Assembly (NCBI GenBank): GCA_020073525.1 | Contig: JAIQFA010000004.1 | Coordinates: forward strand, 1 to 64,000 | Direction of reading: 5' to 3' | DNA: 64,000 bases | From: Terriglobia bacterium | Lineage (GTDB): Bacteria; Acidobacteriota; Terriglobia; Terriglobales; Acidobacteriaceae | Shown: positions 1 to 64,000 of the stretch, piece after piece | Layout of the letters: every line of letters begins with the position of its first letter | Position numbering within the stretch: the first letter of the stretch is position 1 | Translations under genes and position numbers: made by a program | Notes under the pieces: model-generated | What the model was told of the DNA's origin: nothing | Databases searched by the model: none | What the model saw: only the letters and a program-made list of their open reading frames with translations

Positions 1-1440
1 GTCCTGCGGCATGAACACTAGCCGCCCCTTCACGCGCTGCGGGAAGCCTGCGAGGATTTCGACTTTCTCCGCCCCGCCAGATGCCGACGCTAATTCTGTA
101 TAGACGCGCCGCGGATCGCTCTTCGCAAACTCATGCGGCCCGCGAATATAACCAGCCACCGCCGACGATGCGACCACCTCTGGACTCGCCAGGTAACACT
201 TTGCATCGCGCGAGCCCATGCGGCCTTTGAAGTTTCGATTCGTCGAGGAAATCCCAACCTCGCCTGCCTCGAGCAATCCCACGCCCAGGCCAATGCACGG
301 CCCACAGCCCGGCGGCAGCGGCTTCGCGCCCGCATCCAACAACGTCTGCCAGGTGCCTCGCTTTTCTGCTTCTTCCTGCACCCACTTGCTGGCTGCGCTC
401 AAATAGAATTTCACGCCTGCGGCAACTTTCTGACCTTTGAGCACCTTCGCCGCCGCCGCCAGATCTTCCAGCCGCGAATTCACGCACGAGATCAGATATG
501 CCTTCTGGATGGCTACTTTCTTCTTTTCCATTTCCGCGAGTGACTGCATCGCTTGCACGGTGTCGGGGCCCGAGACGTGCGGCGTCACTTGCGCGAGATC
601 GAGCGTGATCCTCGCGGCATAGATGGCATCCTTATCCGGAGCAGGGGGATTCTTCTCCCAACTCTCAATGTCTTTTTCTGAGAACCGCTCGATGCCCATC
701 GCTTTGAGCCGCTGCCGAACGCCGCGCATATAGGCGATGGTGGCCTCGTCCACCGGGAACCAGCCCACCAACGGACCCCACTCGGTTGTCATGTTCGAAA
801 TCGAAAGGCGGGCGTCCATCGAGAGCGATGCCACTCCCGGACCCGTGAACTCGACCGCCGCGTTCAGGCACTCGTCGTGGTTATAGAGTCCGCATAAAGT
901 GATGATGACGTCCTTTCCCGTAACACCGTCCGGCAACTTGCCTTCGAGCACAACCTGGATCGACCGCGGAATCTGCCACCAGAATTCGCCCGTGGCCCAG
1001 ACGGCGGCGCCATCGGTACGAACAATGGGAGTGCCGATCGCGCCCAACGCCCCGTACATATTGGAATGTGAATCCGAGGCGACCACGAACGAACCCGGGA
1101 CGACATAGCCGCGCTCGACCATGATCTGGTGCCCGATGCCCGATCCGGCGGGATAGAAATCTACGCCCTGCTCTTTGGCGAACGCTTCAATCGCGCGGTA
1201 CTTCTTCAGGTTGGCTTCATCGTGATTCTGGATGTCATGATCGAGCGCGAACGTTAGCTGCTGGGCATCTTTCACCTTCTTCGCGCCGATGCCTTTGAAC
1301 TTACTCATCACCGCCGACGTGTTGTCGTGCGTCATGCAGCGGTGCGGATGGATGGAAAGGAAATCCCCGGTGCGAAGCGGCCGGGTGGGCCCTTCGGTCA
1401 TGTGTTTCTGCGCGATTTTCTCAACGATCGTTTGGCCCAT
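1..1440 (-). CDS. Homoaconitase-like aconitase-family hydratase, large subunit (partial, C-terminus outside window)
   Basis: I translated 480 residues from the ATG at 1440; the frame stays open to the window edge. Three [4Fe-4S] ligands are visible: Cys319 (motif SCVNSR) and Cys379/Cys382 (motif GCGPCIGLG). Aconitase-fold signatures include THDNTSAV near residue 37 and ASDSHSN near 121. The motifs IVRTDGAAVWATGEFWWQIP and NMTTEWG, and the GEVGISSTNRNFKGRMG block, resemble fungal mitochondrial homoaconitase (Lys4) more than bacterial LeuC. The family interconverts tricarboxylates by dehydration and rehydration; the substrate here is unknown. It is the last gene of an apparent minus-strand operon with DinB-fold, MmgE/PrpD and HD-fold genes, and AGAGG precedes the start. 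The family call is firm, the substrate is not. Confidence 0.88.
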   Translation of the reverse strand, partial: MGQTIVEKIAQKHMTEGPTRPLRTGDFLSIHPHRCMTHDNTSAVMSKFKGIGAKKVKDAQQLTFALDHDIQNHDEANLKKYRAIEAFAKEQGVDFYPAGSGIGHQIMVERGYVVPGSFVVASDSHSNMYGALGAIGTPIVRTDGAAVWATGEFWWQIPRSIQVVLEGKLPDGVTGKDVIITLCGLYNHDECLNAAVEFTGPGVASLSMDARLSISNMTTEWGPLVGWFPVDEATIAYMRGVRQRLKAMGIERFSEKDIESWEKNPPAPDKDAIYAARITLDLAQVTPHVSGPDTVQAMQSLAEMEKKKVAIQKAYLISCVNSRLEDLAAAAKVLKGQKVAAGVKFYLSAASKWVQEEAEKRGTWQTLLDAGAKPLPPGCGPCIGLGVGLLEAGEVGISSTNRNFKGRMGSRDAKCYLASPEVVASSAVAGYIRGPHEFAKSDPRRVYTELASASGGAEKVEILAGFPQRVKGRLVFMPQD

Positions 1441-1498
1441 ATAAAACCTCTTCTGGCACTGATTGTGCCAGTCTGGGTGCGTGAAGACGGGGATCTGG

Positions 1499-1531
1499 CA
1501 CGCCCCAGCGGGGCAGAGCCCCGCTACCACA
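1499..1531. repeat. Palindromic repeat, single hairpin of the two-hairpin family
   Basis: A GCGGGGC/GCCCCGC stem flanked by CTACCAC lies in the spacer between the homoaconitase and DinB-fold genes. It matches the second hairpin of the copy at 39261-39314. Confidence 0.6.
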
Positions 1532-1542
1532 CGACACAAACC

Positions 1543-2010
1543 TCAACCCTTCCGCTTCAACTCAAACCCCAAATACATCATCTGACCGATGTGGTGATGC
1601 AGGTGAGTCGCACATTGCAGCACCATCTCGAATCGGTCGCGCGCGTCAGCACCCACCGCCGCATATTCCTTTGACCAGTCGTCCGCTGACTGGCTGTTGA
1701 TCGTGGCGAGCACCATCTCAATCGCCTGATCAAATTTCTTCAATACTTCGGCTTTGGACGGTCGCGTCGCATCCGAAAATTCCAGCGGACGATCCCTCAC
1801 ATAGCCCGTCCCGGCGATCTGCGCTCCTATGTAGTAGTTCAGATTGCCAGTGAGATGAAGGATGAGGTGGCCAAAGCTGTTGCCGAAGGCGAAGGGCTTG
1901 GCCCAGAACTGCTCGTCGCTTAGAGGCGACGCCAGGTCGCGCACTACGCCTGCCAGTTTCTTGTAACGGGCGCTTAGGTCCGATGCAATCGTCTGTTTTA
2001 GATCCGTCAT
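1543..2010 (-). CDS. DinB-fold metalloenzyme-like protein
   Basis: This 155-residue protein has the four-helix-bundle pattern of DinB/YfiT-like proteins. His residues sit at the expected metal sites: the helix containing GHLILHLTGN near residue 48, and the THLHHHIGQM motif near 137-146. Family members often act as metal-dependent thiol transferases or have no known role. It lies between MmgE/PrpD and homoaconitase genes on the same strand, with short spacers that carry palindromic repeats. No function in that pathway can be read from the sequence. The ATG follows a weak purine-rich stretch (GGGGCAAAATT). Confidence 0.8.
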   Translation of the reverse strand: MTDLKQTIASDLSARYKKLAGVVRDLASPLSDEQFWAKPFAFGNSFGHLILHLTGNLNYYIGAQIAGTGYVRDRPLEFSDATRPSKAEVLKKFDQAIEMVLATINSQSADDWSKEYAAVGADARDRFEMVLQCATHLHHHIGQMMYLGFELKRKG

Positions 2011-2032
2011 AATTTTGCCCCGGCATGGGCCA

Positions 2033-2080
2033 GTAGCCGGACTTCGTCCGGCTGGACGGACGAAGGCGTCCGTCCCTACG
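2033..2080. repeat. Two-hairpin palindromic repeat
   Basis: Two adjacent stems, AGCCGGAC/GTCCGGCT and GGACGGACG/CGTCCGTCC, are followed by CTACGT. The spacer between the MmgE/PrpD and DinB-fold genes is essentially this element. Confidence 0.75.
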
Positions 2081-2090
2081 TGGTCCGTGC

Positions 2091-3539
2091 CTAGCGGCGC
2101 TTCTTACTTGCCTTCTTGACGGCTTTCGCTTTCGGCTTCTTCATGTCTGCCTTCATTAACGCCATCAGCTTCGTGACTGACGCGCATTTCTCCAGATTCC
2201 AAATCGCGTCAATTAGCTTGTCCTGCGCTTTCGCCGACAGCACGCCTTCCGCCAGTGCCCGGAATTTTTCTTCGATTTCGGCATCGGTCAGCGGATTTCG
2301 CGGATCGCCTTTTGGATAGTCCAGCTGCTTCGAGAATTTCTTGCCGCCCGTGGTTGTGATGTTCACAATCACGCGCTGTAGCGCCGGGAAGACTTTCTCG
2401 ATCTCGGGATCGGCTACGACTTCCACTTTTTTCAGCTGCGCGCGGATCGTCGGGTCCATGATCTTCTTCATCTCGAACTGGGCCGGCGTTACCTGCCGGT
2501 CCACCAGGGCCGCCGCAATTACGTAGGGCAGCGAATGATCGGCAGTCTCTTTTGTATGCGGATCGTATTTGCTCGGATCAGAAAGAATGTCGGCCGCGCG
2601 GGCCAATGACCGGATCTGAATTTTCTCCACTTGATCCGGATGCAAGTCGTTGCTCTTGACCAGATCAAGCACCGCCGAAATCGGAGCGTGTGTCAGCGCT
2701 TCCGTCGGGAAGAATTTCATCCCGCACTGCGTGATCCGCCATGACTCGCCGAGCCCATCGGTCAGCAGGTTCTGTTTCCACTCCGGACCGTAGCAGTGGA
2801 CCAACCCTTCCTTGCCGTCGATCACGTGTTCGGGGCCGCTGTAGCCCTTCTCGGCAAGCAGCGCGGCCAGAACACCGCTCTGTGTGGCCATCGGATCGAC
2901 GGTGTTTTTCATCATGGTCAGCTTGCCCGCGGTTACCGCGCCCATGGTGCAATGCCGTGAGGCTGAGATTCCGATCGCATGCTGAATCTGTTCCCAACTC
3001 AGATGCAGTGCGCGTCCCGCCACAATCGGCGAGACGAATGCCGTCAACGTCGCGTGATGCCAGCCGCGCTCGCGGATCCCTGGAAAAGCCGCCTCGCAAA
3101 AGCGCATTTCGAACTCGTGGCCGAGCACAAATCCCACAATTAATTCCTTGCCATCGCTTTTGGCGCGCTCACAACACGCCATGGCAGCCGGGAAAATATC
3201 GGAGGGATGAGACGGGTCCTGTTTCCAGTAAATGTCGTTGTAATCCATGCAGCGGATCATCAGGGCGTTCGCCAGCGAGGCCGAAACTGCGTCCATCTTC
3301 TGACCTGTGCCGATCACGGTCGCGGGCCCGCGCCCGGCAATCTCTTTCAGGACTTCGAGGGCAATGATGACGTCGTGCTGCTGATATCCGCCTAAGGCGC
3401 ATCCGACCGAATCGAGCAGGAAGCGCTTGGTTTGGTAGACCGCGTCCTGCGAGAGCTGCTTGTATGTGAGCCCCGCCGCCCAGCGGGACATGGTCGCGGT
3501 GATGGTTTCTTTGGCTGTGCCTTGTATCCCAGTGGACAC
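2091..3539 (-). CDS. MmgE/PrpD family protein
   Basis: This 482-residue protein matches the MmgE/PrpD family: an N-terminal helical domain with the HDVIIALEVLKEIAGRG region, the substrate-site stretch CMDYNDIYW at about residues 97-105, HPSDIFPA just after, and a C-terminal alpha/beta domain. Family members include 2-methylcitrate dehydratase, immune-responsive gene 1 and fungal cis-aconitate decarboxylase. The tail is rich in Lys (AKAVKKASKKRR). The GTG start is set by AAGGAG 6 nt upstream. Pairing with a homoaconitase-type gene suggests tricarboxylate chemistry; the actual substrate is inferred only. Confidence 0.88.
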   Translation of the reverse strand: MSTGIQGTAKETITATMSRWAAGLTYKQLSQDAVYQTKRFLLDSVGCALGGYQQHDVIIALEVLKEIAGRGPATVIGTGQKMDAVSASLANALMIRCMDYNDIYWKQDPSHPSDIFPAAMACCERAKSDGKELIVGFVLGHEFEMRFCEAAFPGIRERGWHHATLTAFVSPIVAGRALHLSWEQIQHAIGISASRHCTMGAVTAGKLTMMKNTVDPMATQSGVLAALLAEKGYSGPEHVIDGKEGLVHCYGPEWKQNLLTDGLGESWRITQCGMKFFPTEALTHAPISAVLDLVKSNDLHPDQVEKIQIRSLARAADILSDPSKYDPHTKETADHSLPYVIAAALVDRQVTPAQFEMKKIMDPTIRAQLKKVEVVADPEIEKVFPALQRVIVNITTTGGKKFSKQLDYPKGDPRNPLTDAEIEEKFRALAEGVLSAKAQDKLIDAIWNLEKCASVTKLMALMKADMKKPKAKAVKKASKKRR

Positions 3540-3608
3540 GCTTTTCTCCTTACATCTCTACGTATGAACTTCTAAACAGCATTAGTGCATCCCTCTTCTA
3601 AATTGATT

Positions 3609-3634
3609 TGTCATCCTGAGCGAAGCGAAGGATG
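3609..3634. repeat. Palindromic repeat (TCATCCTGAGCGAAGCGAAGGA type)
   Basis: A 22-base core with the inner palindrome GCGAAGCG. The same core occurs inverted at 26083-26112 upstream of pyrH. It lies between the HD-fold and MmgE/PrpD genes. Confidence 0.7.
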
Positions 3635-3660
3635 ACAATTTTGAGAAAGAACTCACACGA

Positions 3661-4218
3661 TCACTTCATTTTCACGTTCTTCGGATTCTTGAACGGTAGA
3701 AACGCCATGAAATCGGCGTGGTGCACGATGAACGCCTCGGTGGTGCGCTTCACCAGATCACCTTCGGCGGCGTGCGCGGCAATGATGTGGCAGACCGCGT
3801 CCGGGACACCGCACTCCATCGCCAGCGCGACTCCGGTAAATGGATGCCGCAAGGCTTCTCCGCGCTCGCTTTGCCGGCTTTTGCCGTCCGGACCGATCTC
3901 ATACTCCAGCAATTTGCCGACGTCTGCCAGGATCGCGCCGGCAATCACCACGTCGGTGTCGATCGGCAGGGCTCGGCCCATGAAATTCGTCATCGCTTTC
4001 GCACTGTCGCGCGCAATGTGCACCACGCAGCGCTTGTGCTCCATGAAGGTGATCGGACAATTCGGAACCAGCAGCGTAAAAGGAATCTGATTCAGATCAT
4101 CAGGCTTCAGCGGGCTGCGCTCCAGCGCCTTGATCCAGGCTTGCGTCACCTGCTCACGCAGTTTGGGATCGCTGATCCATTTGATTTCCGGCCACAGCCG
4201 TTCGACGGCCTCCCGCAT
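3661..4218 (-). CDS. HD-domain fold protein with altered HD dyad
   Basis: The 185-residue protein has HD-superfamily spacing: His in EHKRCVVHIARDS, then the position of the HD dyad, then RHPFTGVALA, IIAAHAAEGD and VHHADFMAF. At the dyad the sequence reads GAILADVGK, so the usual His of HDxGK is Ala. The other family histidines remain. Metal binding at the dyad may therefore be changed, or the protein may be non-catalytic. It starts the apparent operon leading to MmgE/PrpD, DinB-fold and homoaconitase genes. A strong AGGAGG lies 8 nt before the ATG. Confidence 0.72.
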   Translation of the reverse strand: MREAVERLWPEIKWISDPKLREQVTQAWIKALERSPLKPDDLNQIPFTLLVPNCPITFMEHKRCVVHIARDSAKAMTNFMGRALPIDTDVVIAGAILADVGKLLEYEIGPDGKSRQSERGEALRHPFTGVALAMECGVPDAVCHIIAAHAAEGDLVKRTTEAFIVHHADFMAFLPFKNPKNVKMK

Positions 4219-4311
4219 GGGCAGGACCTCCTTACAGGACTCAATAGACTATCGGAGTCTAGGACATGCGTCGAGGGCGCAAGACACCCCAGAATGTGAC
4301 CTGAAATCAGC

Positions 4312-4340
4312 GGCGGAGACGCGGCAAGCCGCGTCTCTAC
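4312..4340. repeat. Palindromic repeat (GAGACGCGGC type)
   Basis: GAGACGCGGC and its complement GCCGCGTCTC flank a short AA loop, followed by TAC. Copies recur at 33778-33836, 40155-40235, 42161-42225 and 56739-57699. Confidence 0.75.
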
Positions 4341-4363
4341 AGAGGATCCGTCTCCGATGCCAA

Positions 4364-7300
4364 TTACTTCTCGATGGGCAATAATTCGATGCTGCAACCG
4401 GAGGCGCTGCAGGTGAGTTGTCCGCGGCGAACGATTTTGACCGACGACACGTCTGGGAACCTTACCGGGAAATCCTTCTCCCGAAGCTGCTCAGACGCGG
4501 AACGCAGGCTTTCGTCGCCGTCAACAAACTCGGCGCGCTCCGGACGAGGCGAGCTGTCAAATACCAGGTTGAACCGCGCTGAAACCGGCTTGCTCGTGAT
4601 TGGAGCGAGCTTCACCGTTCGCGCTTGCACCAATTCCGCTGGAGCCTGCTTGATATCTTTCTCCACCGCGCTGGGATCGCTAGCCAATTTCGCCAAGCGC
4701 GTCCGCGAATCCTGCACATCACTCCCACCCGCCGCCACAGCCAGCGCGTACATATGACGCGCCTTCTCGGCCTGCCCTTGCTTTTCGAGGACCTGGGCTA
4801 GGCGGTTGGCAACCGTGCCCGACTGGCTCAGGAGCCACGCCGATTGCAGAAACTGCATGGCTGGCAGATTTTCTCCGCGCTGAAATTTTGCCCATCCCAT
4901 GCGCGCCCATGCCAGTGCCACCAGCCGCATCGACGAAAACGCGGACGGGCCCAGCCGGTCCAACTCGCCCGAGTCGAACTGACCTCCAATGTCGTACAGC
5001 ACCTGCTGCGCATCGTTTTCGATCTGCGCCGGGTCAATATCGTTCGTCGTCTTCAATGCCGACGCGAAAATATCCTGGCCAGGATCTCCGCCCGCGCTAC
5101 CTGTCAGTCCCTTCATCAGCTCTTGCGCTTTTTCTTTCTCCCCCAATCTTCCGTACACCTGCGCCAACGCCATCTTGGTTTCCGAATCATCCGGAGGAAT
5201 CGCGGCGGCCGCTTCCAGTTCGGTGCGCGCGTCGGCATCGCGCCCCAACTGTGCGAGCAACACGCCGAGATTCTTCAGTGTCGTCTTGTCGTAAGGAGCC
5301 GTTTCCAGTTGCTTGCGGTAAGCCGCGATCGCCTCGTCAGTCTTCCCGGTTTGCTGCAACTCCATCGCCAAGTCGCCATTCGCGTGCTTATGATTCGGAT
5401 CGAGCTCAATCTGCTTGCGAAACGCCGCGATCGCCTCCGCATGATTGTTCGTTCCGGCGTAGGCGAGCCCCAGGTCATACCATCCGTCTTTCAGACTTGA
5501 ATCCCCGTCCACCGCACGCTTTAGCAGGTCAATCGCCGTGCGGTAATCCTTGCTCTGCAGCGCTTTCACTCCCGCCTTATGCAGCTCCGCGGGAGTTCCT
5601 TCCATTTTCGATGCCGCCTGCGCCCCTTGCCCGGACGGCGTCAGGATGCTGCACGACAACAGCTGATCTTCGTCGCCGCGCGCCGCATTGCGAAACGATT
5701 CATAGTCCGCACGCCGCGCCGCCGCCACCTCGTTCGTCTTCACAACCAGTCTTCGCTCGCCTTCTAAAATTCCCTTGTTCAGGGAATAGGTCGAGGAATA
5801 GTCGCCATAATCGCGCGACATTCTCACGGCCGTCGGCGTGCGCACCGTGTAGTTTGCGGGAAACTGCAAGCGGACGCGGTAGTCTATTTCGCCGGCAGGC
5901 CCGATGTTCAGAGGCTCCTTGCTTTTTTCCGATTCTCGAATCGCCGGCAATCCCAGCGGCGGGATGGGACGAAAATTTACGCTGGTCGAGGGCACCACAA
6001 AATACCGGTCCTGGCGCAGGCGATACTTCAGATGAAAGGGCTTGCTCGTGTCCTCGATGGGATCAATCTGAACGTCATCGACATCGCCCGGCAGGCCCCA
6101 ACCCGCAGTGAGCACGTTTACCAAGTCCTTCCAGCGCGCCTGCGGAAGTCTGCGGAAACCGGCTCGCATCGGCCAGTCGCGATCTCCCTGAGCATTGACT
6201 TCCAGCGTGGCATCGAGCGCGCCATACTCACTAAATTTGCCGTCGAGCGTGAAATGCATGAAAGTCTTGACCGGAGAATCGGCGGGCGTCCGCTGCAAGC
6301 CTCCTTCTGCGTCTTCTGACGCCAGCACCGCCTGCTTATTTCGCAACTGGTAAAGAATCAGCCCAAAGGGAGTCACCTCCGGAGTCGTATCGAGCCAAAT
6401 GAGTCCCGGTCCCAGTCGCGCCGCCGTGATCACGTGATCGAATTGCGCGGGTGAGGGGACGTCCGCATCCAGCTTGCGCGAGCTGTCGATCAGCACTGGA
6501 TAGCTTTGAATTCCCTCCGCCCGCAGCATTGCGGAGAACAACGTGTGCTTGTCCTTGCAATCGCCGTAACCATTCTGCAGAACGTCGGAAGGCGAATGCG
6601 GCTGGTAGCGCCCGATTCCGAGCGAGATGCTGACGTAACGCACATTCCGCGCCACGAAATCGTAGAGCCGGCGCGCTTTCTCGGTGGGTGTGTCCGCACC
6701 CTTGGTGAGTTCGTCAGCTTTCTTCCGCACGCTGTCGTCGATCGTCATGCGTTCGCCCTGCAGCTTGGCATACCACTGCGCCACCTGCTTCCAGTCGGTG
6801 AAGGTCGTCAGTTGCACATCCGGACCGGTTGCCTCGTCTTCATCTTTCTCTTTGTCACGCTCTGGCTGGATGTCTTTCACTACCCACGTGTAAATGCGCC
6901 GGTCTCCCGAGTCCTGAATCTCCGGTTGCCGCTTCGGCGTCTTGAGTTTCACGTCGCGTGACTTGGGAACATCAAGTTCCAGCCGGTCTTCGTTGACCGC
7001 GATGCCCTTGGGAAAGGTGTACTCGTACCAGAAGTTTCCCGCGGCGAGCGGGGTGAGAACCCGCGTCACCGTGCGGTATTCCAGCGTGTCGCCGGGCTGC
7101 AGCGCGGTCACGGAAATATGCCGCTGGCGGTAGTCGCTGTACATGGGAGCTTCTTTCAGCACATCGGGAGCAAAGTCCTGCGCGGTCGAATCCGGCGTGA
7201 CCACCACCTGGCCATCCGGCTTGCGCACGCGGACATACTCTACTTCCAGTTTCTCGGTTGCCGATGAGTATCCGAAAACCAACTGGCCGAAGTCTTCCAC

Positions 7301-7537
7301 GCCTGCCTGGCTCTGGATCCGGACCACGGCCTCCGTCTCGCGAACTTCGGTTCCGTCGTTTTCAAAGCGGGCGCGATTCAGGATTCGTTCGAAGACCGCC
7401 GCCTCTTCGGCGTTATTCGTTGTCTTTTTGGACGAAGATGAAGACGGGGGCTGCGCCAGAGCGTCCGCGGCCATTGCGACGACGAATGAGCAGACGAGTA
7501 AAAAGCCAACCACGACGCGTGACACGCGATAGGACAT
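4364..7537 (-). CDS. Secreted DUF3857/transglutaminase-like protein with TPR repeats
   Basis: The 1057-residue protein has a signal peptide (residues 1-29, ending ADALAQ). A DUF3857 region covers about 60-260. A transglutaminase-like domain near 300-420 keeps Cys (NGYGDCKDKH), His (AQFDHVI) and Asp (IWLDTTPE). From about 660 to 960 there are tandem TPR helices (LHKAGVKALQSKDYRTAID, DGWYDLGLAYAGTNNHAEAI and so on). DUF3857 plus transglutaminase proteins are periplasmic and common in Acidobacteriota and Bacteroidota; their substrate is usually unknown. It diverges from the Ig-like protein at 7586 across a 48-bp region with a perfect palindrome. Confidence 0.85.
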   Translation of the reverse strand: MSYRVSRVVVGFLLVCSFVVAMAADALAQPPSSSSSKKTTNNAEEAAVFERILNRARFENDGTEVRETEAVVRIQSQAGVEDFGQLVFGYSSATEKLEVEYVRVRKPDGQVVVTPDSTAQDFAPDVLKEAPMYSDYRQRHISVTALQPGDTLEYRTVTRVLTPLAAGNFWYEYTFPKGIAVNEDRLELDVPKSRDVKLKTPKRQPEIQDSGDRRIYTWVVKDIQPERDKEKDEDEATGPDVQLTTFTDWKQVAQWYAKLQGERMTIDDSVRKKADELTKGADTPTEKARRLYDFVARNVRYVSISLGIGRYQPHSPSDVLQNGYGDCKDKHTLFSAMLRAEGIQSYPVLIDSSRKLDADVPSPAQFDHVITAARLGPGLIWLDTTPEVTPFGLILYQLRNKQAVLASEDAEGGLQRTPADSPVKTFMHFTLDGKFSEYGALDATLEVNAQGDRDWPMRAGFRRLPQARWKDLVNVLTAGWGLPGDVDDVQIDPIEDTSKPFHLKYRLRQDRYFVVPSTSVNFRPIPPLGLPAIRESEKSKEPLNIGPAGEIDYRVRLQFPANYTVRTPTAVRMSRDYGDYSSTYSLNKGILEGERRLVVKTNEVAAARRADYESFRNAARGDEDQLLSCSILTPSGQGAQAASKMEGTPAELHKAGVKALQSKDYRTAIDLLKRAVDGDSSLKDGWYDLGLAYAGTNNHAEAIAAFRKQIELDPNHKHANGDLAMELQQTGKTDEAIAAYRKQLETAPYDKTTLKNLGVLLAQLGRDADARTELEAAAAIPPDDSETKMALAQVYGRLGEKEKAQELMKGLTGSAGGDPGQDIFASALKTTNDIDPAQIENDAQQVLYDIGGQFDSGELDRLGPSAFSSMRLVALAWARMGWAKFQRGENLPAMQFLQSAWLLSQSGTVANRLAQVLEKQGQAEKARHMYALAVAAGGSDVQDSRTRLAKLASDPSAVEKDIKQAPAELVQARTVKLAPITSKPVSARFNLVFDSSPRPERAEFVDGDESLRSASEQLREKDFPVRFPDVSSVKIVRRGQLTCSASGCSIELLPIEK

Positions 7538-7548
7538 ATTGCAGTTCT

Positions 7549-7572
7549 TTTACGCTGTGCCCAGCGTAAAAT
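7549..7572. promoter_or_regulatory. Perfect 10-bp inverted repeat between divergent genes
   Basis: TTTTACGCTG and its exact complement CAGCGTAAAA are separated by TGCC. The repeat occupies half of the 48-bp spacer between two divergent 5' ends. It could be an operator for both genes or a structure in one leader. Confidence 0.45.
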
Positions 7573-7585
7573 CAAACGAACGAGG

Positions 7586-8254
7586 ATGAATTTCAAGAAG
7601 ACAATCTGGCTTGCGGCGATCTTGCTTGGCTTCTGCGCTGTACTCGCCGCGCAGACCACGCCGCTCGCCGTGGTCGATGAACCGCTGCCTGCAAGCGACG
7701 CAGGCGTGGAATTCCACGTTCTTCTCCATGCCACCGGAGGCGCTCCGCCCTACGTCTGGAGCGTCGCCAGTGGCGAACTTCCCGAAGGAGTCACGTTTAC
7801 TCCAGAAGGCCTTCTGGGGGGACGTCCCACGAAACCGGGATCTTTCGCGCTAACCTTAAAAGTCGAAGACTCGGGCCGTCCCGCGCATACCATCAACAAA
7901 GAGTTCCGAGTCGTGGTCGTCGCGGCTCTGTTGCTGGAATGGCTGCAACCTCCCAAGGTTCGCGACAACCGGATTGACGGCTCCGTCCAGGTCTCTAATG
8001 GTTCGACGAACTCCTTTGACCTGACGGTAGTCATCGTGGCAGTCGCCGAAAACGGTCGAGCGACGGCCATCGGCTACGAGCGTTTCGCGTTGAAGCCCGG
8101 CACTACCAATGTTCCAATTCCGTTTGGAAACACGCTGCCCTACGGAGGGTATGTCATCCACGCCGACGCCATCGCCGAAATCCCCGCCAAGAACGCCATC
8201 CTTCGCCAGAGGCTGCAAACGCCGCAGCCCTTGCAGGTCGTGCCAGCACCATAG
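7586..8254 (+). CDS. Secreted Ig-like (He_PIG type) domain protein
   Basis: The protein is 222 residues with an N-terminal signal peptide ending near AVLAAQ (residue 23). Residues about 35-110 carry the putative-Ig pattern: GGAPPYVWSVASGELPEG, then LLGGRPTKPGSFALTLKV. The rest looks like a second beta-rich domain (LEWLQPPKVRDNRIDG onward). Such domains are cell-surface or periplasmic binding modules; no catalytic residues are apparent. The ATG is preceded by ACGAGG. It diverges from the DUF3857 gene and may share regulation through the palindrome between them. Confidence 0.7.
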   Translation: MNFKKTIWLAAILLGFCAVLAAQTTPLAVVDEPLPASDAGVEFHVLLHATGGAPPYVWSVASGELPEGVTFTPEGLLGGRPTKPGSFALTLKVEDSGRPAHTINKEFRVVVVAALLLEWLQPPKVRDNRIDGSVQVSNGSTNSFDLTVVIVAVAENGRATAIGYERFALKPGTTNVPIPFGNTLPYGGYVIHADAIAEIPAKNAILRQRLQTPQPLQVVPAP

Positions 8255-8360
8255 CGATCATGCCAGCGACGTTTCTTGCTTTTTGGGGGCTCTTCCGCTA
8301 GATTTCATCTTTCCCTGATCTGACGAGCGGGCATGCCGAAACTTGCCTGCGGGAGTATGT

Positions 8361-9023
8361 ATGAAGCGGAGCTATATTGGGCTCGCCTTGTGCGCGCTGG
8401 TGGCGGTGGGAGCAGTGCTGAGCTTGCCGAGTTGCGGCCACGATCAAAAGCTGGTGAGCCTTCAGATTCAACCCGTCTCCTTTACGTTTGGGGCACCGGA
8501 TCCTACGTTGACCGAACAATTCACTGCCATCGGAACTTATATCCATCCCCCCGCGACCAAAGACATTACCAGCCAAGCGACTTGGAAGATCGACGATGGC
8601 ATGGTTACGATGACGACCCCGGGCTTGATGTCTCCAGCGGGGAACCTCTGTGGTGGGGGGAATATCTCGGCAAGTGCTCCTGAAGGCACGGGCGGAGCGA
8701 GCAACATCGTAATTGGCTATGCGACGGTGACGGTAAATGATCCCGCTGACCCAAACTGCCCGGGTGGTGGCACGCAAGCCACGCTAAGCGTACAGATCTC
8801 GCCAAGCGGGACTGGAACGGTAACCAGCCTGACGGGCGGTATTAACTGCCCGTCCGTTTCGTGCATTGCCGTGTTCCCAGTAGGAGCTTCGGTCGGGCTG
8901 ACAGCCCAGCCCATTTCTCCTCATAGTTTTTTGAGTTGGGCGGGATGCACTACGTCTTCGCAAAATAGCTGTACTGTCACCATCCCGACGGGCGGAGCCA
9001 ACGTAGTAGCGACGTTCCAATAG
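8361..9023 (+). CDS. Lipoprotein with BIG2-like and InlB-type repeat domains
   Basis: I start it at the ATG at 8361, five bases after GGGAG, rather than the upstream TTG. The 220-residue product has a lipoprotein signal (MKRSYIGLALCALVAVGAV) and a lipobox LPSC, so it should be lipid-anchored. The middle (VSLQIQPVSFTFGAPDPTLT onward) resembles BIG2 Ig-like folds. The C-terminal 70 residues (GTGTVTSLTGGINCPS to GGANVVATFQ) match the divergent InlB B-repeat pattern with conserved Cys pairs. Its binding partner is unknown. Confidence 0.7.
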   Translation: MKRSYIGLALCALVAVGAVLSLPSCGHDQKLVSLQIQPVSFTFGAPDPTLTEQFTAIGTYIHPPATKDITSQATWKIDDGMVTMTTPGLMSPAGNLCGGGNISASAPEGTGGASNIVIGYATVTVNDPADPNCPGGGTQATLSVQISPSGTGTVTSLTGGINCPSVSCIAVFPVGASVGLTAQPISPHSFLSWAGCTTSSQNSCTVTIPTGGANVVATFQ

Positions 9024-9047
9024 AGGTGCGAAGAACCCTGCCTGCCG

Positions 9048-9212
9048 CTACTCATCCGCAAGTAACTTGCCCAGCGTCGGCTTGTGTCTCTCCGGCTTGG
9101 TCTTCTTCGCGGCGACAAGCTGCGAGGGCTTGGGGCTGCCGACCCGCTCGCGGGCCATTTCGCGGACAACCTTCGCGGCGGAGAAAACCTTTTTCTTGCG
9201 CTTGCTGGGCAT
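9048..9212 (-). CDS. Small basic hypothetical protein
   Basis: From the ATG at 9212 the product is 54 residues, very rich in Lys/Arg (MPSKRKKKVFSAAKVVREMA). A GGAG lies about 9 nt upstream, which favours this start over the ATG at 9239. It contains no Cys, membrane segment or recognised domain. The charge suggests nucleic-acid or ribosome association, which is only inference. The real-gene call rests on ribosome-binding spacing and composition. Confidence 0.45.
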   Translation of the reverse strand: MPSKRKKKVFSAAKVVREMARERVGSPKPSQLVAAKKTKPERHKPTLGKLLADE

Positions 9213-9366
9213 GGTCGTAATCTCCGCATCTTCGCACATTCGATTCGCAAAAAGTGCAATAATCTAAAGTTGGCGTGAAGCCCCACTCATTCGCAAAAGG
9301 GGCGAATGAGTGGGGCACCTGCTGGGCCACGCGAAAGCTGAGAGCCTAGTTTGAGAGCCTAATTTT

Positions 9367-9642
9367 ATGGATGAACGCGAATTTTTTGACGAAAAGGCCG
9401 ATAAGAAGCCGGCCAATTTGAGTTGTCCGCATTGCCATCAGTCGGCGGAGTACGAAATTCAGTGGCTGGTGCGCACGAAGAAGAAGAGTCTGCCGCCGCG
9501 GGCGGACGATCGCGACCGCGCGAAGTTCGCCAAGGCGCAGTCTTATATGCTGCGGCGCGACGACGTGATGATGTGCAAGAACATGCGCTGCCGGAAACGC
9601 TTTGAGATCACAGGCGTGCAGAGCGTCGCGTTTTTGCAGTAG
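9367..9642 (+). CDS. Small zinc-ribbon protein
   Basis: This 91-residue protein has two Cys pairs, CPHCHQ at residues 20-25 and CKNMRCRKRF at 70-79, separated by about 45 mostly charged residues. This is the layout of a treble-clef or zinc-ribbon protein. The C-terminus ITGVQSVAFLQ looks like the last beta strand. No catalytic domain is visible and I do not recognise the family. It is flanked by non-coding spacers and may be monocistronic. Confidence 0.6.
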   Translation: MDEREFFDEKADKKPANLSCPHCHQSAEYEIQWLVRTKKKSLPPRADDRDRAKFAKAQSYMLRRDDVMMCKNMRCRKRFEITGVQSVAFLQ

Positions 9643-9947
9643 GCTTTTGCGGCGTACACCCTTCGCCAATTGCAGCCCAAAAGCAACTCAATCGACAAAA
9701 CGCCGTTGCCATAATTCGCCCATCACTTTCAGGCCACGCAGTCTCCAAGACACTCCGCGAAATAATATCTAAGGTCAAGACTGTACAGCGAATTTTCCGC
9801 CAGAATGCAGAATTTGCAGACGCCGGCACAGAGAATTTGCACCGGTTCATCGCAATCCGCTGAGGGCGCCAGAGTTGCACCGGTGGCAGAGTGGTTGCAC
9901 CCTCTTTTCTGGTGGGCTATCTGCTCACCGCAGGAGGTTATCTGGAT
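9643..9947. other. Non-coding spacer
   Basis: About 305 bases between the zinc-ribbon gene and the repeat protein. I see no convincing gene, tRNA or palindromic repeat. It presumably holds the promoter of the repeat-protein gene. Confidence 0.5.
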
Positions 9948-11018
9948 ATGGCAATCAAAACGAGACATTTGGGGTTCCCCGCTTCCTTATCGTCGGTGCT
10001 TGCGTTGGCAGTACTGTTCGGGACCGGCGTGCTGGCAAGTGGACAGACCGGACAAACAATGCCGCCGCAGACCGAGCCGCCTCAGACCAGGCCACCCCAG
10101 ACGGCGCCGCCCCCAAACCCAGTGCCACGCCAAGACGATGACGTGACGACTCGGCAATTGGCAGACATGGACCACTTTCTCGACGGTCACCCTGAAATCG
10201 CCGAGCAACTTCGCAAGGATCCTTCTTTGATCAACAACCGGGAGTTCGTAGAGAACCATCCGGCGCTGCAGGAGTATTTGACGAAGCACCCGGGAGTTCG
10301 CAACGAACTGCAAGAGAACCCCAACGCGTTCATGCGGCAGGAGAATCGTTACGACCGCGCGGAAGACCGACGAGAGGGCGATCGTGACATCACTCGCCGA
10401 GAATTGGCAAGCATGGACCGATTCCTGGACAGCCATCCAGAAGTTGCTGAGCAAATCCGTAAAGACCCTTCGCTGGTCAATAACCGTCAGTTCGTAGAGA
10501 ACCATCCGGCGCTGCAGGAGTATCTGCAGAACCATCCGGGAGTCCGCGAGGAGGTCAAAGAAAATCCGAACGCTTTCATGCGCCAGGAGGAACGCTACGA
10601 CCGGCGCGAGGATGACCGCGATAACCGAACCAGCATGGTGGATCGAGACAATCGACTTGCTACTGGCGACCGTGACCGACGTATTGCCACCGGCGACCCT
10701 GATGATCGTAGCCGCACGGGTGAGCGCAACGTGGTTGATCGCGACAACCGCGGTGAGTTGACGAGCTTTGGTCAATTCCTAGGCGGTCATTCGAATGTTG
10801 CGGCCCAGCTCTCCAGGGACCCATCCTTAGCCACCAACAAGGAGTACCTGGCGAGCCACCCGGAGCTTGAGCAATATCTGAAAGCTCATCCAGCGGTGAC
10901 ACAACAGCTGACGCAGAACCCGCAAGCGGTCATGAACTCGAACGTGGTGATGCAGCAAAGCAATACCACCGGCGCAAAGTCTTCCATGCCGAAGACGAAG
11001 CCCAACCCCAACCAGTAG
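9948..11018 (+). CDS. Secreted protein with three 65-residue repeats
   Basis: AGGAGG ten bases upstream sets the start at 9948, not at the earlier in-frame codon. The 356-residue product has a signal peptide (about 1-32), a PPQT-rich linker (39-56) and three repeats at about 74-138, 155-218 and 274-334. The core pattern is FLxxHPEVAEQxRKDPSL, then N(R/K)xxVENHPALQEYL, then HPGVxxExxENPNAFM. The stretch between repeats two and three is rich in DRDNR units. DNA of repeats one and two is identical over about 33 bases (10244-10276 and 10491-10523). Function is unknown; the repeats suggest a helical scaffold. Confidence 0.75.
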   Translation: MAIKTRHLGFPASLSSVLALAVLFGTGVLASGQTGQTMPPQTEPPQTRPPQTAPPPNPVPRQDDDVTTRQLADMDHFLDGHPEIAEQLRKDPSLINNREFVENHPALQEYLTKHPGVRNELQENPNAFMRQENRYDRAEDRREGDRDITRRELASMDRFLDSHPEVAEQIRKDPSLVNNRQFVENHPALQEYLQNHPGVREEVKENPNAFMRQEERYDRREDDRDNRTSMVDRDNRLATGDRDRRIATGDPDDRSRTGERNVVDRDNRGELTSFGQFLGGHSNVAAQLSRDPSLATNKEYLASHPELEQYLKAHPAVTQQLTQNPQAVMNSNVVMQQSNTTGAKSSMPKTKPNPNQ

Positions 11019-11035
11019 CGAAGCTTGGTGGGACG

Positions 11036-11071
11036 CAGAACTGGAGGCCACAATAACGGCCTCCAGTTCTG
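11036..11071. terminator. Strong hairpin after the repeat-protein gene
   Basis: A perfect 14-bp stem (CAGAACTGGAGGCC with its complement) closes an 8-base loop, 18 bases after the stop codon. The following TATTAGGG is not T-rich, so it may act as an mRNA 3'-end stabiliser rather than a classical terminator. Confidence 0.5.
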
Positions 11072-11126
11072 TATTAGGGTTCGTCCGAAGTGAGCATTCG
11101 ATGGAACAAGCTAAAGGGAGATTCTT

Positions 11127-11642
11127 ATGAAGTTCAAAACGTCACTTGTGACTGCGTTGTCGCTGGTTCTGTTTGTTTCCTCCATCGCGGAAGGCAAGAA
11201 GAAGCATGGCCAGCGAGGCATGTTGGAGAGCATGCAATCCGTTCCGTGTGGCGCCAAAGAGAGGGGTCTCGCGGGCCTTGGGAGCGTATTCGGATCGGTC
11301 GGAGTGGAACATGTGAACTCACACGAGCAACTGTGTCCGCAATATTTGCTCCGAACTGACGAAATGGATTACCACATTCGCCCCATGGATACGAAGCACG
11401 CAGTGGTTCTTCCCGTCGGCCATGAAGCTGAATTCAAAATCAAGAAGGATCGTCTCTTCCTAAAAGTCCCGGACGGCGACAAGAAGTTGCGGGCCTACCA
11501 GGTGGTCTCGATGCAACCGGTGAGCTCCGAAAGCATCGAGAGCAGTGCGTACCGGCCACATCCAAGGGAAGCAGAGTCTCGGCCACCAAACGGAAACAAC
11601 AAAGTGACCGGCCAAGCGACCACTGGGCCTCCCCAGCAGTAG
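11127..11642 (+). CDS. Secreted hypothetical protein
   Basis: The 171-residue protein has a signal peptide (MKFKTSLVTALSLVLFVSSIAEG) and an AAAGGGAG site 6 nt before the ATG. Two Cys (VPCGAKERG and QLCPQYLL) could pair after export. The middle has a beta-rich stretch (VVLPVGHEAEFKIKKDRLFLKVPDG) and the C-terminal 35 residues look disordered. I do not recognise the family. It lies just downstream of the repeat-protein gene on the same strand, so the two could share a role. Confidence 0.6.
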   Translation: MKFKTSLVTALSLVLFVSSIAEGKKKHGQRGMLESMQSVPCGAKERGLAGLGSVFGSVGVEHVNSHEQLCPQYLLRTDEMDYHIRPMDTKHAVVLPVGHEAEFKIKKDRLFLKVPDGDKKLRAYQVVSMQPVSSESIESSAYRPHPREAESRPPNGNNKVTGQATTGPPQQ

Positions 11643-11686
11643 GGGAGCCAACGATTAGAACGCGATCTTTAGGGCTAGGTCCTGAC

Positions 11687-12169
11687 CTATGAACGGTTGG
11701 CAACCAGCGCCGCTGCGAGACGGCGCACGCTGCTCAGGAGCTGGCCCAGTGTTTCGGAGGCCGGAGCAGAGAGGGGTGACGGCCTTGTCAGCGGGGCGTC
11801 GCTGTAACCCTCCCGCACCATTTCTTCCGCGGCGGCGGCGAAGCGCTTGGCACTTGCATCCTCCATAGTCAGAAATCGGAAGGCTTGGGCGAGCGGCACA
11901 CCATCCGCGCCGGTCTGAAGGAATTCGATTTGTGCGCAGACTTTGCCGTAAACAGTGTTTAGAGCAATGTCGCCCATGGTTCCATAGGCAATCGGGCCCT
12001 TGGAGAGGACGGCGGAACCTCCAGTGAGCGAGAGGCGCTGCAGCACGCCTACGAAGTGGGCATTCTGGATCGTAAATAATGCGCGCTCGCTATTAGGAAC
12101 GCGGATGCGCGGGGCGCGTTCGTTCTGACGCGGTTTCTGGGACTTCTTCACAATGACCCAGCATCGCAA
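11687..12169 (-). CDS. PilZ-like hypothetical protein
   Basis: A product of up to 160 residues; a later GTG start (VKKSQKPRQNERAP) is also possible. Residues about 20-110 have a PilZ-like flow: RIRVPNSERALF, then LSLTGGSAVLSKGPIAYGTMGDIAL, then AFRFLTMEDASAKRF. The RxxxR and D/NxSxxG motifs that bind cyclic-di-GMP are degenerate here (LSLTGGS). It may be a non-binding PilZ relative. The C-terminal 40 residues are Ser/Pro/Ala rich. The neighbours give no functional hint. Confidence 0.5.
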   Translation of the reverse strand: MRCWVIVKKSQKPRQNERAPRIRVPNSERALFTIQNAHFVGVLQRLSLTGGSAVLSKGPIAYGTMGDIALNTVYGKVCAQIEFLQTGADGVPLAQAFRFLTMEDASAKRFAAAAEEMVREGYSDAPLTRPSPLSAPASETLGQLLSSVRRLAAALVANRS

Positions 12170-12202
12170 TCGGGGAAGCCGCGGTCAAGGTTACCGCCGT
12201 GC

Positions 12203-12330
12203 ATGAAATTCCCAGGCCGGAGTGCCGTCCCTTGCGGGACTCGATCTTTCCCACTTTGCGTACCCGGCACTTACGTGCCGGGCTTTCCTATTCCGCCGCT
12301 TCGCGGCTTGAGCATTCCTTTTAGCGATAC
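12203..12330. repeat. Cluster of short palindromes upstream of etfB
   Basis: It contains GTCCCTTGCGGGAC, CCCGGCACTTACGTGCCGGG and CCGCTTCGCGGC. These sit in the 285-base spacer between the PilZ-like gene and etfB, which otherwise holds no gene. Confidence 0.6.
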
Positions 12331-12454
12331 CGTCTTCGAGGCGAGAATCCCTTTCAGGCCTGGCCACATCTCTCGGCAAGAATGCCACCCTCCCTCCACT
12401 CGTTTATACTAGTGAGTTTCGCCAGCAGCCGTTAACGCAGCAAGGAGTCGATCC

Positions 12455-13225
12455 GTGAAGATTCTGGTTTGCATGAAGCAGGTGCCGCAGAAAGACGCCC
12501 CGCTGAAGCTGAATGAGGCGGGGACGTGGATCCGCGAAGATGTTTCCTACGAAGTGAACGAGCCCGACGCATTTGCGCTCGAAGAAGCCTTGCGGCAGAA
12601 GGAAAAGCACACGGGCGAAGTGGTGGTCATCACGGCCGGTCCGGCGCGTGCGTTGCAGGTATTGCGCGAGGCGCTGGCCAAAGGTGCGGACCGGGCGATC
12701 CACCTCGAAGACGACGCCTTTGTGGGGCTCGATGCCTACAACACCGCGCGAGCCATCGCCACCGCCATCAAGGATGAGAAGTTTGACCTGATCTTTACCG
12801 GCCTGCAATCGGATGACTACGGCTATGCGCAGACCGGCGTGATTTTGGCTGAAATTCTGGGATTGCCGCACGCAACCATCATCATGCAGATTGAAAAGAA
12901 TGACGCCGGCATCCGCGTGAAACGGGAACTGGAGGCCGGGTTCTTTCAGTTTGTCGACATGCCTTTGCCGGCGGTGTTGACGATCCAGTCGGGCATCAAC
13001 AAGCTCCGCTATGCGACGCTGATCGGGATCAAGCAGGCGAAGAACAAACCGCTGCGCAAGGTAACGTTGGCGGAAGTGCAGTCGGCCATGGGCGGGAATC
13101 TGCAAAAGATCGAGAAGCTGTATGTTCCGCAGAAGTCGAAGAACACGGAATTTCTGGAAGGCCCGCCGGCGGAAGTGGCAAAGAAGCTGGTGGAAAAACT
13201 GAAAAATGAAATGCGAGTAATTTGA
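12455..13225 (+). CDS. etfB: Electron transfer flavoprotein beta subunit
   Basis: The 256-residue protein starts MKILVCMKQVPQKDAPLKLN and has the ETF-beta order: ALEEALRQKE, ITAGPARALQVLREALAKGADRA, IFTGLQSDDYGYAQTG and AVLTIQSGINKLRYA. ETF-beta binds AMP structurally and, with ETF-alpha, carries electrons from acyl-CoA and related dehydrogenases to the quinone pool. The GTG start follows AAGGAG at 7 nt. etfA comes next on the same strand, 91 bp on, the spacer being filled by an inverted repeat. Length is typical. Confidence 0.95.
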   Translation: MKILVCMKQVPQKDAPLKLNEAGTWIREDVSYEVNEPDAFALEEALRQKEKHTGEVVVITAGPARALQVLREALAKGADRAIHLEDDAFVGLDAYNTARAIATAIKDEKFDLIFTGLQSDDYGYAQTGVILAEILGLPHATIIMQIEKNDAGIRVKRELEAGFFQFVDMPLPAVLTIQSGINKLRYATLIGIKQAKNKPLRKVTLAEVQSAMGGNLQKIEKLYVPQKSKNTEFLEGPPAEVAKKLVEKLKNEMRVI

Positions 13226-13232
13226 AGTGCGA

Positions 13233-13310
13233 GTTCTCGGTTCTCAGTTCCCAGTTCTCAGTCAAAGAGCCTGGGCCGTTTCTGAGAACTGAGAACCGGG
13301 AACTGAGAAC
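13233..13310. repeat. Simple-word inverted repeat in the etfB-etfA spacer
   Basis: The left arm (13233-13261) repeats the word GTTCTCAGTTCCC; the right arm (13282-13310) is its near-perfect complement. The mRNA would form a stem of about 29 bp between the two cistrons. Confidence 0.8.
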
Positions 13311-13316
13311 TTATTT

Positions 13317-14303
13317 ATGGACACAATTCTCGTAATCGTGGAACAGCGCGAAGGAAAACTGAACCGTGTCTCGTGGGAGACGATTGCCGCCGGACAGGCG
13401 ATTGCCGCCCAGACGGGATGGACGCTGGAGGCCGCGGTTGTGGGCTCTGGCGTGGCTGCAATCGCGGGCGAAGTGGCGGCGAAGAAAGTTGCGAAAGTTT
13501 ACGACGTGGAGTCGGCCAGGCTCGAACCTTACACTCCCGACGCATTCGCGCATGCTTTGAAAGAATTCCTGGGCAAGCATCCGGTGAAGCTGGTGCTGAT
13601 GCCGCATACCTACCAGGTGCGCGATTTCGTGCCGAAGCTGGCAACGGCTTTGCAAACCACCGCCATCAGCGACGTGATCGGGGCCCGGTACGAAGGCGGA
13701 AAACTGCTCTTTACGCGGCAAATGTTCCAGGGAAAGTTTGCGGCTGACGTGAGTTTTGCGGGCTCGGGGCCGTGCTTCGTGACGTTCCAGAACGGCTCGT
13801 TCCGCGCTGACAAAGTCGAAGCGGGCGCGACGGCGGCACCAGTGGAGACGGTCAAGGTCGACGTTCCGGATAGCGTCGTGCGCAACAAGCCGCAGGATGT
13901 GTTCAAGGAAGCGAAGCAGGCAGTAGATCTGACGCAGGCCGAGATTATTGTGTCGGTGGGGCGCGGCATCAAGGAGCAGAAGAACATCGAACTGGCGAAA
14001 CAGTTGGCGGATGCGCTGGGCGGTGAAATCGCGGCATCGCGTCCCATCTGCGACAACGGATGGCTGCCCATGGACCGGCAGATTGGATCGTCGGGGCAAA
14101 CCGTGGCGCCGAAGCTGTATCTGGCTCTGGGAATCTCGGGAGCGATCCAGCATATCGTCGGCATGAAAGGCGCCCGAAGTATCGTGGCGATCAACAAGGA
14201 TTCCGAGGCACCGATTTTTGAGATTTCGGACTATGCCGTGGTCGGAAATTTGTTCGACATCGTACCGCCGCTGATTGAGGAAGTGAAGAAGGCGAAAGGG
14301 TAG
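13317..14303 (+). CDS. etfA: Electron transfer flavoprotein alpha subunit
   Basis: The 328-residue protein has an N-terminal ETF domain (MDTILVIVEQREGKLNRVSW) and the C-terminal FAD-binding domain. The latter shows SVGRGIKEQKN, SRPICDNGWLPMDRQIGSSG and the family signature LGISGAIQHIVGMKGA, with NKDSEAPIFEISDYAVVGN after it. It holds the FAD that passes electrons with EtfB. Length is normal. The gene follows etfB and is presumably co-transcribed despite the long hairpin in the spacer. No dehydrogenase or ETF:quinone oxidoreductase gene is adjacent. Confidence 0.95.
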   Translation: MDTILVIVEQREGKLNRVSWETIAAGQAIAAQTGWTLEAAVVGSGVAAIAGEVAAKKVAKVYDVESARLEPYTPDAFAHALKEFLGKHPVKLVLMPHTYQVRDFVPKLATALQTTAISDVIGARYEGGKLLFTRQMFQGKFAADVSFAGSGPCFVTFQNGSFRADKVEAGATAAPVETVKVDVPDSVVRNKPQDVFKEAKQAVDLTQAEIIVSVGRGIKEQKNIELAKQLADALGGEIAASRPICDNGWLPMDRQIGSSGQTVAPKLYLALGISGAIQHIVGMKGARSIVAINKDSEAPIFEISDYAVVGNLFDIVPPLIEEVKKAKG

Positions 14304-14351
14304 AGGGCAGGCCCCAAGGTTTCAGAGTTTCAAGGATTCTTTCCCAAGAGC

Positions 14352-14420
14352 CTCGTATCAGGGCATCGCTTTAGCGATGCCAAAACACCTTCGAGAATAA
14401 AGTGCCCCTTTAGGGGCTGG
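14352..14420. repeat. Two-hairpin repeat (GGCATCGCT / GCCCCTTTAGGGGC type)
   Basis: TCGTATCAGGGCATCGCTTTAGCGATGCC is followed by GCCCCTTTAGGGGC. Related copies lie at 27058-27125 and 52731-52799. Confidence 0.75.
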
Positions 14421-14428
14421 TCCGTTCA

Positions 14429-14454
14429 CGCGGACAAGAGTGTCCGCGCCACAC
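14429..14454. repeat. Palindromic repeat (CGCGGACAAGAGTGTCCGCG type)
   Basis: The 26 bases here are the exact reverse complement of 24264-24289, which lies in frame inside the molybdopterin oxidoreductase gene. Confidence 0.85.
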
Positions 14455-14483
14455 AAATCTTTCCTAAGAAAGGATTCCGGAGA

Positions 14484-15617
14484 TTACGAGCCGGCGGCAA
14501 ATCCGCCGAGGTGCGCCAAGGTCAATCGTAGGTATTTGTAGGGATTCACCGGGGCGTCGTTGATGCGGACTTCGTAGTGGAGATGGGGGCCGGTGGAGCG
14601 TCCGCTCAAGCCGACGTAGCCGATGGTGTCGCCGCGGTGGATATATTGTCCGGCGGCAACGGCGAAGCTGGAGAGATGGCCGTAGCGGGTGGTGATGCCG
14701 TGACCGTGGTCAACCATAACGGCGCGTCCGTAGCCACCCAGGAAGTCGGCGAAGGTTACGGTGCCGTCCGCAGGAGCAATCACAGACGAGCCAACGTTGG
14801 CGGAAATATCCACGCCGGAGTGAAACGCGCCTTCTCCGTTAAACGGATCGATGCGTTCGCCGAAAGAGCCCGTCACCTGGCCTTCCACCGGCCAGAGGTT
14901 CGGAGCGGAATTGGCGCGAACCCAATCGGCTGTAGTCGAGTTCCTGGTCAAGCCGAGCGAGATGCCGACGCTGGCGGCGCCGGTCAGCGCGGTGTGCTTG
15001 AGCGCGTAAAGCTGGTCGAGTGACGAGTTGACCTGCGCTTCTTGAATCTGTTCGGTCGAGGCAACGACCATCGCCGGATCCGACTTGAGGCCGTAAAGCG
15101 CGGAAACCTCGCTGGCCAGCGAGCCGAGCGAAGCGACCTGGATGTCGCGTTCCTTGGCGACTTGTTCCAGGCGCGAATAGCGATCCTTGAGCTGAGCTTG
15201 TTCGGTACGGAGCTGGTTGTAGTGCGCGACCTTCTGCAGCATCCGGGTATAAGAACTGGCGATGCCCGTGAGGCAGAGGGCACCAATCGCTGCCCCAGCC
15301 AGGAGGATGTAGAGATACTGGACGGGAATCGTGATCTTGCGAAGCTGACCAGCTTCGTCGCGGGCTACGAAAAATATGTAAAAGCGTTTACGCAATTTCC
15401 TACTTCCGGCAATAAGATTTGCTTCGGAATCCTGCCAGAGCAGAACTGTCATGCTCGGGCTCGGAATCCTGATTCCACCAGCCGCAGCAGGTGCAGACTG
15501 GCTTTCTTCAAGAACCACGGAACCAGGCAAGCCGAAATCCAGTTTCTCTGCAACTGATTCTTGTTGCAGCACTTGGTCCGGCAAATGATCTGTGAACGGC
15601 GAGTTAAACGGTAGCAA
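14484..15617 (-). CDS. M23-family peptidase with coiled-coil region
   Basis: The 377-residue protein has one membrane segment (about 104-124, VQYLYILLAGAAIGALCLTG), then a coiled coil (AHYNQLRTEQAQLKDRYSRLEQV) and a C-terminal LytM/M23 domain. Zinc ligands are visible: FHSGVDI (His and Asp) and HLHYEV. This makes it a likely cell-wall endopeptidase or activator acting on peptidoglycan in the periplasm. A TTG start at 15617 is supported by AGGGGGGATCAGG; an ATG at 15452 is the alternative. It is a single gene, divergent from thiL. Confidence 0.88.
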   Translation of the reverse strand: MLPFNSPFTDHLPDQVLQQESVAEKLDFGLPGSVVLEESQSAPAAAGGIRIPSPSMTVLLWQDSEANLIAGSRKLRKRFYIFFVARDEAGQLRKITIPVQYLYILLAGAAIGALCLTGIASSYTRMLQKVAHYNQLRTEQAQLKDRYSRLEQVAKERDIQVASLGSLASEVSALYGLKSDPAMVVASTEQIQEAQVNSSLDQLYALKHTALTGAASVGISLGLTRNSTTADWVRANSAPNLWPVEGQVTGSFGERIDPFNGEGAFHSGVDISANVGSSVIAPADGTVTFADFLGGYGRAVMVDHGHGITTRYGHLSSFAVAAGQYIHRGDTIGYVGLSGRSTGPHLHYEVRINDAPVNPYKYLRLTLAHLGGFAAGS

Positions 15618-15780
15618 ACCTGATCCCCCCTGTCAACCTCAGTAGGCCCTTTTGGATGGTTACCAAGGCAGGGTGGTTGCGCTGGCCAGATGGACAAATT
15701 ATCGCGGCAAGGGGTCAGGTGACGCCTAGGCCGTGCCAGGGTACGGCCTCGCGGTATGAAAGCCGGGTATATTGATCCGG

Positions 15781-16734
15781 ATGCCACTCCGCGAAAAGAA
15801 TCTAATCCAGAAGATCCGCCGCTCTGCTCCAAAAGGGCGGGCGCTGGTGACGGGCATCGGAGATGATTGCGCGGTGCTGCGCCTTCCGCGGCGACACGAG
15901 TTGTTGGTAACTACCGACTTCACCATCGAGAAGGTGCATTTCCGGCGGGATTGGCTCCGCCCTGAATTGGTGGGTTGGCGCTGCCTGACGCGCGGATTAA
16001 GCGACATCGCAGCCATGGGCGGTGAACCGCTGGCGGCATTCTTATCGCTGGCCGTCGCCAAGGACGTTCCGCAGAAGTGGGTGGATCGGTTTCTGAAGGG
16101 ACTGCTGGAACTGGCGGAAGAATTCGAGGTTCCCCTGGCTGGCGGGGATACGGCGCAGTCGGCAGGTGGAATTCAGGCGGACATCGTGGTGGTGGGCTCC
16201 GTACCAACGGGAAAGGCCGTGCTGCGCTCGGGGGCAAAGGCGGGCGATCAGATTTATGTGACGGGGGAACTGGGAGGCTCCGCTGCGGCACTGGCTCGCC
16301 TGATGGAAGCGAAGCCGACCGGGGCAGGATACTTCCGGCGTTTTCGTCCGGAACCACGAATTGCAGTCGGCCAGTGGCTCCGCCAGCACGGAGTGGCTTC
16401 GGCCATGATTGATTTGAGTGACGGGCTCTCGACCGACCTCGAACATATCTGCCAGGAAAGCCGGGTGGGGGCGGAGATCGAGGCGGAGGCGATTCCGCGG
16501 GCGCAGGCGGAGCGAGGGAAAAAGCCGGTCGCGCTCGAGTTGGCTTTGCATGGCGGTGACGACTACGAGTTGCTCTTTACGTCCGCCGCTGCAGTCCCGC
16601 AGGAAGTGGCGGGAGTTCGAGTAACGCGTATCGGGCGGATCATGCGATCCTCGGGGATGCGGCTGATTGGAGCTGACGGGAAATCGCGGCCGCTCAAGGT
16701 TCGAGGGTGGGAGCACTTCCGGGGGAATTTGTAA
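15781..16734 (+). CDS. thiL: Thiamine-monophosphate kinase
   Basis: The 317-residue protein matches ThiL, which phosphorylates thiamine monophosphate to thiamine pyrophosphate. Motifs include VTGIGDDCAVL near the N-terminus, TTDFTIEKVHF, GLSDIAAMGGEPLAAFLSLAV, AGGDTAQS and MIDLSDGLSTDLEHI. These are the nucleotide and metal sites of the PurM-like fold. I chose the ATG at 15781; a TTG three codons upstream is possible. No TPP riboswitch consensus is visible before it. No other thi genes are adjacent. Confidence 0.93.
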   Translation: MPLREKNLIQKIRRSAPKGRALVTGIGDDCAVLRLPRRHELLVTTDFTIEKVHFRRDWLRPELVGWRCLTRGLSDIAAMGGEPLAAFLSLAVAKDVPQKWVDRFLKGLLELAEEFEVPLAGGDTAQSAGGIQADIVVVGSVPTGKAVLRSGAKAGDQIYVTGELGGSAAALARLMEAKPTGAGYFRRFRPEPRIAVGQWLRQHGVASAMIDLSDGLSTDLEHICQESRVGAEIEAEAIPRAQAERGKKPVALELALHGGDDYELLFTSAAAVPQEVAGVRVTRIGRIMRSSGMRLIGADGKSRPLKVRGWEHFRGNL

Positions 16735-16775
16735 TTTAGCTACTTTAGTTGCCTGACTAAAACCTCAGAATTCTT

Positions 16776-16853
16776 AACCACAGAGGGCACAGAGGAACAC
16801 AGGGGGAACCTTTCTTGATTCCTCCTCTGTGAACCCCCGTGCCCTCTGTGGTT
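16776..16853. repeat. Inverted repeat of CCACAGAGG type
   Basis: AACCACAGAGGGCAC (16776-16790) pairs perfectly with 16839-16853. A second copy is at 36632-36690, after the small gene downstream of recG. Confidence 0.8.
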
Positions 16854-16928
16854 CAAGCTTTTTGCAATCATCCAATAGGTGACTTTCGTTACCTGCCCGT
16901 AGTCACTCCGCGAGCCTAGAGTAGACCC

Positions 16929-17498
16929 ATGCGAAAAGTATCTTTACTCCTGGCGTCCATGGTCGCGGTGTTGATTCCGGCCTTCGGGCAGGGGCCAGCG
17001 GCTCGTAAGATCGACAACGAATTTCTACACCAGCAGTTTGGCCCAGAGTTCACGCTGGTGCAGGAGATTGGAGCCGTGTTCGGCGACCTGAATGGCGACG
17101 GCGTGGAAGACGTGGTGATTGCGGCACGTTGCAAGAATCCCCTGCTCGATCAAGCGTAACACAATTACACCGTGATCGATCCGTACTATGACTTTTTTGG
17201 CTACGGCGACCCCAAGGTGACAACCACGTTCAGCGAGCCTGATCCGGTGCGGCGGGGCCTGATGGTGCTCATCATTCATGGCGCGGGGCCGGATGGCTGG
17301 CGTTCAGCAACTCCAAAATCGAAGTTCGTGGTCGTGAATTTGCCGTATCGGACCTTGTCGGTGCGCAAGATGAAGTTGCGCAAGAAAACCATCGAAGCGG
17401 TCTACATTGAAGAAGCGGGCGAGACCGGAGAGAGTTCGGCGCTGTTCTTCGACGGCAAGAAGTTCAAATACGTGCCGATGGGCGGGAGCATGCAGTAA
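16929..17498 (+). pseudogene. Secreted protein gene broken by one in-frame TAA
   Basis: The reading frame starts at the ATG at 16929 (signal peptide MRKVSLLLASMVAVLIPAFG) and contains an FG-GAP-like motif, FGDLNGDGVEDVVIA. It reaches TAA at 17157-17159, then continues in the same frame with no further stop to 17498 (HNYTVIDPYYDFFGYGDP onward). The two halves read as one protein of about 189 residues, so a single base change from a sense codon is the simplest explanation. Downstream, a GTG could restart the second half. Family unrecognised. A sequencing error cannot be excluded. Confidence 0.7.
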
Positions 17499-17631
17499 CG
17501 CTTGAAGTCAGAAGTAAGAAGTCAGATTGCAGAAGTGAAAGCGCCCGTCGGATCCCCGACATTTCAGTCTCTCGGCGCGTTGAAATCTGGATTGCGGCAC
17601 CACCGCCCGATTGTAGTAACCTTCGTTCTGA

Positions 17632-18045
17632 TTGCCTCACAATTTGAAATATCGCGTTCTCGCGGAGGGGCTGGTGGTGTGCCGGCTTGCTTCCGATGCT
17701 CCTCTTCCCACTTGGGCGCTGGAGGGCGGGTTTTTCTGTGTGGTGCGCACCCACGATGAGCTCTCCCTTGTCTGCATGGAGGACATCTGCACGAAAAATC
17801 GCATGCCGGAGGGAGCGCTCGCCGAGCATGGGTGGGCGGCGCTGAAGCTCGAAGGGCCGTTTCCGTTTTCGATGGCCGGGGTACTGGCATCTTTCTTGCA
17901 GCCGCTGGCGGAAGCGCACATCCCAATCTTTGCGATTTCCACGTTTGACACCGATTATGTGCTGATCAAGCGTGAGCACGTGAAGCAAGCAGTAGTGGCA
18001 CTGGGCATTGCGGGACACACAAAGGCCAGCCAAGAGGCGGGATGA
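17632..18045 (+). CDS. ACT-domain protein
   Basis: The 137-residue protein resembles the tandem-ACT (ACT_7/CASTOR-like) family. N-terminal half: LKYRVLAEGLVVCRLASDAP. C-terminal half: LKLEGPFPFSMAGVLASFLQPLAEAHIPIFAISTFDTDYVLI, the typical ACT strand-helix pattern. Such proteins bind small ligands, often amino acids; the ligand is unknown here. The start appears to be TTG at 17632 (or TTG at 17644) without a clear ribosome-binding site. It sits 100 bp upstream of a radical SAM gene on the same strand. Confidence 0.78.
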   Translation: MPHNLKYRVLAEGLVVCRLASDAPLPTWALEGGFFCVVRTHDELSLVCMEDICTKNRMPEGALAEHGWAALKLEGPFPFSMAGVLASFLQPLAEAHIPIFAISTFDTDYVLIKREHVKQAVVALGIAGHTKASQEAG

Positions 18046-18144
18046 AAGGGTGGCCGAATTGCCATTCGACCCCGCTTTTCCGCCAAATACTGCGGCGAAT
18101 TGGGCAATTAGCAGCATAGTGTGGTGAAATAGGCGAAGGTCAAA

Positions 18145-19164
18145 ATGGCAACCAAGGCAGTAGCATTGCGCCGCAAACTGAAGACGGCGGAACGGAACGC
18201 TCATGGATTGTGGCAGATCCTGAAGGCCGTGGTGTCGACCGATCATCCCCTACTGGCGCATCTGATTCCCATTCGGCGCTGTAACCTGGCTTGCACGTAC
18301 TGCAACGAGTTCGATGATTTTTCCAAGCCAGTGGCGACCGACCTGATGTTGCGGCGTGTCGATCTACTGGGCGACCTCGGCACTTCCGTGGTCACGATCA
18401 GCGGCGGCGAACCGCTGCTGCATCCGCAACTGGATGACATTATTCACCACATGCGGAAACGCCGGATCGTGTCAGGACTGATCACCAACGGCTACCTGCT
18501 GACGGCGGACCGCATCCAGCGGCTGAACCGCTCGGGCCTGGAATGGCTGCAGATTTCGATTGATAACGTCAATCCCGACGAAGTTTCCAAGAAAAGCCTG
18601 AAGGTGCTCGACCGCAAGCTGCAACTGCTGGCGGAGCATGCTGAATTTCACGTGAACATCAATTCCGTGGTGGGCAGTGGCGTCAGCCATCCTCAGGATG
18701 CGCTCACCATTGGCAAGCGCGCCCTGGAACTGGGATTCAGTTCGACCATCGGAATCATTCACGACGGCTCGGGGCAAGTACAGCCACTGAACGATGAAGA
18801 ACGGCGCGTGTACCACGAGATGAAGAACCTGGAGAAACGCAGCTTCACGCGCGTGAACGCGTTTCAGGACAACATCGCGCTGGGCCGCCCGAACCAATGG
18901 CGCTGTCGCGCCGGGGCGCGCTATCTCTATATTTGTGAGGACGGATTGGTGCATTACTGCTCGCAGCAGCGCGGGTATCCAGCCATTCCGTTGGAGAAAT
19001 ACACCATCGCGGATGTGCGCCGCGAGTTCCATACCGAAAAGCCGTGCGCCTCACATTGCACGGTCTCGTGCGTGCACCAGGTATCGGTTTTGGATGCATG
19101 GCGCGCCCCGCAATGGCCAGCGGCGGCGCCGGAACCTGCTGGTGGACTGGTGAATATCGAGTAG
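18145..19164 (+). CDS. Radical SAM protein with C-terminal SPASM-like cysteines
   Basis: The 339-residue protein has the radical SAM cluster motif CNLACTYC at about residues 47-54, the SAM-binding ISGGEPLLHP, and a TIM-barrel flow (LITNGYLLT, LEWLQISIDNV, NINSVV). The C-terminal region keeps several Cys (CRAGARYLYICEDG, HYCSQQRG, CASHCTVSCVHQ), consistent with an auxiliary cluster domain. Related enzymes modify peptides or cofactors. No small precursor-peptide gene is evident next to it, so the substrate is open. GAAGG lies 6 nt before the ATG. Confidence 0.85.
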   Translation: MATKAVALRRKLKTAERNAHGLWQILKAVVSTDHPLLAHLIPIRRCNLACTYCNEFDDFSKPVATDLMLRRVDLLGDLGTSVVTISGGEPLLHPQLDDIIHHMRKRRIVSGLITNGYLLTADRIQRLNRSGLEWLQISIDNVNPDEVSKKSLKVLDRKLQLLAEHAEFHVNINSVVGSGVSHPQDALTIGKRALELGFSSTIGIIHDGSGQVQPLNDEERRVYHEMKNLEKRSFTRVNAFQDNIALGRPNQWRCRAGARYLYICEDGLVHYCSQQRGYPAIPLEKYTIADVRREFHTEKPCASHCTVSCVHQVSVLDAWRAPQWPAAAPEPAGGLVNIE

Positions 19165-19240
19165 TCCAGGTAGGGAGAGCCGCCCTTGGCTGTCCGCTTT
19201 TCGCGCTCACCAAACATACTAAGGATGCAAGTAACCTACC

Positions 19241-19287
19241 AGTCGAGCTGCGCTCGACCTGGACAGCCGAGGCGGCTGTCCCTACGT
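19241..19287. repeat. Two-hairpin palindromic repeat
   Basis: GTCGAGCTGCGCTCGAC is followed by GGACAGCC/GGCTGTCC stems and CTACGTA. It sits in the convergent spacer between the radical SAM gene and bamA. Confidence 0.75.
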
Positions 19288-19294
19288 ATGCAAT

Positions 19295-22213
19295 TTAGAA
19301 CGTTGTAGCCACGGAGAAGCGGAACGTTTTTCGTGGCTCGAGAAGAGTGAAGCGGGACCCCAGGGTTGAGAGCGTGGTGGCGTAGGTATAGTCCCCAGCG
19401 GCGCCGGCCGGGAACATGTCGCGAGTGATGGGCACGGGCGGCGTTGCGCCGCCATCGAGGCGCAGAACGTTGTAGGCGTAGTAAATCCGGAAGGGTGCAT
19501 TGACGATCGGAAGCATGGTCTGCAACTCGAGTCCGGTGGACATGCGCGGAACCCAGTTGGTGCCGGGAACCGGGCTGAGATTCCTCGGAATGTTGCCGAT
19601 CTTTTGTCCGCCTTCGCAGGCGTAGGCGGAATTGAGTTGCGGACAGCCAAACAGCGTGTTCACGAGCGTGTTGTACTGCGTGGGGTTGATCTGCAACTGC
19701 GACGTGCGCAGGATGGGATCGGCGCCGATATCGACGAACGGTGCAATCGCGACTGGCCCGGCGATGGTGATGCGGTATTCCAAGTTGCCATTCAGACTGA
19801 GATCGCCCCCAGGAGTTGTAAGTTGCTGGAACGGAACCGGAATAGTCCAACAGTTACTGACGCATGCTCCCGAGGCATTCGTCACCACCGGGAACCTCGG
19901 ATTGGAAGGAACGAACGTTCCATCCGAGTTCCTCAACGCAATCGACTGGGCGCTGGGCAGGTAGGCGATGGGAGAGATGGTGCGGATATCGAAGCCGCGG
20001 ATATCATTTTCACCACCGAGATAGGCGCGTTCGAAGGGAGGCGCAACAATCCCGCCAAACCCCGTTATGAACGAAGCCTGCAGGTTGTAGCCGAGGGCAT
20101 TGCGGCGCTTTTGCATGGGGAAAAACTGTTTGTACTGAACGATGGGGCGGATGGTATGAACCGTGCCACCGAGGCCAGCTAACTCCCCGCCGATAAAAAA
20201 GCTCTTGCCATGATGGGGCGCGTAGGCCGCATCGAGGGTGTTCATGGAGAAGCTGGGCGTGATCTTACTGGTAATAATGCCGCTGAGCGCGTTGGGGCCG
20301 GAGATCCCGCTAAAGTTGATATTCTCGAACAGCAGCTTGGAAGCGTTGCTGACCGCGACCAGCGAGGAACGGTCGAACGAGTAGCTGATACCCAAGCGCT
20401 TGAAAGAACGGTGCAGCGGGTAGCTCAAGCTCAGACTGAAGCCAGTACTGGATTGCGAGTAGTCCTGCAGGTTCTGCAGATAGGCTGCCGGCAGGTTCAG
20501 ATTCTGTCCGGTGGCAATGGCATATTGCCGCGCTTCGTTAAAGTTGGTCTTCCGCAGATACACGTTGAAACCAGCCTGCATGGGCCGATCAAACAGGTAA
20601 GGCTCGGTGAATCCGAAACCTATGTCGCGCTGGTAGGCGCCGATGCTGGCGTTCACCGAAAGCGTCTCGCCCAATCCAAGAAAATTGTTGGTGCTGTAAT
20701 TGATGCCAACAAAGGCGCCGGCCAAGCCGCTGACTCCACCCTGTAATCCGATCTGGTTCTTGCCCTTCTCATGGACCTTGAGCGAGAGATCGACGGTGCC
20801 GGCTTTCTCGTCGAGGTGGCGTTCGGTGGTGTTGGGATCATCGGGCTTGAGCTGGTCGAAATAGCCGAGCTGGTTCAGGCGCAACAGGCTGAGTTCCCAG
20901 TAACGCGAGTTGTAGATCTGGCCTTCTTCCAGCGCAATTTCGCGGCGAATGACTTTATCGCGGGTGGTGGTATTGCCCTGGAATTCGATGCGGCGCACGT
21001 AGAACTGTTTGCCCTCGTCCACGTCGACTTCCAGATTCACGGTCTTCTTTTCGTCATCGAACTTGGTATCGGGGACAGAAGTAAAGTTGATGTACCCCGC
21101 CTCGCCGTAGGCTTTGCGCAGGTTCTCCAGGCCCTTGGCAATCTTTTCGCGGCTGAAAATGTCGCCGTCCTTCATCGGGAAAAGGCTGCGCAGAGCGGCC
21201 TGACTCGAAATCGCCTTGTTGTTCTTGAAGGTGATGGTGCCCAGGCGGTAGCGCTCCCCTTCCTCGATGGGCATGGTGATATCGACGGACTTACCCAGCC
21301 CTGCCTGAAGCCCGGGGATATGGAACCCTGTGTGTCCGGTGTCGTGGATCTCGGTTTTGGGGTCGTCGACCAACACCTTGAAGTAGCCTCTATTCTGGAA
21401 CTCGGCGCGGACGCGTTCGGTATCTTCCTCGAGTTTGGTCGCGTCGTAGGTCTTGGAAAAGATGTTTTCCAGAAAGATCGAGTGCGGGATGCCAATCGGC
21501 TTGAGGTTCTTCATGGCCGCGCGCAACGTGCGGTCATTGACGTGTTTATTGCCCCGGAAGCGGATGCGTCCAACCTTCACTTTCGGCCCCTCGCGGATGA
21601 CAAAGGTGATGCCGACAGCAGCGGGCGGAATAGGGTGGACTTCGGTCCGGATGGTGGCAAACTGGCGCCCGTGCTCGGCGAGCAGTTGCTTCAGAGTCAC
21701 TTCCGCTTTCTTGATCTTGGTGGGATCGTACTGGTTCTCAACCGAGAGGCCAACCTTGCGTTCCTTGAAGCGATCGAGCACGTCGCTGGTGGAAACGGCG
21801 TTGAGGCCAGAGTAGGTGATCTCGCGAATCGTAGGCCGCTCTTTGAGGTAAATGTGGATGATCCAGCCTTTGGCGTTTTGTTCGCGCTCAAAGCGGATAT
21901 CCTCAAAGTAGCCCGTGTTCCAGAGCGCGTTAAAGTCGCGTTCGATGGCGGCGGTGTCGTAGACGTCACCGACCTTGCTGAAGATGCGAGCTTTGACCGT
22001 CTCGGCGGGAATACGGCGGTTTCCGTGGGGGATAATGCCCACGATCAGATCCTGCTGGGCGAAGACGGGAGCGGCCAGAAACAAAAGGGCCAACAGAGCC
22101 AGGATGCGATTCCGGACGAACCCATACCTCCAAGCTCTTATGGAGGAATGAGATGGAGACCAAGAGGGGTCTCTCTGCGGGCCCGTGTTGTGTCCGAGTC
22201 GAGGGCCACGCAC
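19295..22213 (-). CDS. bamA: Outer membrane protein assembly factor BamA
   Basis: The 972-residue frame has a signal peptide (ILALLALLFLAAPVFAQQ), then five POTRA-like units (such as IVGIIPHGNRRIPAETVKARI and IREITYSGLNAVSTSDVLDRF) and a 16-strand Omp85 barrel with the VRGF-like motif NDIRGFDIRTISP. It ends in Phe (FRFSVATTF), as outer membrane barrels do. It inserts barrel proteins into the outer membrane. The GTG at 22213 gives about 33 residues before the signal core and no in-frame ATG or GTG lies closer, so the true start is uncertain. Confidence 0.92.
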   Translation of the reverse strand: MRGPRLGHNTGPQRDPSWSPSHSSIRAWRYGFVRNRILALLALLFLAAPVFAQQDLIVGIIPHGNRRIPAETVKARIFSKVGDVYDTAAIERDFNALWNTGYFEDIRFEREQNAKGWIIHIYLKERPTIREITYSGLNAVSTSDVLDRFKERKVGLSVENQYDPTKIKKAEVTLKQLLAEHGRQFATIRTEVHPIPPAAVGITFVIREGPKVKVGRIRFRGNKHVNDRTLRAAMKNLKPIGIPHSIFLENIFSKTYDATKLEEDTERVRAEFQNRGYFKVLVDDPKTEIHDTGHTGFHIPGLQAGLGKSVDITMPIEEGERYRLGTITFKNNKAISSQAALRSLFPMKDGDIFSREKIAKGLENLRKAYGEAGYINFTSVPDTKFDDEKKTVNLEVDVDEGKQFYVRRIEFQGNTTTRDKVIRREIALEEGQIYNSRYWELSLLRLNQLGYFDQLKPDDPNTTERHLDEKAGTVDLSLKVHEKGKNQIGLQGGVSGLAGAFVGINYSTNNFLGLGETLSVNASIGAYQRDIGFGFTEPYLFDRPMQAGFNVYLRKTNFNEARQYAIATGQNLNLPAAYLQNLQDYSQSSTGFSLSLSYPLHRSFKRLGISYSFDRSSLVAVSNASKLLFENINFSGISGPNALSGIITSKITPSFSMNTLDAAYAPHHGKSFFIGGELAGLGGTVHTIRPIVQYKQFFPMQKRRNALGYNLQASFITGFGGIVAPPFERAYLGGENDIRGFDIRTISPIAYLPSAQSIALRNSDGTFVPSNPRFPVVTNASGACVSNCWTIPVPFQQLTTPGGDLSLNGNLEYRITIAGPVAIAPFVDIGADPILRTSQLQINPTQYNTLVNTLFGCPQLNSAYACEGGQKIGNIPRNLSPVPGTNWVPRMSTGLELQTMLPIVNAPFRIYYAYNVLRLDGGATPPVPITRDMFPAGAAGDYTYATTLSTLGSRFTLLEPRKTFRFSVATTF

Positions 22214-22335
22214 AGGGATAGCCTGATGATAGCGATGAATCGCAACTACCTCGAAGAAATAGAGTTAGGAAAACGGTAATTATACGGTAGAGAGCGAGAA
22301 CCGTCCAAGGCAGGGGACGAAATTCACTCCAGGAG

Positions 22336-24525
22336 TCACGCCCGCAAAAGCTCTACCTCAACACAGACGGAATAAAACGTCGCCGCGTTGCCCATGTCAG
22401 TAAGTATTTCTGAAGTTAGGACGTTAATGTTGCCGCCGCTGGGAGAGAATCGTGCCCAATCGAGTCGCGCCGCCACGACTCCGGGAGGCACGGAACCATT
22501 CTTTTGAGAACTATCGACCCGGGCCTGCAGAACGATCTCCCCCCGCTGGTTGAAGGCACGAATGCGGTCGCCATTGCGAACGCCTCGGGCCTCGGCATCG
22601 GTGGGATGCATCTCGAGATCCCCGAGCTGCGTTTCCATCTTGCGAACCGACGCGACGTTAGCGAACGTCGAGTTGAGATGATTGTCGGGCTTGCGGGCGA
22701 GAAGTTCGAGCGGGAAGCCGGTAGCTTTCGAGCCATGGCGCGATTCGTCGGGCGGCGTGAACGCGACGACCGGATCGAGTCCCTGACGCTGCAGCGTTTC
22801 GCTGTAAAACTCGGCCTTGCCGCTTGGCGTTGGGAAGCTGCCCTGGGCGAAGGGCAAGAATGGTGTCGTGATTTCTGCCGAGCTTCGCTCGGCCTGGACG
22901 GGCGAGGCGCCCGTCCCCACACGATTCGGGACGGCAAAGTTCAGGCGGATACGATGTTCGCGCTCCAGGCGCTCACGGGTTATCCCTTGGAGCCACGGAT
23001 TGGGCGCTTCCAGCGCGCGGTCGATCATGGAATCCACCGTTTCGCGGAAACAGTCGTCATCAAAACCCATGCGCTCGGCAAGGGCGCGGAACAACTCGAC
23101 ATTGGACCGGCATTCGCCCACCGGGTCTATCGCCTGATTGGAAACCTGGAGGTAGTAGTGGCCGTATGCGGTCTGGAGGTCTTTATGCTCGAAAAAAGTG
23201 GTGGCGGGAAGCACGATGTCCGCGTAGTCGGTCGTGTCGGTGAAGAACTGCTCGTGGACCACGGTGAACAGGTCGGGGCGCTTTAATCCGCGCACGACTT
23301 CGTTGTGGTTGGGACAGACTGCGGCCGGATTCGAGTTGTAGACGAACAGCGCCTGGACCGGCGGCGCGGTCAGGGAATTGAGGGCGGTTCCGAGTTGGAC
23401 CATGTTGACCGTGCGCGCGGGGCGCCCCCATGCTTTCAGCATCAACTCGGGCATTTTGAGAGCTTCGCTATTCAACCCGAAAGAGCCGCTGAGCGACATC
23501 TGCAATCCGCCGCCGAGTTCCTTCCACGACCCGATCAAACAAGGCAACATGGTGACCGCGCGCATCGACATGCCGCCGCGTTCAGAACGCTGAATGCCGT
23601 AGTTGACGCGAATCACGGACGGGCGCACCGTGGCATATTCGCGGGCCAGTTTGCGGATGTCGGCGGCGGAGATGCCGGTCCAGTGGGCGACTTTTTCCGG
23701 CGGATACTGTTGCGCGCGAGCCTTCAGGTCTTCGAATCCGACGGTATAGCGAGAAACATAGTCGGCATCGAAAAGATTTTCGTTGATGATGACGTGCATC
23801 AGACCGAGAGCGAGCGCGGCATCGGTGCCGGGATTGATTGGCAGGTACCAGTCGGCACACTTCGCGGTGCGCGTGCGGTAGGGATCGATGACGACTAGTT
23901 TCGCGCCTTGGCGGCGAGCTTCTTCGATGAAGGGCCAGAGATGAACGTTGTTGCCGTGAATATTTGAACCCCAGGCAATGATGTAGCGCGAATGGGCAAA
24001 CTGTTCCGGCTCCGTGCCGAGTTTGATACCAATGACCGACTTCAGGCCTTCTTCGCCGGCGCTGGAGCAGATGGTGCGCTCCAGTTGCGAAGCGCCCAGG
24101 CGATGAAAGAAACGGCGGTCCATGGAAGCGCCGTTGAGAGCGCCGAGAGTGCCTCCGTAGGAGTAGGGGAGGATGGCTTCGGCACTATATTCGGCAACGA
24201 TGTGGCGGAAACGATCAGCAATTTCGTCCAGCGCTTCGTCCCAGGAAACGCGCTCAAAAGCTTGTGTGGCGCGGACACTCTTGTCCGCGTCGGCGGCGTC
24301 AGCCGCCGGTCCCTTCGCCTTCACTCTTCGCATCGGATAGAGCACGCGATCCGGGGAATAGACGCGGTCCAGGTACTTGGCGACTTTGGCGCAGAGGAAT
24401 CCGCGGGTAACGGGGTGCTCGGGATCGCCTTGAATTCTGGTGGCGCGACCGTCTTCGATGGTAATCAGCACGCCGCAGGCGTCAGGGCAATCGTGCGGGC
24501 AGGCAGCGTGGACTACGCGCTTCAT
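22336..24525 (-). CDS. Molybdopterin-dependent oxidoreductase (formate dehydrogenase-like)
   Basis: The 729-residue protein carries an N-terminal [4Fe-4S] site, CPHDCPDACGV then FLCAKV, and bis-MGD domains (SYGGTLGALNG, WGSNIHGNNVH, VIDPYRTRTAKCADWYL). C-terminal: ADIVLPATTFFEHKDL and a molydopterin-binding domain with MHPTDAEARGVRNGDRI. There is no Tat signal, so it is probably cytoplasmic. The substrate is unknown. Two palindromic repeats are inserted in frame (residues about 78-93 and 535-549), both apparently in loops. It follows frr on the same strand. Confidence 0.87.
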   Translation of the reverse strand: MKRVVHAACPHDCPDACGVLITIEDGRATRIQGDPEHPVTRGFLCAKVAKYLDRVYSPDRVLYPMRRVKAKGPAADAADADKSVRATQAFERVSWDEALDEIADRFRHIVAEYSAEAILPYSYGGTLGALNGASMDRRFFHRLGASQLERTICSSAGEEGLKSVIGIKLGTEPEQFAHSRYIIAWGSNIHGNNVHLWPFIEEARRQGAKLVVIDPYRTRTAKCADWYLPINPGTDAALALGLMHVIINENLFDADYVSRYTVGFEDLKARAQQYPPEKVAHWTGISAADIRKLAREYATVRPSVIRVNYGIQRSERGGMSMRAVTMLPCLIGSWKELGGGLQMSLSGSFGLNSEALKMPELMLKAWGRPARTVNMVQLGTALNSLTAPPVQALFVYNSNPAAVCPNHNEVVRGLKRPDLFTVVHEQFFTDTTDYADIVLPATTFFEHKDLQTAYGHYYLQVSNQAIDPVGECRSNVELFRALAERMGFDDDCFRETVDSMIDRALEAPNPWLQGITRERLEREHRIRLNFAVPNRVGTGASPVQAERSSAEITTPFLPFAQGSFPTPSGKAEFYSETLQRQGLDPVVAFTPPDESRHGSKATGFPLELLARKPDNHLNSTFANVASVRKMETQLGDLEMHPTDAEARGVRNGDRIRAFNQRGEIVLQARVDSSQKNGSVPPGVVAARLDWARFSPSGGNINVLTSEILTDMGNAATFYSVCVEVELLRA
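22877..22920. repeat. Two-hairpin palindromic repeat inside a coding gene
   Basis: GCCGAGCTTCGCTCGGC followed by GGACGGGCG/CGCCCGTCC. On the coding (minus) strand it encodes GTGASPVQAERSSAE, in frame. The shared peptide AERSSA also appears in the recG insertion. Confidence 0.85.
24264..24309. repeat. Palindromic repeat inside a coding gene
   Basis: The first 26 bases are the exact reverse complement of the intergenic copy at 14429-14454, followed by a second CGGCGGC/GCCGCCG hairpin. The coding strand reads GPAADAADADKSVRAT in frame. Confidence 0.85.
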
Positions 24526-24647
24526 TGTCAGATTATAAAGTCAATTGGCGTTGGCGATGCCGCTGGCACTTTCGACAGTAGAGAAGGGGCCTGCCGCTCC
24601 TTGGGGACGCGGCGGGAGACGGAGCAGAGCCCCGTCACCACACAAGA

Positions 24648-25220
24648 CTACTTGAACTCCAGAACTTCCTTCTCTTTGGCCTTGCTCATCTCTTCCATCT
24701 TTTTGATCTCGTCGTCGGTGAGCTTCTGGATTTCGTCGAGTGCGCGCTTCTCGTCGTCCTCGGCAATCTTCTTGTCTTTCATCGCCTTCTTGATGGCTTC
24801 GTTGCCGTCGCGGCGAACGTTGCGTATCGCGGTGCGATGCTCTTCGAGAATCCGGTGCAGGTGTTTGACCATGTCCTTGCGCCGTTCTTCCGTGAGCGCT
24901 GGAATGGGTACGCGCACCAGTTTGCCGTCGTTCATCGGGTTGAGGCCGAGGTCGGCGGCGCGGATGGCCTTTTCGATCACGCCAAGCTGCGACGCATCGA
25001 ACGGCTGCACCGTGATCATCTGCGGCTCAGGGGCGTGAATCTGGGCAATCTGGTTGAGCGGCATCTGCGACCCGTAGTAGTCGACCGAAACCGTGTCGAG
25101 CATGTGAACGTTGGCTCGCCCGGTGCGGGTGGCGGCCATTTCGCGGCGGAAGTCTTCCACCGCTTTCTCCATGCGCGTCTTGAGCTGTCCGAAAACTTCC
25201 TTCAGGGCAGGATGAGCCAT
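24648..25220 (-). CDS. frr: Ribosome recycling factor
   Basis: The start at 25220 (MAHPALKEVFGQLKTRMEKA) gives the normal 190-residue length; an earlier in-frame codon adds nine residues unlike the family. The signature TGRANVHMLDTVSVDYYG and the C-terminal helix KEKEVLEFK are present. RRF splits post-termination ribosomes with EF-G. The gene follows pyrH in the usual rpsB-tsf-pyrH-frr order. An 18-bp perfect inverted repeat lies between pyrH and frr. Confidence 0.96.
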   Translation of the reverse strand: MAHPALKEVFGQLKTRMEKAVEDFRREMAATRTGRANVHMLDTVSVDYYGSQMPLNQIAQIHAPEPQMITVQPFDASQLGVIEKAIRAADLGLNPMNDGKLVRVPIPALTEERRKDMVKHLHRILEEHRTAIRNVRRDGNEAIKKAMKDKKIAEDDEKRALDEIQKLTDDEIKKMEEMSKAKEKEVLEFK

Positions 25221-25285
25221 AGCTTGGGGGGCTCCTAGAATGAACAAGATTAAAACGCTCGATTATAGAGGATGTTAAAAGGCAA

Positions 25286-25333
25286 AAGTCAAATTGAAGA
25301 AGTAAATGGGCTCGAACTTCTTCAATTTGACTT
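25286..25333. repeat. Simple-word inverted repeat between pyrH and frr
   Basis: AAGTCAAATTGAAGAAGT (25286-25303) pairs perfectly with 25316-25333. The word family (AGTCAAAAGTCAAATTGAAGAAG) recurs at 45061-45134. Confidence 0.8.
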
Positions 25334-25350
25334 CTGACTTTTGACTTACG

Positions 25351-26073
25351 CTAAGCGCTAACAAGCGAACCGATCTTTTCACCCAGCACTACGCGGCGGA
25401 TATTGCCGCGCTGGTTCAGGTTGAAAACGATGATTGGGAGATTGTTGTCCTTGCACAAGGAAATTGCCGTCGAGTCCATCACCTTGAGTCCCTGCTTGAG
25501 AACATCCATGTAGGTGAGCTGCGAAAACTTCTTGGCATCCTTCACCTTCATCGGATCGGCGTCGTAGATGCCGTCGACCTTGGTGGCTTTGAGGATGGCA
25601 TCGGCTTTGATTTCCATGGCGCGCAACGAGGCGGCAGTATCGGTCGAGAAATAGGGGTTGCCGGTGCCGCCGGCGAAAATGACCACGCGCCCCTTTTCCA
25701 GATGCCGGATGGCGCGGCGCCGGATGAAGGGCTCGGCAACCTGATTCATCTCGATGGCCGTCTGTACGCGGGTGTAGACGTTCTGCTTTTCCAGAGCGTC
25801 CTGTAATGCCAACGAATTAATCACCGTGGCCAACATGCCCATGTGATCGGCGGAAACACGATCCATGTTCTTGGCCTGGTCGGCCACCCCGCGAAAAAAA
25901 TTGCCACCGCCGACGACGATGGCCATCTGGATGCCGAGGTTGCGCACGTCTGCAAGTTCAGCGGCGATTTCGTGAATGCGGGTGGTGTCGACGCCGAAGC
26001 CTTGATCGGCAGCAAGGGCTTCACCGGAGAGTTTGAGCAGGATGCGTTTGAAGATGGGAGTCGGAGTCGGCAT
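25351..26073 (-). CDS. pyrH: UMP kinase
   Basis: The start at 26073 ([20 protein letters not shown]) gives 240 residues, the usual length. Motifs: [26 protein letters not shown], the catalytic region [14 protein letters not shown] and [19 protein letters not shown]. It phosphorylates UMP to UDP as a hexamer. The frame stays open upstream through a palindromic repeat ([11 protein letters not shown]) that is unlike the family, so the longer start is an artefact. It is separated from tsf by a terminator-like hairpin. Confidence 0.95.
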
Positions 26074-26082
26074 GAAGAGAGC

Positions 26083-26112
26083 AGGTCCTTCGCTTCGCTC
26101 AGGATGACAATC
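26083..26112. repeat. Palindromic repeat upstream of pyrH
   Basis: Inverted copy of the TCCTTCGCTTCGCTCAGGAT core seen at 3609-3634. It lies 10 bp upstream of the pyrH start codon, where it may fold close to the ribosome-binding site. Confidence 0.7.
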
Positions 26113-26149
26113 GGCGGCGAGGCCAATCGTCTGGAAGCAAGCATAAATC

Positions 26150-26171
26150 AAAAGGGGCGCCTAAGCGCCCC
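26150..26171 (-). terminator. Rho-independent terminator-like hairpin after tsf
   Basis: On the minus strand GGGGCGC-TTAG-GCGCCCC is followed by TTTTGATTT, 16 bases past the tsf stop. It separates tsf from pyrH and may attenuate read-through. Confidence 0.65.
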
Positions 26172-26186
26172 GGAATGACTCGGCGG

Positions 26187-26867
26187 CTACTTCGCAACCG
26201 GAGCCGATGCCTCACCACCCTCGTCCGGCTTGGAGCTGACGAAGGCGACGGTAGCAGTCGCGTCGCCGACTTTGAAGCGGGCGAAGCGGCGCACGGCGAT
26301 ATTCTCGCCGAGCTTGCCTACCTTGGCGGCGATCAGCTGCGAGATGCTGATGGTCTGGTCCTTGATGAAGGGCTGCTCAAGCAGGCAGACTTCTTCGTAG
26401 AACTTTTCCATCTTGCCGGCCACCATTTTTTCGACAATGGGAGCAGGCTTGCCACTGGCCGCAGCCTGAGCGCGATAAATATCCTTCTCGCGCTCGAAGG
26501 CTTCCGGCGTAACGTCTTCTTTCCGGACAAACTTCGGGTCGCTCGCCGCAATATGCATGGCGATGTCGTGGACCAGTTCCTTGAAGTCTTCGGTACGCGC
26601 GACGAAATCGCTTTCGCAGTTGACCTCGACCAGCACGCCAATCTTGCCGCCGGCGTGAATGTAGTGGGCCACCGAACCTTCGCTGGTCACACGCGTCGCC
26701 TTCTTGGCTGCGACTGACACACCTTTTTTACGCAGCACGACGATCGCCTGTTCCAGATCGCCTTTGGCTTCTGTCAAGGCTTGTTTGCAGTCCATCATGG
26801 GGGCTCCGGTTTTTTCACGGAGCTCTTTTACCTGTGCAGCAGAAATGTTTGCCATAGTCGTGCTCAT
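26187..26867 (-). CDS. tsf: Elongation factor Ts
   Basis: The ATG at 26867 follows TGAGG at 5 nt and gives 226 residues starting MSTTMANISAAQVKELRE. The N-terminal UBA-like domain has LREKTGAPMMDCKQALTEA; the core has VLVEVNCESDFVARTEDF and CLLEQPFIKDQ. EF-Ts recycles EF-Tu-GDP. It is somewhat shorter than the 280-residue enterobacterial form, as in many phyla. The gene follows rpsB. A 14-bp inverted repeat and a hairpin lie in the spacer. Confidence 0.95.
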   Translation of the reverse strand: MSTTMANISAAQVKELREKTGAPMMDCKQALTEAKGDLEQAIVVLRKKGVSVAAKKATRVTSEGSVAHYIHAGGKIGVLVEVNCESDFVARTEDFKELVHDIAMHIAASDPKFVRKEDVTPEAFEREKDIYRAQAAASGKPAPIVEKMVAGKMEKFYEEVCLLEQPFIKDQTISISQLIAAKVGKLGENIAVRRFARFKVGDATATVAFVSSKPDEGGEASAPVAK

Positions 26868-26886
26868 AAAAACCTCAGGTTTCAAT

Positions 26887-26966
26887 GTTTCAAGGTTTCA
26901 GAGTTTCAAGGAGGGTCAGTCGGAGGGCCAATCAGAGTGCCAAATCAAAGATTGAAACCTTGAAAC
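26887..26966. repeat. Simple-word inverted repeat between rpsB and tsf
   Basis: GTTTCAAGGTTTCA (26887-26900) pairs perfectly with 26953-26966. The word GTTTCAAG is repeated in both arms and occurs also near 14320. Confidence 0.8.
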
Positions 26967-26992
26967 TTTACAACCTTGAGACCTGCTCTTAT

Positions 26993-27028
26993 AAAACTCG
27001 ACCCGCGCACAGTTGAGCTGCGCGGGTC
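26993..27028 (-). terminator. Terminator-like hairpin after rpsB
   Basis: On the minus strand GACCCGCGCA and TGCGCGGGTC form a 10-bp stem with a 9-base loop, followed by GAGTTTTAT. It lies about 115 bases past the rpsB stop. Confidence 0.55.
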
Positions 27029-27057
27029 AGGTGTCGTTCTTGCGACTTCCAAATTCA

Positions 27058-27125
27058 GCCCCTGAAGGGGCGATTAATTTCGCAAGCTGTGCGGTATCGC
27101 TAAAGCGATACCCTGATACGAAACT
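27058..27125. repeat. Two-hairpin repeat (GCCCCTGAAGGGGC / GTATCGC type)
   Basis: GCCCCTGAAGGGGC, then GGTATCGCTAAAGCGATACC, then CTGATACGAAAC. It is the same architecture as 14352-14420 and 52731-52799, with paired base changes in the second stem (GGCATCG versus GGTATCG). Confidence 0.75.
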
Positions 27126-27142
27126 AGATACAAAAACTCGGG

Positions 27143-28063
27143 CTAGAACCTGCGCGTCTCCGCTTGTAGTTCGTCGACGTCTTCGGTGGCCGCTGTAGGA
27201 CGCTTGCGCGTACCCTTGCCCAGCACATCTTCCATGCGGATGTCTTCACCTTCGGGAGCCGCTACGGGAGCGGGTTCGCCGTCAGCTGGGGCTTCGGCAA
27301 ACACTTCTTCCACACCGGGAGCTTCGGCCGCCGGTGCGGGTTCTGCCACCGCTTGAATATCCGCCATCTGCTTGTCGTCCCGGGCGTGCACGCCCTCGGC
27401 AATCGACTCCGAGATTTTCGACGTGAACAGGCGGATCGCCCGCAGCGCGTCGTCGTTGCCCGGAATCACGTAATCGACTTCGCTCGGGTCGCAGTTGGTG
27501 TCGACCACGGCGACCACGGGAATGCCCAACTTGCGCGATTCGCGCACCGCAATCTGTTCTTTATTGGAATCGATGACGAAGATCGCATCCGGCAACCGTG
27601 TCATGTTCTTGATGCCGGCGAGATTCGCCTGCAGGTGCTTGCGCTCGCGCTCGAGTTTGATCACTTCCTTCTTTGGAAGCAGATCGTAACGGCCATCGGT
27701 GGCCATTTCGTCGAGTTCCTTGAGCCGCTTTACGGATTTCTGTACGGTGACCCAGTTGGTCAGCAGTCCGCCCAGCCAGCGCTGATTCACGTAGAACATC
27801 GAGCAACGCTGCGCCTCTTCGGCGATGGCGTCCTGCGCCTGGCGCTTGGTGCCCACGAAGAGGATGATTCTGCCCTCGGCGGCCAGGTCCTGCACAAATT
27901 TCGACGCTTCCTTGAACATCTTCAGCGTCTTCTGCAGATCGATAATGTAGATACCGTTGCGTTCGCCAAAGATAAACTCCTTCATCTTCGGGTTCCACCG
28001 CTTCGTCTGGTGCCCGAAGTGAACGCCCGCTTCGAGCAACTCCTTCATTGTAATGTTCGCCAA
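27143..28063 (-). CDS. rpsB: 30S ribosomal protein S2
   Basis: The 306-residue protein starts [20 protein letters not shown], the S2 signature, and keeps [22 protein letters not shown] and [19 protein letters not shown]. It belongs to the small subunit head. The core ends near residue 235; a further 70 acidic, Pro/Ala-rich residues follow ([21 protein letters not shown]), a lineage-type extension. It follows rpsI and precedes tsf, both on this strand. The spacer to rpsI contains repeated CAGCT words. Confidence 0.97.
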
Positions 28064-28123
28064 TCAACCTCCTCAGTTGGTCTGCATCCGGACACTCACA
28101 GGCCCCGGATTGCCATTCCCGTC

Positions 28124-28201
28124 CACCCCGCCTCAGGGGAGGTGGGGGGATGAATTTAACACGTAAAACAGCTGTCAGCCATCAGCTCTCAGCCTTCAGC
28201 T
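28124..28201. repeat. Hairpin and CAGCT-word repeat between rpsI and rpsB
   Basis: CCACCCCGCCTC/GAGGTGGGG forms a hairpin. Next to it are tandem words (CAGCTGTCAGCCATCAGCTC). Similar words are at 28617-28652, 42798-42815 and 43970-43998. Confidence 0.6.
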
Positions 28202-28218
28202 AAACCCAAAACAAATCT

Positions 28219-28614
<396 letters not shown>

Positions 28615-28723
28615 TTAAGCCTTCAGCACTCAGCCGTCAGCATTCAGCTAACCCAGGTGCTTATCACCTTTCAAAGTTTTGTTAGCGTCGGCCTCCTTGG
28701 ACCTGAGACCTGACACCTTAGTT

Positions 28724-29155
28724 CTACGCAAACACCTTCGCTTCGGGCTTCTGCGCCTCGTGCGGGTGCTTGTCGCCTCGGTACACCTTCAACTTCGTAA
28801 ACATCTGCTTGCCCAGTTTGTTCTTGGGAAGCATGCGCGACACGGCGTCTTCAATGATCAGCTCCGGCTTGCGCACCAGCCGCTTCTTCATCTCTTCCCC
28901 GCGAATTCCGCCGGGATAGCCCGTGTAATGGTGATAGATCTTCTGATCCGCCTTCATGCCGGTGATCTTGATCTTCTCGGCATTGATGATGACCACGTGA
29001 TCGCCGGTGTCGATAAACGGCGTGTACTTGGGGCTCTCTTTGCCCATCAAAATGCGGGCCACGCGCGAGGCCAGGCGTCCGAGCGGAAGACCGCTCGCAT
29101 CCACCACAAACCACTTCCGCGTAATATCCCCTTCTTTGGGGAAATAGGTTGACAT
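28724..29155 (-). CDS. rplM: 50S ribosomal protein L13
   Basis: The 143-residue protein starts [20 protein letters not shown] and has the L13 motifs [32 protein letters not shown] and [22 protein letters not shown] (seen as a continuous helix region). It is an early assembly protein of the large subunit. GGGAGA lies 6 nt before the ATG. It is the first gene of the rplM-rpsI-rpsB-tsf-pyrH-frr run and is preceded by a good promoter at 29278-29307. Confidence 0.97.
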
Positions 29156-29277
29156 CGGAAATCTCCCAGAAAATTAAAGAACGCGATGAAGACCGCTGAG
29201 TGCCCTAATCAATCTATCCACGCAGAAGGCGCGCTAGGTATTCCAGGCGGGCAGCCGCAGGACTTCCAAAGACATTT

Positions 29278-29307
29278 AGGATAGCCCAGCACCGGCGCGC
29301 TTGTCAA
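29278..29307 (-). promoter_or_regulatory. Sigma-70-type promoter of the rplM operon
   Basis: On the minus strand TTGACA (29307-29302) and TATCCT (29283-29278) are 18 bp apart, giving a leader of about 115 nt before rplM. The target duplication of the insertion element starts only 8 bp upstream of the -35 box. Confidence 0.6.
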
Positions 29308-29314
29308 CGAAGAG

Positions 29315-29322
29315 GTTCAGCC
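29315..29322. repeat. Left target-site duplication (GTTCAGCC)
   Basis: The 8 bases GTTCAGCC abut the left inverted repeat exactly and are repeated at 32207-32214. Confidence 0.9.
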
Positions 29323-29349
29323 GGTAGTGGGTCAGTTTGGTTTTCCACA
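29323..29349 (+). repeat. Left terminal inverted repeat
   Basis: GGTAGTGGGTCAGTTTG then GTTTTCCACA; 24 of 27 positions match the right end. The GGTxxTG start is typical of IS1-family ends. Confidence 0.88.
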
Positions 29350-29429
29350 GGTAAGGGGCTAGGATGTTAGCCCTCAAGCCGCGACCCGTCTTCCGGCCAA
29401 AAATCAGGCGGCTCCGTTGGAGAAAACGC

Positions 29430-30335
29430 GTGACTATTGCTGCTGGCTACCTTTGTGATACCGGGGTCATTATCTGTGCGGACACGCAAGAATCTATCCA
29501 GGGATTCGTCAAAACAAGCACTGAGAAAGTAAAGTTGTTCTCGGGTAGTTCCTACACGGTTGCTTTTGCTGGCGCTGGGGGCAACAGCGTTCAAATTGAC
29601 ATGGTGGTGCAGGAGATTTGCGACGAACTTAAGGAAGAAGAACCGCCATCGCTTGTGGGCTTTAAGGTTCTTTTACACGGTGTCTTGGACCGTCTGTTTC
29701 CTCAGCCCTATTATCCGAAAAACGATCCCGAAGTAGAACTGTTATTGGCAGTGAGGGAAAATCAGCAAACACACCTGTTTGTAGTCTTTGATAATGTCTT
29801 CGCCGAATCTACCGAATACGACTGTGTTGGCAGTGGTGTGGTGCTGGCAAAGTCCATGCTCCAACAGCACTGGAAACGTAGCTATTCTCTAGTAGAGGCG
29901 TACATCGTATCGGCTTATGTATTGTACCATGCGAAGAGATGGGTTGATGGATGCGGCGGCAAGAGTGATATTTTTCTTTTGCCCAATGGAACTGAAAACG
30001 TCACGCGTTTAGGAACCGACGAAATTAAGAGCCTAGAATCATACTTCGAACTGTTTGATTCTGCATTGCGTCCGTTGCTTATCGCCTGTCCATCTGAACC
30101 GCGAAATGACGCCAGGTTTAAGGATCAACTTGCAGATTCCAATCGAAACTTATGGGCAGCGCGAGCCATGTTCCAAGACTTTGAACAGGTATTTAAGCGA
30201 CTAATGAAAGAAGCGGGGATAGATGGAGAGAAAATGTGGGCCGAAGTCACTGAGTCTGTGGATCAACTACTTAAACCGCCATCTCCGTTCCCAGTGCCTT
30301 CGCCACCAGATTCTTCTCAATCACAGAAGCCTTGA
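29430..30335 (+). CDS. Proteasome-like Ntn-hydrolase (passenger gene)
   Basis: GGAG seven bases before the GTG at 29430 sets the start; the upstream frame is arginine-rich and unlike the family. The product is 301 residues and begins M-TIAAGYLCDTGVIICADT, so Met removal would expose Thr1, as in HslV. Asp17 and a Lys near 32-34 (STEKVKLF) fit the catalytic triad of beta-type proteasome subunits, followed by the FAGAGG strand. The C-terminal 100 residues have no counterpart in HslV. It may be a self-compartmentalising protease; no ATPase partner lies in the element. Its last 65 bp overlap the 3' end of the transposase gene. Confidence 0.7.
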   Translation: MTIAAGYLCDTGVIICADTQESIQGFVKTSTEKVKLFSGSSYTVAFAGAGGNSVQIDMVVQEICDELKEEEPPSLVGFKVLLHGVLDRLFPQPYYPKNDPEVELLLAVRENQQTHLFVVFDNVFAESTEYDCVGSGVVLAKSMLQQHWKRSYSLVEAYIVSAYVLYHAKRWVDGCGGKSDIFLLPNGTENVTRLGTDEIKSLESYFELFDSALRPLLIACPSEPRNDARFKDQLADSNRNLWAARAMFQDFEQVFKRLMKEAGIDGEKMWAEVTESVDQLLKPPSPFPVPSPPDSSQSQKP

Positions 30336-31164
30336 CCACAGGCTTTGGCAGTAACGCACACAGTTCCTCTATACTCCAAACGTGATCGGACAATCCCGAT
30401 TCCATCGCAGGCGTAACGCGCAACGTCTGATGCACGCGGCAGTAGTTGTAATACATGTAGTGCAGAGCAACGGAGTGGCGGTGATTGTCGGCTTTCTTAC
30501 TAAATCCGTTTGTTAAGCGCGTAAACCGACGCATCTGCATTCGCATTGTGAGGTTCTGGCGCTCTACGAAGCTGGTACTCACATGCTTCGGATCTGGGTC
30601 GCCGCTGACAACCTTCATGTCGCAGCCAATGCACGTCGCGGGAGAATAGCGCGTATCGTTCTCTGACGGAGCACCGTAGATTTTCTGCAATTGCGCGTAA
30701 TCAATATCGGCTCCGAAGGCGTTCTCAACTGCATCTAGATATGCGCGGTGGCCGTCCGTGGTGATCTGCACGCGGTTCCTAATTCGACTGGCGCAATCTT
30801 CCATGAACTCTTTCGCCCATCCGCCGTCGCGTCCGCCAACTAAGTACGAGACAACTAGTTTCGTATCCGCGTCGATTCCTACCCACGTCCAAATATCGCC
30901 CCAACCTTCCAGTTTCTTTTCCGCTCTGACGTTCTTCGCCTTCGCTCCGACGAAGCACCAGATTTCATCTGCCTGCAAACGGCGCACCTTGAGATTGCGC
31001 ACGGTGCGATTGTGGTAGCCAGCGCAGGCGCAGCCGATGTCAGCCAAGAGTTTTACGACTGTGTTCTTGGCGACTCCGGTCATGCGGACAGTGGCGCGAA
31101 TCGAACAGCCCTCAATCAAGCAGCTAATCACTCTGGCTTGGACTGTGGCGTCTAGGCGATTCAT
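30271..31164 (-). CDS. IS1-family-like DDE transposase
   Basis: The 297-residue protein has an N-terminal helix-turn-helix (EGCSIRATVRMTGVAKNTVV, as in InsA of IS1) and a catalytic core with Asp66 (QADEIWCFVGAKA), Asp137 (QITTDGHRAY) and Glu201 (FVERQNLTMRMQMRRFTRL). The DExWxFVGAKA and ERxNLxxRxxxxRxxR patterns are those of IS1 InsB. A single frame encodes both parts, so no frameshift is needed, unlike classical IS1. TTGACA-17-TATAAA ends 7 bases before the ATG, so the mRNA is probably leaderless. All catalytic residues are intact. Confidence 0.88.
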   Translation of the reverse strand: MNRLDATVQARVISCLIEGCSIRATVRMTGVAKNTVVKLLADIGCACAGYHNRTVRNLKVRRLQADEIWCFVGAKAKNVRAEKKLEGWGDIWTWVGIDADTKLVVSYLVGGRDGGWAKEFMEDCASRIRNRVQITTDGHRAYLDAVENAFGADIDYAQLQKIYGAPSENDTRYSPATCIGCDMKVVSGDPDPKHVSTSFVERQNLTMRMQMRRFTRLTNGFSKKADNHRHSVALHYMYYNYCRVHQTLRVTPAMESGLSDHVWSIEELCALLPKPVVKASVIEKNLVAKALGTEMAV

Positions 31165-31171
31165 ATTGACT

Positions 31172-31200
31172 TTTATACCATAGCCGCTTTAGCATGTCAA
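31172..31200 (-). promoter_or_regulatory. Transposase promoter giving a leaderless mRNA
   Basis: On the minus strand TTGACA (31200-31195) and TATAAA (31177-31172) are 17 bp apart. The start codon lies 7 bases past the -10 box, where transcription should begin. On the plus strand TTGACT (31166-31171) and TAGCAT (31190-31195), 18 bp apart, overlap it and could drive the gene at 31248. Confidence 0.65.
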
Positions 31201-31247
31201 GATCATTCTGTAAGACGCGAGGGATTTTAAGAAGCGAGGGGGGAAGA

Positions 31248-31604
31248 ATGGACGGTATAGCATTCATCAGCGCGGATGATTTTTTCTTGCTGCTGCAAGG
31301 CTGGCGCGAATCGAATTCACGGTTAAGAGTTAAGTTCCTCTCTACTGCATTACAGTTGTCAGTTTTCTGCGAGGTGCTAGATGCGCGGGATGGCCGCGTA
31401 GCATTTTGGATAGGCCAAAAGGAAAGCAAGAGTGCCGCCGATTTTAACGTCACCGGATGTCTTTTTGGTTTTCGGGATGTTAAAGCAAGTGAAGCGGGGT
31501 TGCCAGAAGGTGTAGAGGTGGAATCTGCGATTGAAGCAGTTCGGGATGACTTTGCCCTTCTCATAATGCTCCTCAAGTGGGATGATGTACCCGAAGAGGA
31601 ATGA
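31248..31604 (+). CDS. Hypothetical passenger protein, 118 residues
   Basis: The ATG at 31248 follows GGGGGGAAGA, which favours it over an earlier in-frame codon at 31194. The sequence is MDGIAFISADDFFLLLQGWR onward, with alternating hydrophobic stretches (LQLSVFCEVLDARDGRVAFWI) and an acidic C-terminus (LLKWDDVPEEE). There is no Cys pair, signal or membrane segment. I do not recognise the family. It reads away from the transposase gene from overlapping promoters. Confidence 0.55.
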   Translation: MDGIAFISADDFFLLLQGWRESNSRLRVKFLSTALQLSVFCEVLDARDGRVAFWIGQKESKSAADFNVTGCLFGFRDVKASEAGLPEGVEVESAIEAVRDDFALLIMLLKWDDVPEEE

Positions 31605-31674
31605 GGTATCACACATCGGCCACGGCTAGCACCGTGGCTTTTCTATTGCCATTAAACCATAAGGAGTCAAGCCG

Positions 31675-31887
31675 ATGATTCACGTCGAGTTCGCAATCCT
31701 GTTCCTGCTACTTGTGTGGATCATTCGCAAGCTGCCTAAGCCGTGGCTTGTGGATGCATCGCTGCGGAGGATCGTAGGACAGTTAAATCGGCTTGAAGCC
31801 GAAGCACGGCACGTTTCCTTGGAGCAGATTGACCAAGAGTTTGAGGAGTTCTACAGCAAACAAGCAAAACTGAAAGGATGGTTCTAG
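31675..31887 (+). CDS. Small membrane passenger protein, 70 residues
   Basis: AAGGAG eight bases before the ATG supports it. One membrane segment (FAILFLLLVWIIRKL, residues 6-20) is followed by a charged helix (LNRLEAEARHVSLEQIDQEF) that may form a coiled coil. Function is unknown. Its stop overlaps the stop of the convergent gene at 31884 by 4 bp, typical of tightly packed mobile elements. Confidence 0.55.
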   Translation: MIHVEFAILFLLLVWIIRKLPKPWLVDASLRRIVGQLNRLEAEARHVSLEQIDQEFEEFYSKQAKLKGWF

Positions 31888-32141
31888 GGCCGCTTCTTCC
31901 ACCGTGCTCTAGCAGCCTTCGCCGCGACCCTGGAACGCGCTGCCTTGGTCATGGTCTGAAGACGGCGCTTACCGCCGATCTGACCGCCCTTACGCCCTAT
32001 CGCAGCCATGTAGGCGGATAGATCAGTAGGCGGAACAGGCGTCACTGCTACAGGCTCTGGCGTATCGCTTGTGGACTGATCTACGATCCACTTCGCAAGC
32101 TGGTTTGGATCGCGTGGACGTTTTCCCTTGCCGATGGTCAC
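31884..32141 (-). CDS. Small basic KGG-like passenger protein
   Basis: I place the start at GTG 32141 (MTIGKGKRPRDPNQLAKWIV), since longer forms lack the family-like start. The 85-residue protein has a Pro-rich linker and a very basic C-terminus with AAIGRKGGQIGGKRR and KAARARWKKRP, resembling histone-H1-like or KGG-type bacterial proteins. It could bind DNA. The gene begins about 65 bp inside the right end of the element and reads inward, so its promoter may lie in or near the inverted repeat. Confidence 0.6.
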   Translation of the reverse strand: MTIGKGKRPRDPNQLAKWIVDQSTSDTPEPVAVTPVPPTDLSAYMAAIGRKGGQIGGKRRLQTMTKAARSRVAAKAARARWKKRP

Positions 32142-32179
32142 GAATCCATGATGCCACAGGCTGGATGCTAAAGCGAGGA

Positions 32180-32206
32180 TGTGGATATTCAAACTGACCC
32201 ACTACC
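32180..32206 (-). repeat. Right terminal inverted repeat
   Basis: Read on the minus strand it begins GGTAGTGGGTCAGTTTG and continues AATATCCACA. The adjacent duplication GTTCAGCC follows at 32207-32214. Confidence 0.88.
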
Positions 32207-32214
32207 GTTCAGCC
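32207..32214. repeat. Right target-site duplication (GTTCAGCC)
   Basis: Identical to 29315-29322. The bases outside differ, so the repeat is exactly 8 bp. Confidence 0.9.
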
Positions 32215-32276
32215 GGAAGGGGTTAACCACATCCCGTTGGTAAGGTGGCGTCCGCGGTCGCCACACCCCACCGTAC

Positions 32277-32606
32277 TCACCATTTCTTGAAAATGACCGC
32301 TACGGCCCCGATCATCATGGCAAAACCCACGAAGTAGTTCCACTTCAGCGGCTCCCTCAGATACAGCACGGAGAATACCGAGAACACGGTCAGGGTGATG
32401 ACCTCCTGGATGGTCTTCAGCTGCGCCGTCGTGAACTCGTAGGAGCCGACGCGGTTGGCGGGCACCTGGAAACAGTATTCCGCAAAAGCGATCAGCCAGC
32501 TGACAAGGATGACCTTGAACAGCGGTGCATGGCGATACTTCAGATGTCCATACCAGGCGAAAGTCATGAAGATGTTGGAAAGGGTCAGGAGCAGAATCGT
32601 GGTCAT
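32277..32606 (-). CDS. DUF486/DMT-type small membrane protein
   Basis: From the ATG at 32606 the protein is 109 residues with four membrane segments, starting MTTILLLTLSNIFMTFAWYG. It has the conserved FAEYCFQVPANRVGS motif and the REPLKWNYFVGFAMMIGAV tail of DUF486 proteins, a branch of the drug/metabolite transporter superfamily. The transported compound is unknown. An in-frame upstream extension overlaps hisC and looks spurious. Confidence 0.85.
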   Translation of the reverse strand: MTTILLLTLSNIFMTFAWYGHLKYRHAPLFKVILVSWLIAFAEYCFQVPANRVGSYEFTTAQLKTIQEVITLTVFSVFSVLYLREPLKWNYFVGFAMMIGAVAVIFKKW

Positions 32607-32665
32607 GGCGATATCTTGCCTGATTCCCGAGCACAGTTGCACCTGTCCAATTTTTAAGGAGGAAA

Positions 32666-33724
32666 CTAGCGGCGGGATTCCGCGATCGTCTCGCGGATCG
32701 CCTGTAATACTCCATCCATCTGGCTGGGTGTCCCGACTGTGATGCGCACGCATCCTTCGCAGCCAGGGTTTCCGGATGAATCGCGGACCAGAACGCCGCG
32801 CCGCCGCATCGACTCCACGAAGCGTTTCGCGGACGCACCTATTCGAACCAGAACAAAGTTCGTCTGACTCGGCCAGAAGTGCAGGCCCAACTCGTCGAAC
32901 AACCGCGCCAGCCGCTCGCGACCCTGCTTCACCTGGGCGACGTGATCGCGCACGAACGTCTGGTCGGCCAGCGCTTCTTCGAGACAAGCCAGCACAACCG
33001 AATTGACATTGAATGGCAGGCTGAACCGCCGTAGGTAGCTGATCTGCTCTGCCGCGCCGGTCAGCACCCCGAGGCGCAGGCCAGCGAGTCCGTAGGCTTT
33101 AGAAAACGTGCGCGCGACGAACAGGTTCGGATGGCGCGCCAGGTCCGGGAGTAGCGTCTCGCCGCAAAACTCGACGTAAGCTTCGTCGACCAGCACCGCG
33201 GCATCGGGCGCAGCTTCTGCAATCTTCAATAAGTCGGCGCGCTGGGCGACGAGGCCGGTGGGATTGTTCGGGTTGGCGATGGCGATCACGCGAGTGCGTG
33301 GCGAAATCCGGGCCAGTAAATTGGCCACGGGGAGCGCGAGGTCCTCGCCTGACTGGAGGCGCACGACCTTTGCACCCAGCGCCTCGCCCAACATCGGATA
33401 CATGACGAACGTGGGGTCCGCAAACAACAACTCGTCGCCGGCGCCGAGGTACGTCGTGAACAGCAACGACAGCGCCTCATCCATCCCATTGGTGAGCAAC
33501 ACCTGCTCGGGGGCAACGCCCAGGAAATTCGCGATCAGCCGCTCGCCAACTTCGCGCTCCGGATACAGCGAGATCTCCGCGGCCGAGAGCGAACGCAGTC
33601 GCGCCAGCACCCGTGGAGAGCATCCGGCCATGCTCTCGTTGAGATCGAGACTCAATCCGTCGCGGCCTACGATGGGCGAATGGCACGGGCTTAGGCTAGC
33701 AATCGACTCTCGCGGCTTCAGCAT
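32666..33724 (-). CDS. hisC: Histidinol-phosphate aminotransferase
   Basis: The 352-residue protein is a fold-type I PLP enzyme. It shows NGMDEALSLLFTTYLGAGDE, the substrate loop NPNNPTGLVA, the PLP-Asp/Tyr site LVDEAYVEFCGE and the PLP Lys in ARTFSKAYGLAGLRLG. This fits HisC, which makes histidinol phosphate in histidine synthesis; related aminotransferases for aromatic amino acids cannot be excluded. No other his gene is adjacent, which is common in this phylum. Length is typical. Confidence 0.88.
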   Translation of the reverse strand: MLKPRESIASLSPCHSPIVGRDGLSLDLNESMAGCSPRVLARLRSLSAAEISLYPEREVGERLIANFLGVAPEQVLLTNGMDEALSLLFTTYLGAGDELLFADPTFVMYPMLGEALGAKVVRLQSGEDLALPVANLLARISPRTRVIAIANPNNPTGLVAQRADLLKIAEAAPDAAVLVDEAYVEFCGETLLPDLARHPNLFVARTFSKAYGLAGLRLGVLTGAAEQISYLRRFSLPFNVNSVVLACLEEALADQTFVRDHVAQVKQGRERLARLFDELGLHFWPSQTNFVLVRIGASAKRFVESMRRRGVLVRDSSGNPGCEGCVRITVGTPSQMDGVLQAIRETIAESRR

Positions 33725-33777
33725 GAAGCGATGAGTTTACGACAGGCGGGAAGACCACGGCGCACCATTGTTTTGGT

Positions 33778-33836
33778 GTAGAGACGCTTGCCTCGTCTCG
33801 GTCGCCGGAGGAGACGCGGCAAGCCGCGTCTCTACC
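33778..33836. repeat. Palindromic repeat pair (GAGACGCGGC type)
   Basis: GTAGAGACGCTTGCCTCGTCTC and GAGACGCGGCAAGCCGCGTCTC lie side by side upstream of hisC. This is the doubled form also seen at 40155-40235 and 42161-42225. Confidence 0.75.
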
Positions 33837-34028
33837 CATCACCCTCCTGCCGCCTTACGTATTTCACCGCCGCAAAGATCACCGTGCAGATCAGGAAATC
33901 CACTAGCAGGCCCCAGTCTTCCTTGAAAAGACCATGCCGCGCAACAGCGGGCAAGTGGGGCAGGAGCAGGTAATAAATCGCGTTGCCTGCGAGCACGGCC
34001 ACGAGCGCGTCGAGAAAATTTTTCATCG
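33832..34028 (-). CDS. Small membrane protein
   Basis: I start it at ATG 34028 (MKNFLDALVAVLAGNAIYYL), preceded by AGAGTGGGA; ATG 34043 is an alternative. The product is about 65 residues with two hydrophobic segments (ALVAVLAGNAIYYLLLPHL and VDFLICTVIFAAV). There is no known domain. It diverges from recG, whose start lies 76 bp away. The gene end overlaps the edge of a palindromic repeat. Confidence 0.5.
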
Positions 34029-34103
34029 TCCCACTCTTCATCGAGTTCTTGCCCAAGCCGCCCTCCGCTCCTGCTAGCATTGCTCCTGCTACCATCGCTT
34101 AAG

Positions 34104-36323
34104 ATGCTGGAACCGTCCACTCCAGTGCAGTATGTGAAAGGCATCGGCCCACGTCTGGCCGAAGTCCTTGCCGCCAAGGGCATTGCCACCGTCGATGACC
34201 TGCTGCACTACCTGCCCTTCCGCTACGAAGACCGCCTGAACCCGCGTTCGGTCGCAGAACTGCGGGCCGGGGAGATGGCGACCGTGATTGCCGAAGTCCG
34301 CAACTCGGGGTTGTTTCGCACCCGCCGCATGCCCATCTTCCAATTGACCGTCGGACAGGGTCGCAGCAAGTTGAAATGTCTGTGGTTCAACGCCACCTAT
34401 CTACAGGATAAATTCCAGCCCGGGCAAATGGTGGCGCTCTACGGCAAGGTCGAGGCGGATCGCGACGGCAACCTACAGATCATGCAGCCGCAATTCGAGA
34501 TTCTCGGCGACATCAACGAAGAAGGCGGCGCCGATGAGGCCGAAAAAAAGGCTGCCGCTTCGCTCGAAATCGGACGGATTGTTCCGATTTACGAATCGAC
34601 CGGCCAGGGGAAACTTACACCGCGCTGGTTCCGGCGCATTATCCGGTGGGCGCTCGAAAACCTGAAGCCCGATCTTCCCGATCCGATTCCCGCCGCGGTG
34701 CGCGGGCATCTGAGCCTGGTGTCTCCGCGCGAAGCGTTGTTCAAAGTGCACTGGCCCGATGCCGGAGAAAGCTTCTCAGACCTACAGTCGTCGCGCACCC
34801 CGGCGCATATAAGGATGATCTTCGATGAACTGTTCTTCATCGAACTCGGACTGGAACTCAAGCGCCGCGAGCAGAAGGCGCAAACTGGAATCGCCTTTCA
34901 GCTGAACGACGGCGTGCGCGAGGCGATCAAGAAGATACTGCCTTTTCATCCGACCGCGGCTCAAAAGCGAGTGCTGAAAGAAATCGCCACCGATATGCAG
35001 ATGGCTTGCCCCATGCGGCGTCTGCTGCAGGGCGACGTGGGGTCGGGCAAGACGATCGTGGCGTTCCAGGCCGCGATCATCGCCATCGAAAACGGCTACC
35101 AGGTGGCGTTAATGGCGCCGACGGAGATTCTGGCGCAGCAACATTATTTTTCCGCCCGCCAGATTCTTGAACGGGCTGGATATCGCATCGTGCTCCTTAC
35201 CGGTTCGCTGGAGCAGGACCGCAAACGCGACATCCGCCGCCACATCGCCCAAGGCCACGCGCAACTCGTGATCGGCACGCATGCGCTGATTCAGGATCGG
35301 GTTGAATTCGAAAAGCTCGGACTGGTCGTGGTGGACGAGCAACACCGCTTCGGCGTGATGCAGCGGCTGAAGCTGATGAAGAAAGAGGGTGCGGCGCCCA
35401 CGCAAAATCACGTAGGGGCGGACGCCCCCGTCCGCCCAGCCGAGCGAAGCTCGGCGCCGGAGCCCGACGTCCTAGTGATGACCGCAACTCCCATCCCGCG
35501 AACTCTGGCCCTGACGCTCTATGGCGATCTCGACGTCTCGGTGCTGGACGAACTTCCCCCAGGACGCACGCCGGTCGTCACCCGCTCCCTGCTCGACGAG
35601 CGAGCGCCCGAGGTCTGGGAGTTCGTCCGCAAGCAAATTGCTGCTGGACATCAGGTCTACGTCGTTTATCCGGTGATCGAAGAGAACCCGGAGAATACAG
35701 AGGATCGCGAAGTGAAAGCCGCGCGTCAAATGCACCGCCAGTTGCGCGACAAGATTTTCCCCAGCCTGCACGTCGGGCTGCTGCATGGCCGTCTGGATGC
35801 CGACGAGAAAGAGCACGTAATGCGCGAGTTTCAACAGGGCAAGCTCGAAGTTCTGGTGGCGACGACGGTAATCGAAGTTGGCGTCGACGTCCCTAACGCG
35901 ACCGTCATGGTAATCGAACACGCCGACCGCTTCGGACTGGCGCAACTTCACCAGTTGCGGGGGCGCATCGGCCGCGGCGCGGCGAAGTCCTATTGCGTGC
36001 TCATGCACGGGGGGAAAGTCTCCGAAGAAGGCGAACGCCGTCTCGATGCCATGGTGCGATCGAATGACGGATTCCAGATCGCGGAACTCGATCTCGAACT
36101 GCGTGGTCCTGGAGAATTTTTCGGAACCAAGCAGGCGGGCATCCCGAGCTTCCGCGTGGCTAACATCATCCGCGATCGCCAACTACTGGAAGCAGCCAAG
36201 CGCGAGGCTGCGTTCGTTGTCTCGGGACCGAGTTCCGAAATCTCGCAACAGGAAATCGACCGGGCGCTACGGGAGATGCGGTCGCGCTGGGCGCTCAGCT
36301 ATGGACTGGTTGAGGTTGGCTAA
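34104..36323 (+). CDS. recG: ATP-dependent DNA helicase RecG
   Basis: The 739-residue protein has an N-terminal wedge domain (QYVKGIGPRLAEVLAAKGI, then an OB fold with NATYLQDKFQPGQMV). Helicase motifs: LQGDVGSGKT (about 307), VVDEQHRFGVMQRL (408), TATPIPRTLALT (458), GLLHGRLD, VIEVGVDVPNATVMVIEHADRFG and QLHQLRGRIGRG. It remodels stalled replication forks. Between DEQH and TATPIPRT, at residues about 435-452, a palindromic repeat is inserted in frame (HVGADAPVRPAERSSAPE); E. coli has only a short loop there. I chose the ATG at 34104. Confidence 0.95.
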   Translation: MLEPSTPVQYVKGIGPRLAEVLAAKGIATVDDLLHYLPFRYEDRLNPRSVAELRAGEMATVIAEVRNSGLFRTRRMPIFQLTVGQGRSKLKCLWFNATYLQDKFQPGQMVALYGKVEADRDGNLQIMQPQFEILGDINEEGGADEAEKKAAASLEIGRIVPIYESTGQGKLTPRWFRRIIRWALENLKPDLPDPIPAAVRGHLSLVSPREALFKVHWPDAGESFSDLQSSRTPAHIRMIFDELFFIELGLELKRREQKAQTGIAFQLNDGVREAIKKILPFHPTAAQKRVLKEIATDMQMACPMRRLLQGDVGSGKTIVAFQAAIIAIENGYQVALMAPTEILAQQHYFSARQILERAGYRIVLLTGSLEQDRKRDIRRHIAQGHAQLVIGTHALIQDRVEFEKLGLVVVDEQHRFGVMQRLKLMKKEGAAPTQNHVGADAPVRPAERSSAPEPDVLVMTATPIPRTLALTLYGDLDVSVLDELPPGRTPVVTRSLLDERAPEVWEFVRKQIAAGHQVYVVYPVIEENPENTEDREVKAARQMHRQLRDKIFPSLHVGLLHGRLDADEKEHVMREFQQGKLEVLVATTVIEVGVDVPNATVMVIEHADRFGLAQLHQLRGRIGRGAAKSYCVLMHGGKVSEEGERRLDAMVRSNDGFQIAELDLELRGPGEFFGTKQAGIPSFRVANIIRDRQLLEAAKREAAFVVSGPSSEISQQEIDRALREMRSRWALSYGLVEVG
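35411..35460. repeat. Two-hairpin palindromic repeat inside recG
   Basis: CGTAGGGGCGGACGC and its partner GCCCCCGTCCGCCC form one stem, CCGAGCGAAGCTCGG the other. The outer CGTAGGGG matches the end of intergenic copies. It is read in frame. Confidence 0.85.
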
Positions 36324-36405
36324 GCTTCGTCCGCGATCCTTCTGCTATCATCGCGGCAGGGCCGGAAACACCGGCGGACTACATCATTGACCAGGAGTTT
36401 TCATC

Positions 36406-36618
36406 ATGGAAATGCCCGCTCTTCCCATGGGCTCCCGCCGCAACGAAGACATCGCGCTCGACCTCATGAAATTCATCGCCATGACCACCGGCTACGGCAA
36501 GACGGTCGGGGTCGGAGTCGGATTCCAGGGCACCGGCGCGGCTACCAAGCCCGAGGATTACGCTGCACACCTGCTGGAACTTTACGGACGCTGCCTGCTG
36601 TCGGTGGCTGGCAAGTAA
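36406..36618 (+). CDS. Small hypothetical protein, 70 residues
   Basis: CAGGAG eight bases upstream supports the ATG at 36406 (MEMPALPMGSRRNEDIALDL). The sequence is compact and mixed (MKFIAMTTGYGKTVGVGVGF, then an acidic helix PEDYAAHLLELYGRCLLSV). There is no signal or metal site. Function is unknown; it lies between recG and rpsP, and an inverted repeat follows its stop. Confidence 0.6.
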   Translation: MEMPALPMGSRRNEDIALDLMKFIAMTTGYGKTVGVGVGFQGTGAATKPEDYAAHLLELYGRCLLSVAGK

Positions 36619-36631
36619 ATCAAGTTCTTTG

Positions 36632-36690
36632 ACCACAGAGGAACACAGGGTAAACCTGCTCATTCGGTCTCCTCTGTGCCCTCTGTGGTT
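36632..36690. repeat. Inverted repeat of CCACAGAGG type
   Basis: ACCACAGAGG pairs with CCTCTGTGGT at 36680-36689. It is the second copy of the 16776-16853 family. Confidence 0.75.
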
Positions 36691-36812
36691 AAGAAGTTGT
36701 TCGTTAACCGAGGATGGCCCGCCATTGCGCAAAGGGCTAAGCTCCGGCATAATATTGGTTTGTCTTTACATCGCCGGACTCTTCCGGGCAAAGGATACCG
36801 AAGTCTGTGTTA

Positions 36813-37064
36813 ATGATCCGACTGGCGCGCTTTGGTGCGCGCAAACAACCGTATTACCGAGTGGTAGTGATTGAGAAGGAACGGGCACGCAATGGCCGTC
36901 CGGTGGAAGTGGTGGGCACGTACAATCCACGCACCAATCCGGCCACTTTCGACCTGAAACGGGAGCGCATTGAGCACTGGGTTTCGAAAGGCGCTCAATG
37001 TTCCGACCGCGTCAAGAAATTGCTCGCTTCCCCCGCGCCAGCTGCGGCCGCGTCGGTCGCCTAG
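36813..37064 (+). CDS. rpsP: 30S ribosomal protein S16
   Basis: The 83-residue protein starts MIRLARFGARKQPYYRVVVI, the S16 signature, and continues GRPVEVVGTYNPRTNPATF and ERIEHWVSKGAQCSDRVKKL. The tail is Ala/Pro-rich. It is a small-subunit body protein. I prefer ATG 36813 to a GTG two codons upstream. It heads the rpsP-khpA-rimM-trmD-rplS run. Confidence 0.95.
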   Translation: MIRLARFGARKQPYYRVVVIEKERARNGRPVEVVGTYNPRTNPATFDLKRERIEHWVSKGAQCSDRVKKLLASPAPAAAASVA

Positions 37065-37104
37065 CCGTTCTTAGTTCTTACACTCGCCAACTCAGGAGCC
37101 GCAC

Positions 37105-37356
37105 ATGATCGAGCCGAGCGCCAGTCCGCGCGCCATGATTGAGTACATCGCCAAGGCGATCGTCGAGACCAAGGGCGACGTCTTTGTGGATGAGTACGAA
37201 GACGGAGACGAAACCGTCATCGAACTCGAAGTGGCCGAGGCCGACTTGGGCAAAATTATTGGACGTTCCGGGCGCGTGGCTCGCGCCTTACGCAACGTGC
37301 TGAGTGCGGCGGGTTCGAAGATGGATAAACGCTACGCGCTCGAGATCATCGAGTAG
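37105..37356 (+). CDS. khpA: KH-domain RNA-binding protein KhpA
   Basis: The 83-residue protein has a single KH domain with the motif LGKIIGRSGRVARALRNVL and N-terminal MIEYIAKAIVETKGDV. KhpA partners KhpB in RNA binding and cell-division control in Gram-positives; here only position and sequence support the name. It lies between rpsP and rimM, the usual place. Its stop codon overlaps the AGGAG that serves rimM. Confidence 0.93.
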   Translation: MIEPSASPRAMIEYIAKAIVETKGDVFVDEYEDGDETVIELEVAEADLGKIIGRSGRVARALRNVLSAAGSKMDKRYALEIIE

Positions 37357-37367
37357 GAGATCCGCGA

Positions 37368-37943
37368 ATCGCGGCATCCGACGCAAGCAGCGAATGGATC
37401 ACCCTGGCGGTTGTCATCAAGACGCAGGGACGCCGGGGCGAAGTAGCGGCTGAGTTGCACACCGATGTTCCGGACCGCTTTCGGCAAGACATGCGACTGT
37501 GGGCGCTAGCAAGAGACGGCCAGCGTCGCGAAGTAACGATCGAGGATCTCTGGCCGCACAAGAGTTTTCTGGTGCTGAAGTTTCAGGGCGTCGACACGAT
37601 CAACGACGCCGAGCCGCTGGTGGGAGCTGAGCTTCAGCTGCCGCGCAGTGAACGGGCCGAGTTGGAGCCGGGATGGACGTACTTGAGCGACCTGGTCGGT
37701 TGCACCGTGTTCGATGGCCAACGTGAGATCGGCGAGATAGAAGACGTGGAGTTCGGCGCTGGAGAAGCGCCGCTGCTGGTAGTTCGCGGGAAAGAGCAGC
37801 GCGGCAAGCTGCCGTATGAGATTCCTTTCGCGGATGCATATCTGGAGAAGCTGGATCTGGAACGGAAGGAAGTCCGGATGAAATTGCCGGAAGGCTTGCT
37901 GGAAGTGAACGCGCCGCTGGCGAAAGACGAAAGGCGTCGTTAG
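37368..37943 (+). CDS. rimM: Ribosome maturation factor RimM, apparent ATC start
   Basis: The protein carries RimM features: WITLAVVIKTQGRRGEVAAEL at the N-terminus, then a PRC-barrel domain (LVGCTVFDGQREIGEIEDVEF, then PYEIPFADAYLEKLDLER). It assists 30S head assembly. Between the last upstream in-frame stop (37326-37328) and the conserved region no ATG, GTG or TTG occurs in frame; the first TTG, at 37455, would remove the conserved N-terminus. ATC at 37368 sits 8 nt after a perfect AGGAG (37355-37359) and gives 191 residues. It could also be a sequence error for ATG. Confidence 0.8.
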   Translation: MAASDASSEWITLAVVIKTQGRRGEVAAELHTDVPDRFRQDMRLWALARDGQRREVTIEDLWPHKSFLVLKFQGVDTINDAEPLVGAELQLPRSERAELEPGWTYLSDLVGCTVFDGQREIGEIEDVEFGAGEAPLLVVRGKEQRGKLPYEIPFADAYLEKLDLERKEVRMKLPEGLLEVNAPLAKDERRR

Positions 37944-38010
37944 TCGATGGTCGATAGTCGTTCGCAAGCTAAGGGTTTTGCTAGCGACCAACGACGAACG
38001 GCCAGCGACT
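37944..38010. repeat. Simple-word repeat between rimM and trmD
   Basis: Arms of the words TCGATGGTCGATAGTCG and CGACCAACGACGAACG lie around a short loop. Similar ACGACCAACGAC words occur at 46265-46300. Confidence 0.6.
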
Positions 38011-38020
38011 GGTTCCGCCA

Positions 38021-38869
38021 ATGAAGATCGACATTCTCACGATCTTTCCCGACTTCTTTCGCGGACCACTGGACTACGGAATTGTGCGCCGGGCGCGGGA
38101 AACGGGCCTGGTGGAAATCAACATTCACGATCTGCGGGCGTTTACGAAAGACAAGCACCGCACCGTGGATGACCGCCCGTTCGGCGGCGGCGAGGGCATG
38201 GTCCTGAAGCCGGAACCGATCTTTGAATGTTTGGAGTCGTTCGGCGACGTGGCGTCGCGTGAAGCGCGCTTGGCGCCGGGCGCGAAGCAGTCGGTCATTT
38301 TGCTTTCTGCGCAGGGACGCAGGCTCGACCAGATGCTGGCGGCGGAACTTTCGGCGCTTGATCGAATCGTTCTGATCTGTGGACGCTACGAAGGTGTGGA
38401 CGAACGCATCAGCGAGCACCTGGCGGATCGCGAAGTTTCGATTGGCGACTATGTGTTGAGCGGCGGCGAACTGGGCGCGGCCGTAATTGTCGATACAATT
38501 ACGCGGTTGATTCCCGGCGCTGTGGGCAATCAGAATTCGACGCGACAGGAGTCGTTCACCGAGCATGCGGAATTGACCAGCGACGGTCCGAGTTCGACCT
38601 GCGTTTCCGGCGGATTGCTGGACTATCCGCATTACACGCGGCCCGCGGAGTTTCGTGGCATGGCGGTGCCGGAAGTGCTGGTGAACGGCAACCACGAGCA
38701 AATTCGCAACTGGCGCCGCAAGACGGCTTTGGCAAAAACGCTGCGCAACCGTCCCGATTTACTGGAGCGGGTGGCGCTCAGCGCGGAAGATAAGGAATTG
38801 CTGGCCCAGATCAAGCTGGCCCAGGGTACCGATGGAGACGGGGCAAGCCCCGTCTCTACAAAAGATTAA
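38021..38869 (+). CDS. trmD: tRNA (guanine-N1)-methyltransferase
   Basis: The 282-residue protein starts MKIDILTIFPDFFRGPLDYG and has the SPOUT knot motifs ICGRYEGVDERI and SIGDYVLSGGELGAAVIVDT. It methylates G37 of several tRNAs using SAM. The final stretch, DGDGASPVSTKD, comes from a palindromic repeat that reaches the stop codon, so the natural C-terminus ended near residue 268. It follows rimM and precedes rplS. Confidence 0.95.
   Translation: MKIDILTIFPDFFRGPLDYGIVRRARETGLVEINIHDLRAFTKDKHRTVDDRPFGGGEGMVLKPEPIFECLESFGDVASREARLAPGAKQSVILLSAQGRRLDQMLAAELSALDRIVLICGRYEGVDERISEHLADREVSIGDYVLSGGELGAAVIVDTITRLIPGAVGNQNSTRQESFTEHAELTSDGPSSTCVSGGLLDYPHYTRPAEFRGMAVPEVLVNGNHEQIRNWRRKTALAKTLRNRPDLLERVALSAEDKELLAQIKLAQGTDGDGASPVSTKD
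38832..38859. repeat. Palindromic repeat in the trmD tail
   Basis: GAGACGGGGC and its complement GCCCCGTCTC. It supplies the last coding residues of trmD. Confidence 0.8.
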
Positions 38870-38894
38870 CTGAAAGAATTAGGAAGGAAACGTT

Positions 38895-39245
38895 ATGCGC
38901 AATCCGATTATCGAAAAACTGCTGGCGAAATCGCGCCGCACTGACCTCCCCAAGTTTGGTCCCGGCGATACCATCAAGGTCCTGGTCAAGATCCGAGAAG
39001 GCGAAAAAGAGCGTCTGCAGGCGTTCGAAGGCGTCGTCATTGCCAGGAAGCGAGGCGCTCAACCCAGCTTTACCGTCCGCAAAATCAGCTTCGGCCAGGG
39101 CGTGGAGCGTATCTTCCCCCTGGACTCCAAGGTCATCGACAAGATTGACGTCGTGCGTTCCGCCAAAGTCCGCCGCGCCAAGCTGTACTACCTGCGCGGG
39201 CTCAAGGGCAAGGCGGCACGATTGAAGGAAGTCGAACAACAGTAG
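38895..39245 (+). CDS. rplS: 50S ribosomal protein L19
   Basis: The 116-residue protein has [34 protein letters not shown] and [19 protein letters not shown], the L19 pattern at the 30S-50S interface. GGAAGGAAA lies before the ATG. It closes the trmD-rplS pair found widely in bacteria. A two-hairpin repeat follows its stop. Confidence 0.96.
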
Positions 39246-39260
39246 GCGCTAATTGTTTTT

Positions 39261-39314
39261 GTGTGGGGACGGGGCTCCGCCCCGTCCAAACGGGGCGAAG
39301 CCCCGCTTCCACAC
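39261..39314. repeat. Two-hairpin palindromic repeat
   Basis: GTGTGGGGACGGGGC/GCCCCGTCC and ACGGGGCGAAGCCCCG, ending CTTCCACAC. The outer GTGTGG and CCACAC also pair, so the whole element can fold as a cruciform. Confidence 0.8.
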
Positions 39315-39365
39315 TTCCGCTCTTGCTTCGCACCTCTTCTTCGGCGAAGATGCTGATCAGTATCT

Positions 39366-40145
39366 GTGTCCAAGTCCACTCGCACATCGAAAACCTCCAA
39401 AGCAGAAAAGGTTTCTGCCGCTACCGCCAAGCTGCGCCTCCTGAAAAGACTGCGTTGCACTCTGAATTTTGAAAAGCGCGCTTGGGCCGCCGGCGCACAA
39501 CACGTTGCCGGAGTCGATGAAGTCGGCCGCGGGTCGCTGTTCGGGCCCGTGGTGGCTGCAGCCGTGATCCTCGACCCCAGCTACCGGATTCGTGGCCTGC
39601 GCGATTCAAAACTGATTCCCGCCGAGCGCCGCGAAGAACTGGCGCTCCGGATTCGCGAGCATTGCATCGCCTGGGCCATTGCCGCTGTGGACTCCGCTCG
39701 CATCGACCAAATCAATATCTATCAGGCTTCGCGACTCGCCATGCTGCACGCCGTGCAAAAACTGGCCCCGGCTGCGAGCTGTCTTCTGGTCGATGCGGTC
39801 AAACTCGATTGCGAGCTTCCGCAGCAACCGATCATTCACGGCGACGCACTCTCGGCCTCCATTGCTGCTGCATCGATTCTCGCGAAAGTTGAACGGGACC
39901 GCATGATCTCCGCCTGGGATCCGGTCTTTCCCATGTACGGATTGGCATCGAACAAGGGATACTGCACGCCGCACCACCTCGTGGCCCTGCGCGAGCACGG
40001 GCCCTCGCCACTGCATCGGCAGTCGTTTTCGCCGGTATGGAACGCGCCAATTCCACAGGAAGTTTTGGGCTTTATGCTGGACGAAACTGCTGCCGAAGTT
40101 GTTTCTGTTGAGGAGGAGCCATTGGCAGCGATCTCAGAGGTCTAA
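39366..40145 (+). CDS. rnhB: Ribonuclease HII
   Basis: The 259-residue protein (GTG start) has the RNase HII motifs: AGVDEVGRGSLFGPVVAAAV with the first acidic pair, LRDSKLIPAERRE, LLVDAVKLDC and SASIAAASILAKVERDRM. It nicks RNA within RNA/DNA duplexes. The N-terminal 40 residues are basic and less conserved (STRTSKTSKAEKVSAATAK), and the C-terminus has an acidic extension. It lies between rplS and tmk. Confidence 0.93.
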   Translation: MSKSTRTSKTSKAEKVSAATAKLRLLKRLRCTLNFEKRAWAAGAQHVAGVDEVGRGSLFGPVVAAAVILDPSYRIRGLRDSKLIPAERREELALRIREHCIAWAIAAVDSARIDQINIYQASRLAMLHAVQKLAPAASCLLVDAVKLDCELPQQPIIHGDALSASIAAASILAKVERDRMISAWDPVFPMYGLASNKGYCTPHHLVALREHGPSPLHRQSFSPVWNAPIPQEVLGFMLDETAAEVVSVEEEPLAAISEV

Positions 40146-40154
40146 GGAATCCTC

Positions 40155-40235
40155 GTGTAGAGACGCGGCTTGCCGCGTCTCCCGCCGCGCGCGTATCCGC
40201 CCACAAAGAAGACGGGGCAAGCCCCGTCTCTACAC
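40155..40235. repeat. Doubled palindromic repeat between rnhB and tmk
   Basis: GTAGAGACGCGGCTTGCCGCGTCTC and, 17 bases on, GACGGGGCAAGCCCCGTCTCTAC. Outer GTAGAGAC and GTCTCTAC also pair. Confidence 0.8.
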
Positions 40236-40288
40236 GAGGCCGGTGACAGGCATCCAGAGCGTGCTCCCGCCCTGCTATCATCTCCGAC

Positions 40289-40948
40289 GTGCCCGCACGC
40301 GGAAAACTGATCACTTTCGAGGGGCTGGATGGCAGCGGCAAGAGCACCCAACTCGACAAGTTGGCGCGTTCCCTGCGCGCCCACGGCCTCTCCGTCACCG
40401 TGACCCGCGAGCCGGGCGGCACCACCACGGGCGAGAGAATCCGCGAAGTGCTGCTGCACTCTGCGACTGCAGGGCTCTCTCCGCTGACGGAAATGGCCCT
40501 CATGTTCGCTTCCCGGGCGCAGCACATTCATGAAGTCATCCTGCCCGCGCTCGCCGAAGGACGCATCGTGCTGTGTGATCGCTACACCGATTCGACCGAG
40601 GCCTACCAGGGCGGAGGCCGCAAGCTGGGCACGAAGCCGGTGCTGCAACTGCACGAAATCCTCTGCGGCAACCTGCAACCCGACCTGACGATTCTGCTGG
40701 ATAATGAAGTCGCCTTCAGCGTTGAACGTGCCCGGCGTCGCAATCGAAAACACAAGGGTGGTCGCTCGGAACGAGACGAGAACCGCTTTGAACAGGAGAA
40801 CCGGGCTTTTTTTGGACGTGTCCGGCACGCCTATCTGGCCATCGCCGCCCGCGAGCCAAATCGAGTCCACGTTGTGAACGCGCGCGGGACGCCCGCTGAG
40901 ACGCACGCGGTTATCATGGAGCTGGTGCGGAAGAAGCTGAAGATCTGA
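40289..40948 (+). CDS. tmk: Thymidylate kinase
   Basis: The 219-residue protein (GTG start) has the P-loop FEGLDGSGKSTQ, the DRY-type motif VLCDRYTDSTEAYQGGGR, the TREPGGT loop and an Arg-rich LID (RARRRNRKHKGGRSERDENRF). It converts dTMP to dTDP. It is followed by holB, the order seen in many genomes. The spacer to holB is a long simple-word inverted repeat. Confidence 0.94.
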   Translation: MPARGKLITFEGLDGSGKSTQLDKLARSLRAHGLSVTVTREPGGTTTGERIREVLLHSATAGLSPLTEMALMFASRAQHIHEVILPALAEGRIVLCDRYTDSTEAYQGGGRKLGTKPVLQLHEILCGNLQPDLTILLDNEVAFSVERARRRNRKHKGGRSERDENRFEQENRAFFGRVRHAYLAIAAREPNRVHVVNARGTPAETHAVIMELVRKKLKI

Positions 40949-40950
40949 TT

Positions 40951-41052
40951 GAATTGGTAATTTTGTAATCGGCAATTTGGTAATTTAACCCCCATCGCCA
41001 ATCTAGGTTCGGGGTTCAATTACAAAATTACCCGATTATCAAATTACAAAAT
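40951..41052. repeat. Simple-word inverted repeat between tmk and holB
   Basis: Left arm GAATTGGTAATTTTGTAATC, right arm ATTACAAAATTACCCGATTA and more. The same word family lies at 44575-44671. Confidence 0.75.
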
Positions 41053-41060
41053 CCACGCCT

Positions 41061-42161
41061 ATGCCCTTTTCCGATTTTATCGGCAACCCGGAAACCATCC
41101 ATCGCCTGCGCGAGATGCTGGCGCGCAAGCGCTTTCCGCACGCCGTCATTCTTTCCGGAGCCCACGGATCGGGCAAGTACACGCTCGCGCTGATGCTTGC
41201 CCGCGCCATGAACTGCCTGGAGCAGCCGGTGGTCGACGGCCTGCCCGATTTCTGCGGGCGCTGCTCGAACTGCATGCGCATCGGCCAGGCCGCCGATCTT
41301 GACGCCCGCTTCGCCGAAGCGGTCGAGGCTCGCGAAAATCTGCGCGATACGGACAAGAAAGAAACTCGGCTCTTCGTCCAGACTCATCCCGACGTGCTCA
41401 TCATCCCGCCCGATCCTCCGCAAATGATGATCAAGGTGGATCAGGTTCGGCACGTGATTGAGACCATCTACTATCGCCCCGGCGAGGCCCGCGAACGCGT
41501 GTACATCTTCACCGGTTCGGCGTTTATGAAAGAAGCCGCCAACTCGCTTCTTAAGGTTCTCGAAGAGCCGCCCGAGTTCGCGAGCATTTTTCTGCTCACC
41601 GAGAATCCTGGCGAATTCCTGCCCACGATCCGTTCCCGGTCTATGACCTTCAACCTGGGCGCGATCCCTTCCACCGAGATTGAGAGCCGGCTTGGCAAGC
41701 TGCGCCCCGATTGGAATCCTCGGCAGCGCGCGCTGGTCGCCCGCCTCAGTGAAGGCGCCATTGGACGCGCTTTGTCGTTCGAGCTTGAAGGCTACATTGC
41801 CGCACGCAGCCACGCCCTCATCATGCTGAAATCCGCGCTCGGCGGAGGCGACCACACCGAGTTGTTCAAGGTCACCGAGAGCTACCGCCCCGGCGCCGAA
41901 GGCCGCGAGAAAATCGACAACCTTCTTCGCACACTCTATTCGCTGCTTGAAGACTTGATGTTCCTGCAATCGGGCGCGCCACAACTGGTCCGGAATACGG
42001 ACATCCTCGGCGAACTCAAGAAAATGTCGGAGGCTGCCGACTTCGAGTGGCTAAAGCGTGCCGCAGGAGGTCTCGGCGAAGTGGAACGCGGGATGCGCCG
42101 GAACCTGCTGCGCTCGCTGTCGCTCGATGCCTTCGCGACCGCGCTGGAGCGGGTTTCCTAG
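41061..42161 (+). CDS. holB: DNA polymerase III subunit delta prime
   Basis: The 366-residue protein is an AAA+ clamp-loader subunit: GNPETIHRLREMLARKRFPH at the N-terminus, P-loop GAHGSGKYTLALMLARA, zinc-site cysteines (CLEQPVVDGLPDFCGRCSNC), ISPPDPPQMMIKVDQVRHVI-like region and LLKVLEEPPEFASIFLLTENP with FLPTIRSRS as sensor. The usual SRC motif is SRS here. It helps load the sliding clamp. It is downstream of tmk. Confidence 0.9.
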   Translation: MPFSDFIGNPETIHRLREMLARKRFPHAVILSGAHGSGKYTLALMLARAMNCLEQPVVDGLPDFCGRCSNCMRIGQAADLDARFAEAVEARENLRDTDKKETRLFVQTHPDVLIIPPDPPQMMIKVDQVRHVIETIYYRPGEARERVYIFTGSAFMKEAANSLLKVLEEPPEFASIFLLTENPGEFLPTIRSRSMTFNLGAIPSTEIESRLGKLRPDWNPRQRALVARLSEGAIGRALSFELEGYIAARSHALIMLKSALGGGDHTELFKVTESYRPGAEGREKIDNLLRTLYSLLEDLMFLQSGAPQLVRNTDILGELKKMSEAADFEWLKRAAGGLGEVERGMRRNLLRSLSLDAFATALERVS

Positions 42162-42225
42162 TAGAGACGCGGCTTGCCGCGTCTCCGGCCGCGCGCGAGG
42201 GAGACGGGGCAAGCCCCGTCTCTAC
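42161..42225. repeat. Doubled palindromic repeat after holB
   Basis: Starts at the holB stop: GTAGAGACGCGGCTTGCCGCGTCTC, CG-rich spacer, then GAGACGGGGCAAGCCCCGTCTCTAC. It gives the likely uninterrupted form of the copy split by the cassette at 56763-57654. Confidence 0.8.
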
Positions 42226-42340
42226 GGATGAGCCCGGTTGCACAACTGACACTGCACAAAATATTGTCATCCCCAGCCCGCTGTGATACCGTAAGCCTCA
42301 GTTTCACACCTCTGGACCCACAATCACAGACTTAGGTGTT

Positions 42341-42799
42341 GTGGCATATTCTGCCCGCCCAGCGCGCAGGTGGTGCAAATTGAAAGATGCACTCGATTCC
42401 ATACCAGCTGAACAATCCGCGGAACAGGAAAGCTTCGCGAATCGCAAGCTGATCCGCCCAACCCTCAATCGCGCTGGCACTGGCAACGACCACGCGCACA
42501 ATAATCACGGCCATAATCACGTGCCCCCCGAACGCAGAGATCGAGACCGTTCCGCCTCTCCGGCCAAGAAGACCGCGCCTCTCGAGCAGACCAACGCGGA
42601 AAATTTTTATTATCAGAAGCAGATGCAGACCAAGACTCCGATGGTTGTCGTCTTACGCGACGGCGAGGAAGTCCACGGCTATATCGAGTGGTATGACAAG
42701 CACTGCATCAAGCTGAACCGCTCCGGCGCCGCCAACCTCATGATCTACAAGCCCGCGATTAAGTACATGTTCAAGGAAGGCGAGAACGGGCGGAAATAA
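42341..42799 (+). CDS. Hfq-like Sm protein with long N-terminal extension
   Basis: The C-terminal 65 residues have the Hfq/Sm pattern: NFYYQKQMQTKTPMVVVLRD, GEEVHGYIEWYDKHCIKLN, then MIYKPAIKYMFKE. The Hfq signature YKHA is YKPA here. About 85 residues, His- and Arg-rich (NDHAHNNHGHNHVPPERRDR), precede the domain, whereas Hfq usually starts directly. The annotated start is GTG at 42341; a TTG at 42380 after AGGTGG would shorten it. A role in small-RNA biology is inferred from the fold only. Confidence 0.72.
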   Translation: MAYSARPARRWCKLKDALDSIPAEQSAEQESFANRKLIRPTLNRAGTGNDHAHNNHGHNHVPPERRDRDRSASPAKKTAPLEQTNAENFYYQKQMQTKTPMVVVLRDGEEVHGYIEWYDKHCIKLNRSGAANLMIYKPAIKYMFKEGENGRK

Positions 42800-43065
42800 G
42801 CTCTCAGCTTTCAGCCTAAGGATCTCCCCAACCCCGCGACCAGCTATTGACGAATCGCTTCAATCGCAGTGTCGAGTACTCGTTAGACCCTATTCATTCT
42901 CGCGCCAGTGACAGCATGAAACCACGTGCGTGCGGGGTGCGGAAGTTCATTGCTTTCTAGCCCCAAATGACGAAGGTCACGCGCTCAACGTTGAATGCAG
43001 ATCTGAAGTAATGTGGTTGACTACAGAAAAACACAATACCATTTCGACTAGAGCGGGTTCTTCGA

Positions 43066-43932
43066 ATGACGAGAAATGGGTTGTGGGTACTGATCTTAGT
43101 TGTGGGGTCCTATCCAGCGCGGGCAATCTACGGGCCGGACCTCGTTCGGACCAACCGTGCGCTTGCTTCTTACGCATGCCAAGAAGCAAACTTTCAACAG
43201 ACTGAGAAAATCGCCAAGGCCGTCGCGAGCGGCAAGCCGGACGACATCCTTCAAGTTCTAGGCCGTGCAATGAAGGAGTGGCGGGAAACGGCTAGAACCT
43301 CTCCCCTGTACCCGGCGAGGGCCTTCTGTATTCACGAGCTTGTACCAAGCATACTCGAACCTAAGGGTGCCTCACAGACTGACCCAGCAGAGTGGCGGGA
43401 GTCGACACCAGCGGTAACGAAGTTCAAAGACCTCGGCATCGAGTACTACTACTACAGTCCTGATGGGGCTTGGAGGCCCTCGAAAAATCCGGTTGATCTC
43501 AATCAACTGGCAACAGAGTATTTGGATTCCCGTTGGGGACGTCAGGCATTCTTGATGATGACTCAACTCGGTTGGAGCAAAGGCGCTTGCCAGGAAGGGC
43601 CCGATCAGTTCCGGATGGTGATCAAACACGGCGAGGCTTTTCTTGCCAAGTACCCTTCCTCTGAAGTTTCAGACCGCATTCGCTTGGAAGTGGCTAATGC
43701 TTACGCTACCTGGTGGAATGTCGCGAACGCGGAACCGGATGCGTACACGGACCCGAGCCGATATAAAGAGGGCGACGCTAAAGCGAAACGGCGCGCTATC
43801 GAGCTGTATCAACGGTACCTAGGTGCGCAGAAGAGCCCTAAGCCGGATATCAAGAAGCGGCTGAAGGACCTCCAAGAGAACCCAAAAGGCTCCAATAAAT
43901 TGGATTACTTCTGCGAGGATTACGAGGACTAG
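43066..43932 (+). CDS. Secreted hypothetical protein with helical repeats
   Basis: The 288-residue protein has a signal peptide (MTRNGLWVLILVVGSYPARA). The rest is helical: AKAVASGKPDDILQVLGRAM, DLNQLATEYLDSRWGRQAFL, FLAKYPSSEVSDRIRLEVAN and AIELYQRYLG. These look like TPR or Sel1-type hairpins seen in outer-membrane lipoproteins. Four Cys could form disulfides. I do not recognise a family. A 265-bp spacer with no gene lies before it. Confidence 0.6.
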   Translation: MTRNGLWVLILVVGSYPARAIYGPDLVRTNRALASYACQEANFQQTEKIAKAVASGKPDDILQVLGRAMKEWRETARTSPLYPARAFCIHELVPSILEPKGASQTDPAEWRESTPAVTKFKDLGIEYYYYSPDGAWRPSKNPVDLNQLATEYLDSRWGRQAFLMMTQLGWSKGACQEGPDQFRMVIKHGEAFLAKYPSSEVSDRIRLEVANAYATWWNVANAEPDAYTDPSRYKEGDAKAKRRAIELYQRYLGAQKSPKPDIKKRLKDLQENPKGSNKLDYFCEDYED

Positions 43933-44004
43933 CTAGCAAGCTGGCTCGAAAACCATTCGCTTTATATGGCTGAATGCTGATAGCTGATAGCTGACAGCCG
44001 CCCC

Positions 44005-44556
44005 TCACAACTTCGGCAGCACAATCCCCTTCTGCGCCTGATACTTTCCTTTGCGATCCTTATAGCTGGTCTCGCAAACTTCGTCCGACTGGAAGAAGAG
44101 AATCTGACACAGTCCTTCGTTGGCGTAGATCTTCGCGGGCAGCGGAGTGGTGTTCGAGATCTCGAGCGTGACAAAGCCTTCCCACTCCGGCTCGAACGGC
44201 GTCACGTTCACGATGATGCCGCAGCGCGCATAGGTTGACTTGCCGACGCAGATGGTCAGCACATCGCGCGGAATTTTGAAGTACTCGACCGACCGCGCCA
44301 GCGCAAACGAATTCGGCGGCACGATGGCGACATCCGCGTTTACGGTCACGAACGAACGCTCGTCGAAATGCTTAGGGTCGACGATGGTGCTGTTAACGTT
44401 GGTGAAAATCTTGAACTCGTCGGCCACGCGCAAGTCGTATCCATAGCTCGACACGCCGTAGGAAATCACCCCCGCGCTCACCTGCTTCTCCGAGTACGGA
44501 TTAATCATGTCGTGCTCCTGCGCCATACGCCGGATCCAGCGGTCACTCTTGATCAT
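44005..44556 (-). CDS. dcd: dCTP deaminase
   Basis: From the ATG at 44556 ([20 protein letters not shown]), preceded by AAAGGGG, the protein is 183 residues. It has the trimeric dUTPase-like fold with [35 protein letters not shown] and [20 protein letters not shown]. It deaminates dCTP to dUTP. An in-frame upstream extension translates a repeat and is spurious. Its promoter region contains the ATTACAAATTACC inverted repeat. Confidence 0.94.
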
Positions 44557-44574
44557 GAAACCCCTTTTGACTTT

Positions 44575-44671
44575 GTAGTTGGTAATTTGTGATTGGTAAT
44601 TTTGCGTCGAGATCGAAAGCCGTATGGGCACGGTTTCCAATCACAAATTACAAATTACCAATTACAAATTT
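44575..44671. repeat. Simple-word inverted repeat upstream of dcd
   Basis: Arms GTAATTTGTGATTGGTAATT and AATCACAAATTACAAATTAC surround a 30-base loop. Same word family as 40951-41052. Confidence 0.75.
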
Positions 44672-44712
44672 CTATCGGCTGGTGCTGCCATATTACGAGA
44701 TTGATCCCCCGG

Positions 44713-44741
44713 TTGACAATCCGCTCTATCTCCCTTAGCAT
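44713..44741 (+). promoter_or_regulatory. Sigma-70-type promoter of the HU gene
   Basis: TTGACA (44713-44718), 17 bp, TAGCAT (44736-44741), about 45 bases before the GTG start of the HU-family gene. Confidence 0.55.
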
Positions 44742-44785
44742 CAATAACTTGAGGAACACCAACTCTCGCGAGACAGGGGATACCC

Positions 44786-45055
44786 GTGATTAAGCTCGAC
44801 ATCATCAATGAAGTGGTCAACCGCACCGGGATCACCAAGACCAAAGCGGAGCTGGCCGTCGAAACCGTCTTTGAGAGCATGAAGAAGGCGCTCTCGACCG
44901 GCGACCGCATTGAACTGCGCGGCTTCGGCGTCTTCAACGTGCGCCCGCGCAAGACCGGCATCGGACGCAATCCGCGCACCGGCGCCGAAGTTTCCATTCC
45001 GCCGGGCAAAGCCGTCCGCTTCAAACCCGGCAAGGAACTGCAGTCGATTGATTAA
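44786..45055 (+). CDS. HU-family DNA-binding protein
   Basis: The 89-residue protein (GTG start, AGGGGAT upstream) has the HU/IHF fold: MIKLDIINEVVNRTGITKTK, then ELRGFGVFNVRPRKTGIGRN and the DNA-binding arm signature RNPRTGAEVSIPPGKAVRFKP. It bends and compacts DNA. Whether it is HU or IHF-like cannot be told from one gene. It has its own promoter and is followed by an inverted repeat. Confidence 0.93.
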   Translation: MIKLDIINEVVNRTGITKTKAELAVETVFESMKKALSTGDRIELRGFGVFNVRPRKTGIGRNPRTGAEVSIPPGKAVRFKPGKELQSID

Positions 45056-45060
45056 CGCGA

Positions 45061-45134
45061 ATTGCAGATTGCAGAAGTCAGATTGAAGAAGTAAACGCAC
45101 ACCTCTGCAATCTGACCTCTAGCTTCTGACCTCA
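45061..45134. repeat. Simple-word inverted repeat after the HU gene
   Basis: ATTGCAGAAGTCAGATTGAAG in the left arm, CTGCAATCTGACCTCTAGCT in the right. It forms a long imperfect stem 5 bases past the stop and may act as a 3'-end structure. Confidence 0.7.
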
Positions 45135-45177
45135 CTCTCGGCCTTTGCAGGTAATATCAAGATAGGCCCGACACCGT

Positions 45178-46236
45178 ATGTCCGAACCCACATCCACTTG
45201 TCCAGCCGCCCTTGATTGGGATCAGCAGTCCCAACCCGGTGTCTGGGTGATCCCACCACCACGTCAGCGCTGGTGGCTCTATGGACTGTTCCTGCTCTTG
45301 ACCCTGTTCAGCACCATGGTCGTCGGCGCGCGCATGCAGTTCAACTTCTTGCACCAGCAGCCGGCATTCTCGCTGAATGACGACACGCTTTCCTTGTTCC
45401 CCATCGGCTGGATCGCGGAGCATCCCGCAAATCTATTGCTGGGCCTCCCCTTCTCGCTCACGTTGATGTTCATTCTGTTCGCGCACGAGATGGGACACTA
45501 CCTTTATGCGCGCCACTACCGCGTGTATGCGACGCTGCCGTTCTTCGTGCCCTTCCCCAGCCTGATCGGCACGCTCGGCGCCTTCATCCGCATCAAGAGC
45601 CCAATCCCCTCACGCGCCGCGCTCTTCGACATCGGAATTGCCGGGCCGATCGCCGGATTCATCCCGGCGTGTATCGCTTTGATCTATGGGCTGTCACTCT
45701 CGCATCCCATCGCCAGTGCGGCACCGCCAGAAATTCAACTGGGATTCCCGCTGGCCTTTCATCTCGCTGCACGCCTGTTGCACATCGCGGTGCCGCTCTC
45801 CGCGCTCTCGCTGCATCCAATCGCAGCTGCCGCATGGGTTGGAATGTTCGCCACCGCGCTCAACCTGTTGCCGGGCGGACAACTCGACGGCGGCCACATC
45901 GTGTTTTCCATCTCGCCGAGCCTGCATCGCTGGATCTCGCTGCTGACGGTCTTCGCGCTCGTACCCTTCGGAAAATATCTGTGGACGGGGTGGTTCCTCT
46001 GGGCAGTGCTGCTGGCGTTGACGGGCAGGCATCCGCGCGTCCCGCGCTATCCAGAAGTCTCCGGCGGGCGGCGCGCCCTCGCACTCTGTGCGGCGCTGAT
46101 GCTGGTGATGAGTTTCACCCCCGCGCCCTTCACGCATAGCTCGGGACGGGAAGTCTGGCCGGAAATCCGCGACGGAAGCCGAGACACACTGCACGACCTC
46201 AGAGACGGCGTTCGCCACCTGCTGCATCGCAAATAA
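45178..46236 (+). CDS. M50-family (site-2-protease-type) membrane metalloprotease
   Basis: The 352-residue protein has several membrane segments and both zinc motifs: HEMGH at residue about 101-105 (FAHEMGHYLYARHYRV) and NLLPGGQLDGGH near 233. The segment PSLIGTLGAFIRIKSPIPSR matches the GxxxGxxI/R-P loop of this group. It should cleave membrane-embedded substrates; the substrate is unknown. It has no PDZ domain, unlike RseP. It stands between the HU gene and the convergent priA. Confidence 0.88.
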   Translation: MSEPTSTCPAALDWDQQSQPGVWVIPPPRQRWWLYGLFLLLTLFSTMVVGARMQFNFLHQQPAFSLNDDTLSLFPIGWIAEHPANLLLGLPFSLTLMFILFAHEMGHYLYARHYRVYATLPFFVPFPSLIGTLGAFIRIKSPIPSRAALFDIGIAGPIAGFIPACIALIYGLSLSHPIASAAPPEIQLGFPLAFHLAARLLHIAVPLSALSLHPIAAAAWVGMFATALNLLPGGQLDGGHIVFSISPSLHRWISLLTVFALVPFGKYLWTGWFLWAVLLALTGRHPRVPRYPEVSGGRRALALCAALMLVMSFTPAPFTHSSGREVWPEIRDGSRDTLHDLRDGVRHLLHRK

Positions 46237-46299
46237 TCGCTTCGCAGAGAGTAAGGACTTGCGTTCGCCAACGACCAACGACTCGCGACCAACGACGTC

Positions 46300-48807
46300 C
46301 TACATCAACCACACCGCATCCACATCCACAATCACCTGCGTTCGCGGAATCTTTCTTGCCGCGGCTTCCGCCAGCATCGCCCGCAAAAGTGTGTTCATCT
46401 TCTCGCGACTGGGCGATTTCAGAATGAAGTGATACCGGTAGTCGCGCTTCAACCGCGTGATTGGCGCCGCCGCCGGGCCCAGAACGCGAATGCCTTCATG
46501 CCGCGTTTTCTCAAACCAGCGCCCAAGTTCGCCCGACCACTGCAGCGCTTCGTCTAACTTCTCGCTGCGGATGAGCACGTTCGCAATCGCGCTGTATGGC
46601 GGATAGTGCATCCAGGCGCGAAACTGTAGCTCTTTATCGTAGAACCCGGCAAAATCATGCCGCGCCGCAAACTGGACCGCGTAGTGATCCTGAAAATAAG
46701 TCTGCAACACAACTTTTCCCGGAGACTGTCCGCGCCCGGCGCGCCCGGCTACCTGCGTCAATAGCTGAAACGTTCTCTCGGCTGCGCGGAAATCCGGCAA
46801 CCCCAGCGCCATGTCGGCCCCGACCACGCCGACCAACGTTACACCGTGAATGTCGTGGCCTTTCGCGATCATCTGCGTGCCCACTAGCATGTCGAGCGTG
46901 CCTTCATTCAGCGCGTTGAGCGCGTGCTCGAAATCTTCGCGACCGCGCACGGTGTCGCGATCGAGCCGCCCGATCCGCGCCTGCGGAAACATGCCGTGGA
47001 GCAACTCTTCCAGCTTCTCTGATCCGGTGCCGACAAAGTACACGTACTCGCTGCCACAATTCGCGCACTTGTCGGGGATCTTCGCGATGTGCCCGCAATA
47101 GTGGCATTCCATCTTGCGCTCGCGTTTGTGGTGGGTCATGGAGACGGCGCAGTTCTGGCACTGCAACGTTTTGCCACAGGCGCGGCACAACACCACTGGC
47201 GAATACCCGCGCCGGTTGAGCAGCACCATGACCTGCTCTTTTTTCTCCAGCCGCTCGCGGATTTCCTCTGCCAGCTTGCGCGAGATCACCTGCTCCTGCC
47301 CCGTCTCCTGAAATTCCTGCCGCATGTCGATAATCTCGACTTCCGGCAAGGGACGCATTTCCACCCGGTCGGGCAACTCCACGAGCGCGTATTTGTTTTT
47401 CTTCGCGTTGTAGTAGGACTCGAGCGAAGGCGTGGCCGATCCCAGCACGACGACGGCTCCCGCCATCTTTGCCCGCATCACCGCCACGTCGCGCGCGTGA
47501 TAGCGCGGCGTCTCCTCTTGCTTGTAAGACGAATCCTGCTCCTCATCGACAATGATGAGCGCGAGATCGCTAACGGGAGCGAACACTGCCGACCGCGTCC
47601 CCGCCACCACCCGCGCCTCGCCGCGTCGGATGCGATGCCACTGTTCCGCCCGCTCCGCATCCGAGAGTCCGGAATGCAGAATGGCGACTTCATCGCCAAA
47701 CACCTGATGCAGATCCGCGGCCACCGCCGGAGTCAGCCCAATTTCAGGCACCAGCAGGATCGACGACCGGCCCTGTTTCAAAACTTCGCGCATGCAGGCG
47801 AGATAGACGGCCGTCTTTCCCGAACCTGTGATGCCGTGCAGTAACAGGCCGCCGAATTTGCACGAGGTGACGGCCGCACCAATCTTGGCAAGCGCGTCCT
47901 TCTGCGCCGCGCTGAATTCAAACTCAAACGGAGAGCGCCGCGGTTTGAGCTTGGAAGTCGTGAAGTCTTGCGGCTGGTCCACCAATTCAACCAACTCGCG
48001 CCGCACCAGCGTGCCAAGGGTAGTGCGCGGCACATCCAGTCCGCGCAAAGCCTCGACGGGCACCCTGCCACCTGCCGCCGCGAGCGCGTCGATCAAAGTC
48101 CGCTGGTTCTCGTTAAGCTTCTTTGCTGTGCTTGTCGTGCTCGTGTGGGGACGGGCCTGTGGCCCGTCCAGCGGAGGCGAAGCCTCCGCCCTCTCCTCCG
48201 CACCGAGCAGCACCGCAACCTTCACCAGTCGCGCCGCATCCCGCGCCGCCGAAACATCTTCGCGCGCAATCCACTTCTTCCGCACCATCCCGCTCAGCAG
48301 GGCCTTCCCCACCCGCGTCGCCCCGCGCAGGCTTTCCTCGCGCATGCTCTCCCGCTCCGCCAGATAGTCGAGCACGCGAAATTCGACCAGTTGCTGCTCG
48401 GGCGTGCGCTTCGAGCGCGCCGGAGACCCCGACATCCCCGCCAGATGCAGCGCCATCCGGCCCTCGTCGGTGATGCGATACGCGATGGCCCGCTTGAACT
48501 CTGCCGCCAGCGGCAGCATAGTGCGAAACACCTCTCCCACCGGCGCGAGATAGTAATCGGCAATCCACTTCCCAAGTTTCAGCAGTTGTTCGTCGAGAAC
48601 GGGCGAGAGGTCGAGCGCTTCGATGACTTTCTTGGTCTTTACCTGCGGTGGACGGTCATGCACCTCAACCACAATGCCCGACATGCGTTGTTGGCGGAAC
48701 GGTACCAGAACTCGCCCGCCCACCACCGGCTCCATCCCCGGCGGAATGGTGTAGGTAAACACCATGTCGAGCGGCACGGCGAGAGCGACGTCGCAGAAGA
48801 GGGACAT
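46300..48807 (-). CDS. priA: Primosomal protein N' (PriA helicase)
   Basis: From ATG 48807 (MSLFCDVALAVPLDMVFTYT) the protein is 835 residues. It has the 3'-binding domain (PPGMEPVVGGRVLVPFRQQR), Walker A GITGSGKTAVY (about 324), IIVDEEQDSSYKQEETPRYH (417), zinc clusters (CRACGKTLQCQNC, CHYCGH, CANCGS, about 545-590) and QMIAKGHDIHGVTLVGVVGAD. It restarts replication at repaired forks. A palindromic repeat is read in frame at residues about 205-222 (EASPPLDGPQARPHTS). Confidence 0.95.
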   Translation of the reverse strand: MSLFCDVALAVPLDMVFTYTIPPGMEPVVGGRVLVPFRQQRMSGIVVEVHDRPPQVKTKKVIEALDLSPVLDEQLLKLGKWIADYYLAPVGEVFRTMLPLAAEFKRAIAYRITDEGRMALHLAGMSGSPARSKRTPEQQLVEFRVLDYLAERESMREESLRGATRVGKALLSGMVRKKWIAREDVSAARDAARLVKVAVLLGAEERAEASPPLDGPQARPHTSTTSTAKKLNENQRTLIDALAAAGGRVPVEALRGLDVPRTTLGTLVRRELVELVDQPQDFTTSKLKPRRSPFEFEFSAAQKDALAKIGAAVTSCKFGGLLLHGITGSGKTAVYLACMREVLKQGRSSILLVPEIGLTPAVAADLHQVFGDEVAILHSGLSDAERAEQWHRIRRGEARVVAGTRSAVFAPVSDLALIIVDEEQDSSYKQEETPRYHARDVAVMRAKMAGAVVVLGSATPSLESYYNAKKNKYALVELPDRVEMRPLPEVEIIDMRQEFQETGQEQVISRKLAEEIRERLEKKEQVMVLLNRRGYSPVVLCRACGKTLQCQNCAVSMTHHKRERKMECHYCGHIAKIPDKCANCGSEYVYFVGTGSEKLEELLHGMFPQARIGRLDRDTVRGREDFEHALNALNEGTLDMLVGTQMIAKGHDIHGVTLVGVVGADMALGLPDFRAAERTFQLLTQVAGRAGRGQSPGKVVLQTYFQDHYAVQFAARHDFAGFYDKELQFRAWMHYPPYSAIANVLIRSEKLDEALQWSGELGRWFEKTRHEGIRVLGPAAAPITRLKRDYRYHFILKSPSREKMNTLLRAMLAEAAARKIPRTQVIVDVDAVWLM
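48143..48190. repeat. Two-hairpin palindromic repeat inside priA
   Basis: GTGTGGGGACGGGCC/GGCCCGTCC, then GCGGAGGCGAAGCCTCCGC. Its start GTGTGGGGACGGG matches the intergenic copy at 39261. Confidence 0.85.
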
Positions 48808-48978
48808 GTCGGAGGTGTCGCCGGCGTCTTGTCGGCTAAGAAATGCTAACACCCGCGCAGGATGAGAATGAGTTGAGGCTGAACGCAGCCTGCAGAACGC
48901 GCAAGCGTTTCACAAGTTGTCATACTATCTATTTGCAATCTTGTCGAACTGAGTGTTGTTTGAGAGGGCACGACGATC

Positions 48979-49341
48979 CTAGGTGTTTTCGCGATCCCCA
49001 TGCGATGGCGGATGCGAGATGACAAGGAAGTGAACCTCATCACCCGAGTCATTCCTCATCTGGTGCGAAGTTCCCGCGGGAATCCAAATCCCCTCACCGG
49101 CGTTCAGCATTACTTCACGGCCACCGACTTCCATGACAGCTTTGCCCGCGAGTATGTAGAAGAACTGTTGTGCGTGATGGTGGAAGTGGCGAACCTCCGC
49201 CGCGCCCGCCGGCATGAATTCCTGAATCACGCTCAGCTGCGGATTCTTTACCAAGTGCCAGCCATCGCAGCCCGTGCCCCAGACGTAGTGCTCGGCCGTC
49301 AGTTTGCTGATAGCTTCTGCGTTACTCTCGATTCTTGCCAA
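48979..49341 (-). CDS. Cupin-fold protein
   Basis: The 120-residue single-domain cupin (TTG start) has motif 1 as HFHHHAQQFFYILAGKAVMEV (metal ligands His, His, then Gln or Glu position) and motif 2 GEGIWIPAGTSHQMRN. Such proteins bind a metal and may act as small-molecule sensors, isomerases or dioxygenases; the role is unknown. It is an isolated gene after priA. The TTG start is not strongly supported by a ribosome-binding site. Confidence 0.8.
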   Translation of the reverse strand: MARIESNAEAISKLTAEHYVWGTGCDGWHLVKNPQLSVIQEFMPAGAAEVRHFHHHAQQFFYILAGKAVMEVGGREVMLNAGEGIWIPAGTSHQMRNDSGDEVHFLVISHPPSHGDRENT

Positions 49342-49763
49342 TTCTTGTCAAGCCCCCGTTTTGACGTTTTTCCCCGTAAGTCCATGCATTGGCTGGCAAA
49401 ATAAAGTCGGAAAAGTTGTCGGTATGGGTAGATCGAAATTGATATAATAAAGTTATAGAGATAAGAAAAGGGTGCGGATCATTCCCGCACCCTTTTTCAT
49501 TGGGTGTCTTGGAGACCTTGTTTCCGCCGGGTCGCTAGCCAGGTTTTACTGACAACTGATAGCTGACGGCTGAAAACTGCCCCTAAGTCCTTATTCCGGA
49601 ATACTTTAATATAAGTCCTTTAGATTCAAAGACCGAAGCAAAAAAATCCCGCCAACCCCATGATTCCATTAGACCGGGGGGGAGGGGGGTACCGTGATCA
49701 ACCAGTAAACACGTCCCAAAAGCGGGAATAGGTGGACGCAGCGGATCCCCCCGCCCGTTCTTC
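49342..49763. other. Non-coding region with an orphan promoter-terminator unit
   Basis: About 420 bases without a convincing gene. It holds the unit at 49440-49497, AGCTGACGG words near 49560 and a homopurine run GGGGGGGAGGGGGG near 49675. Confidence 0.6.
49440..49497 (+). ncRNA. Candidate very short RNA: extended -10 followed by terminator
   Basis: TGATATAAT (49440-49448) is an extended -10 box. About 22 bases later GGGTGCGG-(7-base loop)-CCGCACCC is followed by TTTTT, a canonical terminator. The transcript would be about 43 nt with no open reading frame. No good -35 box is seen. On the minus strand the hairpin is followed by TTTTCTTAT, so it may also be the terminator of the glycosylase gene. 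Confidence 0.4.
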
Positions 49764-50664
49764 CTATTCCACGCCTTTCCCTGGTGCTTTCAGTCCCAAC
49801 TCCTTCATCACCATCTGCAAGTCTTTCCACGCCTCGCCCTTCTGCCGCGGATCGCGCAGCAGAAACGCCGGATGGTAGGTGACTGCCAGCTTGCATCCGT
49901 CCCAGTTGGGATCGTTGCTGCGGACGCCTGCGGGTTTGAAGTCGTAGAAGCGCCCGCGCAGTTGGATCATCGAAGCACTCATCGCCAGCAACGTTTTGGC
50001 GGCAGTGGCGCCGAGGGCTACGATCACTTTCGGCTTGACCACGGCGATCTGCCGCATCAGAAACGGCGAACAGGTCGCGCATTCCTCGCGCTCCGGCTGG
50101 CGATTCCCCGGTGGGCGGCACTTCACGATATTCGCGATGTAGACCTGCTCGCGCTCGATTCCCATCGCTTTGATCATGTTGTTGAGAAGCTGCCCGGCGC
50201 GGCCGACAAACGGCTCGCCCTTTTCGTCTTCATCGGCGCCCGGCCCTTCGCCCACGAACATCAGATCGGCGGTTGGATTACCGACACCGAATACAATCTG
50301 CTTCCGTCCCTGCTTATGGAGCACGCAGCGCGTACAGTCGCCCAGGTCTTCGCGGATAATCTTCAGCGCCTTCACCGGATCGCTGACACTCTGCTCGGGC
50401 TTTAGCGCAATCGCGTCAAAAATGTTCTCTTCAACAACGCGAGGCGCGACCGCCGTGGCCTTCCGTGGACTCATCTCTTCTCCCGATTCTGGATTCGTCG
50501 AAACCGCAATTTCTGCCTCGCCCACTGCAATCGACACTCCTGTAGTGTCCCCAAAGCGATCCGACACCGGCCGCCGGTAAAAGTCGTAGATCCCCATCTC
50601 GTTGTAGTAACGGATTCGCGCTGCAAGGGCGCGGCGAAGTTCAGGATCAAGGGTGAAAGGCATT
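49764..50664 (-). CDS. Type-4 (family 4) uracil-DNA glycosylase
   Basis: From ATG 50664 ([20 protein letters not shown]) the protein is about 299 residues. The C-terminal domain has the family-4 motif [22 protein letters not shown], the [4Fe-4S] cysteines ([23 protein letters not shown]) and [11 protein letters not shown]. It removes uracil from DNA. The N-terminal 85 residues are a variable extension. It follows a secreted cupin gene on the same strand. The upstream in-frame codon adds only six residues. Confidence 0.92.
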
Positions 50665-50734
50665 GCGGATAAGGATAACAAAGGTAAGTGCGGCGCGCGC
50701 CCTCACCCGCGAAAAGGAAGGCGAATCTTGGAGG

Positions 50735-51400
50735 CTACTTCAACTCAATCTCCACAATCGTCCCGCCGGTCGTTCCTTCGTTGGCCAGCGAGTGCGTGAC
50801 TTTGGCATCGACCCAATGAATGTCTCCCGCCTTCACTTCGTGGGTGAACGACTTCCCGTCGGGACTGGTCATCTTCAGCAGGAGCGGCGTAGCAGAAACA
50901 ATCAGGTAAGGGCGCTCGTGGGTATGCATTGCGGACGTAGTTCCGGGCGCCAGCGTCCACTTGTAAATCCGCGCGCTGGGGTTTTCCGCTTCCACCTTCG
51001 CCGCGGCTGGTCCAGAAGCCTGCGCCGGCCGATGAAAAAATTCCACATCCAGCACTTCGAAGTCGGCAGTGCCAACGTTGTGCACCCGGTGAGTGTAGGG
51101 CCCATTCGACTCCGACGCCGAAACGTCTCCAGGCCTCGTCGTCTCGGGTGCGCTCTCCGGATCACCGGGCTTTTGCCGCGTGATGATGGTATCGGTCAAA
51201 TCGATTGCCGCCCGGTCATGCGAGTGCGTGTGGTAGAGCGTACTCTCGCCCGGTAGGAGCTTCACCCGCAGGACTATCACGGAGTCATTTTTCAGAACAA
51301 CGTGATGGTGCGGTTCCTCTTCTACGGGAACCGGCGATTGCTGCGCGGCAATAAGATTTGACAACACGAATACCAACGCTCCGCACAAAAGGATTTTCAC
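50735..51400 (-). CDS. Secreted double-cupin protein
   Basis: The 221-residue protein has a signal peptide (MKILLCGALVFVLSNLIAAQ) and two cupin-like halves: LLPGESTLYHTHSHDRAAIDL and LAPGTTSAMHTHERPYLIVS, each with a His-x-His metal site, and GDIHWVDAKVTHSLANEGT. It may be a periplasmic metal-dependent enzyme or binding protein. The start is 9 bases from the coaBC stop, so it is probably co-transcribed. Confidence 0.78.
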   Translation of the reverse strand: MKILLCGALVFVLSNLIAAQQSPVPVEEEPHHHVVLKNDSVIVLRVKLLPGESTLYHTHSHDRAAIDLTDTIITRQKPGDPESAPETTRPGDVSASESNGPYTHRVHNVGTADFEVLDVEFFHRPAQASGPAAAKVEAENPSARIYKWTLAPGTTSAMHTHERPYLIVSATPLLLKMTSPDGKSFTHEVKAGDIHWVDAKVTHSLANEGTTGGTIVEIELK

Positions 51401-51409
51401 GGGATTCTC

Positions 51410-52627
51410 CTACCGAACAGCCGTGCCCCGATGCTTGCGCAGCTTCACCACCTGGTCCAACACGCGGTGGGCAACTTCCCACTTCGAGGTTTCGGGAACC
51501 TCAACCACTTCGCTGTGCGAGATGATCGTGACCGCGTTGCGGTCGGAATCAAAACCGATCCCCTCGCGCGAAACGTCGTTGACTACGATGGCATCGAGCG
51601 ATTTCGAGGCCAGTTTCTTGCGCGCGTTTTCGAGTACGTTTTCCGTCTCGGCGGCGAATCCCACGACGACCTGCGAAGTCTTCCGGCGCGCCACTTCCCC
51701 CAAAATATCCGCCGTCGGCTCCAACTCCAGCGTCATCTCACCTTTGCGCTTGATCTTCTGTCCCGCCGCCGCTTTCGGCCGGAAATCAGCCACGGCCGCC
51801 GTTTTGATCACCACCGTACTCTCGGGCAGTAATTTCAAAACTGCGGTGCGCATTTCTTCGGAAGTTTCAACCCGCGTCAGTTCCGCTGCGCCCGGAACGG
51901 CAATCGCCGTCGGCCCACTCACCAGCAGCACGCGCGCTCCGCGCCGCAGCGCTGCTTCCGCGATGGCATAGCCCATCCGCCCACTCGACCGGTTGGTCAA
52001 GTAGCGCACCGGATCGATCTTCTCCCGCGTCGGCCCCGCCGTGACCAGCACCGTTTCACCCGCGAGATCCTGCGAGGCACCCAGGGCTTCCATCACCGCC
52101 GCCACAATCGTTTCGTTCTCCGCCAGTCGCCCCGCACCTGTCATGCCGCACGCCAGATAGCCTTGGCCGGGCTCGACAATGCGTACACCACGCTTCCGCA
52201 GGATTTCGAGGTTCGCCTGCGTGGCCGTGTGATTCCACATGTTGACGTTCATCGCTGGAGCCACGACAACAGGAGCGGTCGTCGCGAGATACAGAGTGCT
52301 CAGGAAGTCGTTGGCAATTCCCTGCGCGAAGCGTGCCAGCACATCGGCCGTGGCCGGGGCCACGAGCAGCGCGTCGATTGCCTGGGCAATGGCAATGTGC
52401 TCGATCGCCGACTCGACATTTGCCTGCGCGTCTCCGGATTGCGAGCCGAACATGTCGGTAATAACTTTTTCTCCGGAGAGAGCTGCGAAGGTGAGAGGAC
52501 GAACAAACTCCTGCGCCGCGCGGGTCATGACGACTTGGACACGAATGCCGCGGTCCTGCAGAAGGCGCACGATTTCCGCCGCCTTATAGGCTGCAATGCC
52601 ACCGGACACGCCCAGCGCAATTTTCAT
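51410..52627 (-). CDS. coaBC: Bifunctional phosphopantothenoylcysteine decarboxylase/synthetase
   Basis: The 405-residue protein has the CoaC flavoprotein domain (MKIALGVSGGIAAYKAAEIV, PAMNVNMWNHTATQANLEIL, CGMTGAGRLAE) and the CoaB synthetase domain (TAGPTREKIDPVRYLTNRSS, GRMGYAIAEAALRRGARV, VGFAAETENVLENARKKL). It makes 4'-phosphopantetheine from phosphopantothenate and cysteine. It follows rpoZ as in many bacteria. A hairpin repeat fills the spacer upstream. Confidence 0.95.
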   Translation of the reverse strand: MKIALGVSGGIAAYKAAEIVRLLQDRGIRVQVVMTRAAQEFVRPLTFAALSGEKVITDMFGSQSGDAQANVESAIEHIAIAQAIDALLVAPATADVLARFAQGIANDFLSTLYLATTAPVVVAPAMNVNMWNHTATQANLEILRKRGVRIVEPGQGYLACGMTGAGRLAENETIVAAVMEALGASQDLAGETVLVTAGPTREKIDPVRYLTNRSSGRMGYAIAEAALRRGARVLLVSGPTAIAVPGAAELTRVETSEEMRTAVLKLLPESTVVIKTAAVADFRPKAAAGQKIKRKGEMTLELEPTADILGEVARRKTSQVVVGFAAETENVLENARKKLASKSLDAIVVNDVSREGIGFDSDRNAVTIISHSEVVEVPETSKWEVAHRVLDQVVKLRKHRGTAVR

Positions 52628-52730
52628 AGGAGGAAGACGGCGGCTCTCACAATCCAGCCCCGTCTACAGAATTGATGCCGCCACTTGGCGCGAGATTCAT
52701 ACCTGCGCATTTCGCGGCATCCCGATACAA

Positions 52731-52799
52731 GCCCCTAAAGGGGCATCTGATCTCGAAGGACTTACGGCATCGTTGAAGCGATGCCCTGATACGAAACCA
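52731..52799. repeat. Two-hairpin repeat (GCCCCTAAAGGGGC / GGCATCG type)
   Basis: GCCCCTAAAGGGGC, then GGCATCGTTGAAGCGATGCC, then CTGATACGAAAC. It lies between rpoZ and coaBC. Confidence 0.75.
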
Positions 52800-52814
52800 G
52801 ACTCTTCGATCGTT

Positions 52815-53054
52815 CTACGCGTCTTCCGCGAAGACTTTGTTCAGAGTCTCGCTGGCGGCTACTACGGGCAATTTCGGAACCTCCGGAATCAGCCATTTCA
52901 CCTTGCCGGCCTTGATTTCATCCTGGGCGATGCGGCAGGGTTTGCGCGATCCGGTATCGATCACCGGCGGCGCGCCGCCTTGCAGTTGCCGTGCCCGCCG
53001 CGCCGCTACCAGAATGTAGCGGTAGTTGCTGTCGAACCCCTCAATCAGCTTCAT
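52815..53054 (-). CDS. rpoZ: RNA polymerase omega subunit
   Basis: The 79-residue protein has the omega pattern MKLIEGFDSNYRYILVAARR, ARQLQGGAPPVIDTGSRKP and AQDEIKAGKV, with the conserved Arg/Ala helices. It assists assembly of the beta prime subunit. It sits directly after gmk (54 bp), matching the gmk-rpoZ pair found broadly. The C-terminus is short and acidic. Confidence 0.92.
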   Translation of the reverse strand: MKLIEGFDSNYRYILVAARRARQLQGGAPPVIDTGSRKPCRIAQDEIKAGKVKWLIPEVPKLPVVAASETLNKVFAEDA

Positions 53055-53108
53055 AATCTCTCCCCTGGGACTTCAGTTGCCACTCTACCGCCGCTTCCAT
53101 TGCCCGGT

Positions 53109-53801
53109 CTAGTTACCATCGACTGTCTGTGGATTGAACGAGGCCAGAATCGGCTGCACCTGCTCCCGCGCCTGATCCAACCGGCAAGCTTGTGCAGTCT
53201 CCACTAACCGCTTTTCATCTTCAGAAAGTCCCGCCCCGCGTTTTTTATTCAGCCGCTCCGCCAGGACGATGTTCTTTAACTGGTCTGCCGATTGCTCCAG
53301 CAGGTTATTAACTAAAATGTAGTCGTATTTTGAGTAATTCTCAATCTCTCGGCGGGCCGTATCCAATCGTCGGCGGATCACTGTCTCTGAATCGAGCCCG
53401 CGGTTGCGCAAACGCCATTCCAGTTTTTCGCGGTCCGGGGGGAGAATAAAGATGCTGACTGCCTCGGGAATTCTTTGCTTGATCTGTTTGGCTCCCTGCA
53501 CATCGATGTCGAGTAACAGGTCGTTCCCGCGGGCCTCGGCCTCGCGCAGAAACCGCTTCGCCGTGCCGTAGTAGTTTCCGAAGACATCGGCGTGCTCCAG
53601 AAACTCATCCGCCGCGATCATGGCTTCAAATTCTTCCCGGGAGACGAAGAAATATTCCTTGCCGTTCTGTTCGCTGCCGCGCGGTAGACGCGTGGTGTAG
53701 GAGATCGAAAAATCCAGGTTACGAACCATTTTGAACAGTTCATTGACCAGTGTGGATTTACCCGAGCCCGAGGGCGCCGAAACAATGTAGACGATGCTCA
53801 T
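53109..53801 (-). CDS. gmk: Guanylate kinase
   Basis: The 230-residue protein has the P-loop IVSAPSGSGKSTLVNELFK, the GMP-binding SYTTRLPRGSEQNGKEYFFV, and DIDVQGAKQIKQRIPEAVSI. It converts GMP to GDP. Its ATG overlaps the yicC stop by 4 bp (ATGA), so the two are translationally coupled. Its length is slightly above the usual 205 residues because of a C-terminal extension. Confidence 0.95.
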   Translation of the reverse strand: MSIVYIVSAPSGSGKSTLVNELFKMVRNLDFSISYTTRLPRGSEQNGKEYFFVSREEFEAMIAADEFLEHADVFGNYYGTAKRFLREAEARGNDLLLDIDVQGAKQIKQRIPEAVSIFILPPDREKLEWRLRNRGLDSETVIRRRLDTARREIENYSKYDYILVNNLLEQSADQLKNIVLAERLNKKRGAGLSEDEKRLVETAQACRLDQAREQVQPILASFNPQTVDGN

Positions 53802-54685
53802 TCCAGATTCTGCACCTGCTCCCGCGATTTCTCGATCTCCGATTTCATCAGCAAACCCATCTCGGTAATCTTCAACGCCTCGCCCGCCAGGCCTGATGTC
53901 TTCGAAAGCAGCGTATTCGCCTCGCGGTTCATTTCCTGCAGCAGGAAGTCCAGTTTCTTGCCGACTTCGCCGCCCTGGTCGAGCAAGCCCAGAAAATGTT
54001 TCACGTGCGCATTCAGCCGGACCAGTTCTTCCTGGATGTCACTGCGATCCACCAGCACCGCGACTTCCTGCAGGATGCGTTCTTTCTCGACCTGCGCGCC
54101 GAGCACCTCGAGCATCCGCGACTGCAGCCTCTCTGAATAGCTGCGCAGAATGGTGCTGCGGTGAGCTTCCACCCCGGCCGCCGCTTTTTCCAGATTCGCC
54201 ATGCGGGCGCGCAATTCGGTGCTGACGCTCCGGCCTTCTTCCTCACGCATCTCATTCAGGCGAGAAAGCGCTTCTTCCACGCGCTCCATCACTGCCGCTT
54301 CCAGTTCGTCGCCCGATCTCTCGGCTCCGGAATCCATCGCGCCCGGCATCCGCAAAACCACGTTCAGGTCGGGCTCACCCTCAACCCCAAATTCATCGGC
54401 CGCCGCTCGGAACGCCTGCACGTAGCTGGCAATCAGTTGCCGGTTGATCGCCACCCCGTTCGTGCCCGCGCGATCCAGGTTCAGGATCACTTCCACGTGG
54501 CCGCGAGCCATTTTCTCTTTCAGCATGCGGCGCAGCTTCATTTCGAGCGCGTCCGTATCGGACGGCAGCCGGAAGTGAAGATCGAGAAAACGATGATTGA
54601 CCGATTTCAGCGAAAGCGCGAACGCCAACTGGGCGTTGACCTGCCCTTTGACCTGCGCGAATCCCGTCATGGAGCGAAGTGGCAT
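53798..54685 (-). CDS. YicC-family endoribonuclease-like protein
   Basis: The 295-residue protein starts MPLRSMTGFAQVKGQVNAQL, the YicC signature, and ends with the DUF1732 block EILGAQVEKERILQEVAVLV-like and FLLQEMNREANTLLSKTSG. YicC proteins act as RNases or RNA decay factors in E. coli. Here the gene is coupled to gmk by a 4-bp overlap, as in many genomes. The function is inferred from the family. Confidence 0.9.
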   Translation of the reverse strand: MPLRSMTGFAQVKGQVNAQLAFALSLKSVNHRFLDLHFRLPSDTDALEMKLRRMLKEKMARGHVEVILNLDRAGTNGVAINRQLIASYVQAFRAAADEFGVEGEPDLNVVLRMPGAMDSGAERSGDELEAAVMERVEEALSRLNEMREEEGRSVSTELRARMANLEKAAAGVEAHRSTILRSYSERLQSRMLEVLGAQVEKERILQEVAVLVDRSDIQEELVRLNAHVKHFLGLLDQGGEVGKKLDFLLQEMNREANTLLSKTSGLAGEALKITEMGLLMKSEIEKSREQVQNLE

Positions 54686-54703
54686 AGAGTTCGTCTCGAA
54701 TCA

Positions 54704-54822
54704 CGTAGCGACAGCCGCCCTCGGCTGTCCAGCCGCGCAGAGCGCGGCAACCATTCCGATACATCAAAAACCTTGGCGGAGTTTCGCTCCGCCGGACAGC
54801 CGAAGGCGGCTGCCCCTACGTA
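54704..54822. repeat. Two two-hairpin palindromic repeats
   Basis: One copy (54704-54749) has CGTAGCGACAGCCGCC and GGCTGTCC stems. A second, inverted copy (54774-54822) ends CTGCCCCTACGTA. Together they fill the spacer between the ABC exporter and yicC. Confidence 0.75.
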
Positions 54823-56720
54823 TTTACTGCCTTGGGCGCATCCGCTTCGGCAAACTGCAATTCGTAAAGCCGCCGGTAAGTGCCCAATTTTTGCATGAGT
54901 TCTTCATGCGCGCCAATGTCGGCGATCGTGCCGTTTTCCAGCACGACAATGCGATTCGCGCGCCGCACGGTTGAGAGCCGATGCGCAATCACAAATACAG
55001 TACGCCCGCTCATCAAATTTTGCAGTGCCGACTGCACCAGCGATTCCGATTCGCTGTCCAGCGCCGACGTCGCCTCATCGAGAATCAGAATCGGCGCATT
55101 TTTCAGGATGGCGCGGGCAATCGCGATGCGCTGCCGCTCGCCGCCCGAAAGGCGCACTCCACGCTCGCCAATCATCGTGCTGTACCCTTCGGGGAGGCCG
55201 CGAATAAATTCATACGCGCGCGCCGCCCGTGCTGCTTCTTCCACCTGCTTCATCGACACATGCGGCTGGCCATAGGCGATATTGTTTCTCACCGTATCGT
55301 TGAACAGCACCGTTTCCTGCGTGACAATTCCGATCTGCGATCGCAGCGACTCGAGCGTCACGTCCCGCACATCATTGTCGTCAATCAGAATCTTCCCGCC
55401 GCTCACGTCGAAGAAGCGCGGGATCAGGTGGACCAACGTGCTCTTACCCGCGCCGCTCGATCCCACCACTGCCAGCACCTCGCCCGCCTTCACTTCCAGA
55501 TCAATGCCATGCAGCACGACCGGCGAATCCTCGGCGTTCGCATAGGAAAAAGATACGTCGGAAAAGCGAATCGCCCGCGCGAATTTTCCCATTCGTTTCG
55601 CGCCCGGCTTTTCGCGCACCTCGTCTTCAATATCCATGAAGCGGAAAATTTCCGACGAGGCGCCCACCGCTTGCTGGAAATTGTTGTTGAACATCGCGAA
55701 CTTGCGCACCGGATCGTAGAGTTTGAAGACCGCGATAATGAACGTGAAGAAGGCGCCTTCGGTGAGGCCGTGCCGGTTGATCTGGTCCCGTCCCAGCAGG
55801 AGCAGCAATGCAATCGCAATCGCGCCCAGAATATCCATCAGCGGAGAGCTGATCGCAAAGGCCGCCACCAGCCGGAGGTTCGCCCGGAACAGCCGTCGCG
55901 CGGCGGCGCGGAACCGCTCCATCTCCCAGTTCTCCATCCCGAACGCCTTGACGATCCGGTTCCCAGTGATGGTCTCGTGCAGAATGTTCTGGATCTCGGC
56001 CAGCTTGTCCTGGCCGCCCCGCGTGCTGCTGCGTACCTGCCGGCCGATTTTTCTCGACGAGTACAAAATCACGGGAACGAACAGCAGCAGCACCCAGGCC
56101 AGCTTCCCTCCCACCAGAATCACCACCGCGGCGGTGAAAATCAGGGTGAAGAACTGCTGCAGGAACTCCGCCAGCACCGTGGACATCGCGAATTGCACCT
56201 TCTCAACATCGCTGACGATCGTTGAGAGCAGAGTTCCCGTGGTGTGCTTCACGAAAAATGCCGACGAACTGCGCAGGATGGCGTTATACAAATCGTCCCG
56301 CAGGTCGGTAATCATCCCAAAGCCCGCGTAGTTCACCAGGTAGGTTCCGGCGTAGTCGAAGATCCCCTTCAAAATCGTGGCGGCTACGAGCGCGAAGGCC
56401 ACCACCGTCCACGGATTGTGAAAGTGCGACGGAACCAGCTGTTCGAGATTGAGAAAGCGTTCGGTGCCCGGCAGCTTGAACAGCTGGATGCTTTTTTCCT
56501 GGGAGCCGGGATTCAATACGCGATCGAAGATCGGGCGGATGAGCAGAACACGGCCGGCATCCAACAGCCCTACGAGGGCCATCAACACGACTGAAGCGAG
56601 AAACGGTCCCCCGTACGGCAAAACGTAGCGCAGCAGGCGAATCAGGGGACGGGGCGTTGCCGGTGTTCCTGCCTTCTTCGCGCCCGCCGCTGTGGAGGTT
56701 GCCATGCGTGTAATTGCCAA
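54816..56720 (-). CDS. ABC exporter, MsbA-like half-transporter
   Basis: The 634-residue protein has a six-segment membrane domain (about 30-330) and a nucleotide-binding domain with Walker A GSSGAGKSTLVHL (about 418), ABC signature VRLSGGERQRIAIARAI (523) and Walker B ILILDEATSALDSESE. Homodimeric exporters of this group flip lipid A, other lipids or drugs; the substrate is not clear from sequence. The stop codon lies inside the flanking palindromic repeat (last residues AVNT). It precedes yicC on this strand. Confidence 0.9.
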   Translation of the reverse strand: MAITRMATSTAAGAKKAGTPATPRPLIRLLRYVLPYGGPFLASVVLMALVGLLDAGRVLLIRPIFDRVLNPGSQEKSIQLFKLPGTERFLNLEQLVPSHFHNPWTVVAFALVAATILKGIFDYAGTYLVNYAGFGMITDLRDDLYNAILRSSSAFFVKHTTGTLLSTIVSDVEKVQFAMSTVLAEFLQQFFTLIFTAAVVILVGGKLAWVLLLFVPVILYSSRKIGRQVRSSTRGGQDKLAEIQNILHETITGNRIVKAFGMENWEMERFRAAARRLFRANLRLVAAFAISSPLMDILGAIAIALLLLLGRDQINRHGLTEGAFFTFIIAVFKLYDPVRKFAMFNNNFQQAVGASSEIFRFMDIEDEVREKPGAKRMGKFARAIRFSDVSFSYANAEDSPVVLHGIDLEVKAGEVLAVVGSSGAGKSTLVHLIPRFFDVSGGKILIDDNDVRDVTLESLRSQIGIVTQETVLFNDTVRNNIAYGQPHVSMKQVEEAARAARAYEFIRGLPEGYSTMIGERGVRLSGGERQRIAIARAILKNAPILILDEATSALDSESESLVQSALQNLMSGRTVFVIAHRLSTVRRANRIVVLENGTIADIGAHEELMQKLGTYRRLYELQFAEADAPKAVNT

Positions 56721-56738
56721 TTCTACATGCGATTTCCT

Positions 56739-56762
56739 GTAGAGACGCGGCTTGCTGCGTCT
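56739..56762. repeat. Left half of a palindromic repeat split by a cassette
   Basis: GTAGAGACGCGGCTTGCTGCGTCT is the left part of a doubled repeat whose remainder is at 57655-57699. Its last 8 bases, CTGCGTCT, are nearly repeated as CCGCGTCT at 57655-57662. Confidence 0.8.
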
Positions 56763-57654
56763 GGGTAGTGTCCTAATTTGGTTTTTGCTAGTTTGCGTCG
56801 TTCCCCTCTTCGGTAAAAGTCAAATCAGTGCTTACGCCGATGGCCCCACCGAACGCGTGATACATCAATCGGTAGTTGGTAAATCTTTTCTTACCAAACG
56901 CATCTTCGTAGCCGATATCCCCATAGACATAAATAGCTCCGGTTCCGACCCTCAAATCCGCAATCTGTTGGTCGGTGAGAACTGGTCCAAAGCGGTAGAG
57001 TTTAGTGCCAATAATTCCCGGACCCAAGATGCAGGGCATAGGTCGCCCCCCGTGTGTGGATGGAAGAGGAGATGTGAGTGGATATTCCCGGAAGCAGATA
57101 TTTCCCCAGTGCTCCACGCGAAAGGCGGGTGTCTGCCCGGTATTCTTGATTTGAATTCTAGCGATTGGTCCCCACGGGTATGCGGCTCTAGCTTCGGTAG
57201 GCGTGAGCGCTACTCCGGGCGCTGCGATGGGATCAGCAATATTAACGATACTTCCAACTTCGGCGACTACATAGGCTCGCATCTGCCTTTCGGCACTCTC
57301 TTGCATATGTTTGAGAGTCTGGATGGCAACGGCAATTCCTATAATTCCCGCGAGCAACAATCCAATATTGGGGAGATTCTCAGGAGAAAACAGGCGACGG
57401 AGATAGCCTTTCGACTGATCGTCGGTCCCATTGCTTTGTGCGCTGGGTGTCTCTTGATTTACCGCATTTCCCCCTACAGTAGGCGTCGATTGCGCTTCTG
57501 GCGTTTTTGTCTGGGAGACACTGGTTTGATTGGAATCGGGTTTGGAGCTCTTTCCCTGCCCATATATTGGCAGGAAAAAAGCGACTGCAACGATAAGCGC
57601 AAGGTGTTTCATTGCCACACTCCAACGATGGAGACTTCGAATTAGGACACCACC
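56763..57654. mobile_element. Transposase-less mobile cassette with inverted ends
   Basis: The 892-bp segment starts GGGTAGTGTCCTAATT; its right end on the other strand reads GGGTGGTGTCCTAATT when one flanking base is included (15 of 16). Near-identical 8-bp flanks (CTGCGTCT and CCGCGTCT) look like a target duplication. It holds one gene and no transposase. The insertion interrupts a palindromic repeat whose intact relative is at 42161-42225. The GGTAGTG start resembles the IS1-type ends at 29323. Confidence 0.75.
56788..57612 (-). CDS. Membrane-anchored hypothetical protein, cassette cargo
   Basis: The ATG at 57612 follows GGAG at 7 nt. The 274-residue product has a signal-like N-terminus (MKHLALIVAVAFFLPIYG), a Thr/Ser/Asn-rich linker, a second membrane segment (IGLLLAGIIGIAVAIQTL) and a C-terminal domain with beta strands (RAYVVAEVGSIVNIADP, ARIQIKNTGQTPAF, GAIYVYGDIGYEDAFGKKRF). 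It fits uncharacterised proteins seen as cargo of mobile elements. It fills the whole cassette. Confidence 0.65.
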   Translation of the reverse strand: MKHLALIVAVAFFLPIYGQGKSSKPDSNQTSVSQTKTPEAQSTPTVGGNAVNQETPSAQSNGTDDQSKGYLRRLFSPENLPNIGLLLAGIIGIAVAIQTLKHMQESAERQMRAYVVAEVGSIVNIADPIAAPGVALTPTEARAAYPWGPIARIQIKNTGQTPAFRVEHWGNICFREYPLTSPLPSTHGGRPMPCILGPGIIGTKLYRFGPVLTDQQIADLRVGTGAIYVYGDIGYEDAFGKKRFTNYRLMYHAFGGAIGVSTDLTFTEEGNDAN

Positions 57655-57699
57655 CCGCGTCTTAGCTCGCAGCGGAGACGGGGCAAGCCCCGTCTCTAC
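57655..57699. repeat. Right part of the split palindromic repeat
   Basis: CCGCGTCTTAGCTCGCAGCG then GAGACGGGGCAAGCCCCGTCTCTAC. Together with 56739-56762 it rebuilds a complete doubled repeat. Confidence 0.8.
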
Positions 57700-57707
57700 A
57701 AGTCCAC

Positions 57708-58640
57708 CTACTTCGGACTGTCGCGATGCACGACTTTAACTTTATATCCCGCCTTGCGCAGCCGCTTGCTGACATCTTCGGCGATCATCACCGAGCGATG
57801 CTGTCCACCTGTGCATCCGAAGCTGATGGTCAGGTAGCTCTTTCCCTCGCGAATGTAGTGCGGCAGCAGGTAGATCAGCAGTTCCGAGATGCGGTTAATG
57901 AACTCCTTTGTCTGCGGAAACGAGCGGATATATTTGGCGACCCGGGGATGCCGGCCGGTCAGCGCGCGAAACTCGGGCACGAAATGAGGATTGGGTAGAA
58001 AACGCACATCGAACACCAGGTCGGCATCGTCCGGCAAGCCGTGCTTGTATCCAAAGCTCACGCACGAGACCAGAATCGTCTGCTGGCTCCCGGACTGCTG
58101 TTTGAAGCGGTCGGTCAAGTGCGCCCGCAGTTCGTGCACATTGAATTTGGAAGTATCAATGACCAGGTCGGCAATCTTGCGGATCGCGCGCAGATGGCGC
58201 CGCTCCGCACCGAGCGAGGCTCGCACCGTGGTGCCCGTCCCCAGCGGATGCGGCCGCCGCGTCTCGCTGAAACGGCGCAATAAGGCGGCATCGCTTGCTT
58301 CCAGAAAGATTACTCGCGTCGGGATCGTCCGCTTCACCGACTTCAAAATCGCCGGCAGCTTCTCCAGTTGCGAACCTTCGCGCACATCGACGACCAGCGC
58401 CGTGCGCGGAATCTCTCCCGACTGCAGCGCCAGTTCGGCGAAGCGGGGAATCAGCTCCACCGGTAGATTGTCCACGCAGTAGTAGCCCAGATCTTCGAAG
58501 GCCTTCAGCGCTGAAGCCTTCCCCGACCCGCTCATACCGGTAATGATGACCAGTTCGGCCGCAGCGTGTGGCTCGCCCTTACGCCCGCGAAGCTTTCCCG
58601 CCGCGTGCGTCACCTTCTTGAGTTTGCTGCGCAGAGGCAT
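57708..58640 (-). CDS. rapZ: RNase adapter / nucleotide-binding protein RapZ
   Basis: The 310-residue protein has Walker A GMSGSGKASALKAFEDLGYY (Ala at the usual Ser/Thr position), CVDNLPVELI, VDVREG, and the C-terminal SFGCTGGQHRSVMIAE and VVHRD motifs. RapZ controls GlmS in enterobacteria through a small RNA; elsewhere it is a GTPase-like YvcJ protein. Its role here is unverified. It lies upstream of the cassette and the exporter. Confidence 0.9.
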   Translation of the reverse strand: MPLRSKLKKVTHAAGKLRGRKGEPHAAAELVIITGMSGSGKASALKAFEDLGYYCVDNLPVELIPRFAELALQSGEIPRTALVVDVREGSQLEKLPAILKSVKRTIPTRVIFLEASDAALLRRFSETRRPHPLGTGTTVRASLGAERRHLRAIRKIADLVIDTSKFNVHELRAHLTDRFKQQSGSQQTILVSCVSFGYKHGLPDDADLVFDVRFLPNPHFVPEFRALTGRHPRVAKYIRSFPQTKEFINRISELLIYLLPHYIREGKSYLTISFGCTGGQHRSVMIAEDVSKRLRKAGYKVKVVHRDSPK

Positions 58641-58816
58641 TCCGGAAATCTTAGCATTTCCGGAGCTTGAGGCTAGGAGCCGTGTCCGAGTGATGGAGAG
58701 CCGGGCGAGGACGCCCGTTCCTCCACGGTGTCAATTGTCGCGCGGCTGGGCGGCAGCTTCGAGCCGTGAAGCGATTGGTGTTCGCTTCCGGCCCGAAGCC
58801 CGGAACTCGAAGCGGT

Positions 58817-60217
58817 TTACAGCGAGCGCAGGAAGTTCAGGAGGTCCTGAACCTGCGTCGAGCTGAGCCCTTTGAAGTTGCGGATCACGGCGTCGGCTTC
58901 GGAGTCACAGTTTCGATGGTCTCGACAGTTGCCAGACGCGCTGTGGTCCTTGATGGCCTGCAGCAAATCCGAAGTGCGTCCGTCGTGCAGGAAGAACAGA
59001 CGTTGGCCCACACCCCACAACGGAGCGGTTCGAAACTGATCCGGCCCCGCCGCACCCTGGCTGATACCGTCGGCCAGACCCGAGCCCATGTGGTGAAGGG
59101 CAAAATCTGAGTACGGCTGATAGGTAACTCCGCCCATGCCGGTATAGGGAGAAGCTCCCGCGGTCAGCGAGGGCGAGTGGCATAGTGCGCAGCCAATGCT
59201 GTTGAACAGGTTGGAACCGTTGGCCGTGGATGGAGTTGGCGGAGCCGGCGTCGGCGGCGCCGAAAGCCGCATGAATACAGCGAAATTGACGACATCCGAC
59301 GACATTTCCGATACCGTCCCTATGGGCGTGTTGTAATTGGGACTCTGGGGATTGCTATTGAGCATGTTGCTCGCATCCTCGGGCAACCCGTTGAACACAC
59401 AACCGGACACCCCGCTACGTTTATTCGGAAATAGTTCCGTGGTGGCGCCCTGCTCAACGTTGTAGGCTTCGCCCGCGAACACCAGCAGAGACTTGTTCTG
59501 CGCCTTCCAGCCAAAGCGGGTGATCGTGCCGTCATTGCCGCTGGTATTGAAACTGCCGCCGATCCCGAGCTTCGACCTGGCGGATTTTGTGGCAGCCAAG
59601 TTCGCCTGCAAAGTAGCGTCCGGCGTGTTCTCCACCAAACCCAACCCGAAGACGGGAGTCGGGATGCGGAAAATCACGTTGTTGACGCCGAGCTCATGCG
59701 CAAAGTCCGGCTGCCCCAGAGTGCAACCCGGCGCGTCGGAGCGCCCGGCAATCGTGTACAGGCCGTGAACACCACCATCCGGCGAGCCATTTGCATTTCG
59801 GATGAAACGCGCTTCGCGCACCGGACCATTGGTGGTAATGAAACTAGGAACGGTGTTGGTGGCTCCATCAAGAGTAGCGAGCGCCACCTGCGGATTTGCA
59901 ATCGGGTTCTGCGGACTGGTCAAGCCCGGACTGGTGCCGCCGAAGAAGGGCTGCGCATGACACATAGCGCAACTGTTACCGTTGAACGTTGGCCCCAGAC
60001 CCTTTCCTTGTTCAATGGTTCCGGACACCGAGTCCACTTCCTGGAACCGCAGAAATACCTGGCTGAAAAAAGCCTGTTCGTTGGCGTTGAGCGTCGGATA
60101 AGGCCCACCCGCTGCCGCGGGACCGGGCCGTGGACCGGGATCCTGCTGGGCCCTCGCTCCCATGGAAATCGAAAGGGTAAGAAGCAAAGCTACGCTAACT
60201 GCATTCCATTTCTTCAT
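58817..60217 (-). CDS. Periplasmic di-haem oxidoreductase (DHOR/cytochrome c peroxidase type)
   Basis: AAGGAGAG before ATG 60217 sets the start. The 466-residue protein has a signal peptide (MKKWNAVSVALLLTLSISMG) and two haem c sites, CAMCH (about 83-87) and CALCH (about 343). Also seen: LGPTFNGNSC, PLWGVGQRLFFLHDGRTSDL and a C-terminal FKGLSSTQVQDLLNFLRSL helix. It resembles the DHOR/thiol-oxidoreductase-like group; substrate unknown. It is a single gene after rapZ. Confidence 0.85.
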   Translation of the reverse strand: MKKWNAVSVALLLTLSISMGARAQQDPGPRPGPAAAGGPYPTLNANEQAFFSQVFLRFQEVDSVSGTIEQGKGLGPTFNGNSCAMCHAQPFFGGTSPGLTSPQNPIANPQVALATLDGATNTVPSFITTNGPVREARFIRNANGSPDGGVHGLYTIAGRSDAPGCTLGQPDFAHELGVNNVIFRIPTPVFGLGLVENTPDATLQANLAATKSARSKLGIGGSFNTSGNDGTITRFGWKAQNKSLLVFAGEAYNVEQGATTELFPNKRSGVSGCVFNGLPEDASNMLNSNPQSPNYNTPIGTVSEMSSDVVNFAVFMRLSAPPTPAPPTPSTANGSNLFNSIGCALCHSPSLTAGASPYTGMGGVTYQPYSDFALHHMGSGLADGISQGAAGPDQFRTAPLWGVGQRLFFLHDGRTSDLLQAIKDHSASGNCRDHRNCDSEADAVIRNFKGLSSTQVQDLLNFLRSL

Positions 60218-60659
60218 TTTGACTCTCTCCTTAGGTTGGCCAGACACACTACGGCCTATGCATTTGTTGAGAGACGATGGCGACGTTCCTAAACCACTCG
60301 ACCGAGCACAGAGCCGTCCGCGACCACTGACGTAGGGCCTGTTCGATCAAGCAAGTTGCGCCTTGGGACTGAGAGGCCCGAGGTTGGAAGCCTCCGCGAG
60401 AACGCGGAGGAATTGGAAAACGTTGAGTGGCAATCTACGTTCGAAACGCAGCGCGGTCAATGTGTCTTTAGTGCATCGCGAACTATGCATCCGGACACTC
60501 GAGCGCATCGCTCGGAAACGCTCATCGGCGATGTACTGATTCCCGAAGTCGCCATCGACCGAAAACCATTTTGGAAGGAGTTCTACAAAATCAGCGGGTC
60601 GGAAACTGCTTGGGATGGCGTAACGTCGTGCTCTAGTTTTCCGCAACGTCAATTGGGAA
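60218..60659. other. Region without a recognised gene
   Basis: About 440 bases. On the minus strand a frame reads ALRFERRLPLNVFQFLRVLA near its left end, which looks protein-like but has no good start and runs into the tRNA. It may be a gene remnant. Confidence 0.5.
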
Positions 60660-60734
60660 TGGTGGGCGCAGTAGGATTTGAACCTACGACTTCCACCGTG
60701 TGAGGATGGCACTCTACCGCTGAGTTATGCGCCC
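60660..60734 (-). tRNA. tRNA-Val (anticodon CAC)
   Basis: Acceptor stem GGGCGCA/TGCGCCC, D-stem ACTC/GAGT, anticodon stem CCATC/GGTGG with loop CTCACAC, T-stem GTAGG/CCTAC with TTCAAAT. The 3' CCA is encoded. All stems pair. Confidence 0.95.
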
Positions 60735-60769
60735 CGCTGACTGGCTTTTCCGCCGTCCTTTGGTTGGAG

Positions 60770-60958
60770 TTACTTGGCGTGGTGGGCGGTGTTCCACCAC
60801 AAAGGTACTTTATCTTTTTTGCGCTGCGGTGTCCACTCGTTGGGGACAGCAGTGATGCCCTTCGTGATGAGGTGCTTCTCCACAGAGTGGTGATTGCCGG
60901 CTGGCAATCGCGGCAATACTTCGGCAATTGCGAAGCGGCGCGGGACAGATGCGGCCAT
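60770..60958 (-). CDS. Small hypothetical protein, 62 residues
   Basis: The frame begins MAASVPRRFAIAEVLPRLPA and ends KKDKVPLWWNTAHHAK. It is 15 bp downstream of the gene at 60974 on the same strand. It is basic, with Trp and His near the end. There is no clear ribosome-binding site and no family recognised, so it may be spurious. Confidence 0.35.
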   Translation of the reverse strand: MAASVPRRFAIAEVLPRLPAGNHHSVEKHLITKGITAVPNEWTPQRKKDKVPLWWNTAHHAK

Positions 60959-60973
60959 GGCCGGGAGGGCTGG

Positions 60974-61186
60974 TCAGTGCTCCACCGTTCTTTTGTACTT
61001 GTGAATGGTGAGTTGGCGGAGGGCTTCTTCCAGTTCTCCTCTTTCGCGGGCGTCGGCGGGGCTTTCTGCCAGTTCGAGCACTCGGTTGTGGATGGCGTGG
61101 CGGGCTTGCTCGCAGAGGTCTTCCAGTTTCGCGGGATCTTGCTCGCGGATGGCGACTTGGTAGGAGGTGTTCCAGTCGGTGAGCAT
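60974..61186 (-). CDS. Small helical hypothetical protein, 70 residues
   Basis: The sequence MLTDWNTSYQVAIREQDPAK, LEDLCEQARHAIHNRVLELA and LEEALRQLTIHKYKR predicts two or three amphipathic helices. It resembles small Acidobacteriota proteins of unknown role. It is followed by a possible small gene at 60770. No ligand or catalytic motif. Confidence 0.55.
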   Translation of the reverse strand: MLTDWNTSYQVAIREQDPAKLEDLCEQARHAIHNRVLELAESPADARERGELEEALRQLTIHKYKRTVEH

Positions 61187-61563
61187 GGGGGAGTCCGGTG
61201 ATCGGAATTGTGCTGGGCGGCGCGGGCGCTCGGTGACGTGCGACCGGGGCCCGAGTATGAGGGTATGAATGCGGCCTTCGTGTGGCGCTGGCCGCGCCGT
61301 GTCCAGCGGCAGACAGTGGGAGCCCGACTGTCTATCGACAGTTTAACACCGCTGCTTGGTCGGTGTCTGTGACGAGAATTCGCGTTGGTGCTGGGAAGGA
61401 AAGGGGGACGGGGTGGATTTCTTGGATTTTAGTGCCGGCACGCACTGCGTGGCTTCGCCAGGGCACTTTCAGCAGCTGTCCGTCGTCAGTGTAGTGGCGA
61501 CGTTTCGCCAACTACCCCTTTTGGAGAAACCAACAACTCCACGGCTTTGATTGCCGGAAGGAG
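61187..61563. other. Non-coding region upstream of the small helical gene
   Basis: About 375 bases between the small helical gene and sthA. I see no convincing gene, RNA or palindromic repeat of the families above. Confidence 0.5.
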
Positions 61564-62988
61564 CTAGCCTTCGCGTACCTTGTGACCGGCCAGATTGCCT
61601 AGCCCTTCGTAGGCAGCGTACTTATATGTCTCGCTGAGCGTGGGGTAGTTGAAGACCTGCTCGATAAACTCATCAATCGTTTCGTTGTGGTCGAGAACCA
61701 TCATTCCGATGTGAATCAACTCGGTAGCGCTTTCACCGATGATGCTCACTCCCAGAAGCTTCTTGTCGGCGCGGGCGAAGATCAGTTTCAGCATTCCCGC
61801 AGTGTCGCCGATGATGTGGCCACGGGCGTTGTTGGCGTAGAGAGCCCGTCCGACACAGAAGTCGATCATCTTCTCTTTGCATGATTCTTCCGTCTCGCCT
61901 GCGGCGGAGATCTCCGGGATGGTATAAACCCCCATCGGCAACATCGAAGCGACTCGCTGCTTGTATTTGAAACCGAAAGCATGGCACACGGCGACGCGTC
62001 CTTGTTCCATCGACGTCGACGCAAGAGCGGGAAATCCGATGACATCGCCCGCAGCGTAGATATTTGGCACCGCGGTACGATAATTCTCGTCGACCGATAT
62101 GTATCCGTGCTCGTTGACGCCCAGACCCGCCTTTTCGAGAGATAGTCCGCCCACCGCGGCGCGGCGCCCGGCCGCGAACAGCACCGATTCGGTTTCGAGC
62201 GTCTTGCCGCTCTTCATCACCAGGTGCACGCCTGACGCGGTGGTTTGCACCTTTACAGGCCGTTCGTTGAACCAGAACTGCATGCCCAGCGCGGCGAGCC
62301 GCACGCGGAGTCTCTCGGAAATCTCCGCATCGAGGAACGGCAGCAAGCGTCCCCGGCCATCCACCAGCGTGACCTCCACGCCGAGGGCGACGAAGATCGA
62401 CGCGTACTCGCAGCCAATCACGCCCCCGCCGATTACCGCGAGGCTGTGCGGGATACGATCCATCCGCAAGAACGTGTCGGAGTCGAAAACTCGAACGTCG
62501 TCGAAAGCGATTTCTGCCGGACGGTGGGGTCTACTTCCGGTGGAGACGAGAATCACTTCGCCGCGCAGTCGCCGTATGCCATTTGCACCGGAAACGGATA
62601 CGATATGGGCGTCTTCGAAAGAAGCCCGGCCGCGGACCAGCTCGATGTGATGAAGGGCGAGATTCTTCAGGACGCGCTGGCGCTCCATTTCGACCACTTC
62701 TCGCTCGTGGTGCATGAAGTCATGGACGGTGAGATTCTCTTTCAGGGAATAGTCGATGCCGTAGAGACCGCGTTGCTTGAGGCCGGAAAAGTAGAGTGCG
62801 GATTCACGAAGCGTCTTGCTGGGAACAGTGCCAGTGTTGATGCAGCTTCCGCCCACATGCTCGGCGCCCTCGATGACGGCGACGCGTTTGCCAAAATAGG
62901 CAGCTTGCGCGCCAGCCTTTTCTCCTGCGGGCCCGCAGCCGATCACGATGAGATCGAAATCTTCGCTAGAAGCCACCACAACCTCCAT
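61564..62988 (-). CDS. sthA: Soluble pyridine nucleotide transhydrogenase
   Basis: From ATG 62988 (MEVVVASSEDFDLIVIGCGP) the protein is 474 residues. It is a flavoprotein with FAD motif GCGPAGEKAGAQAAYFGKR, the SthA-type CINTGTVPSKTLRESAL (single Cys rather than the redox pair of disulfide reductases), NAD(P) motif AVIGGGVIGCEYASIFV and NIYAAGDVIGFPALAS. It moves hydride between NADPH and NAD. Upstream TTG at 63003 is an alternative. A single-gene unit. Confidence 0.9.
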   Translation of the reverse strand: MEVVVASSEDFDLIVIGCGPAGEKAGAQAAYFGKRVAVIEGAEHVGGSCINTGTVPSKTLRESALYFSGLKQRGLYGIDYSLKENLTVHDFMHHEREVVEMERQRVLKNLALHHIELVRGRASFEDAHIVSVSGANGIRRLRGEVILVSTGSRPHRPAEIAFDDVRVFDSDTFLRMDRIPHSLAVIGGGVIGCEYASIFVALGVEVTLVDGRGRLLPFLDAEISERLRVRLAALGMQFWFNERPVKVQTTASGVHLVMKSGKTLETESVLFAAGRRAAVGGLSLEKAGLGVNEHGYISVDENYRTAVPNIYAAGDVIGFPALASTSMEQGRVAVCHAFGFKYKQRVASMLPMGVYTIPEISAAGETEESCKEKMIDFCVGRALYANNARGHIIGDTAGMLKLIFARADKKLLGVSIIGESATELIHIGMMVLDHNETIDEFIEQVFNYPTLSETYKYAAYEGLGNLAGHKVREG

Positions 62989-63084
62989 CAGAACCCGATA
63001 CAACTCTCATAGCATTTGCCTTTGCGACGTTCCTGCGTTTGCACCAACTACCGGATTGCTAGTGTAAAGGCGACTTGTCCGCAT

Positions 63085-63327
63085 CTATCTGTCGGAAATG
63101 GGTCGTCGGATTGCGTACGATTCCAAGTACCCACAGCTTGGGCACCGGAGCGTTGTAACGGGAACGAATTGATCTTTCCTCACCTTGAGACCCATCCAGA
63201 AGCTCGACTTGGGTTCCCCCGGACACCAGTTTTGCCGCGCGTACCCACCATGCGTGACATCCGGCACGTAGCCGACCTCCATGTGTGCATGACACCTCAT
63301 ACACTCGACCCGTTCATTCATGTTCAT
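63085..63327 (-). CDS. Small zinc-ribbon protein, 80 residues
   Basis: GAGGGAAG before ATG 63327 favours this start (MNMNERVECMRCHAHMEVGY) over the upstream GTG. Cys pairs CMRC near residue 9 and CPSC near 67 form a likely zinc ribbon, with WCPGEPKSSFWMGLKV between. Function unknown; similar ribbons occur in nucleic-acid-binding proteins. Confidence 0.6.
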   Translation of the reverse strand: MNMNERVECMRCHAHMEVGYVPDVTHGGYARQNWCPGEPKSSFWMGLKVRKDQFVPVTTLRCPSCGYLESYAIRRPISDR

Positions 63328-63584
63328 GTCTTCCCTCTCAGGTCCTTCGACCAGGGGATGCACGGACAACACGCTGAAGGATTTTAGCGCGTTGTTGATG
63401 AAAACAGCGTTTGCACTCACTAAGAATTGCTAGCGACGCCCAGCCTCTCCGGTTTGAATTGCGTCCTTTTGCTTGCCTGTTAACTGCTGCCGGGTTGGAC
63501 ACATACTAACTCGTTTGGTGACGATGGCGGCTGCGCCAGTATCGTGTCGGTCGTCATTGCAGTAGCATGGTTTGGGTTGCGAAT

Positions 63585-63971
63585 ATGGAGCGCTCGTTGG
63601 TCTGGATCGAGGGCGATGGCCAGGGCTGGGCCTGCTCGAATTGCCGGTGGAGATTCCCCGTACCCACGCTGCTGAGCGGAGAAGAGGCTAAGAGCGCTTA
63701 CGACCGCCTAGCCGCTGGGAGATTTCGCGAGCACAAGTGCGAAGCCGGATCCAGTTTTTTTGCGGCCGAACAGGAAGCAAGACGGGACGCTAGCCCCCCT
63801 TTCGCAGAGCGTGCTCGGACGCTCATCAAGCGAGGCTACACACCGAAGGTTGCGGTGGAGCTTGTGCTTCATGAAATGCAATTCGAACACGGCAACGATT
63901 CGAGGTTGATGGAAAAAGCGCGTGCTGATGGCGAGGATTTCCTTCTGCGAGTCCGCAAGGGCCTAATCTGA
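63585..63971 (+). CDS. Small hypothetical protein with Cys pair
   Basis: I start at ATG 63585 (MERSLVWIEGDGQGWACSNC); an ATG six codons upstream is possible. The 128-residue product has CSNC near residue 17-20 and HKC near 52, consistent with a zinc site, and a C-terminal helical half (ERARTLIKRGYTPKVAVELV). Family unrecognised. Confidence 0.6.
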   Translation: MERSLVWIEGDGQGWACSNCRWRFPVPTLLSGEEAKSAYDRLAAGRFREHKCEAGSSFFAAEQEARRDASPPFAERARTLIKRGYTPKVAVELVLHEMQFEHGNDSRLMEKARADGEDFLLRVRKGLI

Positions 63972-64000
63972 AATGGTTCGTCACCGAAAAGTCGGATGCG

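Follow-up and report, generated by a model that had tools for sequence, protein, structure and literature searches.

A proteasome-like threonine hydrolase recurs as cargo of small IS1- and IS1595-family insertion elements

Results

A complete IS1-family element of 2884 bp occupies positions 29323-32206 of the window (the whole 64,000-nucleotide stretch of Terriglobia DNA analysed here), and the slot adjoining one of its ends holds a gene for a predicted proteasome-like hydrolase. The first-pass annotation had called such cargo unusual; the hydrolase is indeed cargo, but it is not an isolated oddity, since homologues recur in IS1-type elements, in IS1595-type elements and in remnants. We regard the anatomy of the element and the recurrence of the hydrolase as close to certain. 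The explanation as a whole, a cargo-carrying IS1-family transposon with a partner-free hydrolase as a probable conflict gene, has in our judgement the balance slightly in its favour.

Element boundaries and genes

IS1-family elements have inverted ends and duplicate 8-9 bp of target. The two ends of the window element are identical over the outermost 16 of 16 positions and over 24 of 27 overall (28 nt at 89% by repeat detection), and the 8-bp duplication is exact, so that the first-pass view of a complete IS1-type element with exact boundaries holds (Table 1). The element is present in a single copy within its own genome. Its left flank was read in six relatives (G534, G535, G524, G536, G425, and G528), and empty sites were recovered in part: in G524 and G528 the sequence continues GAGGTTCAGC-GGCAAGGGGTTACC with the target present once, the window counterpart being GAGGTTCAGCC then GGAAGGGGTTAACC, while the other four (G534, G535, G536, and G425) diverge at or before the target. 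The left flank is present in more relatives than the six read, and the gene order flanking the element in the window is itself rearranged compared with relatives. Four promoter-like sites were found against 2.5 expected, and none is usable.

Table 1. Features of the window element (positions in the window)
Feature	Position	Strand	Basis or remark
Target-site duplication, left copy	29315..29322	.	GTTCAGCC, exact 8 bp
Terminal inverted repeat adjoining hydrolase gene	29323..29349	+	24/27 vs other end
Proteasome-like N-terminal threonine hydrolase (predicted), 301 aa	29430..30335	+	PF00227 E 3.8e-6
IS1-family transposase, single ORF, 297 aa	30271..31164	-	PF03400 E 1.5e-6
Slot-A cargo ORF, 118 aa	31248..31604	+	136 aa from alternative upstream start 31194
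70-aa ORF, doubtful gene	31675..31887	+	ORF prediction only
Small basic accessory protein, GRKGG..ARW type, 85-102 aa	31884..32141	-	ORF extends to TTG 32192
Terminal inverted repeat, other end	32180..32206	-	24/27 vs hydrolase-side end
Target-site duplication, right copy	32207..32214	.	GTTCAGCC, exact 8 bp

The transposase is intact, as had been noticed at first pass. Its frame carries the motifs DEIW, TTDG, and SFVER, which we take to be the DDE triad, and it scores above the cut-off against the IS1 DDE transposase domain PF03400 (29.0 bits, cut-off 24.1) and below it against the NCBIfam IS1 equivalog NF033558 (56 bits, E 4.8e-15, cut-off 100). By these profile scores the protein is assigned to the IS1 family, not to the NF033558 equivalog. 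Classical IS1 has a two-ORF insA/insB' organisation with a frameshift; this is absent from the window, where the one ORF is presumably as in the single-ORF subgroup of IS1. The transposase gene is convergent with the hydrolase ORF and overlaps its 3' end. The kin of the element are presumably single-ORF IS1 elements of the ISMhu11 kind, in a size range of 900-4600 bp; these have GGTxxTG-type ends. With that kind the window element shares the IS1-type transposase, ends, 8-bp duplications, and room for passengers; the window group differs in having an accessory ORF in 68/74 elements and cargo on both sides of the transposase gene.

Four passenger genes had been proposed at first pass, among which the hydrolase stands. 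The ARW protein is better regarded as an accessory gene of the IS1 group than as cargo, since a six-frame search found it in 68 of 74 related elements; its counterpart in L157, a sibling element, is 91% identical across 78 residues, and its start in the window is probably the GTG near 32141, judging from the starts of homologues. The 70-aa ORF is doubtful, with no tblastn homologue in L157, where DNA identity is 43-62%. The slot-A ORF has a homologue of 72% identity in L157 and matched no Pfam family above cut-off and none in NCBIfam or PHROGs.

The IS1 group of related elements

Similarity to the window transposase led to 110 transposase loci, 76 with paired ends and 34 without (many of the latter cut by contig or locus ends). 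After removal of two repeats (L010 and L129) 74 elements remained, otherwise free of near-duplicates at 97%; their genes were called longest-first, and some calls are spurious. The group is present in many phyla. All 74 have the same kind of ends and the same size class, and 70 have a target duplication (69 of 8 bp and one of 9 bp), which is exact in 68; the end-pairing score favoured pairs with a duplication, and two random 8-mers agree exactly about once in 65,000 cases. At the sequence level the core of the group consists of two ends, a DDE-type transposase, and the small basic accessory protein, and cargo occupies either side of the transposase gene.

A hydrolase homologue is found in 10 of the 74, in every case 3' of the transposase gene and convergent with it. 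The refuting conditions named at first pass were mostly not borne out: ends and duplication travel together with the segment in 68 of 74, and the duplication is exact in eight of the ten hydrolase elements, the exceptions being L119, which has one mismatch, and L114, which has no duplication. A truncated element, L039, also bears a homologue. The smallest arrangement is that of L120 (2349 bp, exact duplication), which holds accessory, transposase, and hydrolase genes only, with no further ORF of >=50 aa among the gene calls. The window transposase also matched 20 plasmid records, and HTH and RES-Xre type genes are neighbours in some of the four that were read.

The hydrolase and its predicted active site

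The proteasome-type identity proposed at first pass is upheld by PF00227 (27.1 bits, cut-off 22.4) and by the predicted structure; against the archaeal/bacterial 20S beta equivalogs it scores below cut-off (TIGR03634, 31.7 vs 224; TIGR03690, 28.2 vs 191.9). An AF2 model (pLDDT 75, with a C-terminal helical tail at low confidence) gave fold matches to 20S beta and Anbu, with 1j2q_H as the best Foldseek match and Anbu among the first 50, the Anbu entries 5nyw, 5nyj, and 5loy reaching TMt 0.70-0.73 at 15-16% identity against this pLDDT 75 model. As modelled, the protein has the proteasome-subunit fold. Thr1, Asp17, and Lys33 form the catalytic triad of the proteasome-like family, and in an alignment of 54 rows from 52 loci (L188 and L217 are each split into two pieces) the filled rows keep Thr1 in 52/52, Asp17 in 52/52, and Lys33 in 53/53. 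Ser129, Asp166, and Ser169 are residues of the 20S beta subunits; the Ser129 position and those aligned with Asp166/Ser169 vary here, the last two being aligned by eye. Peptidase activity is therefore not assured, but with Thr1/Asp17/Lys33 and the start codon kept the enzyme looks active.

In the window a GTG start immediately precedes the Thr nucleophile. A start codon stands directly ahead of Thr in all 52 filled rows (ATG 33, GTG 18, and TTG 1), and Shine-Dalgarno-like GGAG stretches precede it in many loci. We had first expected a propeptide, because the frame is open upstream (to ATG 29364 in the window) and is P/R-rich, KPRRLP-like in several loci. The start codons and GGAG stretches led us to reject a propeptide start as the main one, and in the pair L187/L191 the leader, of only 26 codons, has dN close to dS, a further point against it. 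The window extension is probably untranslated. HslV has no propeptide either. The upstream P/R-rich leader is recurrent.

No alpha subunit or ATPase partner was matched among the five ORFs of the element. The window hydrolase found no relative in the viral contigs searched, and no match at 1e-5 on plasmids.

Hydrolase homologues beyond the IS1 group

Seven IS1595-family loci carry a homologue (L121, L150, L185, L189, L190, L193, and L195), the transposase being assigned by Pfam in L121 and by similarity to L121 and L150 in the others. An exact 8-bp duplication is unambiguous in L121 and L189 and of ambiguous register in L150 and L195, and the ends of L185, L190, and L193 are not paired. Some of these homologues score weakly on the hydrolase profile, L150 for example at 43 bits. 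Two short remnant IS1 copies, L186 (1067 bp) and L192 (1015 bp, with 16/16 ends), retain an open hydrolase frame and a transposase reduced to its tail.

Among 22 further class-level loci (leaving out L198 and L199, repeats of L114 and L125) a transposase lies within the 1.5-kb flanks in 14 (IS1 in nine, IS1595 in five), compared with 0/10 rplM/hisC control loci, a weak control. The two genes are convergent in eight of the 14, divergent in three, and tandem in three; L193 is tandem, and L187 and L191 are divergent. The other eight class-level loci have no IS1 or IS1595 transposase in these flanks, and of 14 earlier loci re-read, several of them distant homologues, 12 show no such transposase and L123 and L146 only fragments, so the hydrolase gene can live outside such elements. 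One copy without a nearby transposase adjoins an SRAP gene. With the window's own genome counted, the hydrolase is present in 14/396 genomes of the phylum (E 1e-5), 39/299 of the class (E 1e-10), and 11/24 of the genus (E 1e-5). The match in G533 from the genus search was not recovered in locus L196. Two different hydrolase elements occur together in G257, and at least two in G534.

Exchange of hydrolases and the company they keep

The window element and its sibling L157 share 92% identity in the transposase and 91% in the accessory protein, but 30% in the hydrolase. In L187/L191, two copies from one draft genome (85% complete, 5% contaminated) that are both cut by contig ends, the hydrolase core is an island of divergence between near-identical flanks: the dS of the hydrolase is 1.64, about five times the 0.32 of the adjacent transposase over 160 codons, with a dN of 0.153 and dN/dS of ~0.09. 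In this sole close pair measured, the ratio indicates purifying selection on the hydrolase. Rapid adaptive evolution in place of exchange is disfavoured, for this one pair, because dS is raised and not dN alone. A single clade of IS1-borne hydrolases was rejected (AU p 0.0026) on a tree that has long branches, leaves 10 of 17 forks open, and omits later-found copies; the idea that IS1 acquired the gene once and then passed it on vertically is disfavoured by this test and by a 'quick' tree (5 changes). As reconstructed here, hydrolase and neighbouring transposase histories disagree, and hydrolases appear to have been exchanged between elements.

In the IS1 group the remaining cargo frequently looks like defence or toxin-antitoxin genes. 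Among the 25 commonest families listed for 112 other cargo ORFs, PADLOC gave PD-Lambda-2_B 8, RmrA 4-5, and mad2 5; the PADLOC and Pfam tallies are raw counts of families, not of distinct proteins. TIR and HicA occur in two hydrolase-bearing elements. The window and L120 hydrolases themselves matched no PADLOC family at E 0.01.

Discussion

The best reading of these data, as we infer it, is a self-sufficient threonine protease carried as exchangeable 'conflict' cargo. Translation would most likely start one codon before Thr, in which case methionine aminopeptidase alone could bare the nucleophile. The enzyme may work without an element-encoded partner, because elements exist without other recognised cargo, and would act alone or borrow a host unfoldase. 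Its substrate would probably be a protein of a phage, of a rival element or of the host, whose cleavage helps the cell or lets the element persist, and swapping of the enzyme core from one element to another may switch the target. The first-pass annotation had suggested a role in host interaction, defence or regulation; we tentatively favour conflict because of the defence-like genes in the company of the hydrolase, although the window and L120 hydrolases matched no PADLOC model. More speculative still is the proposal of a new class of conflict enzymes: a minimal threonine protease of the proteasome-like kind that needs no partner, travels as dedicated cargo of transposons, crosses IS families, retargets by wholesale core exchange, and serves as a weapon of defence or rival exclusion.

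IS elements can pick up passengers incidentally, and the hydrolase might be one of these, accidental and functionless; with the triad in all filled rows, the start codon in 52/52, dN/dS of ~0.09 in the close pair, and an association with two IS families, such neutral capture is hardly credible. Purifying selection in L187/L191 and the copies without a nearby transposase, including the neighbour of SRAP, would also suit an enzyme of quality control or peptide processing that is adaptive for the host and is simply carried along, but its presence in the phylum, class, and genus is patchy and sibling elements carry distant versions, and we consider this unlikely. An enzyme that limits copy number by degrading its own transposase or accessory protein would fit a gene that adjoins the transposase gene, often tail to tail, in an element that is single copy in the window's genome. 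However, one hydrolase family accompanies two transposase families, the two histories disagree, and the remnants L186 and L192 keep an open hydrolase frame beside a mere transposase tail, which makes such a governor very unlikely. Immunity-like exclusion, in which the enzyme would break down factors belonging to competing transposons or plasmids, agrees with a hydrolase common to two IS families and with the divergent core between the near-identical flanks of L187/L191; the coexistence of hydrolase elements in G257 and G534 speaks against it, and we rate it as quite unlikely.

IS elements with cargo are known, as are homologues of the proteasome, and our literature searches did not find their pairing in print. 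Passenger genes in IS1595 were reportedly described by Siguier in 2009. According to PMC7986276, tIS are IS elements with passenger genes between their own ends; the window element is like them in this respect, and differs in that one hydrolase family recurs in two IS families, apparently by exchange. The proteasome-like family comprises 20S beta, HslV, Anbu, BPH, connectase, and another 22 clusters, WPH among them, and phage carriage is reported for PPH and AAH, according to the main text of Fuchs et al. (2021; PMC8665760), which contains no word beginning 'transpos'. The window hydrolase shares with this family the fold and Thr1/Asp17/Lys33, and with HslV the lack of a propeptide. Against the description in that main text it differs in its C-terminal helical tail (low model confidence), its varied Ser129/Asp166 positions, and its carriage by IS elements. 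PD-Lambda-2, RmrA, a Thoeris ThsB-like TIR, and HicAB are matched by other cargo of the IS1 group, whereas the window and L120 hydrolases match none of them.

These findings join uncharacterised proteasome homologues with the cargo of very small transposons. The elements are natural units of ~1-5 kb, some of them holding no recognised cargo besides the hydrolase, and so lend themselves to tests of whether one such enzyme acts in defence, exclusion or regulation. Because the IS1 group carries defence- and toxin-antitoxin-like genes, IS elements of 2-6 kb merit attention as shuttles for genes of this sort.

The Element and Its Insertion Site

The first-pass annotation had described a complete element with exact boundaries, and this holds: the element is 2884 bp long, 24 of 27 positions agree between its 27-bp ends, and the duplication GTTCAGCC flanks it on either side as a direct repeat. 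It occurs once in its own genome, 167 bp upstream of what we read as the ORF for ribosomal protein L13. The suggested search for empty sites, made with the left flank in six relatives, succeeded in two (G524 and G528), where the element is missing at this site and a single target copy is followed by sequence resembling the right flank of the window; in the other four, similarity to the window ends at the target or before it.

The gene order around the element is rearranged relative to its genus relatives: in G425, G528, G407, G522, and G532, several kb separate the rplM upstream region from a DUF486-like/hisC pair, and the two stand in opposite orientation. With the duplication intact, the insertion would therefore be younger than the rearrangement, or else the contig is misjoined. 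At another locus (L163, draft genome G534), a degraded IS1-like end (AGTAGTGGCTGAGTTTGAAG) follows directly after the rplM upstream region. This is close to the intergenic site occupied in the window and hints that the site has been targeted more than once.

Coordinates of the element and of the neighborhoods discussed
Feature	Sequence	Position
IS1-family element	Window	29323-32206
Region compared for gene order	Window	28724-33724
Hydrolase homologue with RecA-like and SRAP genes	L122	6505-9264

Related IS1-Type Elements

Transposase relatives were found in 71 of 150 family genomes, and a search of public genomes gave 144 loci; many phyla are named in the record titles of the best 80 of these 144. 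Ends were paired at 76 of the 110 transposase loci examined, and removal of two repeats left 74 elements (1085-6324 bp, median 3106 bp). The duplication is exact in 68 of the 74. A six-frame search also detected a small basic GRKGG..ARW protein in 68, close to the left end and in the same direction as the transposase in 61 of the 74, and we treat it as an accessory protein of the group. On the accessory side, 60 of the 78 called ORFs with 150 aa or more lie on the strand opposite the transposase, giving an alternating + - + order.

The Hydrolase as Recurrent Cargo

A hydrolase homologue is present in ten of the 74 elements, in each case 3' to the transposase gene and in convergent orientation. 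The duplication is exact in eight of these, has one mismatch in L119, and is absent in L114. An eleventh hydrolase-bearing element (L039) ends at a contig edge, and a minimal one (L120) consists of accessory, transposase, and hydrolase. Homologues also accompany IS1595-family transposases at seven loci: L121 and L189 have an exact, unambiguous 8-bp duplication, the register is ambiguous in L150 and L195, and L185, L190, and L193 were assigned by adjacency. At L186 and L192, 1.0-1.1 kb between IS1-type ends holds a transposase tail plus hydrolase, and no exact duplication was found around either. When 14 further hydrolase loci were re-read, 12 had no transposase trace, an IS1595 tail of 17 residues was present at the 3' end of L146, and L123 showed a fragment at a distance of 1.2 kb.

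Profile searches, with the window's genome included, detected the hydrolase in 14 of 396 genomes of the phylum (E 1e-5), 39 of 299 of the class (E 1e-10), and 11 of 24 of the genus (E 1e-5). Flanks of up to 1.5 kb at 22 new class loci contain an IS1 transposase in nine and an IS1595 transposase in five, some partial, and neither in eight; control rplM/hisC loci of the genus, a small set with conserved neighborhoods, gave 0 of 10. At the 14 class loci with a transposase, the hydrolase is convergent with it in eight, divergent in three, and in tandem in three. At L122 the homologue is flanked by a RecA-like and an SRAP gene with no IS1 or IS1595 transposase nearby, a possible SOS link.

Probable Exchange of the Hydrolase Between Elements

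The window element and that of L125 share 85% of transposase residues, 81% of accessory residues, and about 20% of hydrolase residues. For the same-genus sibling L157, which lies on the same contig as L039, the values are 92% (transposase), 91% (accessory), 72% (slot-A protein, a 118-aa cargo product), and 30% (hydrolase), and nucleotide similarity drops at the transposase/hydrolase junction. For two elements of G534, hydrolase dS is 1.64 and dN 0.153, and transposase dS is 0.32 (160 codons present); in steps of 60 bases, identity ranges from 65% to 79% across the core and from 80% to 100% in both flanks, except for one 63% step upstream. In a hydrolase tree with long branches and 10 of 17 forks open, from which later-found copies were left out, a single clade of IS1-borne enzymes is rejected (AU p 0.0026); such enzymes fall together with IS1595-borne ones in one grouping (98/96) and with a gene that appears unlinked in another (99/97). 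Hydrolase carriage on the transposase tree requires five changes. The histories of the two genes are discordant, and taken together the element comparisons, the G534 pair, and both trees favor an enzyme swapped between elements under purifying selection.

Properties of the Enzyme

The window hydrolase scores above the PF00227 cut-off and not above those of equivalog models for true 20S beta subunits. Its AlphaFold model, built from seven sequences (pLDDT 75, pTM 0.68, C-terminal helices of low confidence), has its best matches among 20S beta subunits, with Anbu entries within the first 50. In an alignment of 54 rows from 52 loci, no pair more than 90% alike, the triad is conserved in all filled rows (Thr1 52, Asp17 52, Lys33 53); Ser129 and the region aligned by reading with Asp166/Ser169 vary. 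Because the codon preceding Thr1 is ATG (33), GTG (18), or TTG (1) in all 52 cases, and Val at this position is GTG every time, translation most likely starts there and a propeptide would not be required. HslV likewise starts directly before Thr1.

Cargo Company and Possible Function

Insertion sequences with passenger genes are established (PMC7986276), and a survey of proteasome homologues notes phage carriage, its main text containing no word starting with "transpos" (PMC8665760). None of the partial texts reached by our literature searches described a proteasome-like protein as cargo of an IS element.

Other cargo was tallied over 112 ORFs of 140 aa or longer, drawn from 63 elements. Raw counts include IrrE-type peptidase (8), P63C (5, displayed for L015 and L018), N6/N4 methylase (4), and STAND ATPase (3) in Pfam, and PD-Lambda-2_B (8), RmrA (4-5), and mad2 (5) in PADLOC; no PADLOC model matched the two hydrolases scanned. 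Among the hydrolase-bearing elements, L119 and L125 include genes for a TIR protein and for a HicA toxin. The ARW-accessory profile also matches six cargo proteins of 336-382 aa (L015, L018, L046, L063, L074, L081). Two proteins of cargo set A3 match Clp protease (PF00574), so that three protease kinds recur as cargo: Clp (2), IrrE-type peptidases (8), and the Ntn hydrolase (10 elements).

The hydrolase could be self-sufficient or work with a host unfoldase. Because of the company it keeps as cargo and its apparent exchange between elements, it may act in genetic conflict.
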